Shown one piece after another: positions 1 through 55,370 of a stretch of 55,370 bases of DNA. This DNA comes from Lachnospiraceae bacterium NK4A179. GTDB lineage: Bacteria > Bacillota > Clostridia > Lachnospirales > Lachnospiraceae. The stretch's first letter is position 1. Each line of letters begins with the position of its first letter. The DNA is taken from assembly GCA_000421045.1 (NCBI GenBank), contig ATWC01000019.1, positions 1 to 55,370 on the forward strand, given 5' to 3'. Under the pieces are notes generated by a model. The model worked only from the letters and a program-made list of their open reading frames with translations, had not been told where the DNA came from and did no database searches. Position numbers and translations under genes: made by a program.

Positions 1-270
1 CTCTGTATAGATATTGATACATCTCCGTTTGCGTTTGTTTCTTATCCAACATATGAATATGAAGTAGATGAGGATGGGATAATTATCAAATATGTTAACA
101 GAGGAACATCCATTTTGTATTTGGGGAAAGGAAAACAGCATAGAATACTAATAAACAAAAAAGACCATAATAGGGTTGTGGGATATAGGGAACTCGTTTT
201 TTATATTATTCTTTTAATAATAGAAGTAGTTTCTATGGCTGGGATTTTCGTTATTATCTCAACTTATTAG
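1..270 (+). CDS. C-terminal end of a small membrane protein (partial)
   Basis: The first reading frame is open from base 1 to the TAG at 268-270, giving the last 89 residues of a protein whose start lies outside the window. The visible part is a polar, beta-rich stretch containing a Gly-Lys-Gly-Lys segment, followed by one hydrophobic helix of about 20 residues just before the stop. This suggests a C-terminally membrane-anchored protein. The stretch is A+T-richer than its neighbours. I recognise no family. It converges on the GH5 gene, and no clear terminator lies in the 34-bp gap. Confidence 0.6.
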   Translation, partial: LCIDIDTSPFAFVSYPTYEYEVDEDGIIIKYVNRGTSILYLGKGKQHRILINKKDHNRVVGYRELVFYIILLIIEVVSMAGIFVIISTY

Positions 271-304
271 ATTTTTATAGGGTGCGAAAGGTTCTTTTAT
301 TACA

Positions 305-1267
305 TCATGATCTCATGTACCCGCGTACCAGTTTGGCGCATCCGTTAAGTTCGTCATCTTTCCAGCCCGAGATCTTTTCGCAGCCGGGAAGGATAAAGGC
401 GGAAGCTTCGTTTTTATTTGAAAGATTCCAGGCAATAAAACTTATACCGTATTTATTGAGAAGTGCTATCCACTTATCTGCCTCTTCTTTATTGTCTTCA
501 CCGTCACCTGCTGCATTGCAGCATCCAAATTCCGATACGAACAGAGGCAGTCCTGCCTTTGCGGCTTCTTCCAGAACATTTCTCAGTTCATCCCTGTGTG
601 TGTCAGCATAGAAATGAAGCACATACATGAGGTTGGGATATGGAAGAGGAGCGGCTGCGGCTTTGTCTACCTGCTGGCTCCAGCAGGGTGTGCCTACGAG
701 TATCACTGAATCGGGAGCTTTAGCGCGAATTACAGGTATCACCTGATTGGCATATACGCATATCACCGGCCAGGTTACGTGATCGCCATTTGGTTCATTG
801 CAGATCTCATAGATCACATTGTCGTAATCCTTTAAGAGTCCGCATATCTTGTCAAAGAATCTGATCGCAGCATCCTTGTGAAGGTTGGGATCCTGTTCAA
901 GAAGTACATGCCAGTCAACAAGTACATAGATTCCGAGCTTGGCAGCTGCCTTCACGGCTTTAACGATCAGTGCTTCAAGCTCAAGCCGGTGCATATCATC
1001 ACCGGTAGCATATCCGTCGAAGCCGTCTGCCTCACCGCAATACATTGCAAGGCGAAATACGGAGATCCCCCACTCATCAACAAGCGTGGTGAGCGTCTCT
1101 TCCGATACGTACTGCGGATAGTTTGAAAGATTATGCGTGCTGATGCCTCTTAACTGGACATCCTCACCTTTCTCTCCTTTAAGCTTTCCTCCTTCAACAT
1201 GAAGCTTTCCGTATTTTCCGAAAGGAGTGGGGTTATTGTTTCTTTCTTTTGCGATGATATCTGACAT
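305..1267 (-). CDS. Glycoside hydrolase family 5 endoglucanase, no signal peptide
   Basis: Predicted retaining beta-1,4-glucanase of 320 aa, a single GH5 catalytic domain close to the usual 300-residue size. The N-terminal KLHVEGGKL...VQLRGIS segment is the opening strand of the GH5 barrel and resembles subfamily 2. The acid/base is E158 in the NEP motif and the nucleophile is E246 in VSEFG; H120 and H218 are in the expected substrate-site positions. The start ATG at 1267 follows AAAGGA at good spacing. No signal peptide, binding module or dockerin is present, so the enzyme is predicted to be cytoplasmic, perhaps acting on imported cello-oligosaccharides. It is monocistronic and divergent from the GT2 gene. 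Fold and catalytic residues are secure; substrate is inference. Confidence 0.88.
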   Translation of the reverse strand: MSDIIAKERNNNPTPFGKYGKLHVEGGKLKGEKGEDVQLRGISTHNLSNYPQYVSEETLTTLVDEWGISVFRLAMYCGEADGFDGYATGDDMHRLELEALIVKAVKAAAKLGIYVLVDWHVLLEQDPNLHKDAAIRFFDKICGLLKDYDNVIYEICNEPNGDHVTWPVICVYANQVIPVIRAKAPDSVILVGTPCWSQQVDKAAAAPLPYPNLMYVLHFYADTHRDELRNVLEEAAKAGLPLFVSEFGCCNAAGDGEDNKEEADKWIALLNKYGISFIAWNLSNKNEASAFILPGCEKISGWKDDELNGCAKLVRGYMRS

Positions 1268-1307
1268 AATGCTTTTTCCTTTGCAAAAATTGATATTTTT
1301 GATTTCT

Positions 1308-1335
1308 ATTCTACCTTTTTTCAGAATACTTTGAA
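1308..1335 (-). promoter_or_regulatory. Predicted sigma-A promoter of the GH5 gene
   Basis: On the minus strand TTCAAA (1335-1330) is followed after 16 bp by TAGAAT (1313-1308). Transcription would start near 1301 and give a leader of about 34 nt carrying the AAAGGA ribosome site. Confidence 0.5.
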
Positions 1336-1348
1336 AGTTTATTATTGA

Positions 1349-1377
1349 TTATAGTTATAAGTTATTATAGTTATAAG
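1349..1377 (+). repeat. 13-bp direct repeat between divergent GH5 and GT2 promoters
   Basis: TTATAGTTATAAG occurs at 1349-1361 and again at 1365-1377, a 16-bp period. Each copy is itself partly palindromic. The pair sits between the two divergent promoters, where an operator could lie, but the A+T richness makes chance possible. Confidence 0.4.
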
Positions 1378-1394
1378 CTATATATATCAACTAT

Positions 1395-1422
1395 TTGAAA
1401 AAAAACTCAAATCACTTATAAT
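1395..1422 (+). promoter_or_regulatory. Predicted sigma-A promoter of GT2-suf operon (leaderless)
   Basis: TTGAAA (1395-1400), a 16-bp spacer and a perfect TATAAT (1417-1422). Only 7 nt separate the -10 box from the ATG at 1430, so the mRNA should begin at or one base before the start codon. No Shine-Dalgarno sequence is present. Confidence 0.65.
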
Positions 1423-1429
1423 ACACTCT

Positions 1430-2521
1430 ATGTGTACAAATGGGATCATACCGCTTTCTGTATGCATCATTACCAAAAATGATGCTTACAAATTGGGAAA
1501 ATGTCTGAAAGCGCTTGAAGGCAAGCCCTGGGAGATAGTTGTAGCTGATACCGGCTCAACTGATGGGAGCAGGGATATCGTGATTCAGGCCGGTGCGAAG
1601 CTCTGCTCTTTTGAGTGGTGTGATGATTTTTCGGCCGCCAGGAATTTTGTCGCATCAGAGGCTTCAAATGATATGATCTTAATGCTGGATACGGATGAGT
1701 ATCTTAAAGATACGGATGCCGAACTCCTCTCCCGCGATATAGAAGATAATCCTCAGAAGATAGGGCGCATAAGGCGTGATAATCTTGTGATGAATGCGGG
1801 TGAAGAACAGCATGAGATGGAATTCATAAGCCGTATCTATGACCGTCGTATATATCATTATGAAGGAAGAGTGCATGAGCAGATAGTTCCTTTGGATAAG
1901 GATGTTGCGCCCGGTTATTATCAGACAGGCGTATCAGTACTTCATGATGGTTATATAAAAAACGGTGAAAGCGGAAACGATAAGGCCGAAAATAAAGCGG
2001 ATAGAAACAGAAGGCTTTTATTGCTTGAATTAAAGGACCATGAGGATGATCCGTATATACTTTATCAGCTTGGAAAGACTGAGTATTATAGCGGCAATTA
2101 CGAAAAAGCTGCAGAGTATCTCGGAAAGATGTTAGGGATAGACCTTGATCCTGCACTTGCGTATCTGACTGAAGCGATAGAGACCTATGGATATTCACTT
2201 TTGAAGACCGGAAGGAATGAAGAGGCGCTCGCATTCCAGAATCTTTATGAGATTTACGGAGGGACCGCTGATTTTCAGTTCCTTATGGGATTGATATATA
2301 TGAATAACGGTTACTTTGATGCGGCCGTTGATGAGTTTGAAAAAGCTGCAGTAAACCCTGTATCGAACAGGCGTGAGATAGGGGAATATATGGCATATTT
2401 CAATGCAGGAATTGTAAGAGAATGCATGGGAGATATACCGGCTGCTGAAAGATATTACGGAAAATGCGGTGACTACGCAAAGGCCGCGGAACGATTGGAA
2501 GCTCTAAAAAAGAAAGGATGA
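1430..2521 (+). CDS. Family 2 glycosyltransferase with TPR repeats
   Basis: A 363-residue protein. Residues about 8-230 are a GT-A fold (GT2, beta-1,4-glucosyltransferase/WaaE-like subgroup): SVCIITKNDA opening strand, VVADTGSTDGS nucleotide-sugar loop, DDFSAARNF, and LMLDTDEYL supplying the metal-binding DxD-like acidic cluster. Residues about 195-360 carry three to four tetratricopeptide-like helical pairs. There is no membrane segment. The start is the only ATG before the fold begins and lacks a Shine-Dalgarno site. The TGA overlaps the AAAGGA ribosome site of sufC, so the gene is probably the first cistron of the SUF transcript. Acceptor and sugar donor cannot be told from the sequence. 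Confidence 0.85.
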   Translation: MCTNGIIPLSVCIITKNDAYKLGKCLKALEGKPWEIVVADTGSTDGSRDIVIQAGAKLCSFEWCDDFSAARNFVASEASNDMILMLDTDEYLKDTDAELLSRDIEDNPQKIGRIRRDNLVMNAGEEQHEMEFISRIYDRRIYHYEGRVHEQIVPLDKDVAPGYYQTGVSVLHDGYIKNGESGNDKAENKADRNRRLLLLELKDHEDDPYILYQLGKTEYYSGNYEKAAEYLGKMLGIDLDPALAYLTEAIETYGYSLLKTGRNEEALAFQNLYEIYGGTADFQFLMGLIYMNNGYFDAAVDEFEKAAVNPVSNRREIGEYMAYFNAGIVRECMGDIPAAERYYGKCGDYAKAAERLEALKKKG

Positions 2522-2527
2522 ATTAAA

Positions 2528-3265
2528 ATGGCACTGCTTGAGATAAAAGGCCTTAAGGCAGGGATAGAAGAGGGAGACATACTGCATGGTGTGGATCTTG
2601 AAGTAAATCCCGGGGAGACACATGTTCTCATGGGCCCCAATGGTGCGGGCAAATCCACATTGGGCAATGTGATAATGGGAAATCCTGCTTACAAAGTAAC
2701 AGACGGAAGCATAATATTTGACGGTGAGGATATTACAAAGCTTACGGCAAGCGATAGAGCAAAGAAGGGATTGTTCATGTCCTTTCAGAACCCTCTTGAG
2801 GTGCCGGGGCTTTCGCTCGAGTCATTCCTTCGCAATGCTTTACGCGAAAAAACCGGAAAGCCTGTAAGGATATTCCAGTACAAGAAACAGATAGAGGAAA
2901 CCTGCAAGCTTCTGGATATGGATGAATCATATGTGGAGCGTGATATGAACGTTGGATTTTCCGGCGGAGAAAAAAAGAAAGCCGAAATCTTCCAGCTGCT
3001 CATGCTTTCGCCTAAGCTTGCGATACTTGACGAGACAGATTCGGGTCTTGATGTGGATGCCGTGCGTACAGTATCAAAAGGTGTTGAGATATTTTCCAAG
3101 AACGGCGGTGCTCTTATCATAATCACTCACAGCACAAGAATACTTGAAGCACTTAGAGTTGATAAGACACATGTAATAGTAAAAGGAAGCATCGTTGCAT
3201 CAGGCGGTGCCGAAATGGTTGATGAGATAAATAATAACGGATTTGAGAGTTATGTCGGAGCTTGA
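2528..3265 (+). CDS. sufC: SufC, Fe-S cluster assembly ATPase
   Basis: ABC-type ATPase (245 aa) that drives conformational change in the SufBCD scaffold during Fe-S cluster assembly in the cytosol. Walker A is GPNGAGKS at 36-43, the signature is FSGGEKK at 144-150, Walker B is LAILDE at 164-169, the D-loop is SGLD and the H-loop is H201. SGGEKK in place of LSGGQ is normal for SufC. There is no transmembrane partner. The ATG follows AAAGGATG by a suitable distance, and that site lies inside the end of the GT2 gene. The stop is one base from the chosen sufB start, implying translational coupling. Confidence 0.97.
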   Translation: MALLEIKGLKAGIEEGDILHGVDLEVNPGETHVLMGPNGAGKSTLGNVIMGNPAYKVTDGSIIFDGEDITKLTASDRAKKGLFMSFQNPLEVPGLSLESFLRNALREKTGKPVRIFQYKKQIEETCKLLDMDESYVERDMNVGFSGGEKKKAEIFQLLMLSPKLAILDETDSGLDVDAVRTVSKGVEIFSKNGGALIIITHSTRILEALRVDKTHVIVKGSIVASGGAEMVDEINNNGFESYVGA

Positions 3266-3266
3266 T

Positions 3267-4718
3267 ATGGATTCAGAAATGAGAAAAGATACTCCGATCG
3301 ATACCGGGGAAAATGACAGCGGAATACTTCTCCAGGATGTGGAGAGAGGACTTTATGACTTTAAGGATGAAGAGCGTGAAGAGGACTTCTTTAAAGTTGA
3401 TGAGGGACTGACTCCCGATATCGTAAGAGAGATATCTGAGGCAAAACATGATCCTGCGTGGATGCTTGATTTTCGCCTTAAGTCGCTTGAAATATATGAA
3501 AAGCTTTCTGTGCCTGACTGGGGTCCGCCTATTGACGGCCTTGATATGGCAAAGATAGTTACTTATGTGCGTCCCAGAACTGATATGAAAGCGTCCTGGG
3601 AAGATGTGCCGGAAGATATAAAGAATGCTTTTGATAAACTTGGCATACCTCAGGCTGAAAGAGAGTCTTTAGGCGGTGTCGGAGCGCAGTATGATTCAGA
3701 ACTTGTTTATCATAACGTGCGTGAGGATGTTGCAAAGCAGGGGGTTATCTACACTGATATGGAATCGGCCCTGACCGGTGAGTACGAGGAGATGGTAAAG
3801 GATCATTTCATGAAACTCGTGCCTCCTACGGATCACAAGTTTGCGGCACTTCACGGTGCAGTATGGTCGGGCGGTTCTTTCGTTTATGTTCCGAAGAATG
3901 TGAAAGTAGACATACCGCTTCAGTCATATTTCAGACTGAATGCGCCCGGAGCAGGCCAGTTTGAACATACGCTCATAATAGTAGAAGAAGGTGCAGATGT
4001 TCACTTCATAGAAGGCTGTTCTGCTCCCAAGTATAATGTGGCCAATCTCCATGCAGGCTGCGTGGAGCTCTTTGTCGGAAAGAATGCGCATCTGCGTTAT
4101 TCAACGATAGAGAACTGGTCTAAGAATATGTACAATCTGAACACGAAGCGTGCCATCTGCGAAGAAGGAGGTACCATTGAGTGGATATCCGGTTCATTCG
4201 GTTCACATGAATCATACCTCTATCCCACTTCGATCTTAAAGGGTGACAGTTCGCATGCCGAGTTCACAGGCGTGACATTTGCCGGCAAAGGACAGAATCT
4301 GGATACCGGCGCACGCATGGTGCACATTGGAAGGAATACTTCTTCATTCATAGATACAAAATCTATCTGTAAGAGTGGAGGAATAAGCACTTACCGCAGC
4401 TGTGTGGAAGTGAGAAAGAGTGCTGTGGGTTCCAAAGCGTCTGTTAACTGCGGATCTCTTATGCTGGATTCCGAATCACGTTCCGATACTGTACCCGCAA
4501 TGGTCATTTTAACAGACAAAGCTGATGTGGGACATGAAGCAAAGATAGGAAAGATAAGTGACGAAGCAGTATTTTATCTGATGAGCAGAGGCGTTTCCGA
4601 GGCGGATGCAAGAGCCATGATAGTAAGTGGTTTTGCAAATCCTGTCAGCAAGGAACTTCCGCTTGAATACGCTGCTGAAATGAATAACCTTATCAAGCTG
4701 GAAATGGAGCAGGGCTGA
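3267..4718 (+). CDS. sufB: SufB, Fe-S cluster scaffold subunit
   Basis: Core scaffold of the SufBCD complex on which [4Fe-4S] clusters are built; 483 aa from the start chosen, within the family's usual range. The protein shows the long SufB/SufD beta-helix fold, with GGVGAQYDSE and VWSGGSFVYVPK typical of SufB and a Cys in ASVNCGSLMLD at the position of the scaffold cysteine region. The ATG at 3267 has GGAG six bases upstream, inside the end of sufC. In-frame alternatives are ATG 3252 and TTG 3243, both overlapping sufC with poorer ribosome sites. The N-terminus has an unusually acidic extension of about 50 residues. Confidence 0.95.
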   Translation: MDSEMRKDTPIDTGENDSGILLQDVERGLYDFKDEEREEDFFKVDEGLTPDIVREISEAKHDPAWMLDFRLKSLEIYEKLSVPDWGPPIDGLDMAKIVTYVRPRTDMKASWEDVPEDIKNAFDKLGIPQAERESLGGVGAQYDSELVYHNVREDVAKQGVIYTDMESALTGEYEEMVKDHFMKLVPPTDHKFAALHGAVWSGGSFVYVPKNVKVDIPLQSYFRLNAPGAGQFEHTLIIVEEGADVHFIEGCSAPKYNVANLHAGCVELFVGKNAHLRYSTIENWSKNMYNLNTKRAICEEGGTIEWISGSFGSHESYLYPTSILKGDSSHAEFTGVTFAGKGQNLDTGARMVHIGRNTSSFIDTKSICKSGGISTYRSCVEVRKSAVGSKASVNCGSLMLDSESRSDTVPAMVILTDKADVGHEAKIGKISDEAVFYLMSRGVSEADARAMIVSGFANPVSKELPLEYAAEMNNLIKLEMEQG

Positions 4719-4739
4719 TCTCGTCCTGCGGAGATTATT

Positions 4740-5954
4740 ATGGATGTAAAGAATATAAAAGTAAACAATCTGCCTGTACTTTCATGGCACAGGGATGCGC
4801 TGAATGATGCTGATCTGCCGGTCTCACAGGGAACCGTGGATGCTATAAAGAATGCTTCGCACCCTGCATATCTTGTAAAGCCGGAGTATCCGGAAGGGCT
4901 TAAAGTTACGGAAGGCGTCAGTCAGGATGATGCTGCCAAGCTTCCCTGGATAAAAGATATAAAGGCAGAAAAAGAAAACTATGTAGCAGGCAAGTATCCT
5001 ATATATACAAAGCAGGATTTCCTTACAGGAATGGGCAGGGAGGCTGACGAACTGATAAAGGAGACCGCCGTTCCCGTAAGGCTTATAGAAGCGCCTGCCG
5101 GAAAGAAATTTGAAAAGCCGGTATATCTTCATTACACCTATCCGAACGGATCGGAAGATGTGGACATTACTTTTATCCACATGGAAAAGGGTTCGGATCT
5201 TACGCTTATCCAGTATCTTGATTCCGATTCCATAAACGGCAGCGGATTTGCGGGAACGCAGACAAAGGTAGTGCTTGAGGATGATGCAGTGCTTCATCTT
5301 ATAAAAGTGCAGTGTCTGCCGCTCGATTTTGTTTACTTCAATGATATGGGAAGTTTTATGAAGGAGAGGGCGCATTTCCAATATACCGAACTTGTGCTTG
5401 GCGGAAAGAATAACTATCTTGGCTGCGCTGTCGATCAGACCGGAAGGGAATCAGATTTCAAAGCTGACCTCGGCTTTATAGTTTCAAACGGAAATCTTCT
5501 GGATCTGAATTACAATGATATTTTCAGAGGCTCAAAGAGTAAGGGTGTCATGCGTTTCAACGGTGTGATGATAGAAGGATCGAAGAAAGCCTCTCGTGAG
5601 ACCCTTGATTTCAGAAAGGGCTGCATCGATGCAGATGGTGATGAAGAAGAAAATATCCTGATGCTTGGCCCTAATATAGAAAACAGGACCATACCACTCA
5701 TACTCGGTGAAGAGGAAAAGGTTAACGGAAGACATGCTGCTACAGCGGGAAAGCTTTCCGAAGATATGCTTTTCTATATGGAGACAAGGGGTATAGATGA
5801 AAGACAGGCACGAGAGATGATGATACGTTCAAATATCTCAAAAGTCACACGTCTTATTCCTAATGAAGAGATTGCGATGGCAGCGGACGCCCGTATAGAC
5901 AGGATATTTGCCGCATGCGATGGTGACTGCAGGAACTGCCCTACTGCTCACTGA
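4740..5954 (+). CDS. sufD: SufD, Fe-S cluster assembly subunit
   Basis: Partner of SufB in the SufBC2D complex; 404 aa with the SufB/SufD-family core at about 120-375, including GRHAATAGKLSEDMLFYMETRG, the conserved C-terminal helix block. A GGAG ribosome site lies 8 nt before the ATG, and the gap from sufB is 21 bp. The C-terminus is odd: after the normal end of the fold comes a short tail with C393, C397 and C400 (Cx3CxxC), a potential metal or Fe-S ligand set that is not part of the standard SufD fold. Confidence 0.94.
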   Translation: MDVKNIKVNNLPVLSWHRDALNDADLPVSQGTVDAIKNASHPAYLVKPEYPEGLKVTEGVSQDDAAKLPWIKDIKAEKENYVAGKYPIYTKQDFLTGMGREADELIKETAVPVRLIEAPAGKKFEKPVYLHYTYPNGSEDVDITFIHMEKGSDLTLIQYLDSDSINGSGFAGTQTKVVLEDDAVLHLIKVQCLPLDFVYFNDMGSFMKERAHFQYTELVLGGKNNYLGCAVDQTGRESDFKADLGFIVSNGNLLDLNYNDIFRGSKSKGVMRFNGVMIEGSKKASRETLDFRKGCIDADGDEEENILMLGPNIENRTIPLILGEEEKVNGRHAATAGKLSEDMLFYMETRGIDERQAREMMIRSNISKVTRLIPNEEIAMAADARIDRIFAACDGDCRNCPTAH

Positions 5955-5972
5955 TATATAACAGAGGACCAG

Positions 5973-7202
5973 ATGAATATTAACGAGATAAGAAAAGATT
6001 TTAAGATACTTGCCGATCCGGCATATGTTTATTTTGATAATGCGGCAACCAGCCAGAGACCTGAGCAGGTGCTTGAGGCAATGGATGCATTTTCAAGGAC
6101 CATGAATGCGAATCCTTTAAGAGGATTGTATGAGTGGAGCATAAAAGCAACAGATGCATATGAAGATGCCAGAGCAAAGACAGCAGCATTTGTCGGTGCG
6201 GATGACCCGTCGGAGATAGTATTTGTAAGGAATGCGACAGAGGCTCTCAATCTTGTCGCTTTTTCCTACGGACTGGAGTTTCTTAAAGAGGGCGATGAGA
6301 TACTCATAACCGTCATGGAGCATCACAGCAACATACTTCCGTGGCAGATGGTTTGCAGGAAAACGGGAGCAGTGCTGAAATTTATAGAACCCAAAGAAGA
6401 TGGGACCATTACAGAGGAAATGCTTAAAGAGGCTGTTACCGAAAAGACCAAGCTTATTGGAATGGGACTTGTCTCCAATGTTCTCGGCGTAAGAAATCCT
6501 GTTGAGAAAGCTGCTGAACTGGTTCATAAGAACGGTGGAGTGATAGTTGTCGACGGCGCTCAGTCAGCTCCGCATATGAAGACGGATGTAAAAGCTTATG
6601 GCGCTGATTTCTTTTCTTTCTCAGGACATAAGATGCTCGGCCCCATGGGTATAGGCGGCTTATATGCAAGACATGATCTTCTCGAGAAGATGCCTCCCTT
6701 TCTTTCGGGCGGCGAGATGATCGAGTATGTAAAGAGAGATTCTGCAACATATGCAGAGGTACCGCATAAATTTGAAGCAGGTACGGTCAATGCATCGGGG
6801 GCTGTAGGACTTGCAGCTGCCATTGAATATCTTGAAAACATCGGTTTTGATGCGATAGAAGAGCAGGAGAAAAAGGTTACTAAGATAGTATATGAAGGTC
6901 TTAAGTCGCTGCCTCATGTACATGTTTACGGTAATCCCGATCCTGAAAAACATTCGGGTATCGTTACATTTAATATAGACGGATGCCATCCGCATGATAT
7001 ATCATCTGTGCTTGACACCGAACATATAGCAATACGTGCAGGTCATCATTGTGCGCAGCCTCTTATGGAATTCATGCAGGAGAAGCTTTCGATGGAGTTC
7101 CGCGCTACTGCCAGGGCGAGCATGTATTTCTACAATACTGAGGAAGAGGCAGAGAGATTTGTTGAGGCCGTTTCAAAGGTACGCGGCTGGCTCGGCTTCT
7201 GA
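5973..7202 (+). CDS. sufS: SufS, cysteine desulfurase (class II)
   Basis: PLP enzyme that takes sulfur from L-cysteine, forming alanine and a persulfide passed to SufU. It has 409 aa, the usual family length. The PLP lysine is K220 in FSFSGHKMLGP; the conserved His-Gln pair of the active site is seen in VMEHHSN and VDGAQSAPH; the catalytic cysteine is C360 in RAGHHCAQP. The short loop around C360 marks group II (SufS), not IscS. It lies 18 bp after sufD in the same operon. Confidence 0.96.
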   Translation: MNINEIRKDFKILADPAYVYFDNAATSQRPEQVLEAMDAFSRTMNANPLRGLYEWSIKATDAYEDARAKTAAFVGADDPSEIVFVRNATEALNLVAFSYGLEFLKEGDEILITVMEHHSNILPWQMVCRKTGAVLKFIEPKEDGTITEEMLKEAVTEKTKLIGMGLVSNVLGVRNPVEKAAELVHKNGGVIVVDGAQSAPHMKTDVKAYGADFFSFSGHKMLGPMGIGGLYARHDLLEKMPPFLSGGEMIEYVKRDSATYAEVPHKFEAGTVNASGAVGLAAAIEYLENIGFDAIEEQEKKVTKIVYEGLKSLPHVHVYGNPDPEKHSGIVTFNIDGCHPHDISSVLDTEHIAIRAGHHCAQPLMEFMQEKLSMEFRATARASMYFYNTEEEAERFVEAVSKVRGWLGF

Positions 7203-7218
7203 TAAGAGGAAATAAAGA

Positions 7219-7662
7219 ATGGAACTTAAGAATCTTTACAGAGAGATAGTCAACGAACATAATCTTCATCCCGTCCATAAGGGCGATATTGAAGATCCGG
7301 ATATGATACTTAACGGTGTTAATCCCAGCTGCGGAGATGATATATACCTTCAGCTTAAATTTGATGAGAACGGAAATGTATCGGAAGGAAGCTTCAACGG
7401 ATCGGGCTGTGCTATCTCACAGGCTTCGGCTGATATGATGCTTGACCTGATCATAGGACTGCCTAAGGAAGAGGCACTCGAGAAAGCGGAAATATTCATG
7501 GGAATGGTCCGTGGTACAGTCGATGAGGAAAAGATAGAAGAGTTAGACGAAGCAGCATCGCTTGCAGACATCGCTCACATGCCGGCCAGGGTAAAATGTG
7601 CAACTCTTGGTTGGAAGACCATGCAGCGCATGCTCCGCGACGGCGAAAACGAGAAGAAATAA
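7219..7662 (+). CDS. sufU: SufU, zinc-dependent sulfurtransferase partner of SufS
   Basis: Gram-positive SufU (147 aa), which accepts the persulfide from SufS by zinc-ligand exchange and hands sulfur to SufBCD. The zinc ligands are visible: C38 and D40 in NPSCGDD, C64 in GSGCAISQAS and C127 in KCATLGW. The 19-residue insertion typical of SufU relative to IscU lies between C64 and C127. It is the last gene of the operon and is followed by a long terminator-type hairpin. Confidence 0.96.
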   Translation: MELKNLYREIVNEHNLHPVHKGDIEDPDMILNGVNPSCGDDIYLQLKFDENGNVSEGSFNGSGCAISQASADMMLDLIIGLPKEEALEKAEIFMGMVRGTVDEEKIEELDEAASLADIAHMPARVKCATLGWKTMQRMLRDGENEKK

Positions 7663-7716
7663 ATTGGGTTTGTAAACAATTTAACCCTTTAGTGCGGTTG
7701 TCGTAGCTTTCCGGAG

Positions 7717-7779
7717 CCTCCTTTCAAAGAAAAAACACCCCTTCATACGAAGGGGCGTTTTTGATTCTTTGAAAGGAGG
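7717..7779 (+). terminator. Long hairpin terminator after the suf operon
   Basis: A 15-bp perfect inverted repeat (7717-7731 with 7765-7779) encloses a second stem CCCCTTC-ATAC-GAAGGGG (7738-7744 with 7749-7755), followed at once by T5. The inner part is a standard intrinsic terminator on the plus strand. The outer arms make the whole structure about 28 bp long, far more than termination needs. Confidence 0.75.
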
Positions 7780-7780
7780 T

Positions 7781-7816
7781 GTGCCGGAGCTACTCCTTTC
7801 GGAGGAGCCCCGGCAC
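7781..7816 (+). other. Second 16-bp hairpin, no T tract
   Basis: The arms 7781-7796 and 7801-7816 match at 14 of 16 positions around a TTTC loop, one base after the terminator hairpin. GTAGCT at 7703-7708 with CCGG at 7711-7714 can instead pair with CCGGAGCTAC at 7783-7792, so the two folds exclude each other. The rest of the gap to 8072 is A+T-rich and shows only the promoter below; I see no small ORF with a ribosome site. Confidence 0.5.
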
Positions 7817-7980
7817 GAAAACTATGAAAACTCAATTTAATCTCTTTAACTGCTATTATAGTAGACAATTTATATGAATAAACTATGAACCGCCAATGAA
7901 TTTACTGTTAATGTGTACATAATTTGGGCTGAATTTTAAATAAATTAAGTATAAATTGCACAAATATGATATCAGCAAAC

Positions 7981-8009
7981 TTGTAAACAATATTTTCAAA
8001 TGATAGAAT
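7981..8009 (+). promoter_or_regulatory. Predicted sigma-A promoter of the coiled-coil gene
   Basis: TTGTAA (7981-7986), a 17-bp spacer and TAGAAT (8004-8009). Transcription would start near 8016, giving a leader of about 57 nt with GGAGG before the ATG at 8073. Confidence 0.55.
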
Positions 8010-8072
8010 AAAACGAGTTATGCAATTAACCATTGCTCGGCTGTGAGACGGGGGCATTTTTTGGAGGATTTT

Positions 8073-9305
8073 ATGGATAATTTCATGGACAAACTTGCGG
8101 AAAGATATAACGCGCAGGATATGATCAAGGCAAATTCAGGAGCTGAACAGGCTCATATGAAGAGTCTGGAAGATCAGGTAGAAGCTTATGAGGCTGTCCT
8201 TCAGGAAATGAGGAAGCTCAATTACCGCAACAGCGAGCTTACGGAAAAGATGTATGCTCTCGTTGACGAGAGTATGGAAAAAGTTAAGACGCTTCAGATA
8301 GAAGCAGCGTCCGGTGGAGTTGATGCGGAAGCTGTAAGACTTGAGATGAGCGAAGAGGTTTCCAGAGCTATAGGAACTGCTCTCGGAAATATGGATGAGA
8401 GCATGATGAAGAGCCTTTCTGAATCTTTGAAGGGCATCATAGAGCAGCCTGCCGAGGAACTCAGACAGACATCAGCTGCAGTACAGACTTCAGCTGATGA
8501 TATCAAAGCATCATCAGGTGAACTTAAAGAGACCGTGGACGGAATGAGAGAGGATATCAAGTCAGTCCGCAGTTCTTCTGATGTGATAATGATCGGTGTT
8601 GATGGTATTCAGGCTTCAATGAATGAAGTTATCCAGAAGATTGATGCGATCAATGCTATTGCGGAAAAAGGTTCAAATGAAGCAGCTGCTTCTGAAAGCA
8701 CGGCAGTTCTCTCACCTGAGACTCTTACAAAGATAGATAAGCTTGATACCATTGAAGAGATAGGCGGCGATATGAAAGCTGCAATGGTCGAGCTTTATGA
8801 TGCGATCACCAAGGCAAGGGATTCTATTTCCGAACTCAGAAAGAATCAGGATATCCTTATAGGCGATCAGTCAGGCATCAAGTCAAATCTCAATGAAGTT
8901 ATCGAAAAGAATACTCGTGAGATCAACCGTGTTTCGGCAAAACTTGATGACAGCATCAGTGCCATCAAGGATGAGATCCGTACGGCTGCAGAGGCTTCAG
9001 CTCAGAAGGCTGCAGAAGAAGAGGCTGAAAAGGAAGCAGAGGAGACTCCCGAGGAAGAGGATGATAAGCTCGAGGAACGCTTCAAGGCCAATGAAGAATT
9101 CATGCACAAGGAAGGCGTTAAGGTTTACCGCAATGTGCAGGCAGTCATAAATGAAAAGAGTGACAAATCAGCATCAGATATCGAGGCACATGTGAAGAAG
9201 CTCAGTTCCAAGATAGGAAGGGCTCATGCAGCAGCGATATTTGCCTTTTTATTCAGTCTCATCAATCTGGTTGTTACAGTCCTCAGGATCTTAGCAATAA
9301 TCTGA
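8073..9305 (+). CDS. Tail-anchored coiled-coil protein, unknown function
   Basis: A 410-residue protein that is almost wholly heptad-patterned: long acidic and amphipathic helices from about 20 to 380, with Ser/Ala-rich receptor-like stretches (TSAAVQTSADDIKASS) reminiscent of chemoreceptor signalling helices, then a Glu-rich segment (about 310-340). A single hydrophobic helix of about 24 residues forms the extreme C-terminus. There is no N-terminal signal, so the topology is tail-anchored with the coiled coil in the cytoplasm. The ATG at 8073 has GGAGG 6 nt upstream; a GTG at 8043 is in frame but poorly placed. It lies 22 bp before the XRE-cupin gene. No named family is recognised; a scaffold or cytoskeleton-like role is a guess. 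Confidence 0.8.
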   Translation: MDNFMDKLAERYNAQDMIKANSGAEQAHMKSLEDQVEAYEAVLQEMRKLNYRNSELTEKMYALVDESMEKVKTLQIEAASGGVDAEAVRLEMSEEVSRAIGTALGNMDESMMKSLSESLKGIIEQPAEELRQTSAAVQTSADDIKASSGELKETVDGMREDIKSVRSSSDVIMIGVDGIQASMNEVIQKIDAINAIAEKGSNEAAASESTAVLSPETLTKIDKLDTIEEIGGDMKAAMVELYDAITKARDSISELRKNQDILIGDQSGIKSNLNEVIEKNTREINRVSAKLDDSISAIKDEIRTAAEASAQKAAEEEAEKEAEETPEEEDDKLEERFKANEEFMHKEGVKVYRNVQAVINEKSDKSASDIEAHVKKLSSKIGRAHAAAIFAFLFSLINLVVTVLRILAII

Positions 9306-9327
9306 GTGACAGGATAATGGTGAATCT

Positions 9328-9891
9328 ATGATCGACAGAAGGATATCTGAAAATCTCCGACGCATACGCAAGGCACGCGGTATGAGTCTTGATACCATGT
9401 CGGAGAGGACAGGAGTATCCAAGAGCATGCTCGGCCAGATCGAGCGAGGCGAATCAAACCCCACGGTTTCGACAATAGAAAAGATAGCAGAAGGTCTCAA
9501 GATAAGCTTTGACGAGCTTTTCTATGTGAGAGAGGCTGACGTTCGCGTTATAGATCCGGATCGTACCGAGGTCACAAGGGAAAAAGAAGGCAAGTACAGA
9601 TTAAAACAGATATTCGGTTATGACAGCAGGAGACCTTTTGAGGTCTATCAGGCTGAAATATATCCGGGTGGAAGTATGAAAGATATGACTGAAAGCGAGG
9701 ATGCTGTCAGATATATCACTGTGATCGAAGGGGAGCTTCAGCTTCTGGCTGAAGATGAGTCATATAATATAGGTCCGGGAGATGAAGTCAGGATCGCAGG
9801 CGGCAAGGGATACAGGCTCGAGAATCGCTCGGGGCTGTTTGCCAGGATCTCGCTTATTGTTTCGTTTGAAAGGAGCAGAAGGCTCAGGTAA
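9328..9891 (+). CDS. XRE-family transcriptional regulator with cupin domain
   Basis: A 187-residue regulator. Residues about 7-61 form an XRE helix-turn-helix (ISENLRRIRKARGMSLDTMSERTG, then SMLGQIERGESNPTVSTIEKIA), and residues about 110-180 form a cupin_2 barrel (YPGGSMKDM, VIEGELQLLAEDESYNIGPGDEVRI). This MerR-like-sized HTH-cupin class usually binds one small ligand and regulates nearby genes. The ribosome site is weak. The stop and the next start overlap as TAATG, so it is coupled to the M23 gene. Ligand and targets are unknown. Confidence 0.9.
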   Translation: MIDRRISENLRRIRKARGMSLDTMSERTGVSKSMLGQIERGESNPTVSTIEKIAEGLKISFDELFYVREADVRVIDPDRTEVTREKEGKYRLKQIFGYDSRRPFEVYQAEIYPGGSMKDMTESEDAVRYITVIEGELQLLAEDESYNIGPGDEVRIAGGKGYRLENRSGLFARISLIVSFERSRRLR

Positions 9892-11492
9892 TGTCAAATA
9901 AAAAGAAAGCGGCAGGAAATGCCGCAAGGCACGGGTCGTGTTTTAACGGCGCGCGCCTGATATGCAGAATATACACACTGGCGGCTGCCGGCTTTTTTTA
10001 TTTTATGCTTATGCCGGCATTTCCGTTTTTTGAAACACCGGTGACGGAAGGTAACGTCACCACGATAGTCATGAATGGAAAGCTCCTTGGAAGTGTAGGC
10101 GGAGATTGTGATGTCCACAGGCTGTACCATGAAGCCAGAAGAAATCTTTCAGATGAACGGTCGGATATTGTTTTTACTGAGGTTCCGGTCTTTGAAACAA
10201 GCAGGTCCAAAGCATGGTTTGCCGAGACCATGACAGAGGCCGGCATGATAAAAGCTATTAAGAATGAGCTTATGCAGACTGAAGAGAAGCAGTTCTCTCC
10301 GGCTTATTCTGTTAAAGTGAACAATTCGCTTGTGAGCGTGGGAGATCTGGCGGATGTGAGAGCTATGCTTAAGAGTGCCATCAGCGTCTATGATGAAAAA
10401 GGGGGCTTTGATGTGAAGCTTACACAGGATGCCTCAAGGCAGCTGGGGGTGATCATACCTGTAATAGAAGGCAGCGGTGCAAAGGAGCCGGAAGCGGATG
10501 ACCTGATCTTTGCCGGTGCATCAAAGCTTTTTGAGCAAAATGCGGCAAATGCGATGCTTTCGTTTGATGATTTTGAGACCGGCGTGGACAGGATAGGCTT
10601 TTCTGAAGATGTCGAGATCGTTGAGGCCTACCTTCCCGATGCAGAAGTGCTGAGTGCTGAAGATGCCTGCAGGGAGCTTACGGAACTTAAGGCCCAGCAG
10701 ATCATTTATAAGGTACAGCCCGGAGACACGCTTTCCGAGATAGCATTGAATGCAGGCCTTCCCATGGATGATCTTATCGCCATGAACGACAGCCTTGAGA
10801 ATGAGAATTCAACTATCCATCCGGATGAAGAACTGATCATCACCAGCCCTGAACCCGTACTTTCAGTCGTATGGAGTGAAGTGTGCAGGGTGGAGGAGAT
10901 ATATGACCTTCCTACAGAGTTTAAGCTGAACAACGAATGGTATACCAACCGTAAAGAGACTCTCAGACAGCCTTCTGCAGGCCGCAGGGATGCTGTGGTG
11001 GAGGTATGCCGTATAAATGGGAAAGAAACGGACAGAGAAGTCCTTTATGAAGTGGTCATGTATCCCCCGGTCGCAAAGCTGGTTGAGATGGGAACGATAG
11101 TACCGCCTTCTTTTGTAAAACCCATATCGGGCGGCCGGCTTACATCTCCTTTCGGACCCAGAAAGAGGCCTAAGAAGGGAGCGTCTTCTTATCACAAGGG
11201 AATAGACTGGGCTACACCCATAGGTACGACCGTGTGTGCATCTTCCGGCGGAGTGGTTTCGAAAGCCGGCTGGGCAAGCGGATATGGAAATGTTGTCTAT
11301 ATCGATCATCCTAACGGTCTCCAGACCAGATACGGTCATCTGAGCAAGGTTAAGGTGAAGGTTGGGCAGAAGGTGAACCAGGGATCTGTCATAGCTTTGT
11401 CCGGCAATACCGGCGTCAGCACAGGACCGCACATACATTTTGAGATGCGTCTGAATGGTGAGGCAGTCAATCCGGCGAAGTACCTGAACTGA
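9891..11492 (+). CDS. LysM-G5-M23 peptidoglycan endopeptidase
   Basis: Membrane-anchored cell-wall hydrolase of 533 aa. An N-terminal transmembrane segment (about 26-47) is followed by a 220-residue extracytoplasmic region of no clear family, a LysM domain (about 271-318: YKVQPGDTLSEIA...), a G5-like domain (about 325-395) and a C-terminal M23 domain (about 405-533). The zinc ligands H435, D439 and H516, and catalytic histidines H483 (YGHLS) and H514 (HIHFE), are all present, so an active metallopeptidase is expected rather than an EnvC/NlpD-type activator. It overlaps the XRE-cupin gene by one base, suggesting wall-state-dependent control. Confidence 0.92.
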   Translation: MSNKKKAAGNAARHGSCFNGARLICRIYTLAAAGFFYFMLMPAFPFFETPVTEGNVTTIVMNGKLLGSVGGDCDVHRLYHEARRNLSDERSDIVFTEVPVFETSRSKAWFAETMTEAGMIKAIKNELMQTEEKQFSPAYSVKVNNSLVSVGDLADVRAMLKSAISVYDEKGGFDVKLTQDASRQLGVIIPVIEGSGAKEPEADDLIFAGASKLFEQNAANAMLSFDDFETGVDRIGFSEDVEIVEAYLPDAEVLSAEDACRELTELKAQQIIYKVQPGDTLSEIALNAGLPMDDLIAMNDSLENENSTIHPDEELIITSPEPVLSVVWSEVCRVEEIYDLPTEFKLNNEWYTNRKETLRQPSAGRRDAVVEVCRINGKETDREVLYEVVMYPPVAKLVEMGTIVPPSFVKPISGGRLTSPFGPRKRPKKGASSYHKGIDWATPIGTTVCASSGGVVSKAGWASGYGNVVYIDHPNGLQTRYGHLSKVKVKVGQKVNQGSVIALSGNTGVSTGPHIHFEMRLNGEAVNPAKYLN

Positions 11493-11541
11493 AACCGGCT
11501 TTACATAAGCAGTTTACCGTAATCATGCCGCTTTCGGGCTT

Positions 11542-11570
11542 TTGACAACAGGTCTTTTATGATATATAAT
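11542..11570 (+). promoter_or_regulatory. Consensus sigma-A promoter of murA
   Basis: TTGACA (11542-11547), exactly 17 bp, TATAAT (11565-11570): a full consensus match, the strongest promoter in the window. Transcription should start near 11577, giving a 75-nt leader. Confidence 0.85.
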
Positions 11571-11587
11571 TTGTTCGTTTTGAGCGG

Positions 11588-11623
11588 CTGTATGTAAATT
11601 GGTGAACAGCTGTTTACATGCAG
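11588..11623 (+). promoter_or_regulatory. Hairpin in the murA leader
   Basis: An 11-bp stem (11588-11598 with 11613-11623, one G-U pair) with a 14-nt loop lies about 11 nt from the predicted mRNA 5' end. No T tract follows, so it could stabilise the mRNA or bind a regulator; it is not a terminator. Confidence 0.45.
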
Positions 11624-11651
11624 TATACTTGCTACAGTAACGGAGTTTTTT

Positions 11652-12947
11652 ATGGACAGATATATCATCCGGGGCGGAAATCCGCTTGCAGGTGAAGTAA
11701 CTATAGGTGGTGCCAAGAATGCGGCACTCGGTATCCTGGCAGCAGCCATCATGACTGATGAACCTGTAAGGATAGAGAACATGCCTAAGGTTACCGATAC
11801 TGAGATCCTGCTTAAAGCGGCTGAAGGCATCGGTACAAAGGTTACTCACGAAGACAGACACACAGTCATCATGGACAGCTCACATCTTCAGAGCACGTTC
11901 ATCGATGATGAATACATGAAGAAGATACGCGCATCGTATTATCTGGTTGGTGCGCTTCTCGGCAGAGACAAGAAGGCCGAGGTTCCTCTTCCCGGCGGCT
12001 GCAACATAGGCGTCCGCGGAATAGACCAGCATATTAAGGGATTCAAGGCCCTTGGTGCAAAGGTGGATATCCTTCATGGCTGCATATGTGCAGAGGCAAA
12101 GGATCTTCGCGGAGCACATATATTCTTTGATAAGGTTTCGGTAGGCGCAACGATCAATGTAATGCTCGCTGCTTCGCTTGCATCAGGCAGGACCATTATA
12201 GAGAATGCCGCAAAGGAACCTCATGTCGTTGATATCGCAAACTTCCTTAACAGCATGGGTGCTAATATAAGGGGTGCCGGTACTGATGTAATACGCATCA
12301 GAGGAGTAGAGAAGCTCCATGGTACCGATTATGCCATCATTCCGGACCAGATAGAGGCCGGAACATATATGGCAGCAGCTGCTGCATGTCACGGTGATGT
12401 GACAATCAAAAATGTTATTCCAAAGCATCTTGAATGTATTACCGCAAAGCTTGCGGAAATAGGATGCCAGATAACTGAGTTTGATGATGCAGTACAGGTG
12501 ACAAGCTACGATCCGCTCACATCTACGCAGATACGTACGCTTCCTTATCCCGGATTCCCTACGGATATGCAGCCTCAGATGACAGTAGCTCTCGGGCTTG
12601 CACAGGGCATAAGCATCGTTACGGAAGGCATTTTCGACAACCGTTTCAAATATGTTGATGAGCTTGTACGTATGGGTGCATCGATAAAGGTTGAAAATAA
12701 TATGGCTCTTATAACGGGCGTATCCAAATATACAGGTACGGATATAACCGCACCGGATCTTAGAGCAGGAGCGGCCCTCGTTATCGCGGGACTGGCTGCC
12801 GAAGGTGAGACCACTGTAGACGATACAAGCTACGTGGAGCGCGGATACGAAGACTTTGACGGAAAGTTAAGAGAACTCGGTGCCGATATAGAAAAGGTGT
12901 CTGACGGATGGAGCGCAGAACGCGCAAGACTTAAACTGGTGAATTAA
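11652..12947 (+). CDS. murA: UDP-N-acetylglucosamine 1-carboxyvinyltransferase (MurA)
   Basis: First committed enzyme of peptidoglycan synthesis: transfers enolpyruvate from PEP to UDP-GlcNAc in the cytosol. Length is 431 aa, standard for the family. GGAKNAALG places K22 and N23 of the active site, and C117 in LPGGCNIG is the catalytic cysteine that fosfomycin alkylates, so the enzyme is not of the Cys-to-Asp resistant kind. GGAG lies 8-9 nt upstream of the start. The gene has its own consensus promoter and its own terminator, so it is a monocistronic unit despite the cell-wall hydrolase before it. Firmicutes often have two MurA paralogues; which one this is cannot be told here. Confidence 0.96.
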   Translation: MDRYIIRGGNPLAGEVTIGGAKNAALGILAAAIMTDEPVRIENMPKVTDTEILLKAAEGIGTKVTHEDRHTVIMDSSHLQSTFIDDEYMKKIRASYYLVGALLGRDKKAEVPLPGGCNIGVRGIDQHIKGFKALGAKVDILHGCICAEAKDLRGAHIFFDKVSVGATINVMLAASLASGRTIIENAAKEPHVVDIANFLNSMGANIRGAGTDVIRIRGVEKLHGTDYAIIPDQIEAGTYMAAAAACHGDVTIKNVIPKHLECITAKLAEIGCQITEFDDAVQVTSYDPLTSTQIRTLPYPGFPTDMQPQMTVALGLAQGISIVTEGIFDNRFKYVDELVRMGASIKVENNMALITGVSKYTGTDITAPDLRAGAALVIAGLAAEGETTVDDTSYVERGYEDFDGKLRELGADIEKVSDGWSAERARLKLVN

Positions 12948-12958
12948 AAAGATGAATT

Positions 12959-12985
12959 AAAAAGGTGCCTGAGGCACCTTTTTTT
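12959..12985 (+). terminator. Intrinsic terminator of murA
   Basis: GGTGCC-TGA-GGCACC (12964-12969 with 12973-12978), extended by A-T pairs, then T7. Its A tract on the other side makes it usable also for the convergent HD-GYP gene. Confidence 0.9.
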
Positions 12986-13010
12986 AATGCACAGTCCTGT
13001 GCAGGAAATA

Positions 13011-14168
13011 TCACAGTATCTGTTCGATGGAGATTTCCGGATTCTTTGCAAGTTCCAGGAAAGTTCCGTTCTCAAGCTGAAGCATGGGCTTTGACAGTCT
13101 CTGCCTGTTTATCCATTTTACCGTACCGATGCGGCCGTCGTTCAGACGCACACGGTTGTCTATGTAAGTGTTCACAACGCTCTCAAGGAAAGTCATTATG
13201 AATATAACGTCATATTTCTGCAGGCCTTCCTGTTCGAATATCTCAACAACCTTGAAGGGACACATTCCGTTTCTGTAGACTCTGTTGGCTGTCATGGCAT
13301 CATATACGTCGGCTATGGTGACCAGTTTTGCAAAGCGGTCGATCTTGTCGGCTGTAAGATGAACAGGATAGCCGGAGCCGTCACATTTTTCGTGATGCAT
13401 CAGGGCGGAAAGCTTGATATGCTCGCTTATATTCTGCCTCTGCAATATCCTGTAGCCAAGTACGGGATGCGACTGTATGGTCTTAAACTCTGCATCTGTG
13501 AGTTTGCCGGGTTTCTTGATTATCGCATCATCGATCTGAAGTTTTCCTATATCGTGGAGCATACCGCAGGATGTAGCGAGTTTCACTTCATCGGCGGACA
13601 TTCCGAGCCATTGTGCAAATACGTTGCATATCATGGCCACGTTCATGCTGTGGGTATATGTCAGATCGTCAAAGTCACGCATGTTGTGGAGCATATCAAA
13701 TACACTGAAGGTATTGGACTGGGAATCGATGATCTTTAAGGTATCTCCGATGAGATTATTCACATCTATCGGCGTGTTCTTTTCTACAATTTCATTGAGA
13801 GAGGCTTTGAGCTCTTCGACATTTTCCGTGAAATTGGAGCGGAATTCCTTATACTGGGTAGAATTCTTCAGTTTCTCAAAGTGAGAAGGCTCGTTGAATT
13901 CTTCGGGCGGGGCAGTATCTTCAAGATTGATCCCGGTAAGGGCCTCGGAAACGGAAGGAGCATGTACATGTTCCTCATCCTCGATCTCCTCCACTTCATA
14001 ACCGACAGGATCTTCGATCCTTATATCTTTAATATCGTATGTGGAAAGTCTGTAGATAGCCCGGTCTGTAAGGGTGAGTCCCTTGGGCAGGATAAGCTGC
14101 CCCTCATGTATAACATCAGTGGCAACAACCATTCCCGGTATCAGAATTGAAGTTCTTACGTGTTTCAT
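13011..14168 (-). CDS. HD-GYP domain cyclic-di-GMP phosphodiesterase
   Basis: A 385-residue cytoplasmic protein. The N-terminal 60 residues resemble the DUF3391-type segment found before many HD-GYP domains. A charged linker with predicted helices follows (about 60-150), then an HD-GYP domain (about 165-320) with H205-D206 in LHDIGK, H258-H259 and GSGYP at 264-268, so the full metal and signature set is intact. A small beta-rich tail (about 330-385) follows. The family hydrolyses c-di-GMP. GGGGG precedes the ATG at a good distance. It is divergent from metK and convergent with murA. Expression control was not resolved. Confidence 0.9.
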   Translation of the reverse strand: MKHVRTSILIPGMVVATDVIHEGQLILPKGLTLTDRAIYRLSTYDIKDIRIEDPVGYEVEEIEDEEHVHAPSVSEALTGINLEDTAPPEEFNEPSHFEKLKNSTQYKEFRSNFTENVEELKASLNEIVEKNTPIDVNNLIGDTLKIIDSQSNTFSVFDMLHNMRDFDDLTYTHSMNVAMICNVFAQWLGMSADEVKLATSCGMLHDIGKLQIDDAIIKKPGKLTDAEFKTIQSHPVLGYRILQRQNISEHIKLSALMHHEKCDGSGYPVHLTADKIDRFAKLVTIADVYDAMTANRVYRNGMCPFKVVEIFEQEGLQKYDVIFIMTFLESVVNTYIDNRVRLNDGRIGTVKWINRQRLSKPMLQLENGTFLELAKNPEISIEQIL

Positions 14169-14229
14169 GTTAACCCCCGAAACCTTTTCTATAATTTTAT
14201 CATTATTGTCGAATGAATTAAATATGTTG

Positions 14230-14258
14230 TTGACAACAATGTGAGCCTGTTGTATTCT
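14230..14258 (+). promoter_or_regulatory. Sigma-A promoter of metK
   Basis: TTGACA (14230-14235), a 17-bp spacer and TATTCT (14253-14258). The start would be near 14265, about 26 nt before the riboswitch. Confidence 0.75.
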
Positions 14259-14290
14259 TTGCTCTGTAAAAATTCAATTAAATAAGTGAT

Positions 14291-14389
14291 CTCTTATTCA
14301 GAGTGGCGGAGGTACATAGGACCTGTGAAACCACGGCAACCCCTGAAAAGGAAGGTGCCAACCTGAGCGATGATTTCGAACAATAAGAG
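14291..14389 (+). ncRNA. SAM-I (S-box) riboswitch
   Basis: The S-box core is clear: P1 CTCTTATT (14291-14298) pairs with AATAAGAG (14382-14389); the segments AGAGTGGCGGAGG, CCTGTGAAACC, CGGCAACC, AAGGTGCCAACC and GAGCGA occur in the canonical order. It binds S-adenosylmethionine and is expected to stop transcription of metK through the terminator just downstream when SAM is plentiful. Confidence 0.95.
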
Positions 14390-14402
14390 GAAATGAATGG
14401 AG

Positions 14403-14431
14403 ATCCGCATCGTTAAGCAGCGGATTTTTTT
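14403..14431 (+). terminator. Riboswitch-controlled terminator before metK
   Basis: ATCCGC (14403-14408) pairs with GCGGAT (14420-14425), followed by T7. It lies 14 nt after the riboswitch P1, the usual position of the S-box expression platform. Confidence 0.8.
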
Positions 14432-14490
14432 ATTTTCAGTTATACAAGAGGTCACGAGCAGAAGGCGCAAAATGCGCAGAAGGAGCAGAA

Positions 14491-15675
14491 ATGTCAGAAA
14501 AAAGATTGTTTACTTCAGAGTCCGTGACGGAAGGACATCCCGATAAGGTTTGTGATGCTATATCGGATGCTATCCTTGATGCCTGCATGGAAAAGGATCC
14601 TATGAGCCGTGTAGCCTGCGAGACGATGGCCTGCACAGGTTTCGTAGTTGTAACAGGTGAGATAACCACCAATGCCTATGTGGATATACAGAAGGTGGTA
14701 AGAGATACTGTTAAGGAGATCGGATATGACCGTTCCGAGTACGGTTTTGATGGAAATACCTGTGCTGTTTTCGTTGCTATAGACGAGCAGTCGGCTGATA
14801 TAGCCATGGGTGTTGATAAGGCGCTCGAAGCAAGAAATGGCGAGCTTAAGGATGAACTTGATACAGGCGCAGGTGATCAGGGAATGATGTTCGGCTATGC
14901 TACGAACGAGACTCCCGAACTTATGCCTTATCCTATCTCTCTTGCTCACAAGCTCACAAAGCAGCTTACAAAGGTACGTAAAGACGGCACACTTAAATAT
15001 CTCCGTCCTGACGGAAAGAGTCAGGTATCTGTTGAGTATGATGAGAATGGCAAGCCTGTACGTCTTGAGGCGGTTGTCCTTTCAACACAGCATGATGAGG
15101 ATGTGACACAGGAGCAGATCCACGAGGATATAAAGAAATATGTATTTGATCCTGTCCTTCCCAAGGAGATGGTCGATAAGGATACAAAGATATACATCAA
15201 TCCCACAGGTCGTTTTGTAATAGGCGGACCTCACGGTGATGCAGGTCTTACAGGAAGAAAGATCATAGTTGATACCTACGGCGGATATGCACGTCACGGC
15301 GGCGGAGCTTTCTCCGGAAAAGACTGCACAAAGGTTGACCGTTCTGCTGCATATGCTGCAAGATACGTTGCAAAGAATGTTGTTGCTTCAGGTCTTGCAG
15401 ATAAGTGCGAGATACAGCTCTCATACGCTATCGGTGTTGCTGAGCCCACATCCGTATCCGTAAATACAGACGGAACAGGAAAGCTTTCTGATGAGAAGAT
15501 CACAGAGATCATCAGAAAACATTTTGACCTTCGTCCGGCAGGCATCATAAAGATGCTCGATCTGCGCAGACCTATCTACAAGCAGACTGCGGCATATGGC
15601 CATTTCGGACGTGATGATCTGGATCTTCCCTGGGAGAAGACAGACAAGGCTGAGGAGCTTAAGAAATACCTTTGA
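14491..15675 (+). CDS. metK: S-adenosylmethionine synthetase
   Basis: Makes S-adenosylmethionine from methionine and ATP; 394 aa, normal length, cytosolic tetramer. Family motifs are intact: [17 protein letters not shown] near the N-terminus (ATP and Mg site), [12 protein letters not shown] (the conserved hexapeptide region) and GGGAFSGKD (phosphate-binding loop). AGGAGC lies 6 nt before the ATG. Regulation is by the SAM-I riboswitch in the leader, so product feedback is direct. The gene is monocistronic, with a terminator right after it. Confidence 0.98.
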
Positions 15676-15693
15676 TCTTTGATAAATGCACCA

Positions 15694-15719
15694 ATGGCCG
15701 CGGTTTCGCGGCCATTTTT
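15694..15719 (+). terminator. Intrinsic terminator of metK
   Basis: ATGGCCGCG-GTTT-CGCGGCCAT (15694-15702 with 15707-15715), then T5. Confidence 0.9.
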
Positions 15720-15793
15720 GTTTATTGTTTTCTTTTTTATATATATCAGTTATAATTGCATCTGGTTTTTCAGACTGTACCAAGGAGGACTAA

Positions 15794-17362
15794 ATGAAGA
15801 ACAGACCATATCCGTATTACGAGCTGGTTCAGGCCAAAGACATGAAGGACATGATGGAGGTCAGGGCTCGTGAGAATACAGACGATCTTGCTTTCTGGTG
15901 GAGTGAGAAAAAGGATGTAATAGTTAAAAAAACATTCGGTGATTATAAGAATGATGTGGATGCCTTAGGTACTTTCATTTTCGGTGAGGGTCTTAAGGAT
16001 AAGCATATAGTAATAGTTGGAGAAAACTGCTATGAATGGATAGTGGCATTCATGGCGATAATCAACGGCAGCAGCTGCGCGGTTCTCATAGATAAGGAGC
16101 TTCCTGCAGACAGAGTGCGTGAGCTTGCAGAGCAGGCCGACAGCACAGCAGTATTTGCTTCCGATAAGCAGGCAGAATACTTTTCGGAGACTGACTTAAA
16201 AGTTTATAAGTTAAGTAGCATGCAGGAATATATTGAAAAGGGACGTGCATCTATAGAAGCAGGTGATACCTCTTTTCAGGATAATGAGATAGACAGGGAG
16301 AAGCTGGCAGCCATCTTCTTTACATCGGGAACAACGGGCAAGAGCAAAGGCGTAATGCTTAATCAGCGCAATATGGCTCAGGATATCAATTTTGCCTGCA
16401 AGCATTTCGTCCCTGCGGGCGATACGCTTGCTGCACTTCCTTTCCATCACGCTTTTGGTCTTATGACTGCTGTATTTGCGGTATTCAATTACAGAAAAGC
16501 TGCATATATCAACAAAAGCTTAAAACAGATCCAGCGCGACTTAAAGATAGCTAAGCCTGCGACCATGCTTTTGGTTCCTCTGTTTGTTGAGACATTTTAT
16601 AAACTTATAATGAACTCGGTAAGGAAGCAGAAGAAGGAAAAGAAACTTGCGGCCGGTGGACGCATAAGCAATATGCTTCTCGCCGTGGGTATCGATAAAA
16701 GAGATACGATGTTTCAGGAAGTGCGCGACGGACTGGGCGGAAACTTAAAGAGCATCATAAGCGGCGGTGCACATCTTGATCCTAAGTATGTGAAGGCTTT
16801 CCGTACATGGGGCATAGATATCATGTGCGGCTATGGCATAACGGAGTGCTCACCGGTGCTTTCGGTAAACCGTAACGAATACTGGAAGGACGGATCAGTT
16901 GGTCCTGCTCTTCCGGGTTGCGAAGTAAAGATCAATGAAGAAGGCCACATTGTCACCAGGGGCGACCACGTGATGATGGGATATTACAAGAATGAAGAAG
17001 CCACAGCCGAGGTTATGAAGGATGGCTGGTTTGATACAGGCGATCTCGGAAGGATTGATGAAGACGGCTTCATATTTATCACGGGAAGAGAAAAGAATCT
17101 CATAATCTTAAGTAACGGTGAGAATGTATCACCCGAAGAGATAGCGGAAGTTGTTGTCTTCGGAGAGAAGGGAAAGCTTGTTGCTGAGATTTTCCCTGCA
17201 GAAGGTCACATGGGCGATCAGGAATTCTTTGATAAGATCGCAGAGAAGTGGAGCAAAGGACAGCCTGCGTATAAAAAGATTTCCAAGGTAGTCCTGCGTG
17301 ATACCGAGTTTGAAAAGAATTCCACAAAAAAGATAATAAGATATAAAAAACAGGATTCATAA
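15794..17362 (+). CDS. AMP-binding acyl-CoA/acyl-ACP synthetase
   Basis: ANL-superfamily adenylating enzyme of 522 aa. The P-loop-like A3 motif FFTSGTTGKSKGV lies at about 175-187, CGYGITECSPV is the A5 region, GWFDTGDLG the A7/A8 hinge region and GREKNLIILSNGENVSPEEIE the A8 motif; a C-terminal lysine is near the end. It activates a carboxylic acid, probably a fatty acid, as acyl-AMP. AGGAGG precedes the ATG; a perfect TATAAT at 15751-15756 marks a likely promoter, although its -35 is poor. The ACP gene follows after 15 bp and both end at one terminator, so the likely acceptor is that ACP and not CoA. This is inference. Confidence 0.88.
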   Translation: MKNRPYPYYELVQAKDMKDMMEVRARENTDDLAFWWSEKKDVIVKKTFGDYKNDVDALGTFIFGEGLKDKHIVIVGENCYEWIVAFMAIINGSSCAVLIDKELPADRVRELAEQADSTAVFASDKQAEYFSETDLKVYKLSSMQEYIEKGRASIEAGDTSFQDNEIDREKLAAIFFTSGTTGKSKGVMLNQRNMAQDINFACKHFVPAGDTLAALPFHHAFGLMTAVFAVFNYRKAAYINKSLKQIQRDLKIAKPATMLLVPLFVETFYKLIMNSVRKQKKEKKLAAGGRISNMLLAVGIDKRDTMFQEVRDGLGGNLKSIISGGAHLDPKYVKAFRTWGIDIMCGYGITECSPVLSVNRNEYWKDGSVGPALPGCEVKINEEGHIVTRGDHVMMGYYKNEEATAEVMKDGWFDTGDLGRIDEDGFIFITGREKNLIILSNGENVSPEEIAEVVVFGEKGKLVAEIFPAEGHMGDQEFFDKIAEKWSKGQPAYKKISKVVLRDTEFEKNSTKKIIRYKKQDS

Positions 17363-17377
17363 AAAGGAGGAAAAACA

Positions 17378-17614
17378 ATGTTTGAACAGATAGCATGTAT
17401 ACTTTCTGATCTTACAGAGGGAGAAGTAAAGGCAACAGAGATCACAAGAGATACAAAACTGGTTGCTGATCTTGATCTTACCAGTCTTGATGTCGTCAAT
17501 GCGATCGTAGCTTTTGAAGACGAGTTCAATATCGAGATCCCCGATGACGAGATCAAGGATCTTGAAACAGCAGGCGACATTGAGGATGCACTCAAGAAGC
17601 TTGTAAACGAATGA
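17378..17614 (+). CDS. Acyl carrier protein
   Basis: A 78-residue, acidic four-helix carrier protein. S36 in LDLTSLDVV is the phosphopantetheine attachment site; TSLD replaces the commoner DSLD of primary-metabolism AcpP. GGAGG lies 7 nt before the ATG. It is paired with the adenylating enzyme directly upstream and not with fab genes, suggesting a dedicated carrier for the acyl group that enzyme activates. It could serve in lipid remodelling or a small biosynthetic pathway. Confidence 0.93.
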   Translation: MFEQIACILSDLTEGEVKATEITRDTKLVADLDLTSLDVVNAIVAFEDEFNIEIPDDEIKDLETAGDIEDALKKLVNE

Positions 17615-17622
17615 TCACCGAA

Positions 17623-17653
17623 AAGAAGCTGCCGCAGCGCAGCTTCTTTTTTT
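17623..17653 (+). terminator. Intrinsic terminator of the ligase-ACP operon
   Basis: AAGAAGCTGC (17623-17632) pairs with GCAGCTTCTT (17639-17648), followed by T5 more. Confidence 0.9.
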
Positions 17654-18041
17654 ACGCGCTGTAATTGATTCTTTGTTGCAGAGCTTTGGCGGCGTGTATG
17701 TGGTTTCTTCCGGACCCTCTATTAAGCCCGGGGACAGCTGCCAGGCCTTCGAAGTTCGACATTCGGTGCCAGCGCGCTCACTGTTCTCATGCTTGCTCCA
17801 TGCCCGGCCGACTTTAACGCACTCGCACGTCTGAAGGACGTGCTCGCTTGAACGGGTATCGTCTCAAAAATCGGTCCCGATGACCGATTTTTGCCGGGCA
17901 TTTTACTGCGCATTTCGAACGAGCGCGAAAGACCTTCGGTCTTTATGGCACCTCACGAATGAACTCCGAAGGCCTGGTAACTGTCCCGGGGCTTGATCGA
18001 CGTTGCGAATGAGTATCATACAGTGCTGTACAAAACGCAGA

Positions 18042-18087
18042 TTGCAGAGCAGGCGGTGTCTGTATGTGTTCGTTCCGGATCCCTGAG
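18042..18087 (+). repeat. Degenerate internal copy of the element's outer arm
   Basis: This stretch begins TTGCAGAGC exactly like 17676-17684 and keeps GGCGG, GTATGTG and TTCCGGA in order with small gaps. It is a direct repeat of the left arm and an inverted repeat of the right arm, so it could compete with the left arm for pairing. Confidence 0.6.
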
Positions 18088-18133
18088 CTGCGGAGATACA
18101 TTTCATGAGCAGATGCTCAGCGAACAGCGCATA

Positions 18134-18169
18134 AGAAAAAAGAAATCCCAACAGGGATTTCTTTTTTCT
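18134..18169 (+). terminator. 16-bp perfect hairpin inside the element
   Basis: AGAAAAAAGAAATCCC (18134-18149) pairs perfectly with 18154-18169 around an AACA loop. The 3' arm contains T6, so it may act as an intrinsic terminator, but the T tract is in the stem and not after it. Confidence 0.45.
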
Positions 18170-18299
18170 GCGGTGCGAGCGCTCGCTTGCGAAGGGTTCG
18201 GAAGGAACCACATACACGCCGCCAAAGCTCTGTAACAATACTTGAAACACAGCGCGGTCTGAACTCAGGAACATCCTTTCCCACTTAGGTCATAATACG

Positions 18300-18308
18300 T
18301 GCTAAAAT
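18300..18308 (+). promoter_or_regulatory. Extended -10 promoter of dnaE (leaderless)
   Basis: TGC-TAAAAT is an extended -10 box (TAAAAT 18303-18308). No good -35 is seen at 16-18 bp, as is common for extended -10 promoters. Six bases separate it from the dnaE ATG, so the predicted first transcribed base is the A of the start codon. Confidence 0.5.
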
Positions 18309-18314
18309 ATCACC

Positions 18315-21300
18315 ATGTCTTTTGTTCACTTACATACGCATACGGAATACAGCCTCTTAGACGGATCAAATAAGGTAAAGGATTATGTGAAACGGGTTAA
18401 GGAGCTTGGAATGACAGCGGCGGCGATCACCGATCACGGCGTTATGTACGGCGTTGTCGATTTTTATGAGGCCTGCAAAGCTGAGGGCATAAAGCCTGTG
18501 CTTGGCTGCGAGGTTTATGTTGCTCCGGGTTCGCGTTTTGCAAAGGAAGTTTCAGGCGGGGATGAACGTTATAACCATCTGATACTTTTGGCAGAAAATG
18601 ATACCGGATACCACAATCTGATGAGGCTTGTTTCCCTTGGCTTCACAGAGGGATTCTATTACCATCCGCGTGTGGACAGGGAGCTGCTTTCAAAGTATCA
18701 TGAGGGACTTATCTGCATGTCGGCTTGTCTGGCTGGCGAGGTGCCCAGGTTTATAGAAAAAGGCATGACAGATGAGGCGAGAGAGGCAGCGAAGTTCTAT
18801 AAAGATACATTCGGAGAAGGAAACTATTTCCTTGAGCTTCAGGATCACGGCATACCCATGCAGACAAAGGTTAATGCCGAGCTTGTGAAGATGAGCAGGG
18901 AACTTGATATACCGCTCGTTGCCACCAATGACTGTCATTACACGCTTGCGGAAGATGCCGATGCACATGATGTGCTGCTCTGTATCCAGACGAAGGCACT
19001 GCTCTCAGATGAGAACAGGATGCGCTATGAAGGCGGACAGTTCTATGTGAAGAGTGAAGCAGAGATGCGTAAACTCTTCCCTTATGCGGAAGAAGCGATA
19101 GAGAATACGCAGAAGATAGCAGACAGGTGTCATGTGGAGATACATTACAGGAAGCCGCTGCTTCCCAAGTATCCGATACCTGCAGATTTTGATGCGGATG
19201 CATATCTGAATGCCGCACCCAGAAAAGAATTCATTAATAAAGGTATAGAAGCCTATAAGAATGCACCGCCTTCCGAAGAAGATGACGGAGACTATGTGAC
19301 AACGCCTGAAGAATATATACGTTCATGGCTTTATCTCAATATGCTCTGCGATACCGGAATGGAAGAGCGCTACGCTGATCAGTTTAAGTTGTATAAGGAA
19401 GGAAGAGGTTCAGAACTTCCTGAAGGTGAAAAGGAAGGAAGTGCACTTCCCTGGCAGGGACTTACGGAGCGGCTTGAGTATGAGCTTGATGTTATCCGCA
19501 CGATGGATTTCGTCAACTATTTCCTTATAGTCTGGGATTATATTAATTTTGCAAAAGAGCATGGCATACCTGTAGGCCCCGGAAGAGGATCGGCTGCAGG
19601 CAGTCTTGTTTCATATACGATAAAGATAACGGATATTGATCCGATAAGATATCAGCTTCTGTTTGAACGTTTCCTCAATCCGGAACGTGTGTCCATGCCC
19701 GATATAGACGTGGACTTCTGCTACAACAGACGTGAGGAAGTCATAGATTATGTGCGCCGCAAATACGGTGAGGAAAGAGTCGTACAGATAGTAACTTTTG
19801 GTACGCTTCAGGCAAAGCAGGCATTAAAAGATGTAGGCCGCGCAATGGGTGTACCTTTTGACAGGTGCAATAAGCTTGCAAAGCTTGTTCCGAATGAACT
19901 GGGCATAACGCTTAACAGAGCACTTGAGATCAGTCCGGATCTCAGGGCAGAGTATGACAGTGATCCTACGGTAAAGCAGCTTATCGATTATGCTCTGAGA
20001 CTCGAAGGACTTCCGAGACAGACAGGTATGCATGCAGCGGGTGTTGTTATATGTCCTAAGCCTGCCCAGGAGATGGTACCCCTGAGCCTTGGCGGAGACA
20101 ATGCGGTGACTGCCCAGTTTACGATGACGACACTTGAACCGTTAGGACTTCTTAAGATGGACTTTCTGGGACTCCGTACCCTTACTGTTATCAAGGATAC
20201 GCTTCTTAACATAGAGCATTCCACGGGAAAGAAGATAGATATAAATCACATAGACATGAATGATAAAAAAGTCTATGCTTCGCTTTCAACAGGCGACTGC
20301 ACAGGCGTGTTCCAGCTTGAGAGCGCGGGTATGACATCGTTTATGAAAACGCTGAAACCCGGCAATCTTGAAGATGTCATAGCCGGTATATCTCTTTATC
20401 GTCCGGGACCTATGGATTTCATACCTAAATATCTTGCAGGTAAGAATGATCCTTCTTCAATAAAATACGAATGCCCGGAGCTTGAACCCATTCTTAAGCC
20501 GACATATGGATGTATAGTCTACCAGGAGCAGGTTATGCAGATAGTGCGTGATCTGGCAGGCTTCTCCATGGGACGTTCCGATAATGTGCGCCGTGCCATG
20601 AGTAAGAAAAAACAGTATGTCATGGAGCATGAAAGACAGATATTCATATACGGAAATGAGACCGAGATAGAAGAAGCAAAGGCCGGCAATATCCCTGAAG
20701 ATCAGTGGCCGAAGCCGGTTCCGGGATGTGTGAATAACGGTATTTCGGAAGAGGCTGCGGGACACATATATGACTTGATGATCGATTTCGCCAAGTATGC
20801 GTTTAATAAATCGCATGCAGCTTGCTATGCGGTGGTCGGTTACCAGACTGCCTGGCTGAAATACTATTATCCGCTGGAATTCATGGCGGCTATCATGACA
20901 AGTGTGATGGGAGCTTCGGATAAGCTTGCTGCATATCTTATGTATATAAGACAGGCGGGGCTTAAGCTTTCACCGCCTGATGTGAATGCCGGTGGCGTTG
21001 ATTTTTCCGTTGAGGATGGAAGCATATACTATGCGCTTACAGCTATAAAGGGCATAGGCGCAGGCCTTGCAGAGAAGATAGTAGAAGAGCGTGAAGAGCA
21101 TGGACCTTACAGGAACTTCAAGGATTTTGTGGAACGCACGGCAGACATGAACCTTAACAAGGATGCGCTTGAGAACCTTGTGAAGGCTGGAGCTCTGGAT
21201 TCGCTCGGTATGACGCGCAAGGAGATGATATTTGTTGGTCCTGATATAGTTGCTGCTGTCATGGCGGAAAGAAAGAAGAGCATGTCGGGGCAGATGAGCC

Positions 21301-22061
21301 TCTTTGATCTGGTGGGTGAAGAAGAAAAGGCAAAAATAGATGTTCCTGTTCCCAAAGATATAGGTGAGTATCCGAAGGAAACACTTCTTACGATGGAGAA
21401 GGAAGTGCTCGGGATTTATCTGAGCGGTCATCCTTTAGAAGCTTATACCGGACTCTGGAAGAAGATAATACACGGACATGCATCGGATCTGGAACTTAGG
21501 GAGAATGAAGAGACAGGCGAGTCCTATGTGGAGGCGGAGGATGGTCAGCAGACTGAGCTTGGCGGCATAGTAGTATCGGTAAAGGTCAAATATACCAAGA
21601 AGGGTGATGCCATGGCCTTCGTCACACTTGAGGATCTGACCGGACAGGCCGAAGTCATAGTCTTTCCAAAGGTTTATCAGAGATGCAGGGACAAACTGTA
21701 TGAGGATAACAAGCTTGTGATAAGCGGAAGGATAAGTGAAGAGGAAGGAAAGGATGCCAAGCTGATCGCCGACAACATGGATGAGATGGACTCCTTCCCG
21801 AGGACATTGTGGCTTCAGTTTGCGGATGATGCAAAGCGCGAGAAGCTTATGCCCGGGATAAGACCTCTGCTCGAGGGCTCTGACGGAAGTGACAGTGTGA
21901 GAACATATGTTGCAGATACAAAGATAGCAGGTGAAATAGAAGGAATATCAGGCGTAAATGCCGATCAGACGCTGATAGGAAGGCTTACGGATATACTTGG
22001 TGAGGATAATGTGCGTATCACATTCCAGCCTATTCACAGACGAAAACAATTCTGGAATTGA
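18315..22061 (+). CDS. dnaE: DNA polymerase III alpha subunit (DnaE type)
   Basis: Replicative DNA polymerase of family C, 1248 aa. The PHP domain starts at the N-terminus (FVHLHTHTEYSLLDG, then ITDHGVMYG); the catalytic aspartates are in PDIDVDF; YQEQVMQI, then GRSDNVRRAMSKKK, marks the fingers; tandem helix-hairpin-helix and an OB-fold (LGGIVVSVKVKYTKKGDAMAFVTLEDL) lie near the C-terminus. No 3'-5' exonuclease domain is inserted in the PHP, which separates it from PolC. Clostridial-type insertions occur at about 300-345 and 770-800. The start is fixed by the PHP sequence, but no Shine-Dalgarno site precedes it. pfkA follows after 46 bp with its own promoter. Confidence 0.97.
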   Translation: MSFVHLHTHTEYSLLDGSNKVKDYVKRVKELGMTAAAITDHGVMYGVVDFYEACKAEGIKPVLGCEVYVAPGSRFAKEVSGGDERYNHLILLAENDTGYHNLMRLVSLGFTEGFYYHPRVDRELLSKYHEGLICMSACLAGEVPRFIEKGMTDEAREAAKFYKDTFGEGNYFLELQDHGIPMQTKVNAELVKMSRELDIPLVATNDCHYTLAEDADAHDVLLCIQTKALLSDENRMRYEGGQFYVKSEAEMRKLFPYAEEAIENTQKIADRCHVEIHYRKPLLPKYPIPADFDADAYLNAAPRKEFINKGIEAYKNAPPSEEDDGDYVTTPEEYIRSWLYLNMLCDTGMEERYADQFKLYKEGRGSELPEGEKEGSALPWQGLTERLEYELDVIRTMDFVNYFLIVWDYINFAKEHGIPVGPGRGSAAGSLVSYTIKITDIDPIRYQLLFERFLNPERVSMPDIDVDFCYNRREEVIDYVRRKYGEERVVQIVTFGTLQAKQALKDVGRAMGVPFDRCNKLAKLVPNELGITLNRALEISPDLRAEYDSDPTVKQLIDYALRLEGLPRQTGMHAAGVVICPKPAQEMVPLSLGGDNAVTAQFTMTTLEPLGLLKMDFLGLRTLTVIKDTLLNIEHSTGKKIDINHIDMNDKKVYASLSTGDCTGVFQLESAGMTSFMKTLKPGNLEDVIAGISLYRPGPMDFIPKYLAGKNDPSSIKYECPELEPILKPTYGCIVYQEQVMQIVRDLAGFSMGRSDNVRRAMSKKKQYVMEHERQIFIYGNETEIEEAKAGNIPEDQWPKPVPGCVNNGISEEAAGHIYDLMIDFAKYAFNKSHAACYAVVGYQTAWLKYYYPLEFMAAIMTSVMGASDKLAAYLMYIRQAGLKLSPPDVNAGGVDFSVEDGSIYYALTAIKGIGAGLAEKIVEEREEHGPYRNFKDFVERTADMNLNKDALENLVKAGALDSLGMTRKEMIFVGPDIVAAVMAERKKSMSGQMSLFDLVGEEEKAKIDVPVPKDIGEYPKETLLTMEKEVLGIYLSGHPLEAYTGLWKKIIHGHASDLELRENEETGESYVEAEDGQQTELGGIVVSVKVKYTKKGDAMAFVTLEDLTGQAEVIVFPKVYQRCRDKLYEDNKLVISGRISEEEGKDAKLIADNMDEMDSFPRTLWLQFADDAKREKLMPGIRPLLEGSDGSDSVRTYVADTKIAGEIEGISGVNADQTLIGRLTDILGEDNVRITFQPIHRRKQFWN

Positions 22062-22086
22062 AAAACAGCGGTTTTAATACTAAAAT
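22058..22086 (+). promoter_or_regulatory. Sigma-A promoter of pfkA
   Basis: TTGAAA (22058-22063, overlapping the dnaE stop), 17 bp, TAAAAT (22081-22086). The leader would be about 15 nt and carries GGAGGA. Confidence 0.7.
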
Positions 22087-22107
22087 ACTCTGCGGAGGAC
22101 ATTAACA

Positions 22108-23082
22108 ATGGCTGATGATAAAAAGATAAGGACTATAGGCGTACTCACAAGCGGAGGAGATTCTCCGGGAATGAATGCTGCCATCAGAGCCGTGGTAAGA
22201 AAAGCTCTTTCCAACGGCATGGATGTCATGGGAATAAAGAAAGGTTATCAGGGCCTTATTAATGAAGAGATAGTAGGAATGAACCGTCATTCCGTATCTG
22301 AGATAATAGGCCTCGGCGGAACCATACTCGGTACCGCAAGATGCGAGGAGTTCAAGACTGATGAGGGCGTGAAGAAGGCTGCTGAAGTATGCAGACGTCA
22401 CGGCATAGACGGCATCGTTGTTATCGGCGGAGACGGCTCCTACAGAGGTGCCCAGAAGCTTTCACATGAAGGCATCAATACAATAGGCCTTCCCGGCACT
22501 ATCGATCTGGATATCGCCTGCACGGATTACACCATCGGTTTTGATACAGCTATCAATACGGCCATGGAAGCTATTGATAAGGTGCGAGATACATCTTCAT
22601 CACATGAAAGATGCTCAATTATAGAGGTAATGGGAAGAAATGCAGGCTTTATCGCACTCTGGTGCGGTGTTGCAAATGGCGCTGAAGATATACTTCTTCC
22701 CGAAAAATATGATTACGATGAGCAGAAGATCATCAACCATATCATAGCTAACCGAAAGAGCGGAAAGAAACACCACATCATCATCAATGCAGAAGGTATC
22801 GGTCATTCCACATCAATGGCCAGACGTATAGAGGCTGCAACAGGTGTGGAGACAAGAGCTACAATACTTGGTTACATGCAGCGAGGCGGTTCACCCACAT
22901 GTAAGGACCGCTACTATGCATCTATTATGGGTTCGATGGCTGCCGATCTTTTATGTGAAGGCAAGACCAACAGGGTTGTTGCCCAGAAGAATGGTGAGTT
23001 TGTTGATTTTGATATCGATGAGGCTCTTGCAATGACTAAAACTATACCCGAATATGAGTATGAAATGTCAAAGATCTTATGA
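22108..23082 (+). CDS. pfkA: 6-phosphofructokinase
   Basis: Phosphorylates fructose 6-phosphate to the 1,6-bisphosphate, the committed glycolytic step; 324 aa, the bacterial PfkA length. GVLTSGGDSPGMNAAIR and IGGDGSYRGA form the nucleotide site; glycine in GGDGS rather than aspartate points to ATP and not pyrophosphate as donor. PGTIDLDI supplies the catalytic aspartate (the usual TIDND is TIDLD here), and MGRNAGFIAL binds substrate. GGAGGA precedes the ATG. The stop overlaps the next start as ATGA, coupling it to the RNA methyltransferase. Confidence 0.97.
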   Translation: MADDKKIRTIGVLTSGGDSPGMNAAIRAVVRKALSNGMDVMGIKKGYQGLINEEIVGMNRHSVSEIIGLGGTILGTARCEEFKTDEGVKKAAEVCRRHGIDGIVVIGGDGSYRGAQKLSHEGINTIGLPGTIDLDIACTDYTIGFDTAINTAMEAIDKVRDTSSSHERCSIIEVMGRNAGFIALWCGVANGAEDILLPEKYDYDEQKIINHIIANRKSGKKHHIIINAEGIGHSTSMARRIEAATGVETRATILGYMQRGGSPTCKDRYYASIMGSMAADLLCEGKTNRVVAQKNGEFVDFDIDEALAMTKTIPEYEYEMSKIL

Positions 23083-23852
23083 TTACATCCGCATCAAATG
23101 AAAAAGTAAAACATCTGATACAGTTAAGAGAAAAGGGAAAGGTCCGCCGTAAGGAGGGCCTTTTTATTGCTGAAGGGATCAGACTTGTAAGGGACATCCC
23201 CGAAGGGGATACGGTTGAGCTGTACTATTCCGAAAGCTATGAAGGGGAACGTGCTGCCGGGAAGTATGAGGTCCTTTCGGATGAGCTTTTTAAAAAAGTA
23301 TCCGACACGGAAACTCCGCAGGGAGTGCTTGCTGTTGTGAGGATGCGAAAAAGTACATCTGCTGATATAATTAATGCTGTAAAGAACCCCATGATACTGC
23401 TTCTTGAGAATATACAGGATCCGGGTAACATGGGAACTATGTTCAGAACCGCTGAAGCGGCAGGCTGCTCCGGCATCATCATGACAGAAGGATCTGCAGA
23501 TCCTTATTCACCCAAGGTGGTGCGTTCAGCTATGGGAGCACTTTTCAGGCTTCCGTTTGCAGCTGTCGCTGATTGGGATGATGTATTTGCGGAGCTTGGA
23601 AAAGCAGATGTGAAGATATTTGCGGCGGCGCTTACAGGCGCAGTGCCTTATACGAAAGCTGTCTGCACAGGTCCTTCCGCCTTTCTTATCGGAAATGAAG
23701 GAAACGGGCTTAGGGAAGAGACTATAGGAAAAGTGACAGACTGCGGCGGCGAATGCATAAAGATCCCCATGGCAGGGAAGACAGAATCATTAAACGCGGC
23801 TGTAAGCGCTGCAGTGCTTATGTATGAAGCTGCAAGACAGAGAGGAATGTGA
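23079..23852 (+). CDS. TrmH/SpoU-family RNA 2'-O-methyltransferase
   Basis: A 257-residue SPOUT enzyme that methylates a ribose 2'-OH in rRNA or tRNA using SAM. An N-terminal substrate-binding domain (about 1-95) is followed by the knotted SpoU domain with its three motifs: LLENIQDPGNMGTMFRTAEA (motif 1, N and R), FLIGNEGNGLREE (motif 2) and IPMAGKTESLNAAVSAAVLMYEA (motif 3, S-adenosylmethionine knot). It resembles the RlmB/TsnR-like group, but the target base cannot be assigned. It overlaps pfkA by 4 bp and its TGA overlaps the next ATG (TGATG). Confidence 0.93.
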   Translation: MITSASNEKVKHLIQLREKGKVRRKEGLFIAEGIRLVRDIPEGDTVELYYSESYEGERAAGKYEVLSDELFKKVSDTETPQGVLAVVRMRKSTSADIINAVKNPMILLLENIQDPGNMGTMFRTAEAAGCSGIIMTEGSADPYSPKVVRSAMGALFRLPFAAVADWDDVFAELGKADVKIFAAALTGAVPYTKAVCTGPSAFLIGNEGNGLREETIGKVTDCGGECIKIPMAGKTESLNAAVSAAVLMYEAARQRGM

Positions 23853-25936
23853 TGGAAGAAGTAAACATAAGCAGTACGGAACGTATAAATGGAAAAGTAA
23901 AGGTTTTTTATGGCAACAAAGGGTATGGTTTTTTTGAGTACGATGGAAATCAGCTCTTTTTTCATGTAAACCAGATGATCAAAAGAAAACGCAGGATCAG
24001 AAAGGGTGATAATGCAAGCTTTGTTGTAATAGAAACCGAATCGGGCATACAGGCAGGGGAAATACTTTTTGAAGATGCCGGAGCAGAGACTGAAATAAAT
24101 GAAAATGAATCATTTGCCGACACCGTAAAGGAAGATGCAGTTACGCTTTTGGAAATTGCAGAAAAGGAAAATGATACTGAGGTTCAGGAGACGGCTTTGT
24201 TTTCTGAAGATAAAGTGATGATAACTGCTGCAGGTGATAAGGAAATTGCAGCTGAAACAAAGAAAGAGAAGACAGCAAAGAAGTCACGTTCCAAAAAGAA
24301 AAAAACTGAAATAAAAGAAACTGAAGTAAAAGCCGAAGAAAAAACTGAAGATAAGAAAGAAGAAAAAATAGAAGAGAAAACAGAAAGCTCACAGAAAAAA
24401 TCTGCTTTCGAAGAAAAGAAGAACTCAGCTAAAGCTTCGGAGAAGAAAAAAGCAGAGAAGAAAGGTGGCGCAAATAAAGAATCTGCAGCTAAAGCAGCCA
24501 CAAATAAAGCCGCTACTGTCAAAGATACTACAAATAAAGATACTACAACAAATAAAGAAGCTTCAGATAAAGAAGCTTCAGATAAAGATACTTCGAATAA
24601 AGAAGTATCAGATAAAGAGGTTTCAAATAAAGAATCTTCCAATAAACAAACTTCAAATAAGTCCTCATCACATAAAACAACTCAGGGAAAGTCTGCTCAG
24701 TCAAAGGAGCCGCCTAAGAAAAATACTGAGAAGAATCAGGAAAAAAATCAGGATAAAAGACCTTCATCACTGGGCAGGAGTAAGGCTGATGCCAGACAGA
24801 AGAAGGATGAAGGTGAGAGAGGCGTTGATTATCAGCTTGGATGGCTCGGTGAAGGTTATCTTGCAGTGAAAAAGGATTGTGTCGGAAAGTACAGTCTTGG
24901 ACAGGCAAAGAATATCCTGCTTGCTCATCCTGCGTTTCCGGAACCTCAGGAGATAGATGAGATAGTCATCTCCACTAAGGGCATATTCGTTATCGAAACA
25001 AAACGTTTCAGCGGAGAGCTGACTATAAATAAAAACGGCAACTGGATCTTTTCAAACGGAAAGACCAGACAGAGTCTTACAGGCCCGGTTGCACAGGCAC
25101 TCAGACATCACATACTTCTTCAGACCATACTCAAAGGTGTTGTTCCCGATAAATATATCTACGATATCATCTGTATCGCTAAGGGCGATGTTATCATAGA
25201 GGGTGAAGAGAACTGTCCTATCCCGGTAATGAAAGTTGATATGCTCAACTATCGTATCCTTACGGCTGAAGGTAAGGCCGAAAATGATCTGGATATAAAA
25301 ATGATAGAAGAAAAGATCAACGAAAGCAAAGTTGTCTGGGATCCTTCATCAAATTCATATGTAAAGATGAGTGAGATGGAAAAACGAAAGAGTGAAGCAG
25401 CTGCGAAGAGATCTGCAATTGCTGAGGTTATCGAAGAGGCTGCAGAAGTTGAGGATGAAGCAGCATCGAAAAGCAGACTCGCAAAGAAGAGTACTGTAAA
25501 GAAGAATGCTGCAAAGAAGAGTGCCGTAAGGAAAAGTGCTGTAAATAAAACTGAAACAAATAAATCTGTTGATAAAAAAGTTTCCGAGAAAAAATCTTCT
25601 GACAAAAAAACTTCAGATAAACAGGCAGCTGCAAAAAAGACCACAGTAAAAATGAATGCAGATAAAAAAACTTCAGATAAAAAGTCTTCAGAGAAGAAGA
25701 CTGCTGTAAAGAAAACAACAGCAAAGAATACCACTGCAAAAAAGACTGAGACAAAAAAGACTGCGGTAAAGAAGACAGCAGCAAAGAATACTACGGCAAA
25801 GAAAACATCAGATAAGACGGCGGCGGTTAAGAAAACCGTAACTAAAACCCCTGCTGCAAAAAAGACGACTGCCGGGAAATCTGATGCAAAGAAAACAGAT
25901 ATAAAGAAAACTAAAACATCCGTAAAAAAGAAATGA
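23852..25936 (+). CDS. Cold-shock-domain / NERD nuclease-like / histone H1-like fusion
   Basis: A 694-residue protein with an unusual order of parts. Residues 11-72 form a cold-shock (OB) domain with RNP1-like KGYGFFEY and RNP2-like LFFHV. Residues 130-320 are a Lys-rich, disordered tract including seven five-residue repeats at 236-270. Residues about 325-430 are a NERD domain (nuclease-related) with GEGYLAVKK, D369 and the E382-x-K384 of a PD-(D/E)xK-like site. Residues 541-694 are an Ala/Lys/Thr tail like bacterial histone H1/Hc1. The ATG at 23852 overlaps the methyltransferase stop and has GAGG 6 nt upstream; GTG 23849 is the alternative. A nucleic-acid-bound nuclease or nucleoid/RNA protein is inferred; activity is unproven. 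Confidence 0.88.
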   Translation: MEEVNISSTERINGKVKVFYGNKGYGFFEYDGNQLFFHVNQMIKRKRRIRKGDNASFVVIETESGIQAGEILFEDAGAETEINENESFADTVKEDAVTLLEIAEKENDTEVQETALFSEDKVMITAAGDKEIAAETKKEKTAKKSRSKKKKTEIKETEVKAEEKTEDKKEEKIEEKTESSQKKSAFEEKKNSAKASEKKKAEKKGGANKESAAKAATNKAATVKDTTNKDTTTNKEASDKEASDKDTSNKEVSDKEVSNKESSNKQTSNKSSSHKTTQGKSAQSKEPPKKNTEKNQEKNQDKRPSSLGRSKADARQKKDEGERGVDYQLGWLGEGYLAVKKDCVGKYSLGQAKNILLAHPAFPEPQEIDEIVISTKGIFVIETKRFSGELTINKNGNWIFSNGKTRQSLTGPVAQALRHHILLQTILKGVVPDKYIYDIICIAKGDVIIEGEENCPIPVMKVDMLNYRILTAEGKAENDLDIKMIEEKINESKVVWDPSSNSYVKMSEMEKRKSEAAAKRSAIAEVIEEAAEVEDEAASKSRLAKKSTVKKNAAKKSAVRKSAVNKTETNKSVDKKVSEKKSSDKKTSDKQAAAKKTTVKMNADKKTSDKKSSEKKTAVKKTTAKNTTAKKTETKKTAVKKTAAKNTTAKKTSDKTAAVKKTVTKTPAAKKTTAGKSDAKKTDIKKTKTSVKKK
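24557..24661 (+). repeat. Seven 15-bp in-frame repeats coding pentapeptides
   Basis: Units encode (E/D/Q)-(A/T/V/S)-S-(D/N)-K seven times in a row within the first Lys-rich tract of the CSD-NERD protein. The copies differ at wobble positions, so they are not a recent slippage product. Confidence 0.8.
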
Positions 25937-25951
25937 TCTCCAGGGGGCAAA

Positions 25952-27877
25952 ATGATGAAAAAAAGAATTAAATTTCTTGTGGCGTCAATGATCATTACGG
26001 GAGCATTGACTGCATGTACCGGAAAAAATAACGATCCGGCTGCGTCTTCCGCACCAACCGAGGCGGCACCTGAAACAACAGAAAGCTCTGCTACAGCTGC
26101 GACAGAAAGCACATCAGCCACAGAAAAGCCAACCGAGGAAACGGAAGCTCCAAAAGAGGCAGCAGGCTATCTTTCACATATGGATGAATTGATCACTGTG
26201 CTGGATGAAGATGGCAATAAGCTGGCAGAGTACGATATCGAAAAGATCAAAGAAGAATGCAGCAATTCAAGCTGCGATCTTTCGAATGCATATTTCAAAG
26301 CAGCAGGTGATGGAAAGATCATTTATTCAGACTATTCATATTCTGACGACGGAGATTCCAAATATGAGTTTTATGTTGTGGATCCTGAGAGCAAAGAAGT
26401 TGAACCGATATTGACAACAGAGTCGGGATTTTATGTGGAACGCTGCGATTTCTATAACGGAAAGTTTTATATGAACGGGAATAAGGACGGGATGCATCTG
26501 GAGCGTGTCTTTTCCTGGAATGAAGGATCACTGGTTCCCGTGGAAGAGGATTTTGCATATCCGGATGTTGCAAAGGAACTTAATACTGAAACGCCAATGT
26601 TCCTTTCCGCAGATATGAACAACGGATTCTATGACACTTATGAATGCAGCTATACACGTGCGCTGGATGACAATGGTTATATCATAATCATGGATGGCGA
26701 AGAGTATTATAAGCTTTATACGGACGGAACAAAGGAAAAGATAGAGGGGCTGCCTGATATGAGCTTTTATATTCAGTCCTATAACAAAGACGGGCTCATA
26801 TATCAGCTTTATGATGAAAATGTTTCGGGAAGCAGTTACCATTTCCTGGATTATGAAGACGGATCCGATATGGTATTTGTAAAGGCTGATAAAGAGCCTT
26901 CCTTCCTGACTTATGCTGATGGAAAGTTTTACTACGATGTATTTGAGGCTGACAAGTTCTATATGGGTGATCACCATGTGTACTGTTTTGACTGTGCCGG
27001 AAAAAAGTCGACAGAAGTCTATACGACATCGAAGGAGCCCGGAGTATATATTGATCCCGGAATAACAGGCATGCGCCTTATCGGTGATGATATATATTTC
27101 CTTGGCGTTGATGATGAAAGCACTCAGTGGATCAGATACGCTGACGGAACCTTTACACCTACCGGTATAGAAAAGAAAGAAATAGGTGCGCTTAAGTACG
27201 GATATATCAGGTATGAAAATGGAATGCAGAAGTGCTCAAACTGTGGCATACCCCGGGTGAAGTACTATCAGGAAGTATTCCAGCTGGATTCAGAGTATTC
27301 ACCGCATGCAAGTGAAATAAACAGTGCTCTTATGCAGGAATTCCGCCAGAGTGTGGATTTTTACGGAAAGGAAGATATAGAGCCGGAAGATCCGTCTGAG
27401 TGTGAAGAGCATAAGGCAAACTCATATATGTGGTGTGAATCCGATGAATGGAATATCACGGATGTCCAAAAGATAGGTGAAAATATCCTGGTTATAGATA
27501 TGTCCGGTTACTGGTATGGAGGCGGTGCTCATGGTATGCCTTTAAGGAGCCAGAGATGCTTTAACTTACAGACCGGAAAAGAGATCAAATTCAAAGATTT
27601 TTACAAGGGTGATGAAGAGACATTCAAAACACTTGTGGCAGAGAAGACAGCGGAAGACTTCGACAGCTATGAAGAATATGAAGCTCCTTACTTTGCTGAG
27701 ACCAGAGATGATGTCTATGATCAGGCATACGAGTATGCCGGTATAGAGACTTCAAATATCGAGCTTACTGAAGATGGCATATGTCTGTATTATATGCCTT
27801 ATGACATGGGACCTTATGCGGCAGGTTTTATCGAGATCAATATCAGTTATGATGAGCTTGGTTACAGACCGGAATAA
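25952..27877 (+). CDS. Lipoprotein with DUF3298 (RsiV-like) C-terminal domain
   Basis: A 641-residue predicted lipoprotein. The signal peptide ends in a lipobox LTAC with C22 as the lipidated residue, followed by a Ser/Thr/Glu-rich linker (about 25-75). The middle (about 80-450) has repeated YxDG-type beta motifs like a propeller of sensor-type lipoproteins (DUF5050-like appearance). The end (about 500-641) contains YWYGGGAHG, the hallmark of DUF3298 as in the anti-sigma factor RsiV. No sigma-factor gene is adjacent. GGGGG lies 5 nt before the ATG pair. An extracellular sensing or binding role is inferred. Confidence 0.85.
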   Translation: MMKKRIKFLVASMIITGALTACTGKNNDPAASSAPTEAAPETTESSATAATESTSATEKPTEETEAPKEAAGYLSHMDELITVLDEDGNKLAEYDIEKIKEECSNSSCDLSNAYFKAAGDGKIIYSDYSYSDDGDSKYEFYVVDPESKEVEPILTTESGFYVERCDFYNGKFYMNGNKDGMHLERVFSWNEGSLVPVEEDFAYPDVAKELNTETPMFLSADMNNGFYDTYECSYTRALDDNGYIIIMDGEEYYKLYTDGTKEKIEGLPDMSFYIQSYNKDGLIYQLYDENVSGSSYHFLDYEDGSDMVFVKADKEPSFLTYADGKFYYDVFEADKFYMGDHHVYCFDCAGKKSTEVYTTSKEPGVYIDPGITGMRLIGDDIYFLGVDDESTQWIRYADGTFTPTGIEKKEIGALKYGYIRYENGMQKCSNCGIPRVKYYQEVFQLDSEYSPHASEINSALMQEFRQSVDFYGKEDIEPEDPSECEEHKANSYMWCESDEWNITDVQKIGENILVIDMSGYWYGGGAHGMPLRSQRCFNLQTGKEIKFKDFYKGDEETFKTLVAEKTAEDFDSYEEYEAPYFAETRDDVYDQAYEYAGIETSNIELTEDGICLYYMPYDMGPYAAGFIEINISYDELGYRPE

Positions 27878-27905
27878 ATAATGGGGATTAAAAAGGGGGA
27901 AAGTT

Positions 27906-28658
27906 ATGGATTTTCAATCGATTGTTGACAGTATGCATGCCATGACCTGCGTTGTATCAGTCGAGAAGATCGACGAAGACCGCTATGGCAAAATAAGACT
28001 TGTTACCGGGAACAGGGCCTATATAGATTCGATAGAGAAGCCTGCTCCAGGCGTGGAGATGTTGAAAACCAAGTTCACTCCAAATTCTGAATATACCGAC
28101 TATATGACCAGGGATCTAAATTTTGAGGATTTCTGTTACAGGGCAGCGGTAAAGAAGAAATGCCTGAATTCATACGTTCATCCGGAACGGTTTGATGTAT
28201 GGTTCAATATGAATTTCATACCGCTCGATGCTGATGATGGTAATCTGTGCTACTGCCTTTACATGATGGAAATCAATTTTTATGCTGATACTGAGAGAAT
28301 GTCGACCATATCGGGAGATGTAGCATCCAGTGTTCTCGAAGCAATTCTTAAGATACGCGGAGCATTGGATTTTAAAGCTGTGATGCGGGATGTTATCAAG
28401 GATATCAGAAAGCTCTGCTATGCCGAGTACTGCTGTATACTGACTTTTGATGATGTGAATGGAGAGTGCGCTGTATTATGTGAGGATATGAGCGATGATA
28501 CAGAACTTGTCTCCATGAACAATTATATTGATGATAAATTCAATGATCTTGTGGCAACCTGGGAAGATACCATAGGAGGAAGTAACTGTCTTATTGTTAA
28601 AAATGAGCAGGATCTCGAATATGTAAGAGAAAAAATCCGGCGTGGTATGAATCGTTGA
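27906..28658 (+). pseudogene. PAS-GAF half of a frameshifted diguanylate cyclase
   Basis: A 250-residue reading frame with a PAS-like domain (about 1-125) and the first part of a GAF-like domain (about 140-240), ending prematurely after an A6 run at 28630-28635. Reading one base back after the run continues as NPAWYESLKAAKINNIVLFPL and joins the following frame without a gap, completing the GAF fold. One missing A explains the break. GGGGGAAAG precedes the ATG. Either a real mutation, a sequencing error in a homopolymer, or a slippage site; see findings. Confidence 0.75.
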
Positions 28659-29323
28659 AAGCCGCAAAGATAAACAATATAGTCCTGTTTCCTCTTAAGT
28701 CTCATAACAGGCTTCTTGCATATATGTGGGTGATCAATTTTGATCCCGAGTACACAGTCAAGATCAAAGAAACACTTGAGCTCGCAACATTCATACTCGG
28801 TTCCGAGCTCGGCAATCATATAATGTTTGACAGACTCCGTGTCCTGAGCTCGAAGGATATGCTTACCGGTGTGTTCAACCGTAATGAGATGAATAATTAT
28901 GTTGATATGGTCAGCACAGACACAAACGGATGGTATAAAAATCTCGGAGTTGTTTTTATTGATCTTAACGGACTAAAAGTCGTAAATGATGAAAAAGGAC
29001 ATGATGCCGGGGACAAGCTCTTAAGGGATGCAACAAATGCGCTTAGGGAAGTGTTCAGCGAGGAGATGATCTTCCGCGCAGGCGGAGATGAATTTACGAT
29101 CATCGTCGAAGATACAACTCCGGAAGATTTAAAGCTGCAGGTTGAAAAGACCAAAGAAGTGAGTCGTAAATATGATCATCTCAGTCTTGCGATAGGCTAT
29201 AGTTTAGCCGATGAAGGCAGTGATATAAGAAAGGCTCTTCACGAAGCAGATGAGAATATGTTTAAGGATAAGCATGAGTATTATATGGCTCATCCGGAAC
29301 TGAAGGAGAGAGTTAAGCGTTGA
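28655..29323 (+). pseudogene. GAF-GGDEF half of a frameshifted diguanylate cyclase
   Basis: Continuation of the previous frame: residues about 1-65 are the rest of the GAF domain and about 70-215 a GGDEF domain with SSKDMLTGVFNRNEM, FIDLNGLKVVND (metal site) and an intact RAGGDEF signature. No RxxD inhibitory site stands at the usual distance before GGDEF. The family makes c-di-GMP from two GTP. The only nearby start is a TTG without a ribosome site, so independent translation is doubtful, and the catalytic domain is probably made only if the frame is restored. Confidence 0.75.
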
Positions 29324-29358
29324 TGAAGTAGGGTAGCGATTGTGAAAGGGTGCAATAA

Positions 29359-31236
29359 ATGAACATTGAACTTCAATGCTGTGCGCTTTTTATAGTGTTT
29401 ACCATCACGGTCATGTTTTTGAGAGAAAAGAAACTTGATCTTATGAACAGGAAACTTTTTTTTCGCGCGATCTGTGCCTGCTTTGTTTGCCTGTTTTTTG
29501 ATATCTTCTCGATCATCATGATCGATCAGACAGTATCAGGATCAGTTCCGCATTCTGCCACTGAAATAGTGTGTAAACTCTACATCATGCTCCTGGTGCT
29601 TCAGGGATATTTCGGGTATGTGTATGCGTCAACAAGTCTGCTTCCTCTTGAGAAGACGTGGGCCAAAAACCTAAGGATAGTATTTCATCTGATATTTGTC
29701 GCAGGTGAAGTGCTGATACTCGTACTGCCAATCGACTTTTTTGCTGACGGGCGTATTGTATATTCATATGGTCCGTCAACCTCAGTTGCATATCTGCTGT
29801 CAGCTGTCTATATCATATCAACGATCGTAACAACAATTGCTTACAGAAATCAGATACCGGGAAGACGTTTTGTTGCAATGCTCTTCTGGCAGGGAATATG
29901 GTTGCTTGCTGCGGGGATACAGTTTCTGGTTCCGAGTCTTCTGCTCGTGGGATTTGCTTCGGCCTTTGGAATGGTCATACTATATATCCAGCTGGAAAAT
30001 CCGAGTGAATACTATGACGGCTCCACCGGCCTTTTTACCACCAATGCATTGTCAGCCTATATTCACGATAAATATAAATTCGGCAGGCAATTTTCGATGT
30101 TCACGGCCAAGATTCATTTCCTGTCCAATTACGTTGACTATAACATGGAACATGATGCAGTGATCAGAACAGCACGGGCTCTTGTGGCACTGGGCCCGGA
30201 ACCTGCATTCCGTATTGATGATGATACCTTCTGTGTTGTATATGATGATAAAGACCGCATGTTTGAAAAAGCCGCAGATATCAAGAGACAGAAAGATGGT
30301 GTTAAGGATATCCCGGCAAAAGGAACCTATCTTCTGATACCTGATAGTCATGAACTGAGCGGCCCTGATGAATTCTTTCGCTTTCTCCACACATATCTTG
30401 AAAGTGAACAGGAGATCGTTATATGTGATAAAGCACTTATAAACGAGCTGAGAGATCAGATCAGGATCAAGAAAATGATCGATGAAGCTCTTCGGAATGA
30501 CAGAGTTGAGGTGTTTTACCAGCCTTTTTACAATATAAAAAAGTCATGCTTTGATGTTGCAGAGGCTCTGGTGCGTATACGCCTTGAAAACGGTGAGATA
30601 GTTGCTCCCCCCAGATTCATACCGATAGCGGAAGAGAGCGGACAGATCAGATCCATTGGGATCAGAGTATTTGAGAAAGTATGTGAATTCATAGCAAGCG
30701 GAGAAGCCGGAAAAGTCGGACTGGAGAAAATTGAGATAAATGTTTCCGCAGCGCAGTTTGACCGTGATGACCCGGAACGTTTTGTGATGGAGAATATACA
30801 AAAATACGATATATCCCCGGAATGGATCAATCTTGAGATCACGGAAACGGCAGCTACCAAGAATTGGGATATAATGCTTGATAACATGCACAGACTTATT
30901 GATAAGGGTGTGACATTTTCTCTGGACGATTTCGGGACAGGAAGATCCAATATAGATTACTTCGTAAACATGCCTGTTAAGACAGTCAAATTTGATAATA
31001 CCTTTACACAAGGTTTTTTCAGTAATGACAGGATGAAGCCTGTTCTTACCGGGATGACTGACATTGTTCATAAGCTGGACATGGGCATAGTTGCCGAAGG
31101 AATTGAAACGGAAGAACAGGCAAGAGCGATGAAGGAAATGGGAGTTGAGTATATTCAGGGATATTATTACTCCAGACCTCTGCCGAAGGATGAATTGATC
31201 AAGTTTCTGAACCTGAATAATTCCATGAATGAATAA
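29359..31236 (+). CDS. Membrane GGDEF(degenerate)-EAL phosphodiesterase
   Basis: A 625-residue protein. About seven hydrophobic helices fill residues 6-211, a membrane sensor of the 7TM type. Residues about 215-365 are a degenerate GGDEF domain (RIDDDTF at the signature position), unlikely to make c-di-GMP. Residues about 370-620 are an EAL domain with the catalytic residues in place: EALVR at 402-406, N461, LEITE, DDFGTG at 523-528 and EGIE. It is therefore predicted to hydrolyse c-di-GMP, perhaps activated by GTP through the degenerate domain. It lies 35 bp after the GGDEF gene, pairing synthesis with breakdown. Confidence 0.9.
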   Translation: MNIELQCCALFIVFTITVMFLREKKLDLMNRKLFFRAICACFVCLFFDIFSIIMIDQTVSGSVPHSATEIVCKLYIMLLVLQGYFGYVYASTSLLPLEKTWAKNLRIVFHLIFVAGEVLILVLPIDFFADGRIVYSYGPSTSVAYLLSAVYIISTIVTTIAYRNQIPGRRFVAMLFWQGIWLLAAGIQFLVPSLLLVGFASAFGMVILYIQLENPSEYYDGSTGLFTTNALSAYIHDKYKFGRQFSMFTAKIHFLSNYVDYNMEHDAVIRTARALVALGPEPAFRIDDDTFCVVYDDKDRMFEKAADIKRQKDGVKDIPAKGTYLLIPDSHELSGPDEFFRFLHTYLESEQEIVICDKALINELRDQIRIKKMIDEALRNDRVEVFYQPFYNIKKSCFDVAEALVRIRLENGEIVAPPRFIPIAEESGQIRSIGIRVFEKVCEFIASGEAGKVGLEKIEINVSAAQFDRDDPERFVMENIQKYDISPEWINLEITETAATKNWDIMLDNMHRLIDKGVTFSLDDFGTGRSNIDYFVNMPVKTVKFDNTFTQGFFSNDRMKPVLTGMTDIVHKLDMGIVAEGIETEEQARAMKEMGVEYIQGYYYSRPLPKDELIKFLNLNNSMNE

Positions 31237-31246
31237 ATTTCCTTAC

Positions 31247-31318
31247 CTTCCCACCCCGTGCGCCCTTCTCTGACGGCGAACGTTTCCACCGTCAGAGAAG
31301 GGTGCACGGGGTGGGAAG
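31247..31318. other. 30-bp hairpin between convergent genes
   Basis: Arms 31247-31276 and 31289-31318 pair over 30 bp with a single G-U and a 12-nt loop. It lies between the convergent EAL and cytidylate-kinase-like genes and probably blocks read-through both ways. Neither side has a T tract, so it is not a standard intrinsic terminator. Confidence 0.7.
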
Positions 31319-31338
31319 TATTAGTAAGTAGTAACTGA

Positions 31339-31980
31339 TCATCCCGGAATCTCTATCCCGTATTTGGTCTTGATGTAATCCTCTATTATTTTTGCACCCT
31401 GTTCAACGGTGATCTCACCCGTGTTCAGGCACAGGTCATAATTGTAGGGACTTTCCCATTCAAGACCGGTGTGGTATTTGTAGTAAGAACGGCGGTATTT
31501 GTCCATTTCGTTAATGTGCTTCTCCGCTGTCTTTCTGTCCATTGAGAGACGCTTCATCTCTGTCTTGATACAGTTTTCCATCGGAGCATATACGAATACA
31601 CTTACTACATTCGGAAAATCCTTTAAGATGTAATCCGCACCGCGGCCTATGCAGACAAATGATTCACGCTCTGCAAGTTCCTTGAGTACCTTGGCTTGAA
31701 AAGCAAAGAGGTTGTCGTTTTTGGTAAAGTCGGGACTTTCGGGAGGGATCACTTCGCCGGTATAAACTTTCTGTGTCACTCTGTAAAGAAGACTCTGCTT
31801 CATGGTCTCATCAGCCTGTGCAAAAAGTGCTTCGCTTATGCCGCTGTCCACGCTGGCCAGGCTGAGTATCTTCTTGTCATAGAAATCAACCTTAAGATCT
31901 TCTGCAAGCTTCTGGCCTATCCATGTTGCTCCGCTGCCGCAGGTTCTTGTAAGTGCGATAACAAATCTTTTTTCAGCCAT
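31339..31980 (-). CDS. Cytidylate kinase-like family protein
   Basis: A 213-residue P-loop protein of the cytidylate-kinase-like family (AAA-type NMP kinase fold). RTCGSGATWIGQKLA is a variant P-loop in which the usual GxxGxGKS lysine-serine end is altered (GSGATW), as in this subfamily; the CIGRGADYIL strand and the RLSMDR, then YRRSYYKYHTG segments fit the lid region. The ATG at 31980 has GGAGG 9 nt upstream; 31986 is too close. It is the last gene after pyrD. Whether it phosphorylates CMP is doubtful given the altered P-loop; the pyr context favours a nucleotide substrate. Confidence 0.85.
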   Translation of the reverse strand: MAEKRFVIALTRTCGSGATWIGQKLAEDLKVDFYDKKILSLASVDSGISEALFAQADETMKQSLLYRVTQKVYTGEVIPPESPDFTKNDNLFAFQAKVLKELAERESFVCIGRGADYILKDFPNVVSVFVYAPMENCIKTEMKRLSMDRKTAEKHINEMDKYRRSYYKYHTGLEWESPYNYDLCLNTGEITVEQGAKIIEDYIKTKYGIEIPG

Positions 31981-32000
31981 ATCCATTATCCTCCGTGAAT

Positions 32001-32028
32001 CAATTATGAAACTGCAATTATGAAACTG
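32001..32028 (+). repeat. 14-bp tandem duplication across the pyrD stop codon
   Basis: CAATTATGAAACTG occurs twice head to tail. The pyrD stop lies in the junction, so the duplication leaves the protein end unchanged and lengthens the spacer to the next gene. Confidence 0.85.
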
Positions 32029-32920
32029 CACCCACCAGTTCCTTTATATCCTCTACATTATATTTCTTCATATAAGCTTCTATGCCGGCTGCAACTTTTG
32101 CGGTGGTCTGGGGATCGATGAAGTTCATGGTGCCTACTGCAACAGCTGTGGCTCCGGCAAGTATGAACTCGATCGCATCATCCGCATCTGAAATGCCGCC
32201 CATCCCGATGACGGGTATCTTTACGGCATGAGATGCTTCATATACCATGCGCACAGCAACCGGTTTTACTGCAGGTCCCGAGAAACCGCCGGTCTTGTTG
32301 GCCAGAACGAATTTCCTTTTGTTTATATCTATCTTCATGCCTATCAGTGTGTTGATGAGTGATATGGCATCAGCACCGCCTGCTTCTGCGGCAAGTGCCA
32401 TGTCCTTTATGCTTGTGACATTCGGAGAAAGTTTGATTATCACGGGCTTTTTAGAAGCGGCCTTAACAGCTTTTGCCGTTGCCTCAAGCACGTGAGGGTC
32501 CTGGCCGAAAGCTATGGCACCCTGTTTTACGTTGGGGCAGGAGAAGTTCATTTCAAACATATCCACGTCTGTTTCGTTAAGCTTCTCAATGGTTTCAATA
32601 TACTCTTCTACAGAATGCCCGCACACATTGGCAATTATCCTTGTATCAAATTTCCTGAGGAAGGGAATGTCACGTTCTATAAAAACGTCCACTCCGGGAT
32701 TCTCAAGCCCGATGGCGTTGAGCATGCCGCCGTATACTTCGGCAACACGCGGTGTGGGATTGCCTTCCCAGGGAACGTTTGCTACACCCTTGGTAACGAC
32801 AGCACCCAGTTTATTCAGATCTGTCATTTCGGAATATTCAAATCCGGAACCGAAGGTGCCGGAAGCCGTTACTACCGGATTCTTAAGCGTTACACCGGCA
32901 ATATTTACTGAAAGGTTCAT
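32018..32920 (-). CDS. pyrD: Dihydroorotate dehydrogenase B, catalytic subunit
   Basis: FMN enzyme of class 1B oxidising dihydroorotate to orotate; 300 aa. ASGTFGSGFEY is the FMN loop, NFSCPNVKQG carries the catalytic cysteine that marks class 1, and GMGGISDADDAIEFILAGATAVAVGT is the phosphate-binding end. The ATG overlaps the pyrK stop (ATGA). It acts with PyrK, which passes electrons to NAD+, in the cytosol. Confidence 0.96.
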   Translation of the reverse strand: MNLSVNIAGVTLKNPVVTASGTFGSGFEYSEMTDLNKLGAVVTKGVANVPWEGNPTPRVAEVYGGMLNAIGLENPGVDVFIERDIPFLRKFDTRIIANVCGHSVEEYIETIEKLNETDVDMFEMNFSCPNVKQGAIAFGQDPHVLEATAKAVKAASKKPVIIKLSPNVTSIKDMALAAEAGGADAISLINTLIGMKIDINKRKFVLANKTGGFSGPAVKPVAVRMVYEASHAVKIPVIGMGGISDADDAIEFILAGATAVAVGTMNFIDPQTTAKVAAGIEAYMKKYNVEDIKELVGAVS

Positions 32921-33690
32921 ATATCAACTACCTCCGCTTCAAAAACAGGTCCTTCGGTGCATATACGTGTATTCTTGACGTGAGTATGTCCGTCAGTTTC
33001 ATTGGTCTTTACAACGCAGCCAAGACATGCACCCACACCGCAGGCCATACGCTCCTCAAGCGATATGTATGCTTTCATGGAGTGCTCTGCAGCATAAGCT
33101 TTTACAGCTTTGAGCATTGGCATGGGACCGCAGGAGAAGAAGGCATCGCCCTTAAGATCTTCTGCGTTTATCGCATCGATAACAGTCCCCTTTGTTCCAA
33201 CGCTTCCATCCATTGATGCAACGAAGGTAGGGCATACGGACTCAAAATCATCTTTTAAGAAGGTGTTTCCGTCGGCATATCCGAGGACCGCGTTGCAGTC
33301 TATTCCGGCACTTTTAAGTTTCTTTGCGGCATACAGCATGGGAGGTATCCCTATACCGCCTCCGAGCAGAAGTACTTTCTTTCCGGAAACCGCATTTATG
33401 TCATAACCGTTTCCGAGAACTCCCAGTATATCAAGTGTGTCCCCTTCTTTATATGAAGATATCTCGATGGTTCCTTTTCCGCCTGCGCGGTAGACCATCC
33501 TGAGTTCTTCGTTGTCCGCATCACATATGCTTATGGGACGCATGAGAAGACGTGAACCGTCTCGGGGATATATGCCTATGAACTGTCCGGGACATGCATA
33601 TGCTGCAAGCTCCGTCTTTAAGCGCAGCGAATAGATGTGCGGCGCCAGTTCAGTCTGCTCTGTTATTACAGCACTGACTTTCTTTTTCAT
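32917..33690 (-). CDS. pyrK: Dihydroorotate dehydrogenase B, electron transfer subunit
   Basis: A 257-residue ferredoxin-reductase-type subunit with an FAD-binding barrel (about 1-100, RLLMRPISICD), an NAD-binding fold (LLGGGIGIPPMLYAAK) and a C-terminal [2Fe-2S] site with four cysteines (CGVGACLGC and a later TRICTEGPVF). It links PyrD to NAD+. It overlaps both pyrD and pyrC by 4 bp, giving a tightly coupled operon. Confidence 0.96.
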   Translation of the reverse strand: MKKKVSAVITEQTELAPHIYSLRLKTELAAYACPGQFIGIYPRDGSRLLMRPISICDADNEELRMVYRAGGKGTIEISSYKEGDTLDILGVLGNGYDINAVSGKKVLLLGGGIGIPPMLYAAKKLKSAGIDCNAVLGYADGNTFLKDDFESVCPTFVASMDGSVGTKGTVIDAINAEDLKGDAFFSCGPMPMLKAVKAYAAEHSMKAYISLEERMACGVGACLGCVVKTNETDGHTHVKNTRICTEGPVFEAEVVDI

Positions 33691-34946
33691 ATTATGATCT
33701 TTCCTTTACAGATTACTTTTTTGATCTTGCCGTGAAGCTTCATGCCTTTGAACGGTGTGTTTGAGGAGCGGGAATAGAAACTGTCTGCGATCCATTCCTC
33801 CGCAGGGTCGAATATCGTGATATCGGCCTGTTTTCCTGTTTCGATCACACCGGCATCAAGGCCATAGAGCCTTGCGGGACTCAGGCTTATGCATCTTATC
33901 AGCTGTTCCATTGACAGATATCCGGGCTCAACAAGGTTCATCAGCGCAAGTGAAAGCGCGGTCTCAAGCCCGATGATGCCGCTGGGTGCCTGGAGCAGGC
34001 CCTTTGCTTTTTCTTCAGCCGAATGAGGTGCATGGTCTGTAGCGATCATTTCTATTGTACCATCTTTCAGTCCTTCTATAACGGCTTTTCTGTCTTCTTC
34101 CGTTCGAAGAGGCGGGTTCATTTTTGCCATTGAACCGTACTCTATTGCAGCCTCCTCTGTCAGTGAAAAATGATGGGGAGCTGCTTCGGCATGAATGTTG
34201 CTTCCTTTCTTTCTTCCCTGACGCACGAGCTCGACGCCCTCTTTGGTGCTTATGTGCTGAATGTCTATATCCGCACCGGTCTCCAAGGCAAGTTTTATGT
34301 CCCTTTCTATCATGGAGATCTCGGCCTTTCTGTCGGAACCTCCGATACCGTAATGTTCAGAAGCTTTTCCGTGATTTATACCGTTATTCTCAATGAATGA
34401 AGGATCCTCTTCGTGGAAACTTACGATCTTTCCGAGAGCCTTTGCTTTTAAAAGAGCTGTCTTTACGAGCGTGACATCCATAAGCGGTTTTCCGTCATCG
34501 GTAAAGCCTGCAGCTCCGGCATCAACTAATGCATCAAAATCCGTAAGTTCCTTACCCTGCATCCCGTAGGTGACATTTGCGCAGGAGAAGATATTGATAT
34601 CGGTCTGGGCGCCCTTATCAAGTACATATTTAAGAGTTTCGGTACTGTCCACCGTGGGTATGGTGTTGGCCATGAGGACTATGGAGGTGTAGCCTCCATG
34701 AGCTGCGGAAGCTGCTCCGGTGAATATATCCTCCTTATGTGTCTGGCCGGGATCTCTGAAATGTGAATGGACATCTACAAACCCGGGGCTTACCGTAAGC
34801 CCGGCTGCATCAATGACCTGTGCATCTTCCGAAATGATGCCTTCCGAAATGTCCGAGATCTTCCCGTTTTCGATCAGGATATCAAGTTTCCCGCTTTTTC
34901 CGCCGGGATTGACTACATTGCCGTTTTTTACAAGGATCTTTGTCAT
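33687..34946 (-). CDS. pyrC: Dihydroorotase
   Basis: Zinc amidohydrolase closing carbamoyl-aspartate to dihydroorotate; 419 aa. DVHSHFRDPGQTHKED holds the HxH metal pair and substrate arginine, SFHEEDP and IDIQHIS give the later histidines, and ATDHAPHS the catalytic aspartate. The ATG at 34946 has AGGAAGG 7 nt upstream; the adjacent ATG 34949 is also possible, while the upstream in-frame ATGs have no site. A TATAAT at 34983-34978 on the minus strand is a likely -10 box. It is the first gene of the pyrC-pyrK-pyrD operon. Confidence 0.96.
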   Translation of the reverse strand: MTKILVKNGNVVNPGGKSGKLDILIENGKISDISEGIISEDAQVIDAAGLTVSPGFVDVHSHFRDPGQTHKEDIFTGAASAAHGGYTSIVLMANTIPTVDSTETLKYVLDKGAQTDINIFSCANVTYGMQGKELTDFDALVDAGAAGFTDDGKPLMDVTLVKTALLKAKALGKIVSFHEEDPSFIENNGINHGKASEHYGIGGSDRKAEISMIERDIKLALETGADIDIQHISTKEGVELVRQGRKKGSNIHAEAAPHHFSLTEEAAIEYGSMAKMNPPLRTEEDRKAVIEGLKDGTIEMIATDHAPHSAEEKAKGLLQAPSGIIGLETALSLALMNLVEPGYLSMEQLIRCISLSPARLYGLDAGVIETGKQADITIFDPAEEWIADSFYSRSSNTPFKGMKLHGKIKKVICKGKIII

Positions 34947-35014
34947 CATATAACCTTCCTGTCCTTTATTTTCCTTTATTATAACTCTTTTTTGTAGTAT
35001 CATAGGAAACAATC

Positions 35015-35046
35015 GGGCTTTGATTGCCCTGATATGTATTCAGGGC
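35015..35046 (+). other. Competing small hairpins between pyrC and iorA
   Basis: GCCCTGA (35026-35032) pairs with TCAGGGC (35040-35046); the same GCCC can instead pair with GGGC at 35015-35018. The stretch is in the iorA leader, 20-50 nt before the ribosome site. No T tract follows directly, although TTTTTT occurs 9 nt later. Confidence 0.35.
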
Positions 35047-35080
35047 GCGATATATTTTTTATAAAAGAGGAGAAATGCCG

Positions 35081-36829
35081 ATGAAAGAACTGATGCTTGG
35101 AAACAAGGCCGTCGCCAGAGGCCTTTACGAAGCGGGTGTGTGTGTCGCAAGCTCATATCCCGGAACTCCCAGTACTGAAACGACTGAAGAGGCCGCAAAG
35201 TATAACGAGATCTACTGCGAATGGGCTCCGAATGAAAAAGTTGCAATGGAGACCGCTTTCGGTGCTTCACGTGCCGGAAAGAGAAGCTACTGTGCAATGA
35301 AGCACGTAGGACTCAATGTGGCAGCCGATCCCTTATTTACTATAGCTTATACAGGTGTAAATGCCGGAATGGTCATCCTTGTTGCCGATGATCCCGGAAT
35401 GCACTCATCTCAGAATGAGCAGGATTCAAGGCACTATGCAATAGCTGCCAAGATTCCCATGCTTGAGCCTTCTGATTCACAGGAAGCTCTTGATTTCACA
35501 AAGAAAGCTTATGAAATTTCCGAAGAATTCGATACACCGGTGCTCATAAAGATGTGCACAAGAGTTGCTCACTCACAGTCTATCGTTGAGACAGGCGAGA
35601 GAGTAGAGCCTCCCATGAAGGAGTATGTTAAGGATATCGCAAAGTACGTAATGGTACCTGCAAATGCAAAGAAGCGTCATCCCATAGTTGAGGAACGTAC
35701 AAGGAAACTTGTTGCATTTGCCGAGACATCAGAGTTGAACAGGGTTGAGCGTGCAAAAGATAATAAGCTCGGCATCATCACTTCTTCAACATGCTATCAG
35801 TATGTTAAGGAAGTATATGGCGACAGCGCAAATATCTTAAAGATCGGTCTTATCAATCCGCTTCCCGAGAAACTTATAAAGGACTTCGCTGCTTCTGTTG
35901 AGAAGCTCGCAGTAGTTGAAGAGCTTGATCCGATAATCGAGAACCATTGCAAGGTGCTTGGACTTCAGGTTACCGGAAAAGATGTGTTCCCTATGGTTGA
36001 TGAGTTTTCACAGGGCATAGTTGCTGACAGACTCGGCGAGAAGACTGATGAAGGCTGCAAGGCTATAGAAGGTCTTCCCAACAGACCGCCTGCAATGTGC
36101 TCGGGCTGCCCTCACAGAGGTGTATTCTTCACCCTTAGCAAGAACAAGTGCCGCGTAATGGGCGACATAGGCTGCTATACCTTAGGTTCGGCACCTCCGC
36201 TCTGCGCTATCGATACCACAGAGTGCATGGGTGCATCCGTAAGTTCCATCCACGGCTTCAACAAGGCACGCGGCGAGGAAAGCGAAAAGAACACCGTTGC
36301 GGTTATCGGTGATTCAACCTTCATGCATTCAGGTATGACAGGTCTTGCAAATATCGCATATAACCAGACAAATTCAACAGTTATTATTCTTGATAATTCC
36401 ATAACCGGTATGACGGGACACCAGCAGAATCCCACAACAGGATTCAATCTCCGCGGAGACCCGGCCGGCAAGATAGATCTTGAGGCATTAGTAAGAGCAA
36501 TGGGCATCAGCCGCGTACGTGTTGTTGATCCTTATAATCTGGCAGCAATGGATGCTGCAGTCAAGGAAGAGCTTGCTGCTTCCGAGCCTTCGGTTATCAT
36601 AAGCCGCAGACCTTGCGTATTGCTCAAGAATGTCAAGAAGAATCCGCCTGTAAAGGTTAATCCTGACAAGTGCAAAGGCTGCAAGTCATGTATGCAGCTT
36701 GGCTGTCCTTCGATCTCTTTCAAGGATGGTAAGGCTCATATCGACCAGACGCTCTGCGTAGGCTGCAAGGTCTGCACCGAGCTCTGTCATTTCCATGCTT
36801 TTGAAACACAGGAAGGAGAAGAGATCTGA
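35081..36829 (+). CDS. iorA: Indolepyruvate ferredoxin oxidoreductase, alpha subunit
   Basis: Thiamine-diphosphate enzyme of 582 aa that decarboxylates aryl-pyruvates from transaminated aromatic amino acids to aryl-acetyl-CoA and reduces ferredoxin. The N-terminal half is the pyrimidine-binding domain (YPGTPSTE). The middle has the CSGCPHRG cluster motif and GDIGCYTLG, then VIGDSTFMHSG and the ThDP/Mg site. The C-terminal ferredoxin-like part (about 520-582) has two CxxCxxC-type [4Fe-4S] motifs. The ATG at 35081 sits 8 nt after GAGGAG; 35075 is too near. The stop overlaps iorB as TGATG. Confidence 0.96.
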   Translation: MKELMLGNKAVARGLYEAGVCVASSYPGTPSTETTEEAAKYNEIYCEWAPNEKVAMETAFGASRAGKRSYCAMKHVGLNVAADPLFTIAYTGVNAGMVILVADDPGMHSSQNEQDSRHYAIAAKIPMLEPSDSQEALDFTKKAYEISEEFDTPVLIKMCTRVAHSQSIVETGERVEPPMKEYVKDIAKYVMVPANAKKRHPIVEERTRKLVAFAETSELNRVERAKDNKLGIITSSTCYQYVKEVYGDSANILKIGLINPLPEKLIKDFAASVEKLAVVEELDPIIENHCKVLGLQVTGKDVFPMVDEFSQGIVADRLGEKTDEGCKAIEGLPNRPPAMCSGCPHRGVFFTLSKNKCRVMGDIGCYTLGSAPPLCAIDTTECMGASVSSIHGFNKARGEESEKNTVAVIGDSTFMHSGMTGLANIAYNQTNSTVIILDNSITGMTGHQQNPTTGFNLRGDPAGKIDLEALVRAMGISRVRVVDPYNLAAMDAAVKEELAASEPSVIISRRPCVLLKNVKKNPPVKVNPDKCKGCKSCMQLGCPSISFKDGKAHIDQTLCVGCKVCTELCHFHAFETQEGEEI

Positions 36830-37401
36830 TGATTACAAGTGTAATGATAGTAGGTGTAGGCGGCCAGGGTTCCCTTCTTGCAAGTAAGGTGCTCGGACGT
36901 GCTGCAATGGATAAAGGAATTGACGTAAAGGTATCGGAAGTACACGGAATGAGCCAGAGAGGCGGATCCGTTGTTACTTATGTAAGATTCGGCGATAAGG
37001 TTTATTCCCCCATCATCGACAAAGGCGGAGCTGACTATATCATATCTTTCGAACTGCTTGAGGCAGCAAGATATGTTGATTTCCTTAAGCCGGGCGGACA
37101 GATCGTGACCAGCACACAGCAGATCGATCCTATGCCGGTTGTTACAGGTCAGGCTGAGTATCCTCAGGGGCTTATCGAAAAGATGGAGGCTTCGGGCGCA
37201 AAGGTTGATGCATTTGATGCGCTTACCGTTGCCGAGGAAGCAGGTTCTGCGAAGGCAGCCAATATCGTGCTTATGGGAAGATTTGCCAAGTACATAAAGG
37301 AGATCAGTAAGGACGAATGGCTTAAGGCAGTTGAAGCCTGTGTTCCCGCAAAATTCCTTGAACTTAACAGAAAAGCTTTTGAAATGGGTATGAATGCATA
37401 A
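36829..37401 (+). CDS. iorB: Indolepyruvate ferredoxin oxidoreductase, beta subunit
   Basis: The 190-residue partner of IorA, of the pyruvate/ketoisovalerate oxidoreductase gamma-domain family: VGVGGQGSLLASKVLGRAA is the nucleotide-like loop, then EVHGMSQRGGSVVTYVRFG. It binds CoA and completes the oxidoreductase. It overlaps iorA and the thioesterase, indicating coupled translation. Confidence 0.96.
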   Translation: MITSVMIVGVGGQGSLLASKVLGRAAMDKGIDVKVSEVHGMSQRGGSVVTYVRFGDKVYSPIIDKGGADYIISFELLEAARYVDFLKPGGQIVTSTQQIDPMPVVTGQAEYPQGLIEKMEASGAKVDAFDALTVAEEAGSAKAANIVLMGRFAKYIKEISKDEWLKAVEACVPAKFLELNRKAFEMGMNA

Positions 37402-37810
37402 TATGGCAACTTTAGAACAGGTAAGAGAATTTTTTAAAGGCGACAGGTATGCGACAGACGCTACGGGACTGGTAATAGAAAAGGCGGAAAAGGGCCATGC
37501 CGTTGTTTCGCTTATGCCGGGTGATATACATAAGAACGCTGTGGGCGGTCTTATGGGTGCAGTTTATTACACGATGGCGGATTTTGCATTCGCCGTCGCG
37601 GAGAACTGCGGACTTGATCCTGACAGTCTGACAGTTACACAGAGCAGCGAGATAAGCTTTCTTAAAGGCTATCGTGGCGGAAAAGTGTTATGCAGCGCTG
37701 ATATAATAAAAGATGGAAAAAGTATTTGTGTTTATGAGGTAAAGATGACTTCGGAAGATGGGACACTGCTTGCGATCGCGATCACAAACGGTTTCAAAAC
37801 GAGTAAATGA
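37394..37810 (+). CDS. PaaI-family hotdog thioesterase
   Basis: A 138-residue hotdog-fold protein like PaaI: HKNAVGGLMGAVYYTMADFAFAVA is the central helix with the catalytic acidic residue, followed by ISFLKGYRGGKVLCSADII. The family hydrolyses aryl-acyl-CoA thioesters and here would salvage CoA from aryl-acetyl-CoA. The ATG at 37394 overlaps iorB by 8 bp; ATG 37403 is the alternative and neither has a strong ribosome site. Confidence 0.88.
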   Translation: MHNMATLEQVREFFKGDRYATDATGLVIEKAEKGHAVVSLMPGDIHKNAVGGLMGAVYYTMADFAFAVAENCGLDPDSLTVTQSSEISFLKGYRGGKVLCSADIIKDGKSICVYEVKMTSEDGTLLAIAITNGFKTSK

Positions 37811-37846
37811 TCTGCCGGAGCCAGTAACTTCTAGGAGGACAGAAAG

Positions 37847-39151
37847 GTGATCTGGAACGAAACTAAAGAATGCATGTCACGTGATGAGATTGAGACTCTT
37901 CAGAGTGCGAGGCTTGTGAAGGTTGTTAACAAGGTTTATCACAATGTTGAATACTACAGGAAAAAGATGCAGGAGAAAGGTCTTGAACCCGGGGATATAA
38001 AGGGGCTTGAGGATCTTTCAAAACTTCCGTTTACTACTTATGAGGATCTCAACAAGGCATATCCTTTCGGACTTGCGGCTGTTCCGGTCTCTGAACTTGT
38101 CAGAGTTCATGCTTCCAGCGGAACCACAGGAAAGCCTAAGATCGGTGTTTATACAAGGCATGATATAGATACCTGGGCTGAGTGCGTTGCACGCTGCCTT
38201 TCAACGGCAGGGATCACCAGAGACGATATCATACAGATAGGATACGGTTACGGACTTTTCACCGGCGGACTCGGAGCTCATTACGGGGCTGAATATCTTG
38301 GAGCTCTTGTAATCCCTATGTCCACAGGTAATACAAAGAAACTGATCGACATGATGATAGACTGCAAGGCTACGGCAATTGCCTGCACGCCTTCCTATCT
38401 TCTTCATGTTGCCGAGGATCTTGAAAAACTCGGACTCATTGATCAGATACATTTAAAGACTGCCATCTGCGGAGCTGAGCCCTGGACAGATGAAATGAGA
38501 GATCAGATGGAAGCCCGTCTTCATATCAAAGCATATGATATATATGGCCTTACGGAAATCTGCGGTCCCGGCGTTGCCTGCGACTGTGAGTATCACAGAG
38601 GTCTTCATATCTGGGAGGATCACTTCCTTCCCGAGATAATCAATCCTGTAACCTTCGAGCAGCAGCCCGGCGGTTCCGACGGAGAACTTGTCATCACCAA
38701 CCTCACGAAGGAAGGTATGCCTCTTATCCGTTACAGGACAAAGGATCTCACAAGTCTTGAGTATGACAGATGCGAATGCGGAAGGACCATGGCCCGCATA
38801 CAGCGTTTCAAGGGCAGATCCGATGATATGCTCATTATCCGCGGCGTAAACGTATTCCCTTCACAGGTTGAAGCAGCACTTCTTACCGTTGAAGGAACGA
38901 CTCCTCATTACATGATGGTTGTCGATCGTGTTGATAATGAAGATACACTTGAAGTACAGGTTGAGGTAGCCGAGAATGCATTCACCGATGAGGTGAAGAG
39001 TCTTGAGAAGCTTTCGGCTGCAGTACATGCCAAGCTCAAATCTGCCATCGGCCTCAATGCAAAGGTTAAGCTGGTTGAGCCTAACGGGCTTGAGCATTTT
39101 GATGGAAAGTCAAAGCATGTAACTGACAAACGTAAGCTTTACAAACAGTAA
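37847..39151 (+). CDS. paaK: Phenylacetate-CoA ligase
   Basis: Adenylate-forming ligase (434 aa) joining arylacetates to CoA, or run in reverse to gain ATP from the aryl-acetyl-CoA made by IorAB. HASSGTTGKPKIGVYT is the P-loop, YGLTEICGPG the A5 motif, YRTKDLTSL and RIQRFKGRSDDMLIIRGVNVFPSQVE the hinge and A8 region, all typical of the PaaK group. The start is GTG at 37847, 8 nt after AGGAGG. It lies in the ior operon, a common clostridial pairing. Confidence 0.95.
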   Translation: MIWNETKECMSRDEIETLQSARLVKVVNKVYHNVEYYRKKMQEKGLEPGDIKGLEDLSKLPFTTYEDLNKAYPFGLAAVPVSELVRVHASSGTTGKPKIGVYTRHDIDTWAECVARCLSTAGITRDDIIQIGYGYGLFTGGLGAHYGAEYLGALVIPMSTGNTKKLIDMMIDCKATAIACTPSYLLHVAEDLEKLGLIDQIHLKTAICGAEPWTDEMRDQMEARLHIKAYDIYGLTEICGPGVACDCEYHRGLHIWEDHFLPEIINPVTFEQQPGGSDGELVITNLTKEGMPLIRYRTKDLTSLEYDRCECGRTMARIQRFKGRSDDMLIIRGVNVFPSQVEAALLTVEGTTPHYMMVVDRVDNEDTLEVQVEVAENAFTDEVKSLEKLSAAVHAKLKSAIGLNAKVKLVEPNGLEHFDGKSKHVTDKRKLYKQ

Positions 39152-39164
39152 GGAGGGGTTGCAC

Positions 39165-39587
39165 ATGTTTATTAAACAGCTTTCTGTTTTTATCGAGAAC
39201 AAGGAAGGCAGACTTGATGAAGTACTGAATAACCTTTCTGAAGGAGGCGTAAATCTGCTTTCGGCTTCACTTGCCGATACTACAGATTACGGTGTGCTGA
39301 GACTTATCGCAGCTGAGCCGGACAAGGCAAAGGATATCCTTAAGACAGCCGGTTTCACTGCACGTATAGATGAAGTTATAGCAGTTGTCGTTCCGGATGC
39401 TGTGGGAAGTCTTGCAAAGGTTATATCCATGCTTCACAAGGGCGGTATAAATATAAGCTACATTTACGGACTTTCAATAAACGGCGACGGAGCGCCAATA
39501 GCGATCAAGACTGATAACAATGAAAAAGCGGCTTCCATACTTGAAGCTGCAAATGTTAAAACACTTGGTGCTGACGAAATAGGCTGA
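39165..39587 (+). CDS. Tandem ACT-domain protein
   Basis: A 140-residue protein made of two ACT domains (about 1-65 and 70-138), the small-molecule (usually amino-acid) binding fold: QLSVFIENKEGRLDEVLNNLSEGGVN and VVVPDAVGSLAKVISMLHKGGINI. Such proteins accompany iorAB-paaK in many anaerobes and probably sense an aromatic amino acid. AAGGAGGGG lies 7 nt before the ATG at 39165; the in-frame TTG at 39159 is too close. The DUF58 gene starts 7 bp after its stop. Confidence 0.92.
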   Translation: MFIKQLSVFIENKEGRLDEVLNNLSEGGVNLLSASLADTTDYGVLRLIAAEPDKAKDILKTAGFTARIDEVIAVVVPDAVGSLAKVISMLHKGGINISYIYGLSINGDGAPIAIKTDNNEKAASILEAANVKTLGADEIG

Positions 39588-39594
39588 GCTGTTT

Positions 39595-40479
39595 ATGTTT
39601 GATAAATCATATTATGACAGGCTGTCGCGTCTTAAGATAGCGATAGACAAAAAGAGCTCGGCATATATGCAGGGCTCAAGGAAGAGTAACAGAAAGGGCA
39701 GCAGCGCGGAATTCTCTGATTTCCGCGAGTATATGCCCGGTGATGATATGCGCGCTATAGACTGGAACGCATATGCGAGACTCGACCGCCTGTATATCAA
39801 GGAATACATGGAGGAGAAGGAAAGTACCCTCCATTTTTTTCTTGATCTGTCAAAGTCCATGGATTACGGAGAGGGTAAGAAAAAGTCCGAACTGGCAGGC
39901 GAACTTACTGCGGCGCTTTCATACATTTCTCTTCTGAATCAGGACAGGGTCATAGTGACGGATGCAGGGAATCCCTCCAGACGTCATAAGGCTTCCGGTG
40001 GAAAGACCGGTTTCAGAAATCTGGAATCTTTTCTTGAAAAGACAGGAAGTTCCGAGCCTGCTGATATTTACGGCGCGATCAAAGGTTTTGGCCGTATGGA
40101 TCCGGGTATGACGGTGATAGTATCCGATTTTATGAATGAAGCTCTTACGTCCGGTGATACCGAAGAGTTTTCACAGATGCTTAAATACTTAAGGTTTATG
40201 AAACAGAAGCCGGTTGTCATACAGGTACTTGCAAAAGAAGAACTCGACATTGAACTTACAGGTACCTGCAATCTTATAGATTCTGAAGACGAGAATTCCA
40301 AGATACGTGTGACAATGGATTCGCAGACTATTGAAATGTACAAAAAAGGACTCAATGCTTTTACGGGGGAGATAAGGCATGTGTGCGAAAAGAATGGTGC
40401 GACGTACCATATGTGCAGTACGGCTGTCTCCTTTGATAAGATCATTTTTGAGGAACTACGAGATCTTTATCTTAGATAG
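39595..40479 (+). CDS. DUF58 (VWA-like) protein
   Basis: A 294-residue cytoplasmic DUF58 protein, the family usually found between a MoxR AAA+ ATPase and Bat-type VWA membrane proteins. GSRKSNRKGSSAEFSDFREYMPGDDMRAIDWNAYARLDRLYIKEYMEEKE is the DUF58 core (here cited in part: positions about 25-75), followed by a VWA-like segment with DLSKSMDYG (DxSxS-like, D-L-S-K-S) and VSDFMNEA. It starts 7 bp after the ACT gene and ends 10 bp before the triple-VWA gene. No moxR gene is present on either side in this window. Confidence 0.9.
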   Translation: MFDKSYYDRLSRLKIAIDKKSSAYMQGSRKSNRKGSSAEFSDFREYMPGDDMRAIDWNAYARLDRLYIKEYMEEKESTLHFFLDLSKSMDYGEGKKKSELAGELTAALSYISLLNQDRVIVTDAGNPSRRHKASGGKTGFRNLESFLEKTGSSEPADIYGAIKGFGRMDPGMTVIVSDFMNEALTSGDTEEFSQMLKYLRFMKQKPVVIQVLAKEELDIELTGTCNLIDSEDENSKIRVTMDSQTIEMYKKGLNAFTGEIRHVCEKNGATYHMCSTAVSFDKIIFEELRDLYLR

Positions 40480-40489
40480 GCGGTAGAAT

Positions 40490-43400
40490 ATGTCATTTGC
40501 AAGCCTCTGGCCGCTTGCATTTATAGCGGCTATACCTGTCATTGTAATCTTATATATCTTAAAGCCCAGAGGAAACGATGTGGTCGTCTCCTCAAATCTC
40601 CTTTGGAAAAAAATATTCAAAAATCAGCAATCCAGGACTTTTTTTGAAAAGTTCATTCATGAACTGCTCATGTATCTGCAGATCGCGGCAATGCTGTTTC
40701 TGATCCTTTCTCTTATGGCACCGTTTATAATGACAAATTCTGTGCTGAATGCGAGCACCTGCGTGGTGATCGACAATTCATTCAGCATGAGTCACATAAA
40801 CGGAAACGGAAAAACAAGGCTTGAGGAAGCAAAGAAACAGGCGAAGGAATATATCTCATCAGCGGGAGGAAATGTAACACTCATATCATATTCTGACAGC
40901 GCAAAGATCCTGGTATCGGCGACCGGTGACAGGAATGCGTTAAGAGCTGCGATAGATGCCATACAGCCTGAAGATACTGAAGCTGATATGACAGATATCA
41001 CGGGTATGATCGAAAGTGTAGGTGCTGACAGGGTAATTGTATATACTGACGGATACGGCTGCACTGCGCTTTCGCAGTATGCATCGAGCCTCAAGGCAGA
41101 TGTTTATGATATGGGCGAAAAGTCTGCAAACGTATCTCTTGATTATGTCTATGCCGGGAAGAATGACGGAAGAAACGAAGTGTCGGTAAGGATCACTGAT
41201 TATTCCGAATTCCCCGTGTCTCTTGATATTTCTATTTACGGCGATGATGGAAAACTTCTTGGTGTAAAAAGTGTTGATGCTGAGTCCGGAAAGAGTGCCT
41301 CGGTTCTTTTTGATGATGTTTTGAATGACGGAAGATATTACAAGGCAGAGCTCTCGGGCATACGCTTTGGTGACGGGAATGCGAAGGACAGTCTTTCTGC
41401 CGATAATATTTCATATGCTGTGAATGATGATGAAAAAAATGCAAAGGGAATGCTCATCGGAAGCGGCAATACTTTTATTGAAAGAGCGTTTTACGCATGC
41501 ACAGGCAATGATCTTGTGAGAAGCGAATCCGATAATGCTGTTGTTGCGCAGGGTGCAAATATGGCTGTGTACGATGCGGGTTACGGAAGAGCCGAGACTA
41601 AGGTTAATTCCCTGGAATTTATGGCTGAAGGATCTGCCGGAAGATTAAGTCATATGAATATATCCGTGAAAAAAGACACGGAACTTACCGAAGGACTTTC
41701 GGATTTTAAGATAGGTGCAAATGAAGTGCTTTATTATGACTGTCCTGAATGGGCGGAATCATTTATGGAAGCAGACGGAAAGTGTGTTGGTTATTATGGT
41801 ATAGATGAAGGCGTAAAGAGGGTTGTTTTAGGCTTTGATATCAGGGAAAGTGATTTTGCTCTTAAGGCAGAGTTCCCCGTATTCATGGCAGAGACGGTCT
41901 CTTACCTTTCGGACCTGGGAATGCTTTCAAGAAATCTTTATGAGGCAGGCGAGAGCATCGAATTAAATCCGCAGCCTGAGTATGTTCAGATGACCGGAGT
42001 TCCTGATGGGAAGCTTATAAAGGCCGGCATATTCTCTGTAAAAGCAGGGGAGAGGACAGAATATTATTGCGTTACGGCTCCGCTTGCCGGAAGAGACGGA
42101 CGCATCATTTCCGAAGATCTGGTATCCGGCGGCATCGGGGCAGAGGTTATGGCGAAGAAGAGTATAAGGAATATTTTCCTGATTCTCGCCATAGTGCTTC
42201 TTGTCGTCGAGTGGATCTTCTATGTGAGAAGGATGAACTACAGGAAAAAGTTTTATCTTATCTCCAGAGCTCTGCTTCTGCTTTTGATCATTCTTGCTAT
42301 GCTTGGGATAAGGATCCCGAAGATAGCAAAGAATACAACGACCATATTTCTTGTGGACACTTCGGTAAGTGATGAGTTAAATATAAAAACATTTGAGAAA
42401 TATATAGATGAGTCGTTACAGAAGATGCCCAAAGGAAACAAGTACGGCATAGTTACATTCGGACGTGACACGGCAATAGATCAGTTCGTTACCGACAAAG
42501 ATATGTTTATGGGTATCAAAGCCGTAAATGATACTACGGCAACAGACTTTGAAAAGGCTCTGCAGAGAGCGGTTTCAATGATACCTGATGATTCCGTGGG
42601 CAGGATAGTGATCCTTACAGACGGTGAGGAAACCTCCGGCGATATAGAAAATGCCGCTTCAATGATCAAGGCTTCAAATATAAGTCTTGAAGCATATGAA
42701 CTTTCGAGCGAAACAGGCGATGACTGTTACGTAGAGTCGGTTGATATGCCTAAGATACTTCATCCCGGCGACAAATACTATATGACCGTTGCACTTGAAA
42801 GCAATTATGAAACAGACGCGGTGATCTCCGTAATATCTGATGAAAAGGTAGTTACAGAAGAAAGAGTACATCTTCGCAAGGGACATAATGAATTTGTTTT
42901 TGAGGAAAATGTGACGGGCTCTGCCCTTGAAGTCTTTGAGGTTAAGGTTTCGGCAGAGGGTGATACCTGTGAAGAAAATAACAGTGTTAACGCTTATGCC
43001 GAGGTGACGGATGCACCCAAGGTGCTGATCATCAGAAACAGGTCTGAAAGAGGCGAGGCTTTTGACAGCATGCTTGAAAATATCAATGCAAGCGCTGTAG
43101 TGGTGAAACCTTCAGAAGCTCCGGAAACACTTAATGAACTTCTTGAGTATAGGGCTGTGATACTTGAGAATGCCTATAAAGAAGAACTCAGTCCGAAGTT
43201 TATGGATGTTATTGAAACGTACGTGAAGGATTACGGCAGAGGCTTTATCATGACGGGCGGCGAGGACAGCTTTATGCTCGGCGGCTATAATGAGACAACC
43301 GTTGAAAAGATCCTTCCCGTGAATATGGAACTCCGGAATGATGTGGAGGTTCCGAAAACGGCTATCGTAATGGTAATAGACCATTCCGGATCGATGGACA

Positions 43401-44947
43401 GTTATGCAGGCAACGGAGTTACTTATCTTGATATTGCGATCGAAGCGGCAAAGCGCGGTGTGGACAATTTAAGAGACACTGACGAGATAGGCGTTATCGC
43501 ATTTGATGATCAGTTTGAATGGTATCATGAGATCTCCGATGCTTCGGATAAGGATGGGGTTAAGAGTGATATAGACGATATACCGTCAGGCGGAGGCACA
43601 GTGATAATGCCTTCGGTTGAAGAGGCAAGAGAGAAGCTTCGCGGTAGCGATGCTGCTATCAAGCATATAATCCTTCTGACAGACGGCTGCGGTGAAACAC
43701 AGGATTTCAAGCCCGTGACCGACAAGATCAATGATGACGGTGTAACGCTTTCGACAGTTGCGGTAGGTTCGGGTGCGGATGTGCGTCTTATGATGAATAT
43801 GGCTGCAGCATGTGGCGGTCGCTATTATTATGCGGATTTCAATACTGATATACCGAGGATCTTTGCACGTGAGGTGTTCCTCGGAGGAAACACCTATATC
43901 AAGAACGGTGATTATAATCTGTCTATAGCAAACGGAGAGATAACAAATAATCTGTTCCCTGACGGCTGGCCGAACATTCTCGGATATGTTGCCGCATCGC
44001 CAAAATCAAGTGCCACACAGCTTATTGTGAGCAATGAGGGCGATCCTATACTTACGGTATGGCAGTATGGTCTTGGAAAAACCATCGCATGGAACACGGA
44101 TGTAAGCGGAGCATGGACAAGCGGATATTCGGGTGAGAATGATTACGCGGAGCTGTGGAAACGTATGCTTGATTATGCCTGTGGTGCCAATACGATAGGC
44201 GAAGACCGTGTCGATGTTAAGAGCGAGAACGGACACACTGTGCTCGAGTATCATACGGATGAATATGATGATGGAACAGGAGTGGAGGCAGTATACTCAA
44301 GGCCTGACGGCGAGGTCGGAGAGGTTACGCTTTCCCCGTCAAAACCCGGAGTATATACTGCTGTTGTAGAAAGTGATAAGCCCGGAATCTATAACTTCAA
44401 TATCAGAAGAAGTGATAACGGAGAGGTCACCGGCGCACTCACAACCGCGTCTGCGGTTCAGTATAGTGACGAATACCGTTTTGATGTAACGGATGAGAAG
44501 TTCAGATTCTTTATTGATAAATATGGCAGCTGGGTAGATCCTGAAGAAAATATCTGGAAGAAGCTTAATACCAATGCGATGGGAAGATATGATCTTACAA
44601 ATCTGTTCTTAGTGCTTGCGGTATTGCTTTTCATTGCAGATATAGCCGGCAGACGCTTTGGATTTGATCCTGACTTCAGATCACTTAAGAAAGAAAAGAA
44701 GAAAGCCGGTATGGGACAGCCTGTGCAGGAAATGGCAGGAGATGCTGTCATTTCACAGACACCTCAGATATTTGATCCGGGGACAGGTGCAGTCATGCCG
44801 AATGCTCCTGAGGCAAATGCATCTGCAGCAACTGCGAATGCAGCCCGGAATAAGGTGAAGCCGGCTAAGAAGCAGGAGGCGCCCGCAGATGATAATCTTG
44901 ATACAGCAGCGCTCCTTAAGAAGATGCGTGACAGAAATAACCGATAA
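40490..44947 (+). CDS. Giant membrane protein with three VWA domains (BatA-like fusion)
   Basis: A 1485-residue protein that looks like two Bat-type proteins joined. Helices at about 6-24 and 60-82 flank a BatA-like start; VWA1 at about 90-215 has the MIDAS set D95-S97-S99 and D187. A beta-rich region leads to two more helices (556-578, 588-606). VWA2 at about 617-740 has D623-S625-S627, T685 and D711. A glutamine-amidotransferase-like domain lies at about 843-945, and VWA3 at about 957-1110 has D964-S966-S968, T1037 and D1065. A last helix at 1371-1386 precedes a cytoplasmic Ala/Lys-rich tail. All three metal sites look usable. The ribosome site is weak. Its partner is the upstream DUF58 gene; function unknown. 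Confidence 0.9.
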   Translation: MSFASLWPLAFIAAIPVIVILYILKPRGNDVVVSSNLLWKKIFKNQQSRTFFEKFIHELLMYLQIAAMLFLILSLMAPFIMTNSVLNASTCVVIDNSFSMSHINGNGKTRLEEAKKQAKEYISSAGGNVTLISYSDSAKILVSATGDRNALRAAIDAIQPEDTEADMTDITGMIESVGADRVIVYTDGYGCTALSQYASSLKADVYDMGEKSANVSLDYVYAGKNDGRNEVSVRITDYSEFPVSLDISIYGDDGKLLGVKSVDAESGKSASVLFDDVLNDGRYYKAELSGIRFGDGNAKDSLSADNISYAVNDDEKNAKGMLIGSGNTFIERAFYACTGNDLVRSESDNAVVAQGANMAVYDAGYGRAETKVNSLEFMAEGSAGRLSHMNISVKKDTELTEGLSDFKIGANEVLYYDCPEWAESFMEADGKCVGYYGIDEGVKRVVLGFDIRESDFALKAEFPVFMAETVSYLSDLGMLSRNLYEAGESIELNPQPEYVQMTGVPDGKLIKAGIFSVKAGERTEYYCVTAPLAGRDGRIISEDLVSGGIGAEVMAKKSIRNIFLILAIVLLVVEWIFYVRRMNYRKKFYLISRALLLLLIILAMLGIRIPKIAKNTTTIFLVDTSVSDELNIKTFEKYIDESLQKMPKGNKYGIVTFGRDTAIDQFVTDKDMFMGIKAVNDTTATDFEKALQRAVSMIPDDSVGRIVILTDGEETSGDIENAASMIKASNISLEAYELSSETGDDCYVESVDMPKILHPGDKYYMTVALESNYETDAVISVISDEKVVTEERVHLRKGHNEFVFEENVTGSALEVFEVKVSAEGDTCEENNSVNAYAEVTDAPKVLIIRNRSERGEAFDSMLENINASAVVVKPSEAPETLNELLEYRAVILENAYKEELSPKFMDVIETYVKDYGRGFIMTGGEDSFMLGGYNETTVEKILPVNMELRNDVEVPKTAIVMVIDHSGSMDSYAGNGVTYLDIAIEAAKRGVDNLRDTDEIGVIAFDDQFEWYHEISDASDKDGVKSDIDDIPSGGGTVIMPSVEEAREKLRGSDAAIKHIILLTDGCGETQDFKPVTDKINDDGVTLSTVAVGSGADVRLMMNMAAACGGRYYYADFNTDIPRIFAREVFLGGNTYIKNGDYNLSIANGEITNNLFPDGWPNILGYVAASPKSSATQLIVSNEGDPILTVWQYGLGKTIAWNTDVSGAWTSGYSGENDYAELWKRMLDYACGANTIGEDRVDVKSENGHTVLEYHTDEYDDGTGVEAVYSRPDGEVGEVTLSPSKPGVYTAVVESDKPGIYNFNIRRSDNGEVTGALTTASAVQYSDEYRFDVTDEKFRFFIDKYGSWVDPEENIWKKLNTNAMGRYDLTNLFLVLAVLLFIADIAGRRFGFDPDFRSLKKEKKKAGMGQPVQEMAGDAVISQTPQIFDPGTGAVMPNAPEANASAATANAARNKVKPAKKQEAPADDNLDTAALLKKMRDRNNR

Positions 44948-44991
44948 GATTAAGTTACTGTTCATAGTTGGATCGCGCACTTGCTGTATCA

Positions 44992-45019
44992 TTGCATTTA
45001 TCCGTGTATATGTTATGAT
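44992..45019 (+). promoter_or_regulatory. Predicted sigma-A promoter of ugd
   Basis: TTGCAT (44992-44997), 16 bp, TATGAT (45014-45019). The leader would be about 33 nt with AAGGAGGG. Confidence 0.55.
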
Positions 45020-45057
45020 TTTAGTTCAATAATATTCTGATCCAAAGGAGGGTCAAA

Positions 45058-46398
45058 ATGAAAGTAGCTGTTATAGGAACAGGTTATGTTGGTCTTGTTA
45101 CAGGCACATGTTTTGCCGATATGGGCAACAATGTATGGTGTGTTGATGTAGACAAGGAAAAGATAGAAAGACTAAAGAAGGGGATCATCCCTATATATGA
45201 ACCGGGCCTTTCGGATATGGTGCTTAAAAACCATGAGGCAGGCGGACTTAAATTTACTACCGAGATAAAGGAAGCTCTTGATAATTGTGATATCTGCTTC
45301 ATAGCTGTCGGAACACCTATGGGTGAGGACGGCTCTGCGGATCTTCACTATGTGCTTGGAGTTGCCGAGAGCATAGGAAAGTTCATGTCACATCATATGT
45401 ATGTTGTGGACAAGTCTACGGTTCCCGTTGGAACAGCGCGCAAGGTACGGGCAAAGATACAGGAGATGCTTGATGAGAGAGGATCGGATCTGACTTTTGA
45501 TGTGATCTCCAATCCTGAATTCCTTAAGGAAGGAACCGCTGTTTCCGACTGCATGCGTCCCGACAGGATAGTTATTGGTGTAGACAATGACAATGCCGCA
45601 GAAGTAATGCGTGAGCTTTACAGACATTATGTGCTCAATACCGATAACTTTATACTTATGGATATTGCAAGTGCCGAGATGACAAAGTACGCGGCGAATT
45701 CACTTCTGGCAACCAAGATCTCGTTTATGAATGAGATCTCGATGATCTGTGAACAGGTCGGAGCTGATGTAAATGAGGTAAGAAAGGGAATAGGTTCAGA
45801 CAAACGTATAGGCTACAGCTTTATCTATCCCGGCTGCGGCTATGGCGGAAGCTGCTTCCCTAAGGATGTTAAGGCTCTTATCAAATCGGCAGGTGAATAT
45901 GGTTATGAAGCAAAGCTTCTTCATGCGGTTGAAGATGTTAATAAGGCACAGAAACACGTGATCGCCGATAAGGTAAAGGAACGTTTCGGAAACGATCTGA
46001 ACGGAAAGACTTTTGCGGTATGGGGACTTTCATTCAAGCCCGATACCGATGATATGCGTGAGGCATCTGCCATTACGATCATCAATGATCTTACGGCTGT
46101 CGGCGCAAAGATAAAGGCATATGATCCCAAGGCCATGGATGAGGCAAAGAAGTGCTATCTGAAAGACAATGCGAATGTCGAATATGTGGAGCATAAATAC
46201 GATGCCCTTCACGGTGCGGATGCCCTTATACTCGTTACGGAGTGGAAGGAATTCCGCAGTCCCGATTTTGATGAGATAAAGGGAGCACTTAAAACACCTG
46301 TTATCTTTGACGGAAGAAATATCTACGGAGAAAAGACTGCAGCAAAGTACGGCTTCGATTATTATCAGATAGGCGTAAAGGCATCGATCCTGGATTGA
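45058..46398 (+). CDS. ugd: UDP-glucose 6-dehydrogenase
   Basis: Oxidises UDP-glucose to UDP-glucuronate with two NAD+, feeding capsule or exopolysaccharide synthesis; 446 aa, the usual length. GTGYVGLVTGTCFADMG is the Rossmann loop, NPEFLKEGTA the conserved linker with the catalytic lysine region upstream of NSLLATKISFMNE, and YPGCGYGGSCFPKD carries the catalytic cysteine. AAGGAGGG precedes the ATG. No other polysaccharide genes are adjacent. Confidence 0.97.
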   Translation: MKVAVIGTGYVGLVTGTCFADMGNNVWCVDVDKEKIERLKKGIIPIYEPGLSDMVLKNHEAGGLKFTTEIKEALDNCDICFIAVGTPMGEDGSADLHYVLGVAESIGKFMSHHMYVVDKSTVPVGTARKVRAKIQEMLDERGSDLTFDVISNPEFLKEGTAVSDCMRPDRIVIGVDNDNAAEVMRELYRHYVLNTDNFILMDIASAEMTKYAANSLLATKISFMNEISMICEQVGADVNEVRKGIGSDKRIGYSFIYPGCGYGGSCFPKDVKALIKSAGEYGYEAKLLHAVEDVNKAQKHVIADKVKERFGNDLNGKTFAVWGLSFKPDTDDMREASAITIINDLTAVGAKIKAYDPKAMDEAKKCYLKDNANVEYVEHKYDALHGADALILVTEWKEFRSPDFDEIKGALKTPVIFDGRNIYGEKTAAKYGFDYYQIGVKASILD

Positions 46399-46491
46399 CG
46401 ATTATTGCGATTATCAATGCAGATTTTTCTGTAATATGATAAAATATCCTTCGGTATAGTTAAATACCTATAAATGAAAGGAGATTATGAG

Positions 46492-47862
46492 ATGGGGCTA
46501 ATTAAAGTATTAGGAGATGCTGTAGGCGGAACACTCGCCAATCAGTGGCTTGAGTACTACTACTGTGATTCACTTCCTCAGGATGTACTTATGAAGGAAG
46601 CACAGAAGAAGACATCAAACCGCAGCAGCAACACAAGGGGTGATGCGAACATCATCCAGAACGGATCCAGGATCGCAGTGGCTGACGGCCAGTGTATGAT
46701 CGTCATGGATGGAGGCAAGGTCAAGGAAGTATGTGCTGAATCGGGAGAATATACATATGATTCCGGAAAGCAGTCATCAGTTTTCTATGGCGGCCTCGGA
46801 AAGGGACTTGTAGATTCATTCCACAACTTTACCGACAGGTTTGCATTTGGCGGTGAAGTTCCCGGTGTTCAGAAGGTTTACTACTTCAACACCAAGGAGA
46901 TACTTAATAATATGTATGGTACTCCCAACCCTGTAATGTTCAGAGCAAGGGATAAGGAGTTCAATATCAGTATGACCTGCAAGCTTCGTATCAACGGTAC
47001 GTATACTTACAGGATCACTGATCCTATAGCTTTCTACATAAATCTTGCCGGAAATATCAGTGGTGAGTACAAGAGAAGCCAGATAGATCAGCAGCTTAAG
47101 AATGATTTCATAGATGCACTCGGACCCAGCCTTGCGGTACTCGCAAAGATAGATATGCTTCCCGAGGAGATCCCGTTCCACACTCCTGAGCTTAAGGATG
47201 CGATGAACTCCATGCTTACAGAGAAGTGGGCTACGCAGAGAGGAATCACGATAGAATCTATCCAGATGAATCCTCCTTCACTTACACCCGAGGATCTCAA
47301 GAAGCTGCAGGATATGCAGAGTGCAGCTACACTTGGCGGAAACGCTGCTATGATGGCCGGTACAATGACAGCCGCTACAGCAGCTGCTATGCAGGACGCA
47401 GCAAAGAATTCCGCCGGCGCCATGACAGGATTCATGGGCATGGGATTTGCACAGCAGGCCGGCTCACCTGCAGTAAATAACCTCGCAGCTATGTCTATGC
47501 AGCAGCAGGGACAGCAGCCGCAGCAGACACCTCCTCCCGCTGCACCCGCAGCGGCACCGGCAGCCGCAGGTGTTGTAGGAGCGGTAGCAGGATGGACATG
47601 TCCTAAGTGCGGAAAGACAGGCAATACCGGAAAGTTCTGTGCAGACTGCGGTGAGAAGAGACCGGAAGAAGATTCTGCATGGACATGTGAATGCGGAGCA
47701 AAGAACCAGGGTAAGTTCTGCCAGAACTGTGGCAAACCCAAGCCTGCAGGAGCACCGCTTTATAAGTGCGATAAGTGCGGATGGGAACCCGAGGATCCTT
47801 ATCATCCTCCTAAATTCTGCCCTGAGTGCGGCGATATTTTCGACGATAACGATAAGGTTTGA
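46492..47862 (+). CDS. SPFH-domain protein with three zinc ribbons
   Basis: A 456-residue protein of the YdjI/virion-core-like SPFH family. Residues about 5-290 contain the SPFH (band 7-like) fold, with VPGVQKVYYFNTKEI and FNISMTCKLRINGTYTYRITDP. Residues about 290-365 are Ala/Met/Gln/Pro-rich. Three zinc ribbons close the protein, with cysteines at 370/373/383/386, 399/401/410/413 and 426/429/443/446. GGAG lies 8 nt before the ATG at 46492; the ATG at 46474 has none. There is no transmembrane segment, so membrane association would be peripheral. Relatives occur with envelope-stress genes; function here is inferred only. Confidence 0.88.
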   Translation: MGLIKVLGDAVGGTLANQWLEYYYCDSLPQDVLMKEAQKKTSNRSSNTRGDANIIQNGSRIAVADGQCMIVMDGGKVKEVCAESGEYTYDSGKQSSVFYGGLGKGLVDSFHNFTDRFAFGGEVPGVQKVYYFNTKEILNNMYGTPNPVMFRARDKEFNISMTCKLRINGTYTYRITDPIAFYINLAGNISGEYKRSQIDQQLKNDFIDALGPSLAVLAKIDMLPEEIPFHTPELKDAMNSMLTEKWATQRGITIESIQMNPPSLTPEDLKKLQDMQSAATLGGNAAMMAGTMTAATAAAMQDAAKNSAGAMTGFMGMGFAQQAGSPAVNNLAAMSMQQQGQQPQQTPPPAAPAAAPAAAGVVGAVAGWTCPKCGKTGNTGKFCADCGEKRPEEDSAWTCECGAKNQGKFCQNCGKPKPAGAPLYKCDKCGWEPEDPYHPPKFCPECGDIFDDNDKV

Positions 47863-47877
47863 TGAACAGTTGAACAG

Positions 47878-47909
47878 GGGGACAGACCTTAAAGGGCCTG
47901 TCCCCTTTT
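47878..47909 (+). terminator. Intrinsic terminator after the SPFH gene
   Basis: GGGGACAG (47878-47885) pairs with CTGTCCCC (47898-47905), then T4. The T tract touches the start codon of the next gene. Confidence 0.75.
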
Positions 47910-48839
47910 ATGAATAGTATGAATTTTATTGTATTTGATCTGGAATGGAATCAACCGGAAGGAATCCCCAAGGAAGAGAGGGTGAAACTTCCTTTTGAGA
48001 TAATAGAGATAGGCGCAGTCAAGCTGAATGCCGAGGGTAAGCTTGTCTCCAAATTCAGCAGGCTGATAAAGCCTGTTGTTTATGACAGGATAAACTGGCG
48101 CATAAAGAAGATGCTGCAGTTAAAAACCGGTGAACTCGAAAGCGGAAAGAGCTTTAAAGAGACTGCGGAAGAATTCCTTGAGTGGTGCGGTGATGATTAT
48201 ATTTTCTGCACATGGGGAGGCCAGGACCTGACGGAGCTGCAACGCAACATGGCTTATTTTGACATGCCGCCGTTATCGGAAAGGCCTATAAAATATCTGG
48301 ATGTGCAGAAGATCTACGCACGCATGAACGGAGTCAGGAATCAGATATCCCTTGAGACAGCAGTAGATGCGCTCGGTATAGTAAAGGATGTACCTTTTCA
48401 CAGGGCGTTCAGCGATGCATATTACACTTCGAAGATACTGGCGCTCATTCCCTCTCAGATCATAAACAGCGTATACGCCTATGATCTTTACAGTCTTCCG
48501 GTGGAAGATAAAGAAGAACTGCATATCAGAGATGAGGATTCGTATACCTATTATTCCAGACGTTATGAAGCCAAAGAAGACATTCTGAAGAAGCAGAAGA
48601 TCCTTGCGGTTAAATGTCCTGTCTGCGGAGCAACGCTCAAGCGCAAGATTAAGTGGTTTGGCCATGCCGGAAGACCGCTTCATTCAGGCGCTGTATGTCC
48701 GGAACACGGATATGTGGCAGGCGTTCTTAAGATAAGGCAGGGTGAGACCGGCGGATACTTTGCCGAAAAGAACGTAAAACTCGTTACGGAAGAGGAGTTT
48801 AACGAACTTAAGGAAAGGCGTGATAAGAACTCAAAATAG
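47910..48839 (+). CDS. DnaQ-fold 3'-5' exonuclease with C-terminal zinc motif
   Basis: A 309-residue DEDDh exonuclease of the KapD/ERI-1-like type: FDLEWNQ at the N-terminus gives the first Asp-Glu pair, TWGGQDLTEL the second aspartate, and FHRAFSDAYYT the HxxxxD. A zinc-ribbon-like module (CPVCG...CPEHG) lies at about 235-275. It probably trims RNA or DNA 3' ends. The start is uncertain: ATG 47910 and ATG 47919 both lack a ribosome site and sit right after a terminator hairpin, so translation initiation is unusual. Confidence 0.85.
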   Translation: MNSMNFIVFDLEWNQPEGIPKEERVKLPFEIIEIGAVKLNAEGKLVSKFSRLIKPVVYDRINWRIKKMLQLKTGELESGKSFKETAEEFLEWCGDDYIFCTWGGQDLTELQRNMAYFDMPPLSERPIKYLDVQKIYARMNGVRNQISLETAVDALGIVKDVPFHRAFSDAYYTSKILALIPSQIINSVYAYDLYSLPVEDKEELHIRDEDSYTYYSRRYEAKEDILKKQKILAVKCPVCGATLKRKIKWFGHAGRPLHSGAVCPEHGYVAGVLKIRQGETGGYFAEKNVKLVTEEEFNELKERRDKNSK

Positions 48840-48850
48840 TATATCCCGCG

Positions 48851-48879
48851 TTGTTCTCAGGTTCTGTATGTGTTATCAT
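48851..48879 (+). promoter_or_regulatory. Predicted sigma-A promoter of the YcxB-like gene
   Basis: TTGTTC (48851-48856), 17 bp, TATCAT (48874-48879), with a start near 48886. Confidence 0.5.
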
Positions 48880-48902
48880 TTACGCGAGGGTGGCTTCATA
48901 TT

Positions 48903-49451
48903 ATGGCAAAGCTTTTTTATGAAAACAAGTTTATATTGACTGGTAAGCTTCATGCCGAATATTTCAGACATTGTTTTAAAAAGCTTCAGAAAGAGACACA
49001 GATCATTTCTTTGATACTTGCGATCCTGTCTTTGGCCGTGTCAGCAGTGGTAATGATCTTTTTTAGAAACGTTCTTTTCACTTCACTGTTTGCAGTACTC
49101 TCACTCTATTTTATTTTCATGATTTTTTTCGGTTACACTTTCAGACAGTGGATCGATTACAGAAGATTGACAGATGAACATGGTGATGTTCTGGTTACCA
49201 TAGTAAGTTTTTTTTCTGACAGGGTAAAGGTTAAGGTAAATAAGACTGAATTATATTTTAAATATTCAACGATCGACAGTGCCTATGAGACGGAGGATTC
49301 CATTATCCTGCTGCTTAAGGCGCCGGGGATGACGGCTCACGGACAGCTTCTCTTCAAGCCTGCATTTAAGGAAGAGGGTGGCGTTGAGGGTTTCAAAAAA
49401 TTTTTAAACCAAAAGACCGGTAAGGAATTATTCCCGGAGGAAGACGCATAG
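48903..49451 (+). CDS. YcxB-like membrane protein
   Basis: A 182-residue protein with two adjacent transmembrane helices (about 37-57 and 60-82) followed by a C-terminal cytoplasmic beta domain (VKVNKTELYFKYSTIDSAYETEDSIILLL), the layout of YcxB-like/PH-like proteins. The ATG at 48903 follows GAGGGTGG; the in-frame ATG at 48870 lies inside the promoter. It ends 13 bp before the DUF342 gene, and the two plus the response regulator probably form an operon. Function unknown. Confidence 0.8.
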   Translation: MAKLFYENKFILTGKLHAEYFRHCFKKLQKETQIISLILAILSLAVSAVVMIFFRNVLFTSLFAVLSLYFIFMIFFGYTFRQWIDYRRLTDEHGDVLVTIVSFFSDRVKVKVNKTELYFKYSTIDSAYETEDSIILLLKAPGMTAHGQLLFKPAFKEEGGVEGFKKFLNQKTGKELFPEEDA

Positions 49452-49464
49452 GAGGACTTGTGGT

Positions 49465-51450
49465 TTGACAGACAGCGGGTTCGATGATCTTGATGAGCTC
49501 TTTGGTGAAGAGGATCTCATAAGCCTTCTGGATGATGTTCAGGAGGCACAGGATAAAAAAACAGAACAAAGTCTCGCAGATTCAGCATCCGGCAAGGATG
49601 TGAATGGGGACTCTGCGGATATTTCCGGGATTGCCAGGGAAAATGCCGAGGCCATGGCTTCTAAAAGTTCCAGTGTTTACAGGGAACTTATGGACGGTCT
49701 TTCCGAAGAAGAAATGGAACTGGTCGGTGGGACCATTGTAAGAAATAAGTCGATTGAAGATTATGACGTAGAGATCTTTTCCCCGCCACAGCTTAATCAG
49801 ATACGCCTTGGCATAGATCATGGAGTGGATGTTTCGTTCTATGACAGTGCTGATATGACATTCAGACAGATGCGCGAGATACGTATAGGTCTTGAACAGA
49901 AACTGGATGTATCATTCTACGCCAATAAGTATTACCGTGACAAACAGATGCGCGAGATACGGCTTGGCCTGATGGAACGTCTGGATGTGCTCGCATATGC
50001 CCGTCTTGTCTACAGTCTGACAGATATGCAGAATAAGCGAGCAGAGCAGTTCAAAGAAAAGTATTCAAAAGATCCGTCATCTCTGGACTTTGATCTGTAT
50101 GATCCGGAAATAGGATTACAGATCCGTACCGAGGATGGAATGATGCGTGCAGTGATACAGCTGACAAAACCTCTTCCGGAAGATTTTGGAGAGACTGCGC
50201 TCAGATCACTTCTGAATGCATATGGCATCAGTGCCGGATTGTGTATTGATAAACTGGATCTGGAGCATCTTGAAACGGATACCGAATATGAAGTTGCAGT
50301 AGGAACGCTCCCTTGCGACGGAGTTGACGGATATTATGAATATTTCACCGAATTGATGGATGAGCCTCCGCGTATAAAGGAAGATGGTTCCATTGATTAC
50401 AGGGCCCAGAGGGAATATATATCCGCAAAGCCCGGAAATGTTGTTGCAGTATATCATCCGGCAAAGTTTGGTGAAAACGGGATGTGCATATCCGGAATAG
50501 ATATTGCAGGCTATAGCGGCAAGGATCTGCCGGCACTTCAGGTTAGCGGAATACATTATGATCCGGAGAAGAAGACATACATAGCTGATAAAGAAGGTTT
50601 CCTTATACAGAGCAACGATTCACTTATGATACAGGAGCTGATGGAGATCCGTGGTGATGTTGCATACGGTAAGGGCAATATTAAGTTTGACGGTTCAGTA
50701 CATATCACAGGTTCCGTAATGGAAAATGCAATAGTTGAAGTGAGCGGTGATATTACTGTAGACGGTTTTGTTGAAGGCGCAAAGCTTAAAGCCGGCAGGG
50801 ATATTACTATAAGACGCGGTGTCAACGGAAACAGCAAGGGTGTGATAGAGGCCGGCCGAAATGTTGTGGCAGCTTTCTTTGAACATACAACGATAAATGC
50901 CGGTGAAAATATAGAAGCAGGTTATATCATGGACAGCAGGGCTTCCTGCAAAGGTGATGTGAAGGTTGCAGGCAGAAAGGCTGTTATCTGCGGTGGCAAG
51001 GTTAAAGCCGGCAGGACGATACAGACAATGAATGTCGGAAACAAATCGCACGTGCGTACTGAACTTGAATTAGCCGCAAAAGAGGATTACGGAGAAAAGA
51101 TGTCCGAGCTCTTAAGACGCAAGCGCAGGCTTGAGGATGAGATGGAACAGATAAGAGAAGCCATGAAAACCGTTCTCCAAAAGGTCGGAGCGCTGACCGG
51201 CCGCACGAACAGCATATATCTCAAATTTGAGGATGTGTATGAAAAACAGAGTGAGGAACTTACAGAGCTCAATAAAGAGCAGGAAGCTCTTCACAGAGAG
51301 CTGGAAGGCACTAAAAATATGTTTATCCTGATCAACGGTTCGGTTTATGATAATACACATATTAAAGTCAACGGGAACAGTTTGATAGTGGATGAAGAGA
51401 AGAAGAATGTACGTTTCTATTCACAGGGAAGACAGATCATTACGGAATAG
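49465..51450 (+). CDS. DUF342 (FapA-like) protein with 26-residue repeats
   Basis: A 661-residue cytoplasmic protein. An acidic N-terminus is followed by three 26-residue repeats starting at 109, 135 and 161 (Q-x-x-x-I-R-x-G plus x-LDV-x-x-Y). The FapA/DUF342 beta-helix fills about 205-560 (SGDITVDGFVEGAKLKAGRDI...), followed by a coiled coil (about 540-620) and a short end. The start is TTG at 49465 with GGAGG 9 nt upstream; no ATG precedes the repeats. DUF342 proteins are often linked to motility and cell-shape genes; here the partner is an HD-GYP response regulator 20 bp downstream. Confidence 0.9.
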   Translation: MTDSGFDDLDELFGEEDLISLLDDVQEAQDKKTEQSLADSASGKDVNGDSADISGIARENAEAMASKSSSVYRELMDGLSEEEMELVGGTIVRNKSIEDYDVEIFSPPQLNQIRLGIDHGVDVSFYDSADMTFRQMREIRIGLEQKLDVSFYANKYYRDKQMREIRLGLMERLDVLAYARLVYSLTDMQNKRAEQFKEKYSKDPSSLDFDLYDPEIGLQIRTEDGMMRAVIQLTKPLPEDFGETALRSLLNAYGISAGLCIDKLDLEHLETDTEYEVAVGTLPCDGVDGYYEYFTELMDEPPRIKEDGSIDYRAQREYISAKPGNVVAVYHPAKFGENGMCISGIDIAGYSGKDLPALQVSGIHYDPEKKTYIADKEGFLIQSNDSLMIQELMEIRGDVAYGKGNIKFDGSVHITGSVMENAIVEVSGDITVDGFVEGAKLKAGRDITIRRGVNGNSKGVIEAGRNVVAAFFEHTTINAGENIEAGYIMDSRASCKGDVKVAGRKAVICGGKVKAGRTIQTMNVGNKSHVRTELELAAKEDYGEKMSELLRRKRRLEDEMEQIREAMKTVLQKVGALTGRTNSIYLKFEDVYEKQSEELTELNKEQEALHRELEGTKNMFILINGSVYDNTHIKVNGNSLIVDEEKKNVRFYSQGRQIITE

Positions 51451-51470
51451 AATGAGGCATCGGAGGTAGT

Positions 51471-52544
51471 ATGAGAAACACTATACTTGTTGCAGATGAT
51501 GACAGAGAGAGCAGAGAGATCATTAAGGGGATCTTTGCGAATAAATATAATGTGGAAAGTGTTTCCAACGGCCGTGAAGCTATGGAATATCTCATGTCAC
51601 ATCACAAGGATGTGGCAATCCTTATACTTGATATGAGCATGCCTGTCATAGACGGAAGAGCTCTTCTTAAGGTCCTGAAGCTCAAGGGTATAACCAAACG
51701 GATACCTGTGCTTATGACAGCTGAAAATGACGATATTGAATTTGTTGACGAATGTTTTGAAAACGGTGCCAGAGATGTGGTCCGGAAACCTTTTGTGCCA
51801 AGCATATTGCGGGGACGCATAAACAACATCATTGCTCTTTCCAGAAGCAGGAGCCAGCTTGAAGCAGTCATAAATCAGCAGACGGCACAGATACAGGAAA
51901 AAAACAAAGAACTCTGGGAGTTTAATAACCGCATAATTGAGGTTATGAGTACGATAGTCGAGTTCAGAAATCTTGAGACAAGCTCGCATATAAAGAAGAT
52001 AAAGGGAATGTCGAGAATGCTCGCAGAGACACTCTCGGTAATCTATCCTGATGATTATCAGATTTCGAAGGAACAGCTTGATGTAATAGAGGGTGCAGCT
52101 GCGCTTCATGATATAGGAATGATCGCAATACCTGATTCAATACTCTTAAAGCCCGGTAAGCTTACTTCAGATGAATTTGAAGTTGTAAAATCACATACTA
52201 CTCTTGGGTGTGAAGTCCTTAAACAGATAGATGAGCTTAAGAGTGATGCATATGATAAGACAAGCTACAACATATGCAGATATCATCATGAAAGATATGA
52301 CGGATCAGGCTATCCCGATCATCTGAAGGGCGAGAATATACCTATAGAAGCTCAGATCGTAGGTCTTGCTGATTCCTATGATTCACTGATAAGTGACAGA
52401 AGCTATCGTGATGCATATGATATGAAAAAAGCTTATCAGATGATCATGAGAGGCGAGGCAGGAGCTTTCTCTGATAAGCTCTTAGACTGTTTCTCAAGAT
52501 CGCAGACAATGATCGAAAACTTCTGCGGAAAATTCAAAAATTAA
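51471..52544 (+). CDS. Response regulator with HD-GYP output domain
   Basis: A 357-residue two-domain regulator. The receiver domain (about 1-120) has D10-D11, phospho-acceptor D54 in LILDMSMP, T83 and K106. A coiled linker (about 128-160) leads to an HD-GYP domain (about 160-350) with H213-D214, H272-H273 and DGSGYP at 277-282. The motif reads HDIGM rather than HDIGK, losing the conserved lysine (M217), so c-di-GMP hydrolysis could be changed. GGAGG lies 5 nt upstream. No histidine kinase is adjacent. It ends 2 bp from the convergent dacA-type gene. Confidence 0.93.
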   Translation: MRNTILVADDDRESREIIKGIFANKYNVESVSNGREAMEYLMSHHKDVAILILDMSMPVIDGRALLKVLKLKGITKRIPVLMTAENDDIEFVDECFENGARDVVRKPFVPSILRGRINNIIALSRSRSQLEAVINQQTAQIQEKNKELWEFNNRIIEVMSTIVEFRNLETSSHIKKIKGMSRMLAETLSVIYPDDYQISKEQLDVIEGAAALHDIGMIAIPDSILLKPGKLTSDEFEVVKSHTTLGCEVLKQIDELKSDAYDKTSYNICRYHHERYDGSGYPDHLKGENIPIEAQIVGLADSYDSLISDRSYRDAYDMKKAYQMIMRGEAGAFSDKLLDCFSRSQTMIENFCGKFKN

Positions 52545-52570
52545 TCTCAATAAGGGAATTTGAAATTTTC
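52528..52570. terminator. Overlapping hairpin at convergent gene ends
   Basis: GAAAATTCAAA (52528-52538) pairs with TTTGAAATTTTC (52559-52570) with one bulged base. It spans both stop codons and codes for the last residues of both proteins, so it could serve as a shared terminator. Confidence 0.4.
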
Positions 52571-54253
52571 TCTGTTATTTTTCTTTTCACCGGCGCGCTT
52601 TTTCATAGGCGCGTCATTTTTTTTGCTTTTGTTATAAGGACGACGGTCACGATCCGGTCTGCGGCGAGTGTTCTTGCTGCTCTTTCTGGAAAGTATTGAA
52701 GGACCTTCATGTCTGCCGCGTTTGAAATTCTTCCTGAGGAGACGTCTGTTTTTAATGACATTGCTGCGGCTTTTCTTTATTTCGGAAAGTCTGCGGCGTC
52801 TTATAAAGTATTTCCTGAGGAATAATGAAAGAACGTACAGCAGAGCTGCGGCAGCGATACCTATTCCTATCATTTTAAGTACATTGTATATATTCAGATA
52901 GATTTTTTTCTCAGGAACCGAATTTGCGGATACGGAAGCATCGCCGGAAGCTTTAGCTGCCAGTGCCGCCGATACGCTTCCTCCTGATACGATGGGTGAA
53001 CCATCGGAGAGTGCCATCTCGAAATCAAAGGAAGGTGTGTTTGAAGCGTTGAGGATTATATCGGTGCTTCCGAGAGGTATTCCTTCATATGAATAATTTA
53101 TCCTTGCAAGTGCTCCCTCATTAAGATTGTCATATCCGATATCTGAAGACAGATCGGAGAATTTGAGGGTGTTGGGGATCACGACTATCGATGACGGTGC
53201 CGTACGGAGCAGAGGAGCGGTGCTTCCGAAGATGCCGTTCGTTGAATTGAAGAAACTGGAGTTACTAACAGCATAGCCGGTTTCATATTCAGCCGGGTCG
53301 ATAAGTGAGAATGAGGAGAAGCCGTACTCAAACAGCTCTCTTGTATCGGTGAACTGTGTGGGGCTTTCTTCCATCATTACAACTGCGATAAGTCTTAAGC
53401 CTCCGCGTTCTGCGCAGGAGACAAGAGTCTGTCTGGCCTCTGATGTAAAACCTGTCTTGGATCCGACCAGATCAGGGTATTCGTATTCTCCGCCTTTGTA
53501 GAGTTTATTCTTAGAATGAAGAGGATGCTCTTCATGCGCTCCATTTGCAGATATAGTATATCTGGGCGTGCTCGATATATTGCAGAGTATGCTGTGAGAA
53601 AAAAATGCTCTTCCTATAAGAGCCATATCATGAGGAGTGGTGTAATGCTCCTTGTCATAAAGTCCGTTGGGAGTAACAAAGTGCGTTCCCGTGCAACCGA
53701 GTTCTGCGGCGCGCTCGTTCATCATAACAACATAGTCGTCTATCGAACCGGCAATATGTTCGGCAACAGCATTACATGCTTCGTTTGCCGAATTGATCAG
53801 AATTCCGTAGAGCAGTTCCTCCAGAGTGAAGCTCTCGCCTGCCTTAAGTCCCATATTTGAGCCATCGGACCGGTTGGCATCTATTGCGGACTGGTTTACG
53901 GATATGGTTTCGTCAAGGCTGCAGTTTTCGACTGCGACCAGACAGCACATAAGCTTTGTGATGGATGCAGGGTAGAGTTTCTCGTCTGCATGCTTGGAAT
54001 AAAGGATGGTGCCGGTATCAGCTTCCATTACGATCGCGCCTTCGGCACTTACATGAGGCCCCTGCGGCCATGATGGAATTGAATTTGAGTCGGGCTCTTC
54101 CGTTCTTCTCTGGTCGGCAGCAGCATTAAGCTCATCCTGGGTTGCATGTACTTTAATGATATCTGTGGAAAGAAGAATGAATACCGTGAGTAAAGCAGAC
54201 AGTATTCGTATTGAAGACATTTTTATGTTTGTGTATGCGGACCTTGTTGACAT
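52547..54253 (-). CDS. D-alanyl-D-alanine carboxypeptidase (S11, DacA type)
   Basis: A 568-residue penicillin-binding protein trimming the terminal D-Ala of peptidoglycan stems. The signal peptide is at about 14-36. The S11 domain has S97-x-x-K100 (SITK), S155-A-N157 and K266-T-G268, all intact. A C-terminal beta domain (about 320-440), a membrane helix (about 478-495) and an Arg/Lys-rich cytoplasmic tail of about 85 residues follow; that tail is not usual in DacA. The ATG at 54253 is 6 nt from TATAAT with no ribosome site, so the mRNA is predicted leaderless; longer starts begin inside the promoter. Confidence 0.92.
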   Translation of the reverse strand: MSTRSAYTNIKMSSIRILSALLTVFILLSTDIIKVHATQDELNAAADQRRTEEPDSNSIPSWPQGPHVSAEGAIVMEADTGTILYSKHADEKLYPASITKLMCCLVAVENCSLDETISVNQSAIDANRSDGSNMGLKAGESFTLEELLYGILINSANEACNAVAEHIAGSIDDYVVMMNERAAELGCTGTHFVTPNGLYDKEHYTTPHDMALIGRAFFSHSILCNISSTPRYTISANGAHEEHPLHSKNKLYKGGEYEYPDLVGSKTGFTSEARQTLVSCAERGGLRLIAVVMMEESPTQFTDTRELFEYGFSSFSLIDPAEYETGYAVSNSSFFNSTNGIFGSTAPLLRTAPSSIVVIPNTLKFSDLSSDIGYDNLNEGALARINYSYEGIPLGSTDIILNASNTPSFDFEMALSDGSPIVSGGSVSAALAAKASGDASVSANSVPEKKIYLNIYNVLKMIGIGIAAAALLYVLSLFLRKYFIRRRRLSEIKKSRSNVIKNRRLLRKNFKRGRHEGPSILSRKSSKNTRRRPDRDRRPYNKSKKNDAPMKKRAGEKKNNRENFKFPY

Positions 54254-54276
54254 AATGCGATTATAACATTTACAAT
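54247..54276 (+). promoter_or_regulatory. Promoter of the 54324 gene
   Basis: TTGACA (54247-54252), 18 bp, TACAAT (54271-54276). It overlaps the divergent carboxypeptidase promoter base for base, so the two cannot be occupied at once. Confidence 0.6.
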
Positions 54277-54288
54277 AGATGTGCTCAA
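54260..54288 (-). promoter_or_regulatory. Promoter of the carboxypeptidase gene (leaderless)
   Basis: On the minus strand TTGAGC (54288-54283), 17 bp, and TGT-TATAAT (54265-54260), an extended -10. Six bases later is the ATG. Confidence 0.65.
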
Positions 54289-54323
54289 TATGCAATCAAT
54301 GCCGACATGGGGAGGGGCATCAT

Positions 54324-55370
54324 ATGAAAAATTTCAGGGTGATCATCGTACTAATAACGATCGGAGTTTTAGGTGTTGTTTCTTTGATCATAGGTGTCAG
54401 AGATTCAGTTATCATGGCTTCCCCTGTTGTCGATCTTACACATATCGATGAAGAAGGATTCCGAAAACTAAAAAAGAATACACATGTACAGATAGATGTT
54501 GGTCCCGTCTGGGGGCAGCCTATCCAGGAAACCACTACGGAAAAGACCTATGGTGTGACCACCAGGTCATATGAATCGGCAAGATATTATGAAGTGCCGA
54601 TCTTTTATCAGAATTCTGCAGGTGAGATATGCTGGGATCACTCTGTCATAGTGAGAGTCAATAAAGATGATTTTGCTATGATGGAGCAGCAGATGGCTCT
54701 TACAGAAGAGTGGAATAATGATGAAGACGCAACTTATGAAATGCTTCCGGCAAAGGTTAAGACCTTAGAAGGAAAGTTTGTTGCTTTTGATAAGGAAGAG
54801 CTTGGAATATTAAGACAGTATCTGGGCGAGGGTCAGAGCATTTCAGATATGGATGTGAAAGCATATTTCACTCCATGCTATATGACCACTACAAATGGAA
54901 ATCCTGTAATACTTATAGTTTTCGGGATCATCCTTATGGCAGTTGGTGCAGTTCCTCTCATAATCGTATTTGCAGGTAAAAAATCTGAGGCGGCTTATGT
55001 GAATCTCGGACCGTCTACAGTTACGAATAATACTGTTTCGGAACCCTTTAATGGAGGTAATCCCTCTGCCGGATCTGTTTCTTTCGGTAGTTCATCGGAA
55101 CCTGATCCTAATGGAGAACTTGATTTCCTGAAGCCTAAGATCGGAGAGAGTGCACCTGCGGCACAGTCTGTAGATCCTATATCTTATAACGGATCAACCG
55201 CTACACAGACGGCTGCACAGGAAGCAGCGCCTGCTTCATCATATGGTTCACAGTCTGCTAATCCTTATTCCTACGGTGGATCAGCAGCTACGCAGACAGC
55301 GGATCCTGTATCCTACAGTGGACAGACAGCAACACAGGAAGCAGCGCCTGCGGCAACATCATATGGCGCA
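54324..55370 (+). CDS. Two-helix membrane protein with repeat-rich tail (partial)
   Basis: An open frame of 349 codons running off the window. It has an N-terminal membrane helix (about 5-25), an extracytoplasmic region (about 30-190, WGQPIQETTTEKTYGV; two cysteines), a second helix (about 194-215) and a Ser/Ala/Gln-rich cytoplasmic tail. The tail contains repeats of about 25 residues built on D-P-(I/V)-S-Y-x-G-x-x-A-T-Q-x-A, at least three so far. GGGAGGGG precedes the ATG. The first 215 residues recall DUF6709-type or similar small Lachnospiraceae membrane proteins, but I cannot name a family. Confidence 0.8.
   Translation, partial: MKNFRVIIVLITIGVLGVVSLIIGVRDSVIMASPVVDLTHIDEEGFRKLKKNTHVQIDVGPVWGQPIQETTTEKTYGVTTRSYESARYYEVPIFYQNSAGEICWDHSVIVRVNKDDFAMMEQQMALTEEWNNDEDATYEMLPAKVKTLEGKFVAFDKEELGILRQYLGEGQSISDMDVKAYFTPCYMTTTNGNPVILIVFGIILMAVGAVPLIIVFAGKKSEAAYVNLGPSTVTNNTVSEPFNGGNPSAGSVSFGSSSEPDPNGELDFLKPKIGESAPAAQSVDPISYNGSTATQTAAQEAAPASSYGSQSANPYSYGGSAATQTADPVSYSGQTATQEAAPAATSYGA

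Follow-up and report, generated by a model that had tools for sequence, protein, structure and literature searches.

The block that separates an acyl-carrier-protein-like gene from dnaE in Lachnospiraceae bacterium NK4A179 is a composite of two dispersed modules, A and B, and a further copy of the right arm of A closes it. It probably stems from a genus-limited set of non-autonomous, hairpin-forming dispersed repeats, which would be mobilised in trans and may act at transcript ends. Our preferred reading is that the modules form a new family, restricted to the genus, of palindromic and modular repeats between genes that can be compared with REPINs, BOX and ERIC. The evidence includes unlinked intergenic copies, a serA site filled in two species and empty in others, the differing combination and orientation of the modules, and a stem in which compensatory changes occur and certain mismatches persist. 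Coordinates given without a locus name refer to the window, i.e. the whole 55,370-nucleotide stretch analysed (contig ATWC01000019.1, forward strand).

Architecture of the block

The block had been predicted from the DNA sequence as one nested inverted-repeat element, at 17673-18238, closed by 46-nt arms with 43 matching positions. These arms (17673-17718 / 18193-18238) indeed match at 43/46 positions; in 40 Markov-shuffled versions of the 1101-nt region, the best inverted 46-mer reached 30. They can be extended to 17654-17718 / 18193-18257, with 54/65 matches. A repeat search also recovered the second long stem of the prediction (17706-17757 / 17961-18012, 79%) and perfect hairpins of 16 bp (18134-18169) and 12 bp (within 17865-17893). 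Since other copies have similar ends, the edges were set slightly wider than first proposed, at about 17654 and 18258-18262. Folding of 17640-18270, a check suggested at the outset, gave z-scores of -15.8 on the plus strand and -20.6 on the minus strand, with 0/20 shuffles as good on either strand.

The arms were thus correctly described, but the idea of one element was not: the block is made of an A module, a B module and half of an A (Table 1). The outer stem is nearly perfect because the R' arm is the reverse complement of the right arm of A, with an 84% inverted match to 18193-18256. BLAST with the A copy of contig C2 also matches 17654-17692 on the minus strand, and a similar arm pair is present at the C15 locus (L018:1594-1654 / 1902-1962). 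Module B is 92-94% identical to other copies within 17745-17973 by BLAST, and our B model, R3, matches it at 17758-17964 on the minus strand; its fold reaches -154.0 kcal/mol on that strand versus -148.3 on the plus strand. The tip hairpin of A comes in several different sequences among the copies, each well paired, and is absent in C9. In the window, this hairpin is not reported by a consensus terminator scan.

Table 1. Coordinates of the features of the composite block and of the preceding terminator.
Feature	Position	Strand	Basis and remarks
Presumed terminator of the ACP gene	17621..17650	+	12-bp perfect stem running into T, found by the hairpin-plus-T script; directly before the block, outside the element
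R' arm	17654..17718	+	Reverse complement of the right arm of A; additional half-element closing the composite
Module B	17722..18000	- (structured strand probably minus)	Outer arms 17718-17757 / 17961-18000 pair
B tip hairpin, perfect 12 bp	17865..17893	not assigned	Inverted-repeat search
Spacer between B and A	18001..18021	+	By eye, a related spacer precedes some of the other A copies and adjoins B in C63
Module A	18022..18262	+	Models R1 and R2 match 18044-18233; multiple alignment; 1 of 11 full-length genome copies
A tip hairpin, perfect 16 bp	18134..18169	not assigned	Flanked by A-rich and T-rich stretches on both strands
R arm of module A	18193..18257	+	Possible pairing partners: R' (17654-17718) and the left arm of A (from ~18044)

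The block lies in an intergenic distance of 700 bases, with the ACP gene and its presumed terminator on one side and dnaE on the other, the latter identified by the Pfam domains of DNA polymerase III alpha. The upstream gene, which we take to be acyl-carrier-protein-like from the original prediction and from its look, has no Pfam match at 1e-10. At 17621..17650, the consensus terminator scan reports a minus-strand site only. Chance open reading frames of 63, 80 and 123 aa overlap the block. A coding role of the A core was rejected, no reading frame being open through more than 4/15 copies. Elsewhere in the window, a SAM riboswitch (RF00162, 73 bits) at 14291-14389 precedes a gene (14491-15675) that by eye is presumably metK, and an open reading frame at 23849-25936 contains long repetitive stretches rich in lysine and threonine.

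Dispersed copies in the NK4A179 genome

BLAST of 17640-18270 against its own genome returned 27 matches: 21 outside the window and 6 within it, the latter being self-matches or internal inverted ones. The lack of a second copy had been named beforehand as a point that would count against the initial readings; copies occur at many unlinked places. Model R1 finds 11 full-length copies of module A, to which can be added a terminal fragment in C1 and a shortened A hairpin directly behind the full copy of C10 (L014:1578-1715). Model R3 finds three full copies of module B (window, C59/C47 and C63/C52). The block is not a single-copy RNA gene and consists of dispersed modules instead. As contigs end inside copies and overlap exactly (285 bases for C63/C52, 320 for C59/C47 and 343 for C15/C29), each of these pairs was counted as one locus. 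For C49, the 107 bases shared with C27 fit the C29 end equally well; the C49/C27 pairing was reached by elimination.

The modules are separable and occur in varying combination and orientation, as in BOX repeats: A without B (C2), B without A (C63) and R' + B + A (window). B is found next to A in both relative orientations, preceding A in the window and in C59, where its orientation relative to A is the reverse of that in the window. At the C15 locus, an inverted arm precedes A, with a stretch in between that by eye is B-remnant-like; short B-end remnants before A in C49 and C10 are likewise by eye.

Open reading frames flanking the copies, read by eye, correspond to different genes at each site (the upstream side of C26a is cut by a contig end), with no neighbour gene in common and no transposase-like gene recognised. 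A Pfam scan named 8/9 flanking proteins, including a GATase (purF-like), isocitrate dehydrogenase, a tRNA methyl transferase, a type III glutamine synthetase and BipA/TypA. On one side, the C2 and C26b copies extend as far as a neighbouring gene's stop codon. The C2 copy fills the gap between two convergent genes, where the hairpin-plus-T script finds no other terminator.

Occurrence in related genomes

Related genomes had been pointed out as a place to look for this element. A search of 35 genus genomes with models R1 and R2 gave clear A matches in three of them (NK4A179 itself, G003 and G027) and one weak match in G020 (E 0.68), whereas R3 detected B in the NK4A179 genome only. G003 and G027, 2/34 congeners, each carry two A copies behind serA. 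In these serA arrays (L069:974-1708 and L070:1040-1706), 82-nt tandem repeats of half an A element lie beside the full A copies. BLAST alone, run on 60 genomes, missed the A copies of G003 and G027; its only match there was a 51-nt fragment of B in G027. When named genomes were scanned for an exact pattern, one record matched, Lachnospiraceae bacterium XPB1003, which we infer from the common fragment to be G027.

We read 10 serA loci, 2 of them without a readable gene end. Among the 8 readable genomes, the array immediately follows the serA terminator in 2 and is missing from NK4A179 and five congeners (G034, G008, G026, G002 and G020). No clean empty counterpart was found for the window site, the other 28 congener dnaE loci having no ACP gene in the upstream stretch examined. 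In congener G020 the two genes overlap, the stop codon of ACP with the start codon of dnaE (L090:1265-1510).

In an order-wide search, only the genome of origin, 1/295, matched at strict filters; absence from the others carries little weight because 8 candidates per genome were scored and only 8/11 of its own copies were recovered. Distant blastn of 17640-18270 against phage and plasmid records gave no match, and two exact patterns, one per module, gave none in viral contigs.

Conserved pairing and persistent mismatches in module A

Compensatory changes that keep the hairpin, as in REPINs, are present in an alignment of 15 A copies, with two of five measures no better than the shuffle control. 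In this alignment, 97.3% of cells pair versus 88.2% in shuffles, double-changed cells number 56 versus 18.4 (no more than 7 when the partners are slid), and covariation scores 0.330 versus 0.162. The two measures without gain are the pairs changed on both sides (13 versus 10.7, 51/500 shuffles being as high) and the further pair types (27 versus 29.0, 467/500 as high). Between the NK4A179 consensus and the relatives, 31/86 paired positions differ; 43/43 pairs are kept, 12 of them with both sides changed. Because this 43-pair structure came from both groups, a structure derived from the NK4A179 copies only is a fairer test. It has 55 pairs, of which 6 are gapped in the relatives and were set aside; 40 of the 49 testable pairs are kept, including 11 of the 14 changed on both sides and 6 of the 12 changed on one side. 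The 9 broken pairs fall in the stem foot (columns 6-24, where the relatives are gapped) and in a side hairpin (columns 65-76). Most of this covariation represents one split, since the relatives contribute 4 copies that hardly differ.

Several positions of the stem persistently fail to pair. Columns 42-43/152-153 show G.A + A.G in 14 copies and G.G + A.G in C6; columns 80-81/138-139 show G.A + A.G, and column pair 85/134 shows G.G, in 15/15 copies. Neither these two tandem G.A-type mismatches nor 85/134 form a standard pair in any of the 15 copies. Columns 29/166 are A.G or G.G in 14 copies and pair in one, columns 34/161 are G.A in 12 copies and gapped in 3, and mismatched pyrimidines face each other at columns 46/149 and 37/158. 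A tandem of G.A pairs is a stable motif, in place of which the opposite strand would carry C.T. That the two tandem mismatches stay unpaired in 15/15 copies suggests a single-strand fold of one polarity. The predicted strand is also the more stable one in 6/6 modules folded, by 2.5 to 16.6 kcal/mol. A similar pair of G.A mismatches is seen by eye between short stems on the minus strand of B. It is a mere by-eye resemblance, as the covariance models do not cross-detect: R2 picks up no B in 9 sources and R3 no A in 14 sources.

These mismatches bear on the idea that the palindromes are passive, template switching between the arms rather than selection keeping the stem complementary. The arms of B would fit this idea, differing strongly between the window and the other copies and yet pairing, with a core ~97% identical. 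Arm-to-arm copying should however erase mismatches, and the same ones persist in 15/15 A copies from three genomes while neighbouring pairs changed. We consider such a passive origin very improbable.

A functional RNA has a stronger case. Module A, and perhaps B, could be a small family of structured RNAs, expressed alone or from the 3' ends of genes and multiplied by duplication, with mobility secondary. The persistence of the tandem G.A-type and G.G mismatches, the pairs conserved across species, the greater stability of the predicted strand in all modules folded and the similar mismatches of the B minus strand would all agree with this. Against it, the copies of NK4A179 share no neighbour gene, clear matches are limited to the three genomes of the genus and to one genome at the strict order-wide filters, and promoter-like sites are not above chance. 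REPINs show compensatory changes and are nevertheless described as mobile DNA (available text of PMC3116915), and A-G mispairs are described in the stems of known bacterial repeats (available text of PMC2229807).

Rfam also offers no support for a functional RNA. At gathering score, no family was found in the element in a scan of the whole window, and in 17400-18500 at E up to 1 the only match was mir-1252, far below its gathering score. The block had originally been likened to large ornate RNAs, without being recognised as any known family. Membership of GOLLD, ROOL or another Rfam family was rejected for want of a covariance-model match, in agreement with the second point; what survives of the first is a maintained single-strand fold, visible in the cross-species covariation and the persistent mismatches. 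Overall, a functional RNA family remains an unlikely explanation of the modules.

Insertion sites, terminators and mobility

A strong terminator is close to the element at 6/14 independent sites, five found by the hairpin-plus-T script and one, C63/C52, seen by eye and missed by the script. The distances are 2 nt in the window, 14 in C6, 6 in C9, 13 in C1 and 4-6 behind serA in G003/G027; weaker script matches (scores 11-19) were left out of the count. The figure of 6/14, a raw count, gives only a hint of insertion just behind terminators. In the window region, terminator-like sites of the consensus scan are no commoner than in shuffles. Group IIC introns, considered because of the terminator neighbourhood, were dropped as Rfam gave no match.

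The other original suggestion, a MITE, was right in that pieces of a repeat element lie at many unlinked genome places. The copies have terminal inverted repeats (a perfect 13-nt inverted repeat at the ends of the C2 copy), small size, no conserved open reading frame and several dispersed locations, all hallmarks of MITEs. A classical MITE would have arisen by deletion from an insertion sequence that has the same terminal inverted repeats; in this strict sense the label is not supported here. No convincing target-site duplication stands out at 10 sites, where the longest common words, measured from edges uncertain by some bases, are 3-5 nt and 34 to 293 of 300 shuffles have words as long. No gene-carrying element with the same ends was recognised among the 19 places that BLAST gave for an A copy with both ends, in an assembly of 73 contigs, several of which end inside copies. 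The GC content is 52.9% versus 44.9% for the window, and MITEs are typically AT-rich according to the available text of PMC10969869. A classical MITE is therefore improbable.

Two Y1 (IS200-like) transposase genes are present in the NK4A179 genome. No A or B was found within ~1.5 kb on either side of them, BLAST at E up to 10 giving chance-level matches only. A Y1 transposase was thus rejected as the partner, the genes being flanked by neither module, and the REPIN arrangement of a RAYT gene bordered by the same repeat was not observed. By eye, the Y1 gene at L149:1093-1848 is flanked on both sides by a different palindrome containing GGACGGGGTTAGGGGG, possibly its own REP.

For the A/B repeats, we infer mobilisation by a trans-acting single-strand enzyme: an enzyme supplied in trans would recognise the single-strand hairpin and spread copies, as proposed for REPINs. 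A transcribed copy would fold into a long hairpin with a terminator-like tip, which could end or shield transcripts on either side and so form a strong, partly two-way transcript end. If transcribed, the RNA would perhaps function as a strong hairpin or terminator. The same observations could also describe a new class of mobile structured RNA, that is a transcript-borne hairpin with two tandem G.A motifs, spreading through gene gaps, often just behind terminators, and serving as well as a portable two-way transcript end; this we regard as doubtful.

Comparison with known systems

The A/B family bears on two questions: how large palindromic repeats can spread when no transposase is visible, and why their folds are kept. 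One genome holds many copies, a second lineage has diverged stems, and the serA site exists in occupied and unoccupied states. The persistent mismatches form a polar set and predict the features on which recognition by a protein or an RNA fold would depend. Among the open-access papers searched on these or similar repeats, XPB1003 and terminator insertion, we found no description of the family.

GOLLD and ROOL are large, multi-branched RNAs. The block resembles them in large size and multi-branched predicted fold; it differs in having no Rfam match and in being built of dispersed multicopy modules. ERIC/IRU and NEMIS/Correia elements are likewise long palindromes with mispairs in the stem, whose transcripts have been proposed to affect neighbouring mRNAs; the available text of PMC2229807 lists target duplications for both, whereas none were found for the A/B repeats. 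BOX elements of Streptococcus pneumoniae, compared here by description and not by sequence, are modular composites in varying combination, strongly folded and mainly confined to one species and its near relatives (available text of PMC3049150); target duplications are reported for BOX, and none were found for the repeats studied here. With REPINs and their RAYT transposases, the likeness lies in hairpins kept through compensatory change (available text of PMC3116915) and in the Y1-type transposase genes of the same genome. The present modules are however ~190-290 nt long and branched, and neither of the two Y1 genes has A or B at its borders. Finally, SPRITE repeats share a terminator-like hairpin close to gene ends (available text of PMC3049150), whereas the terminator-like tip of the present repeats is one part of a long branched stem.
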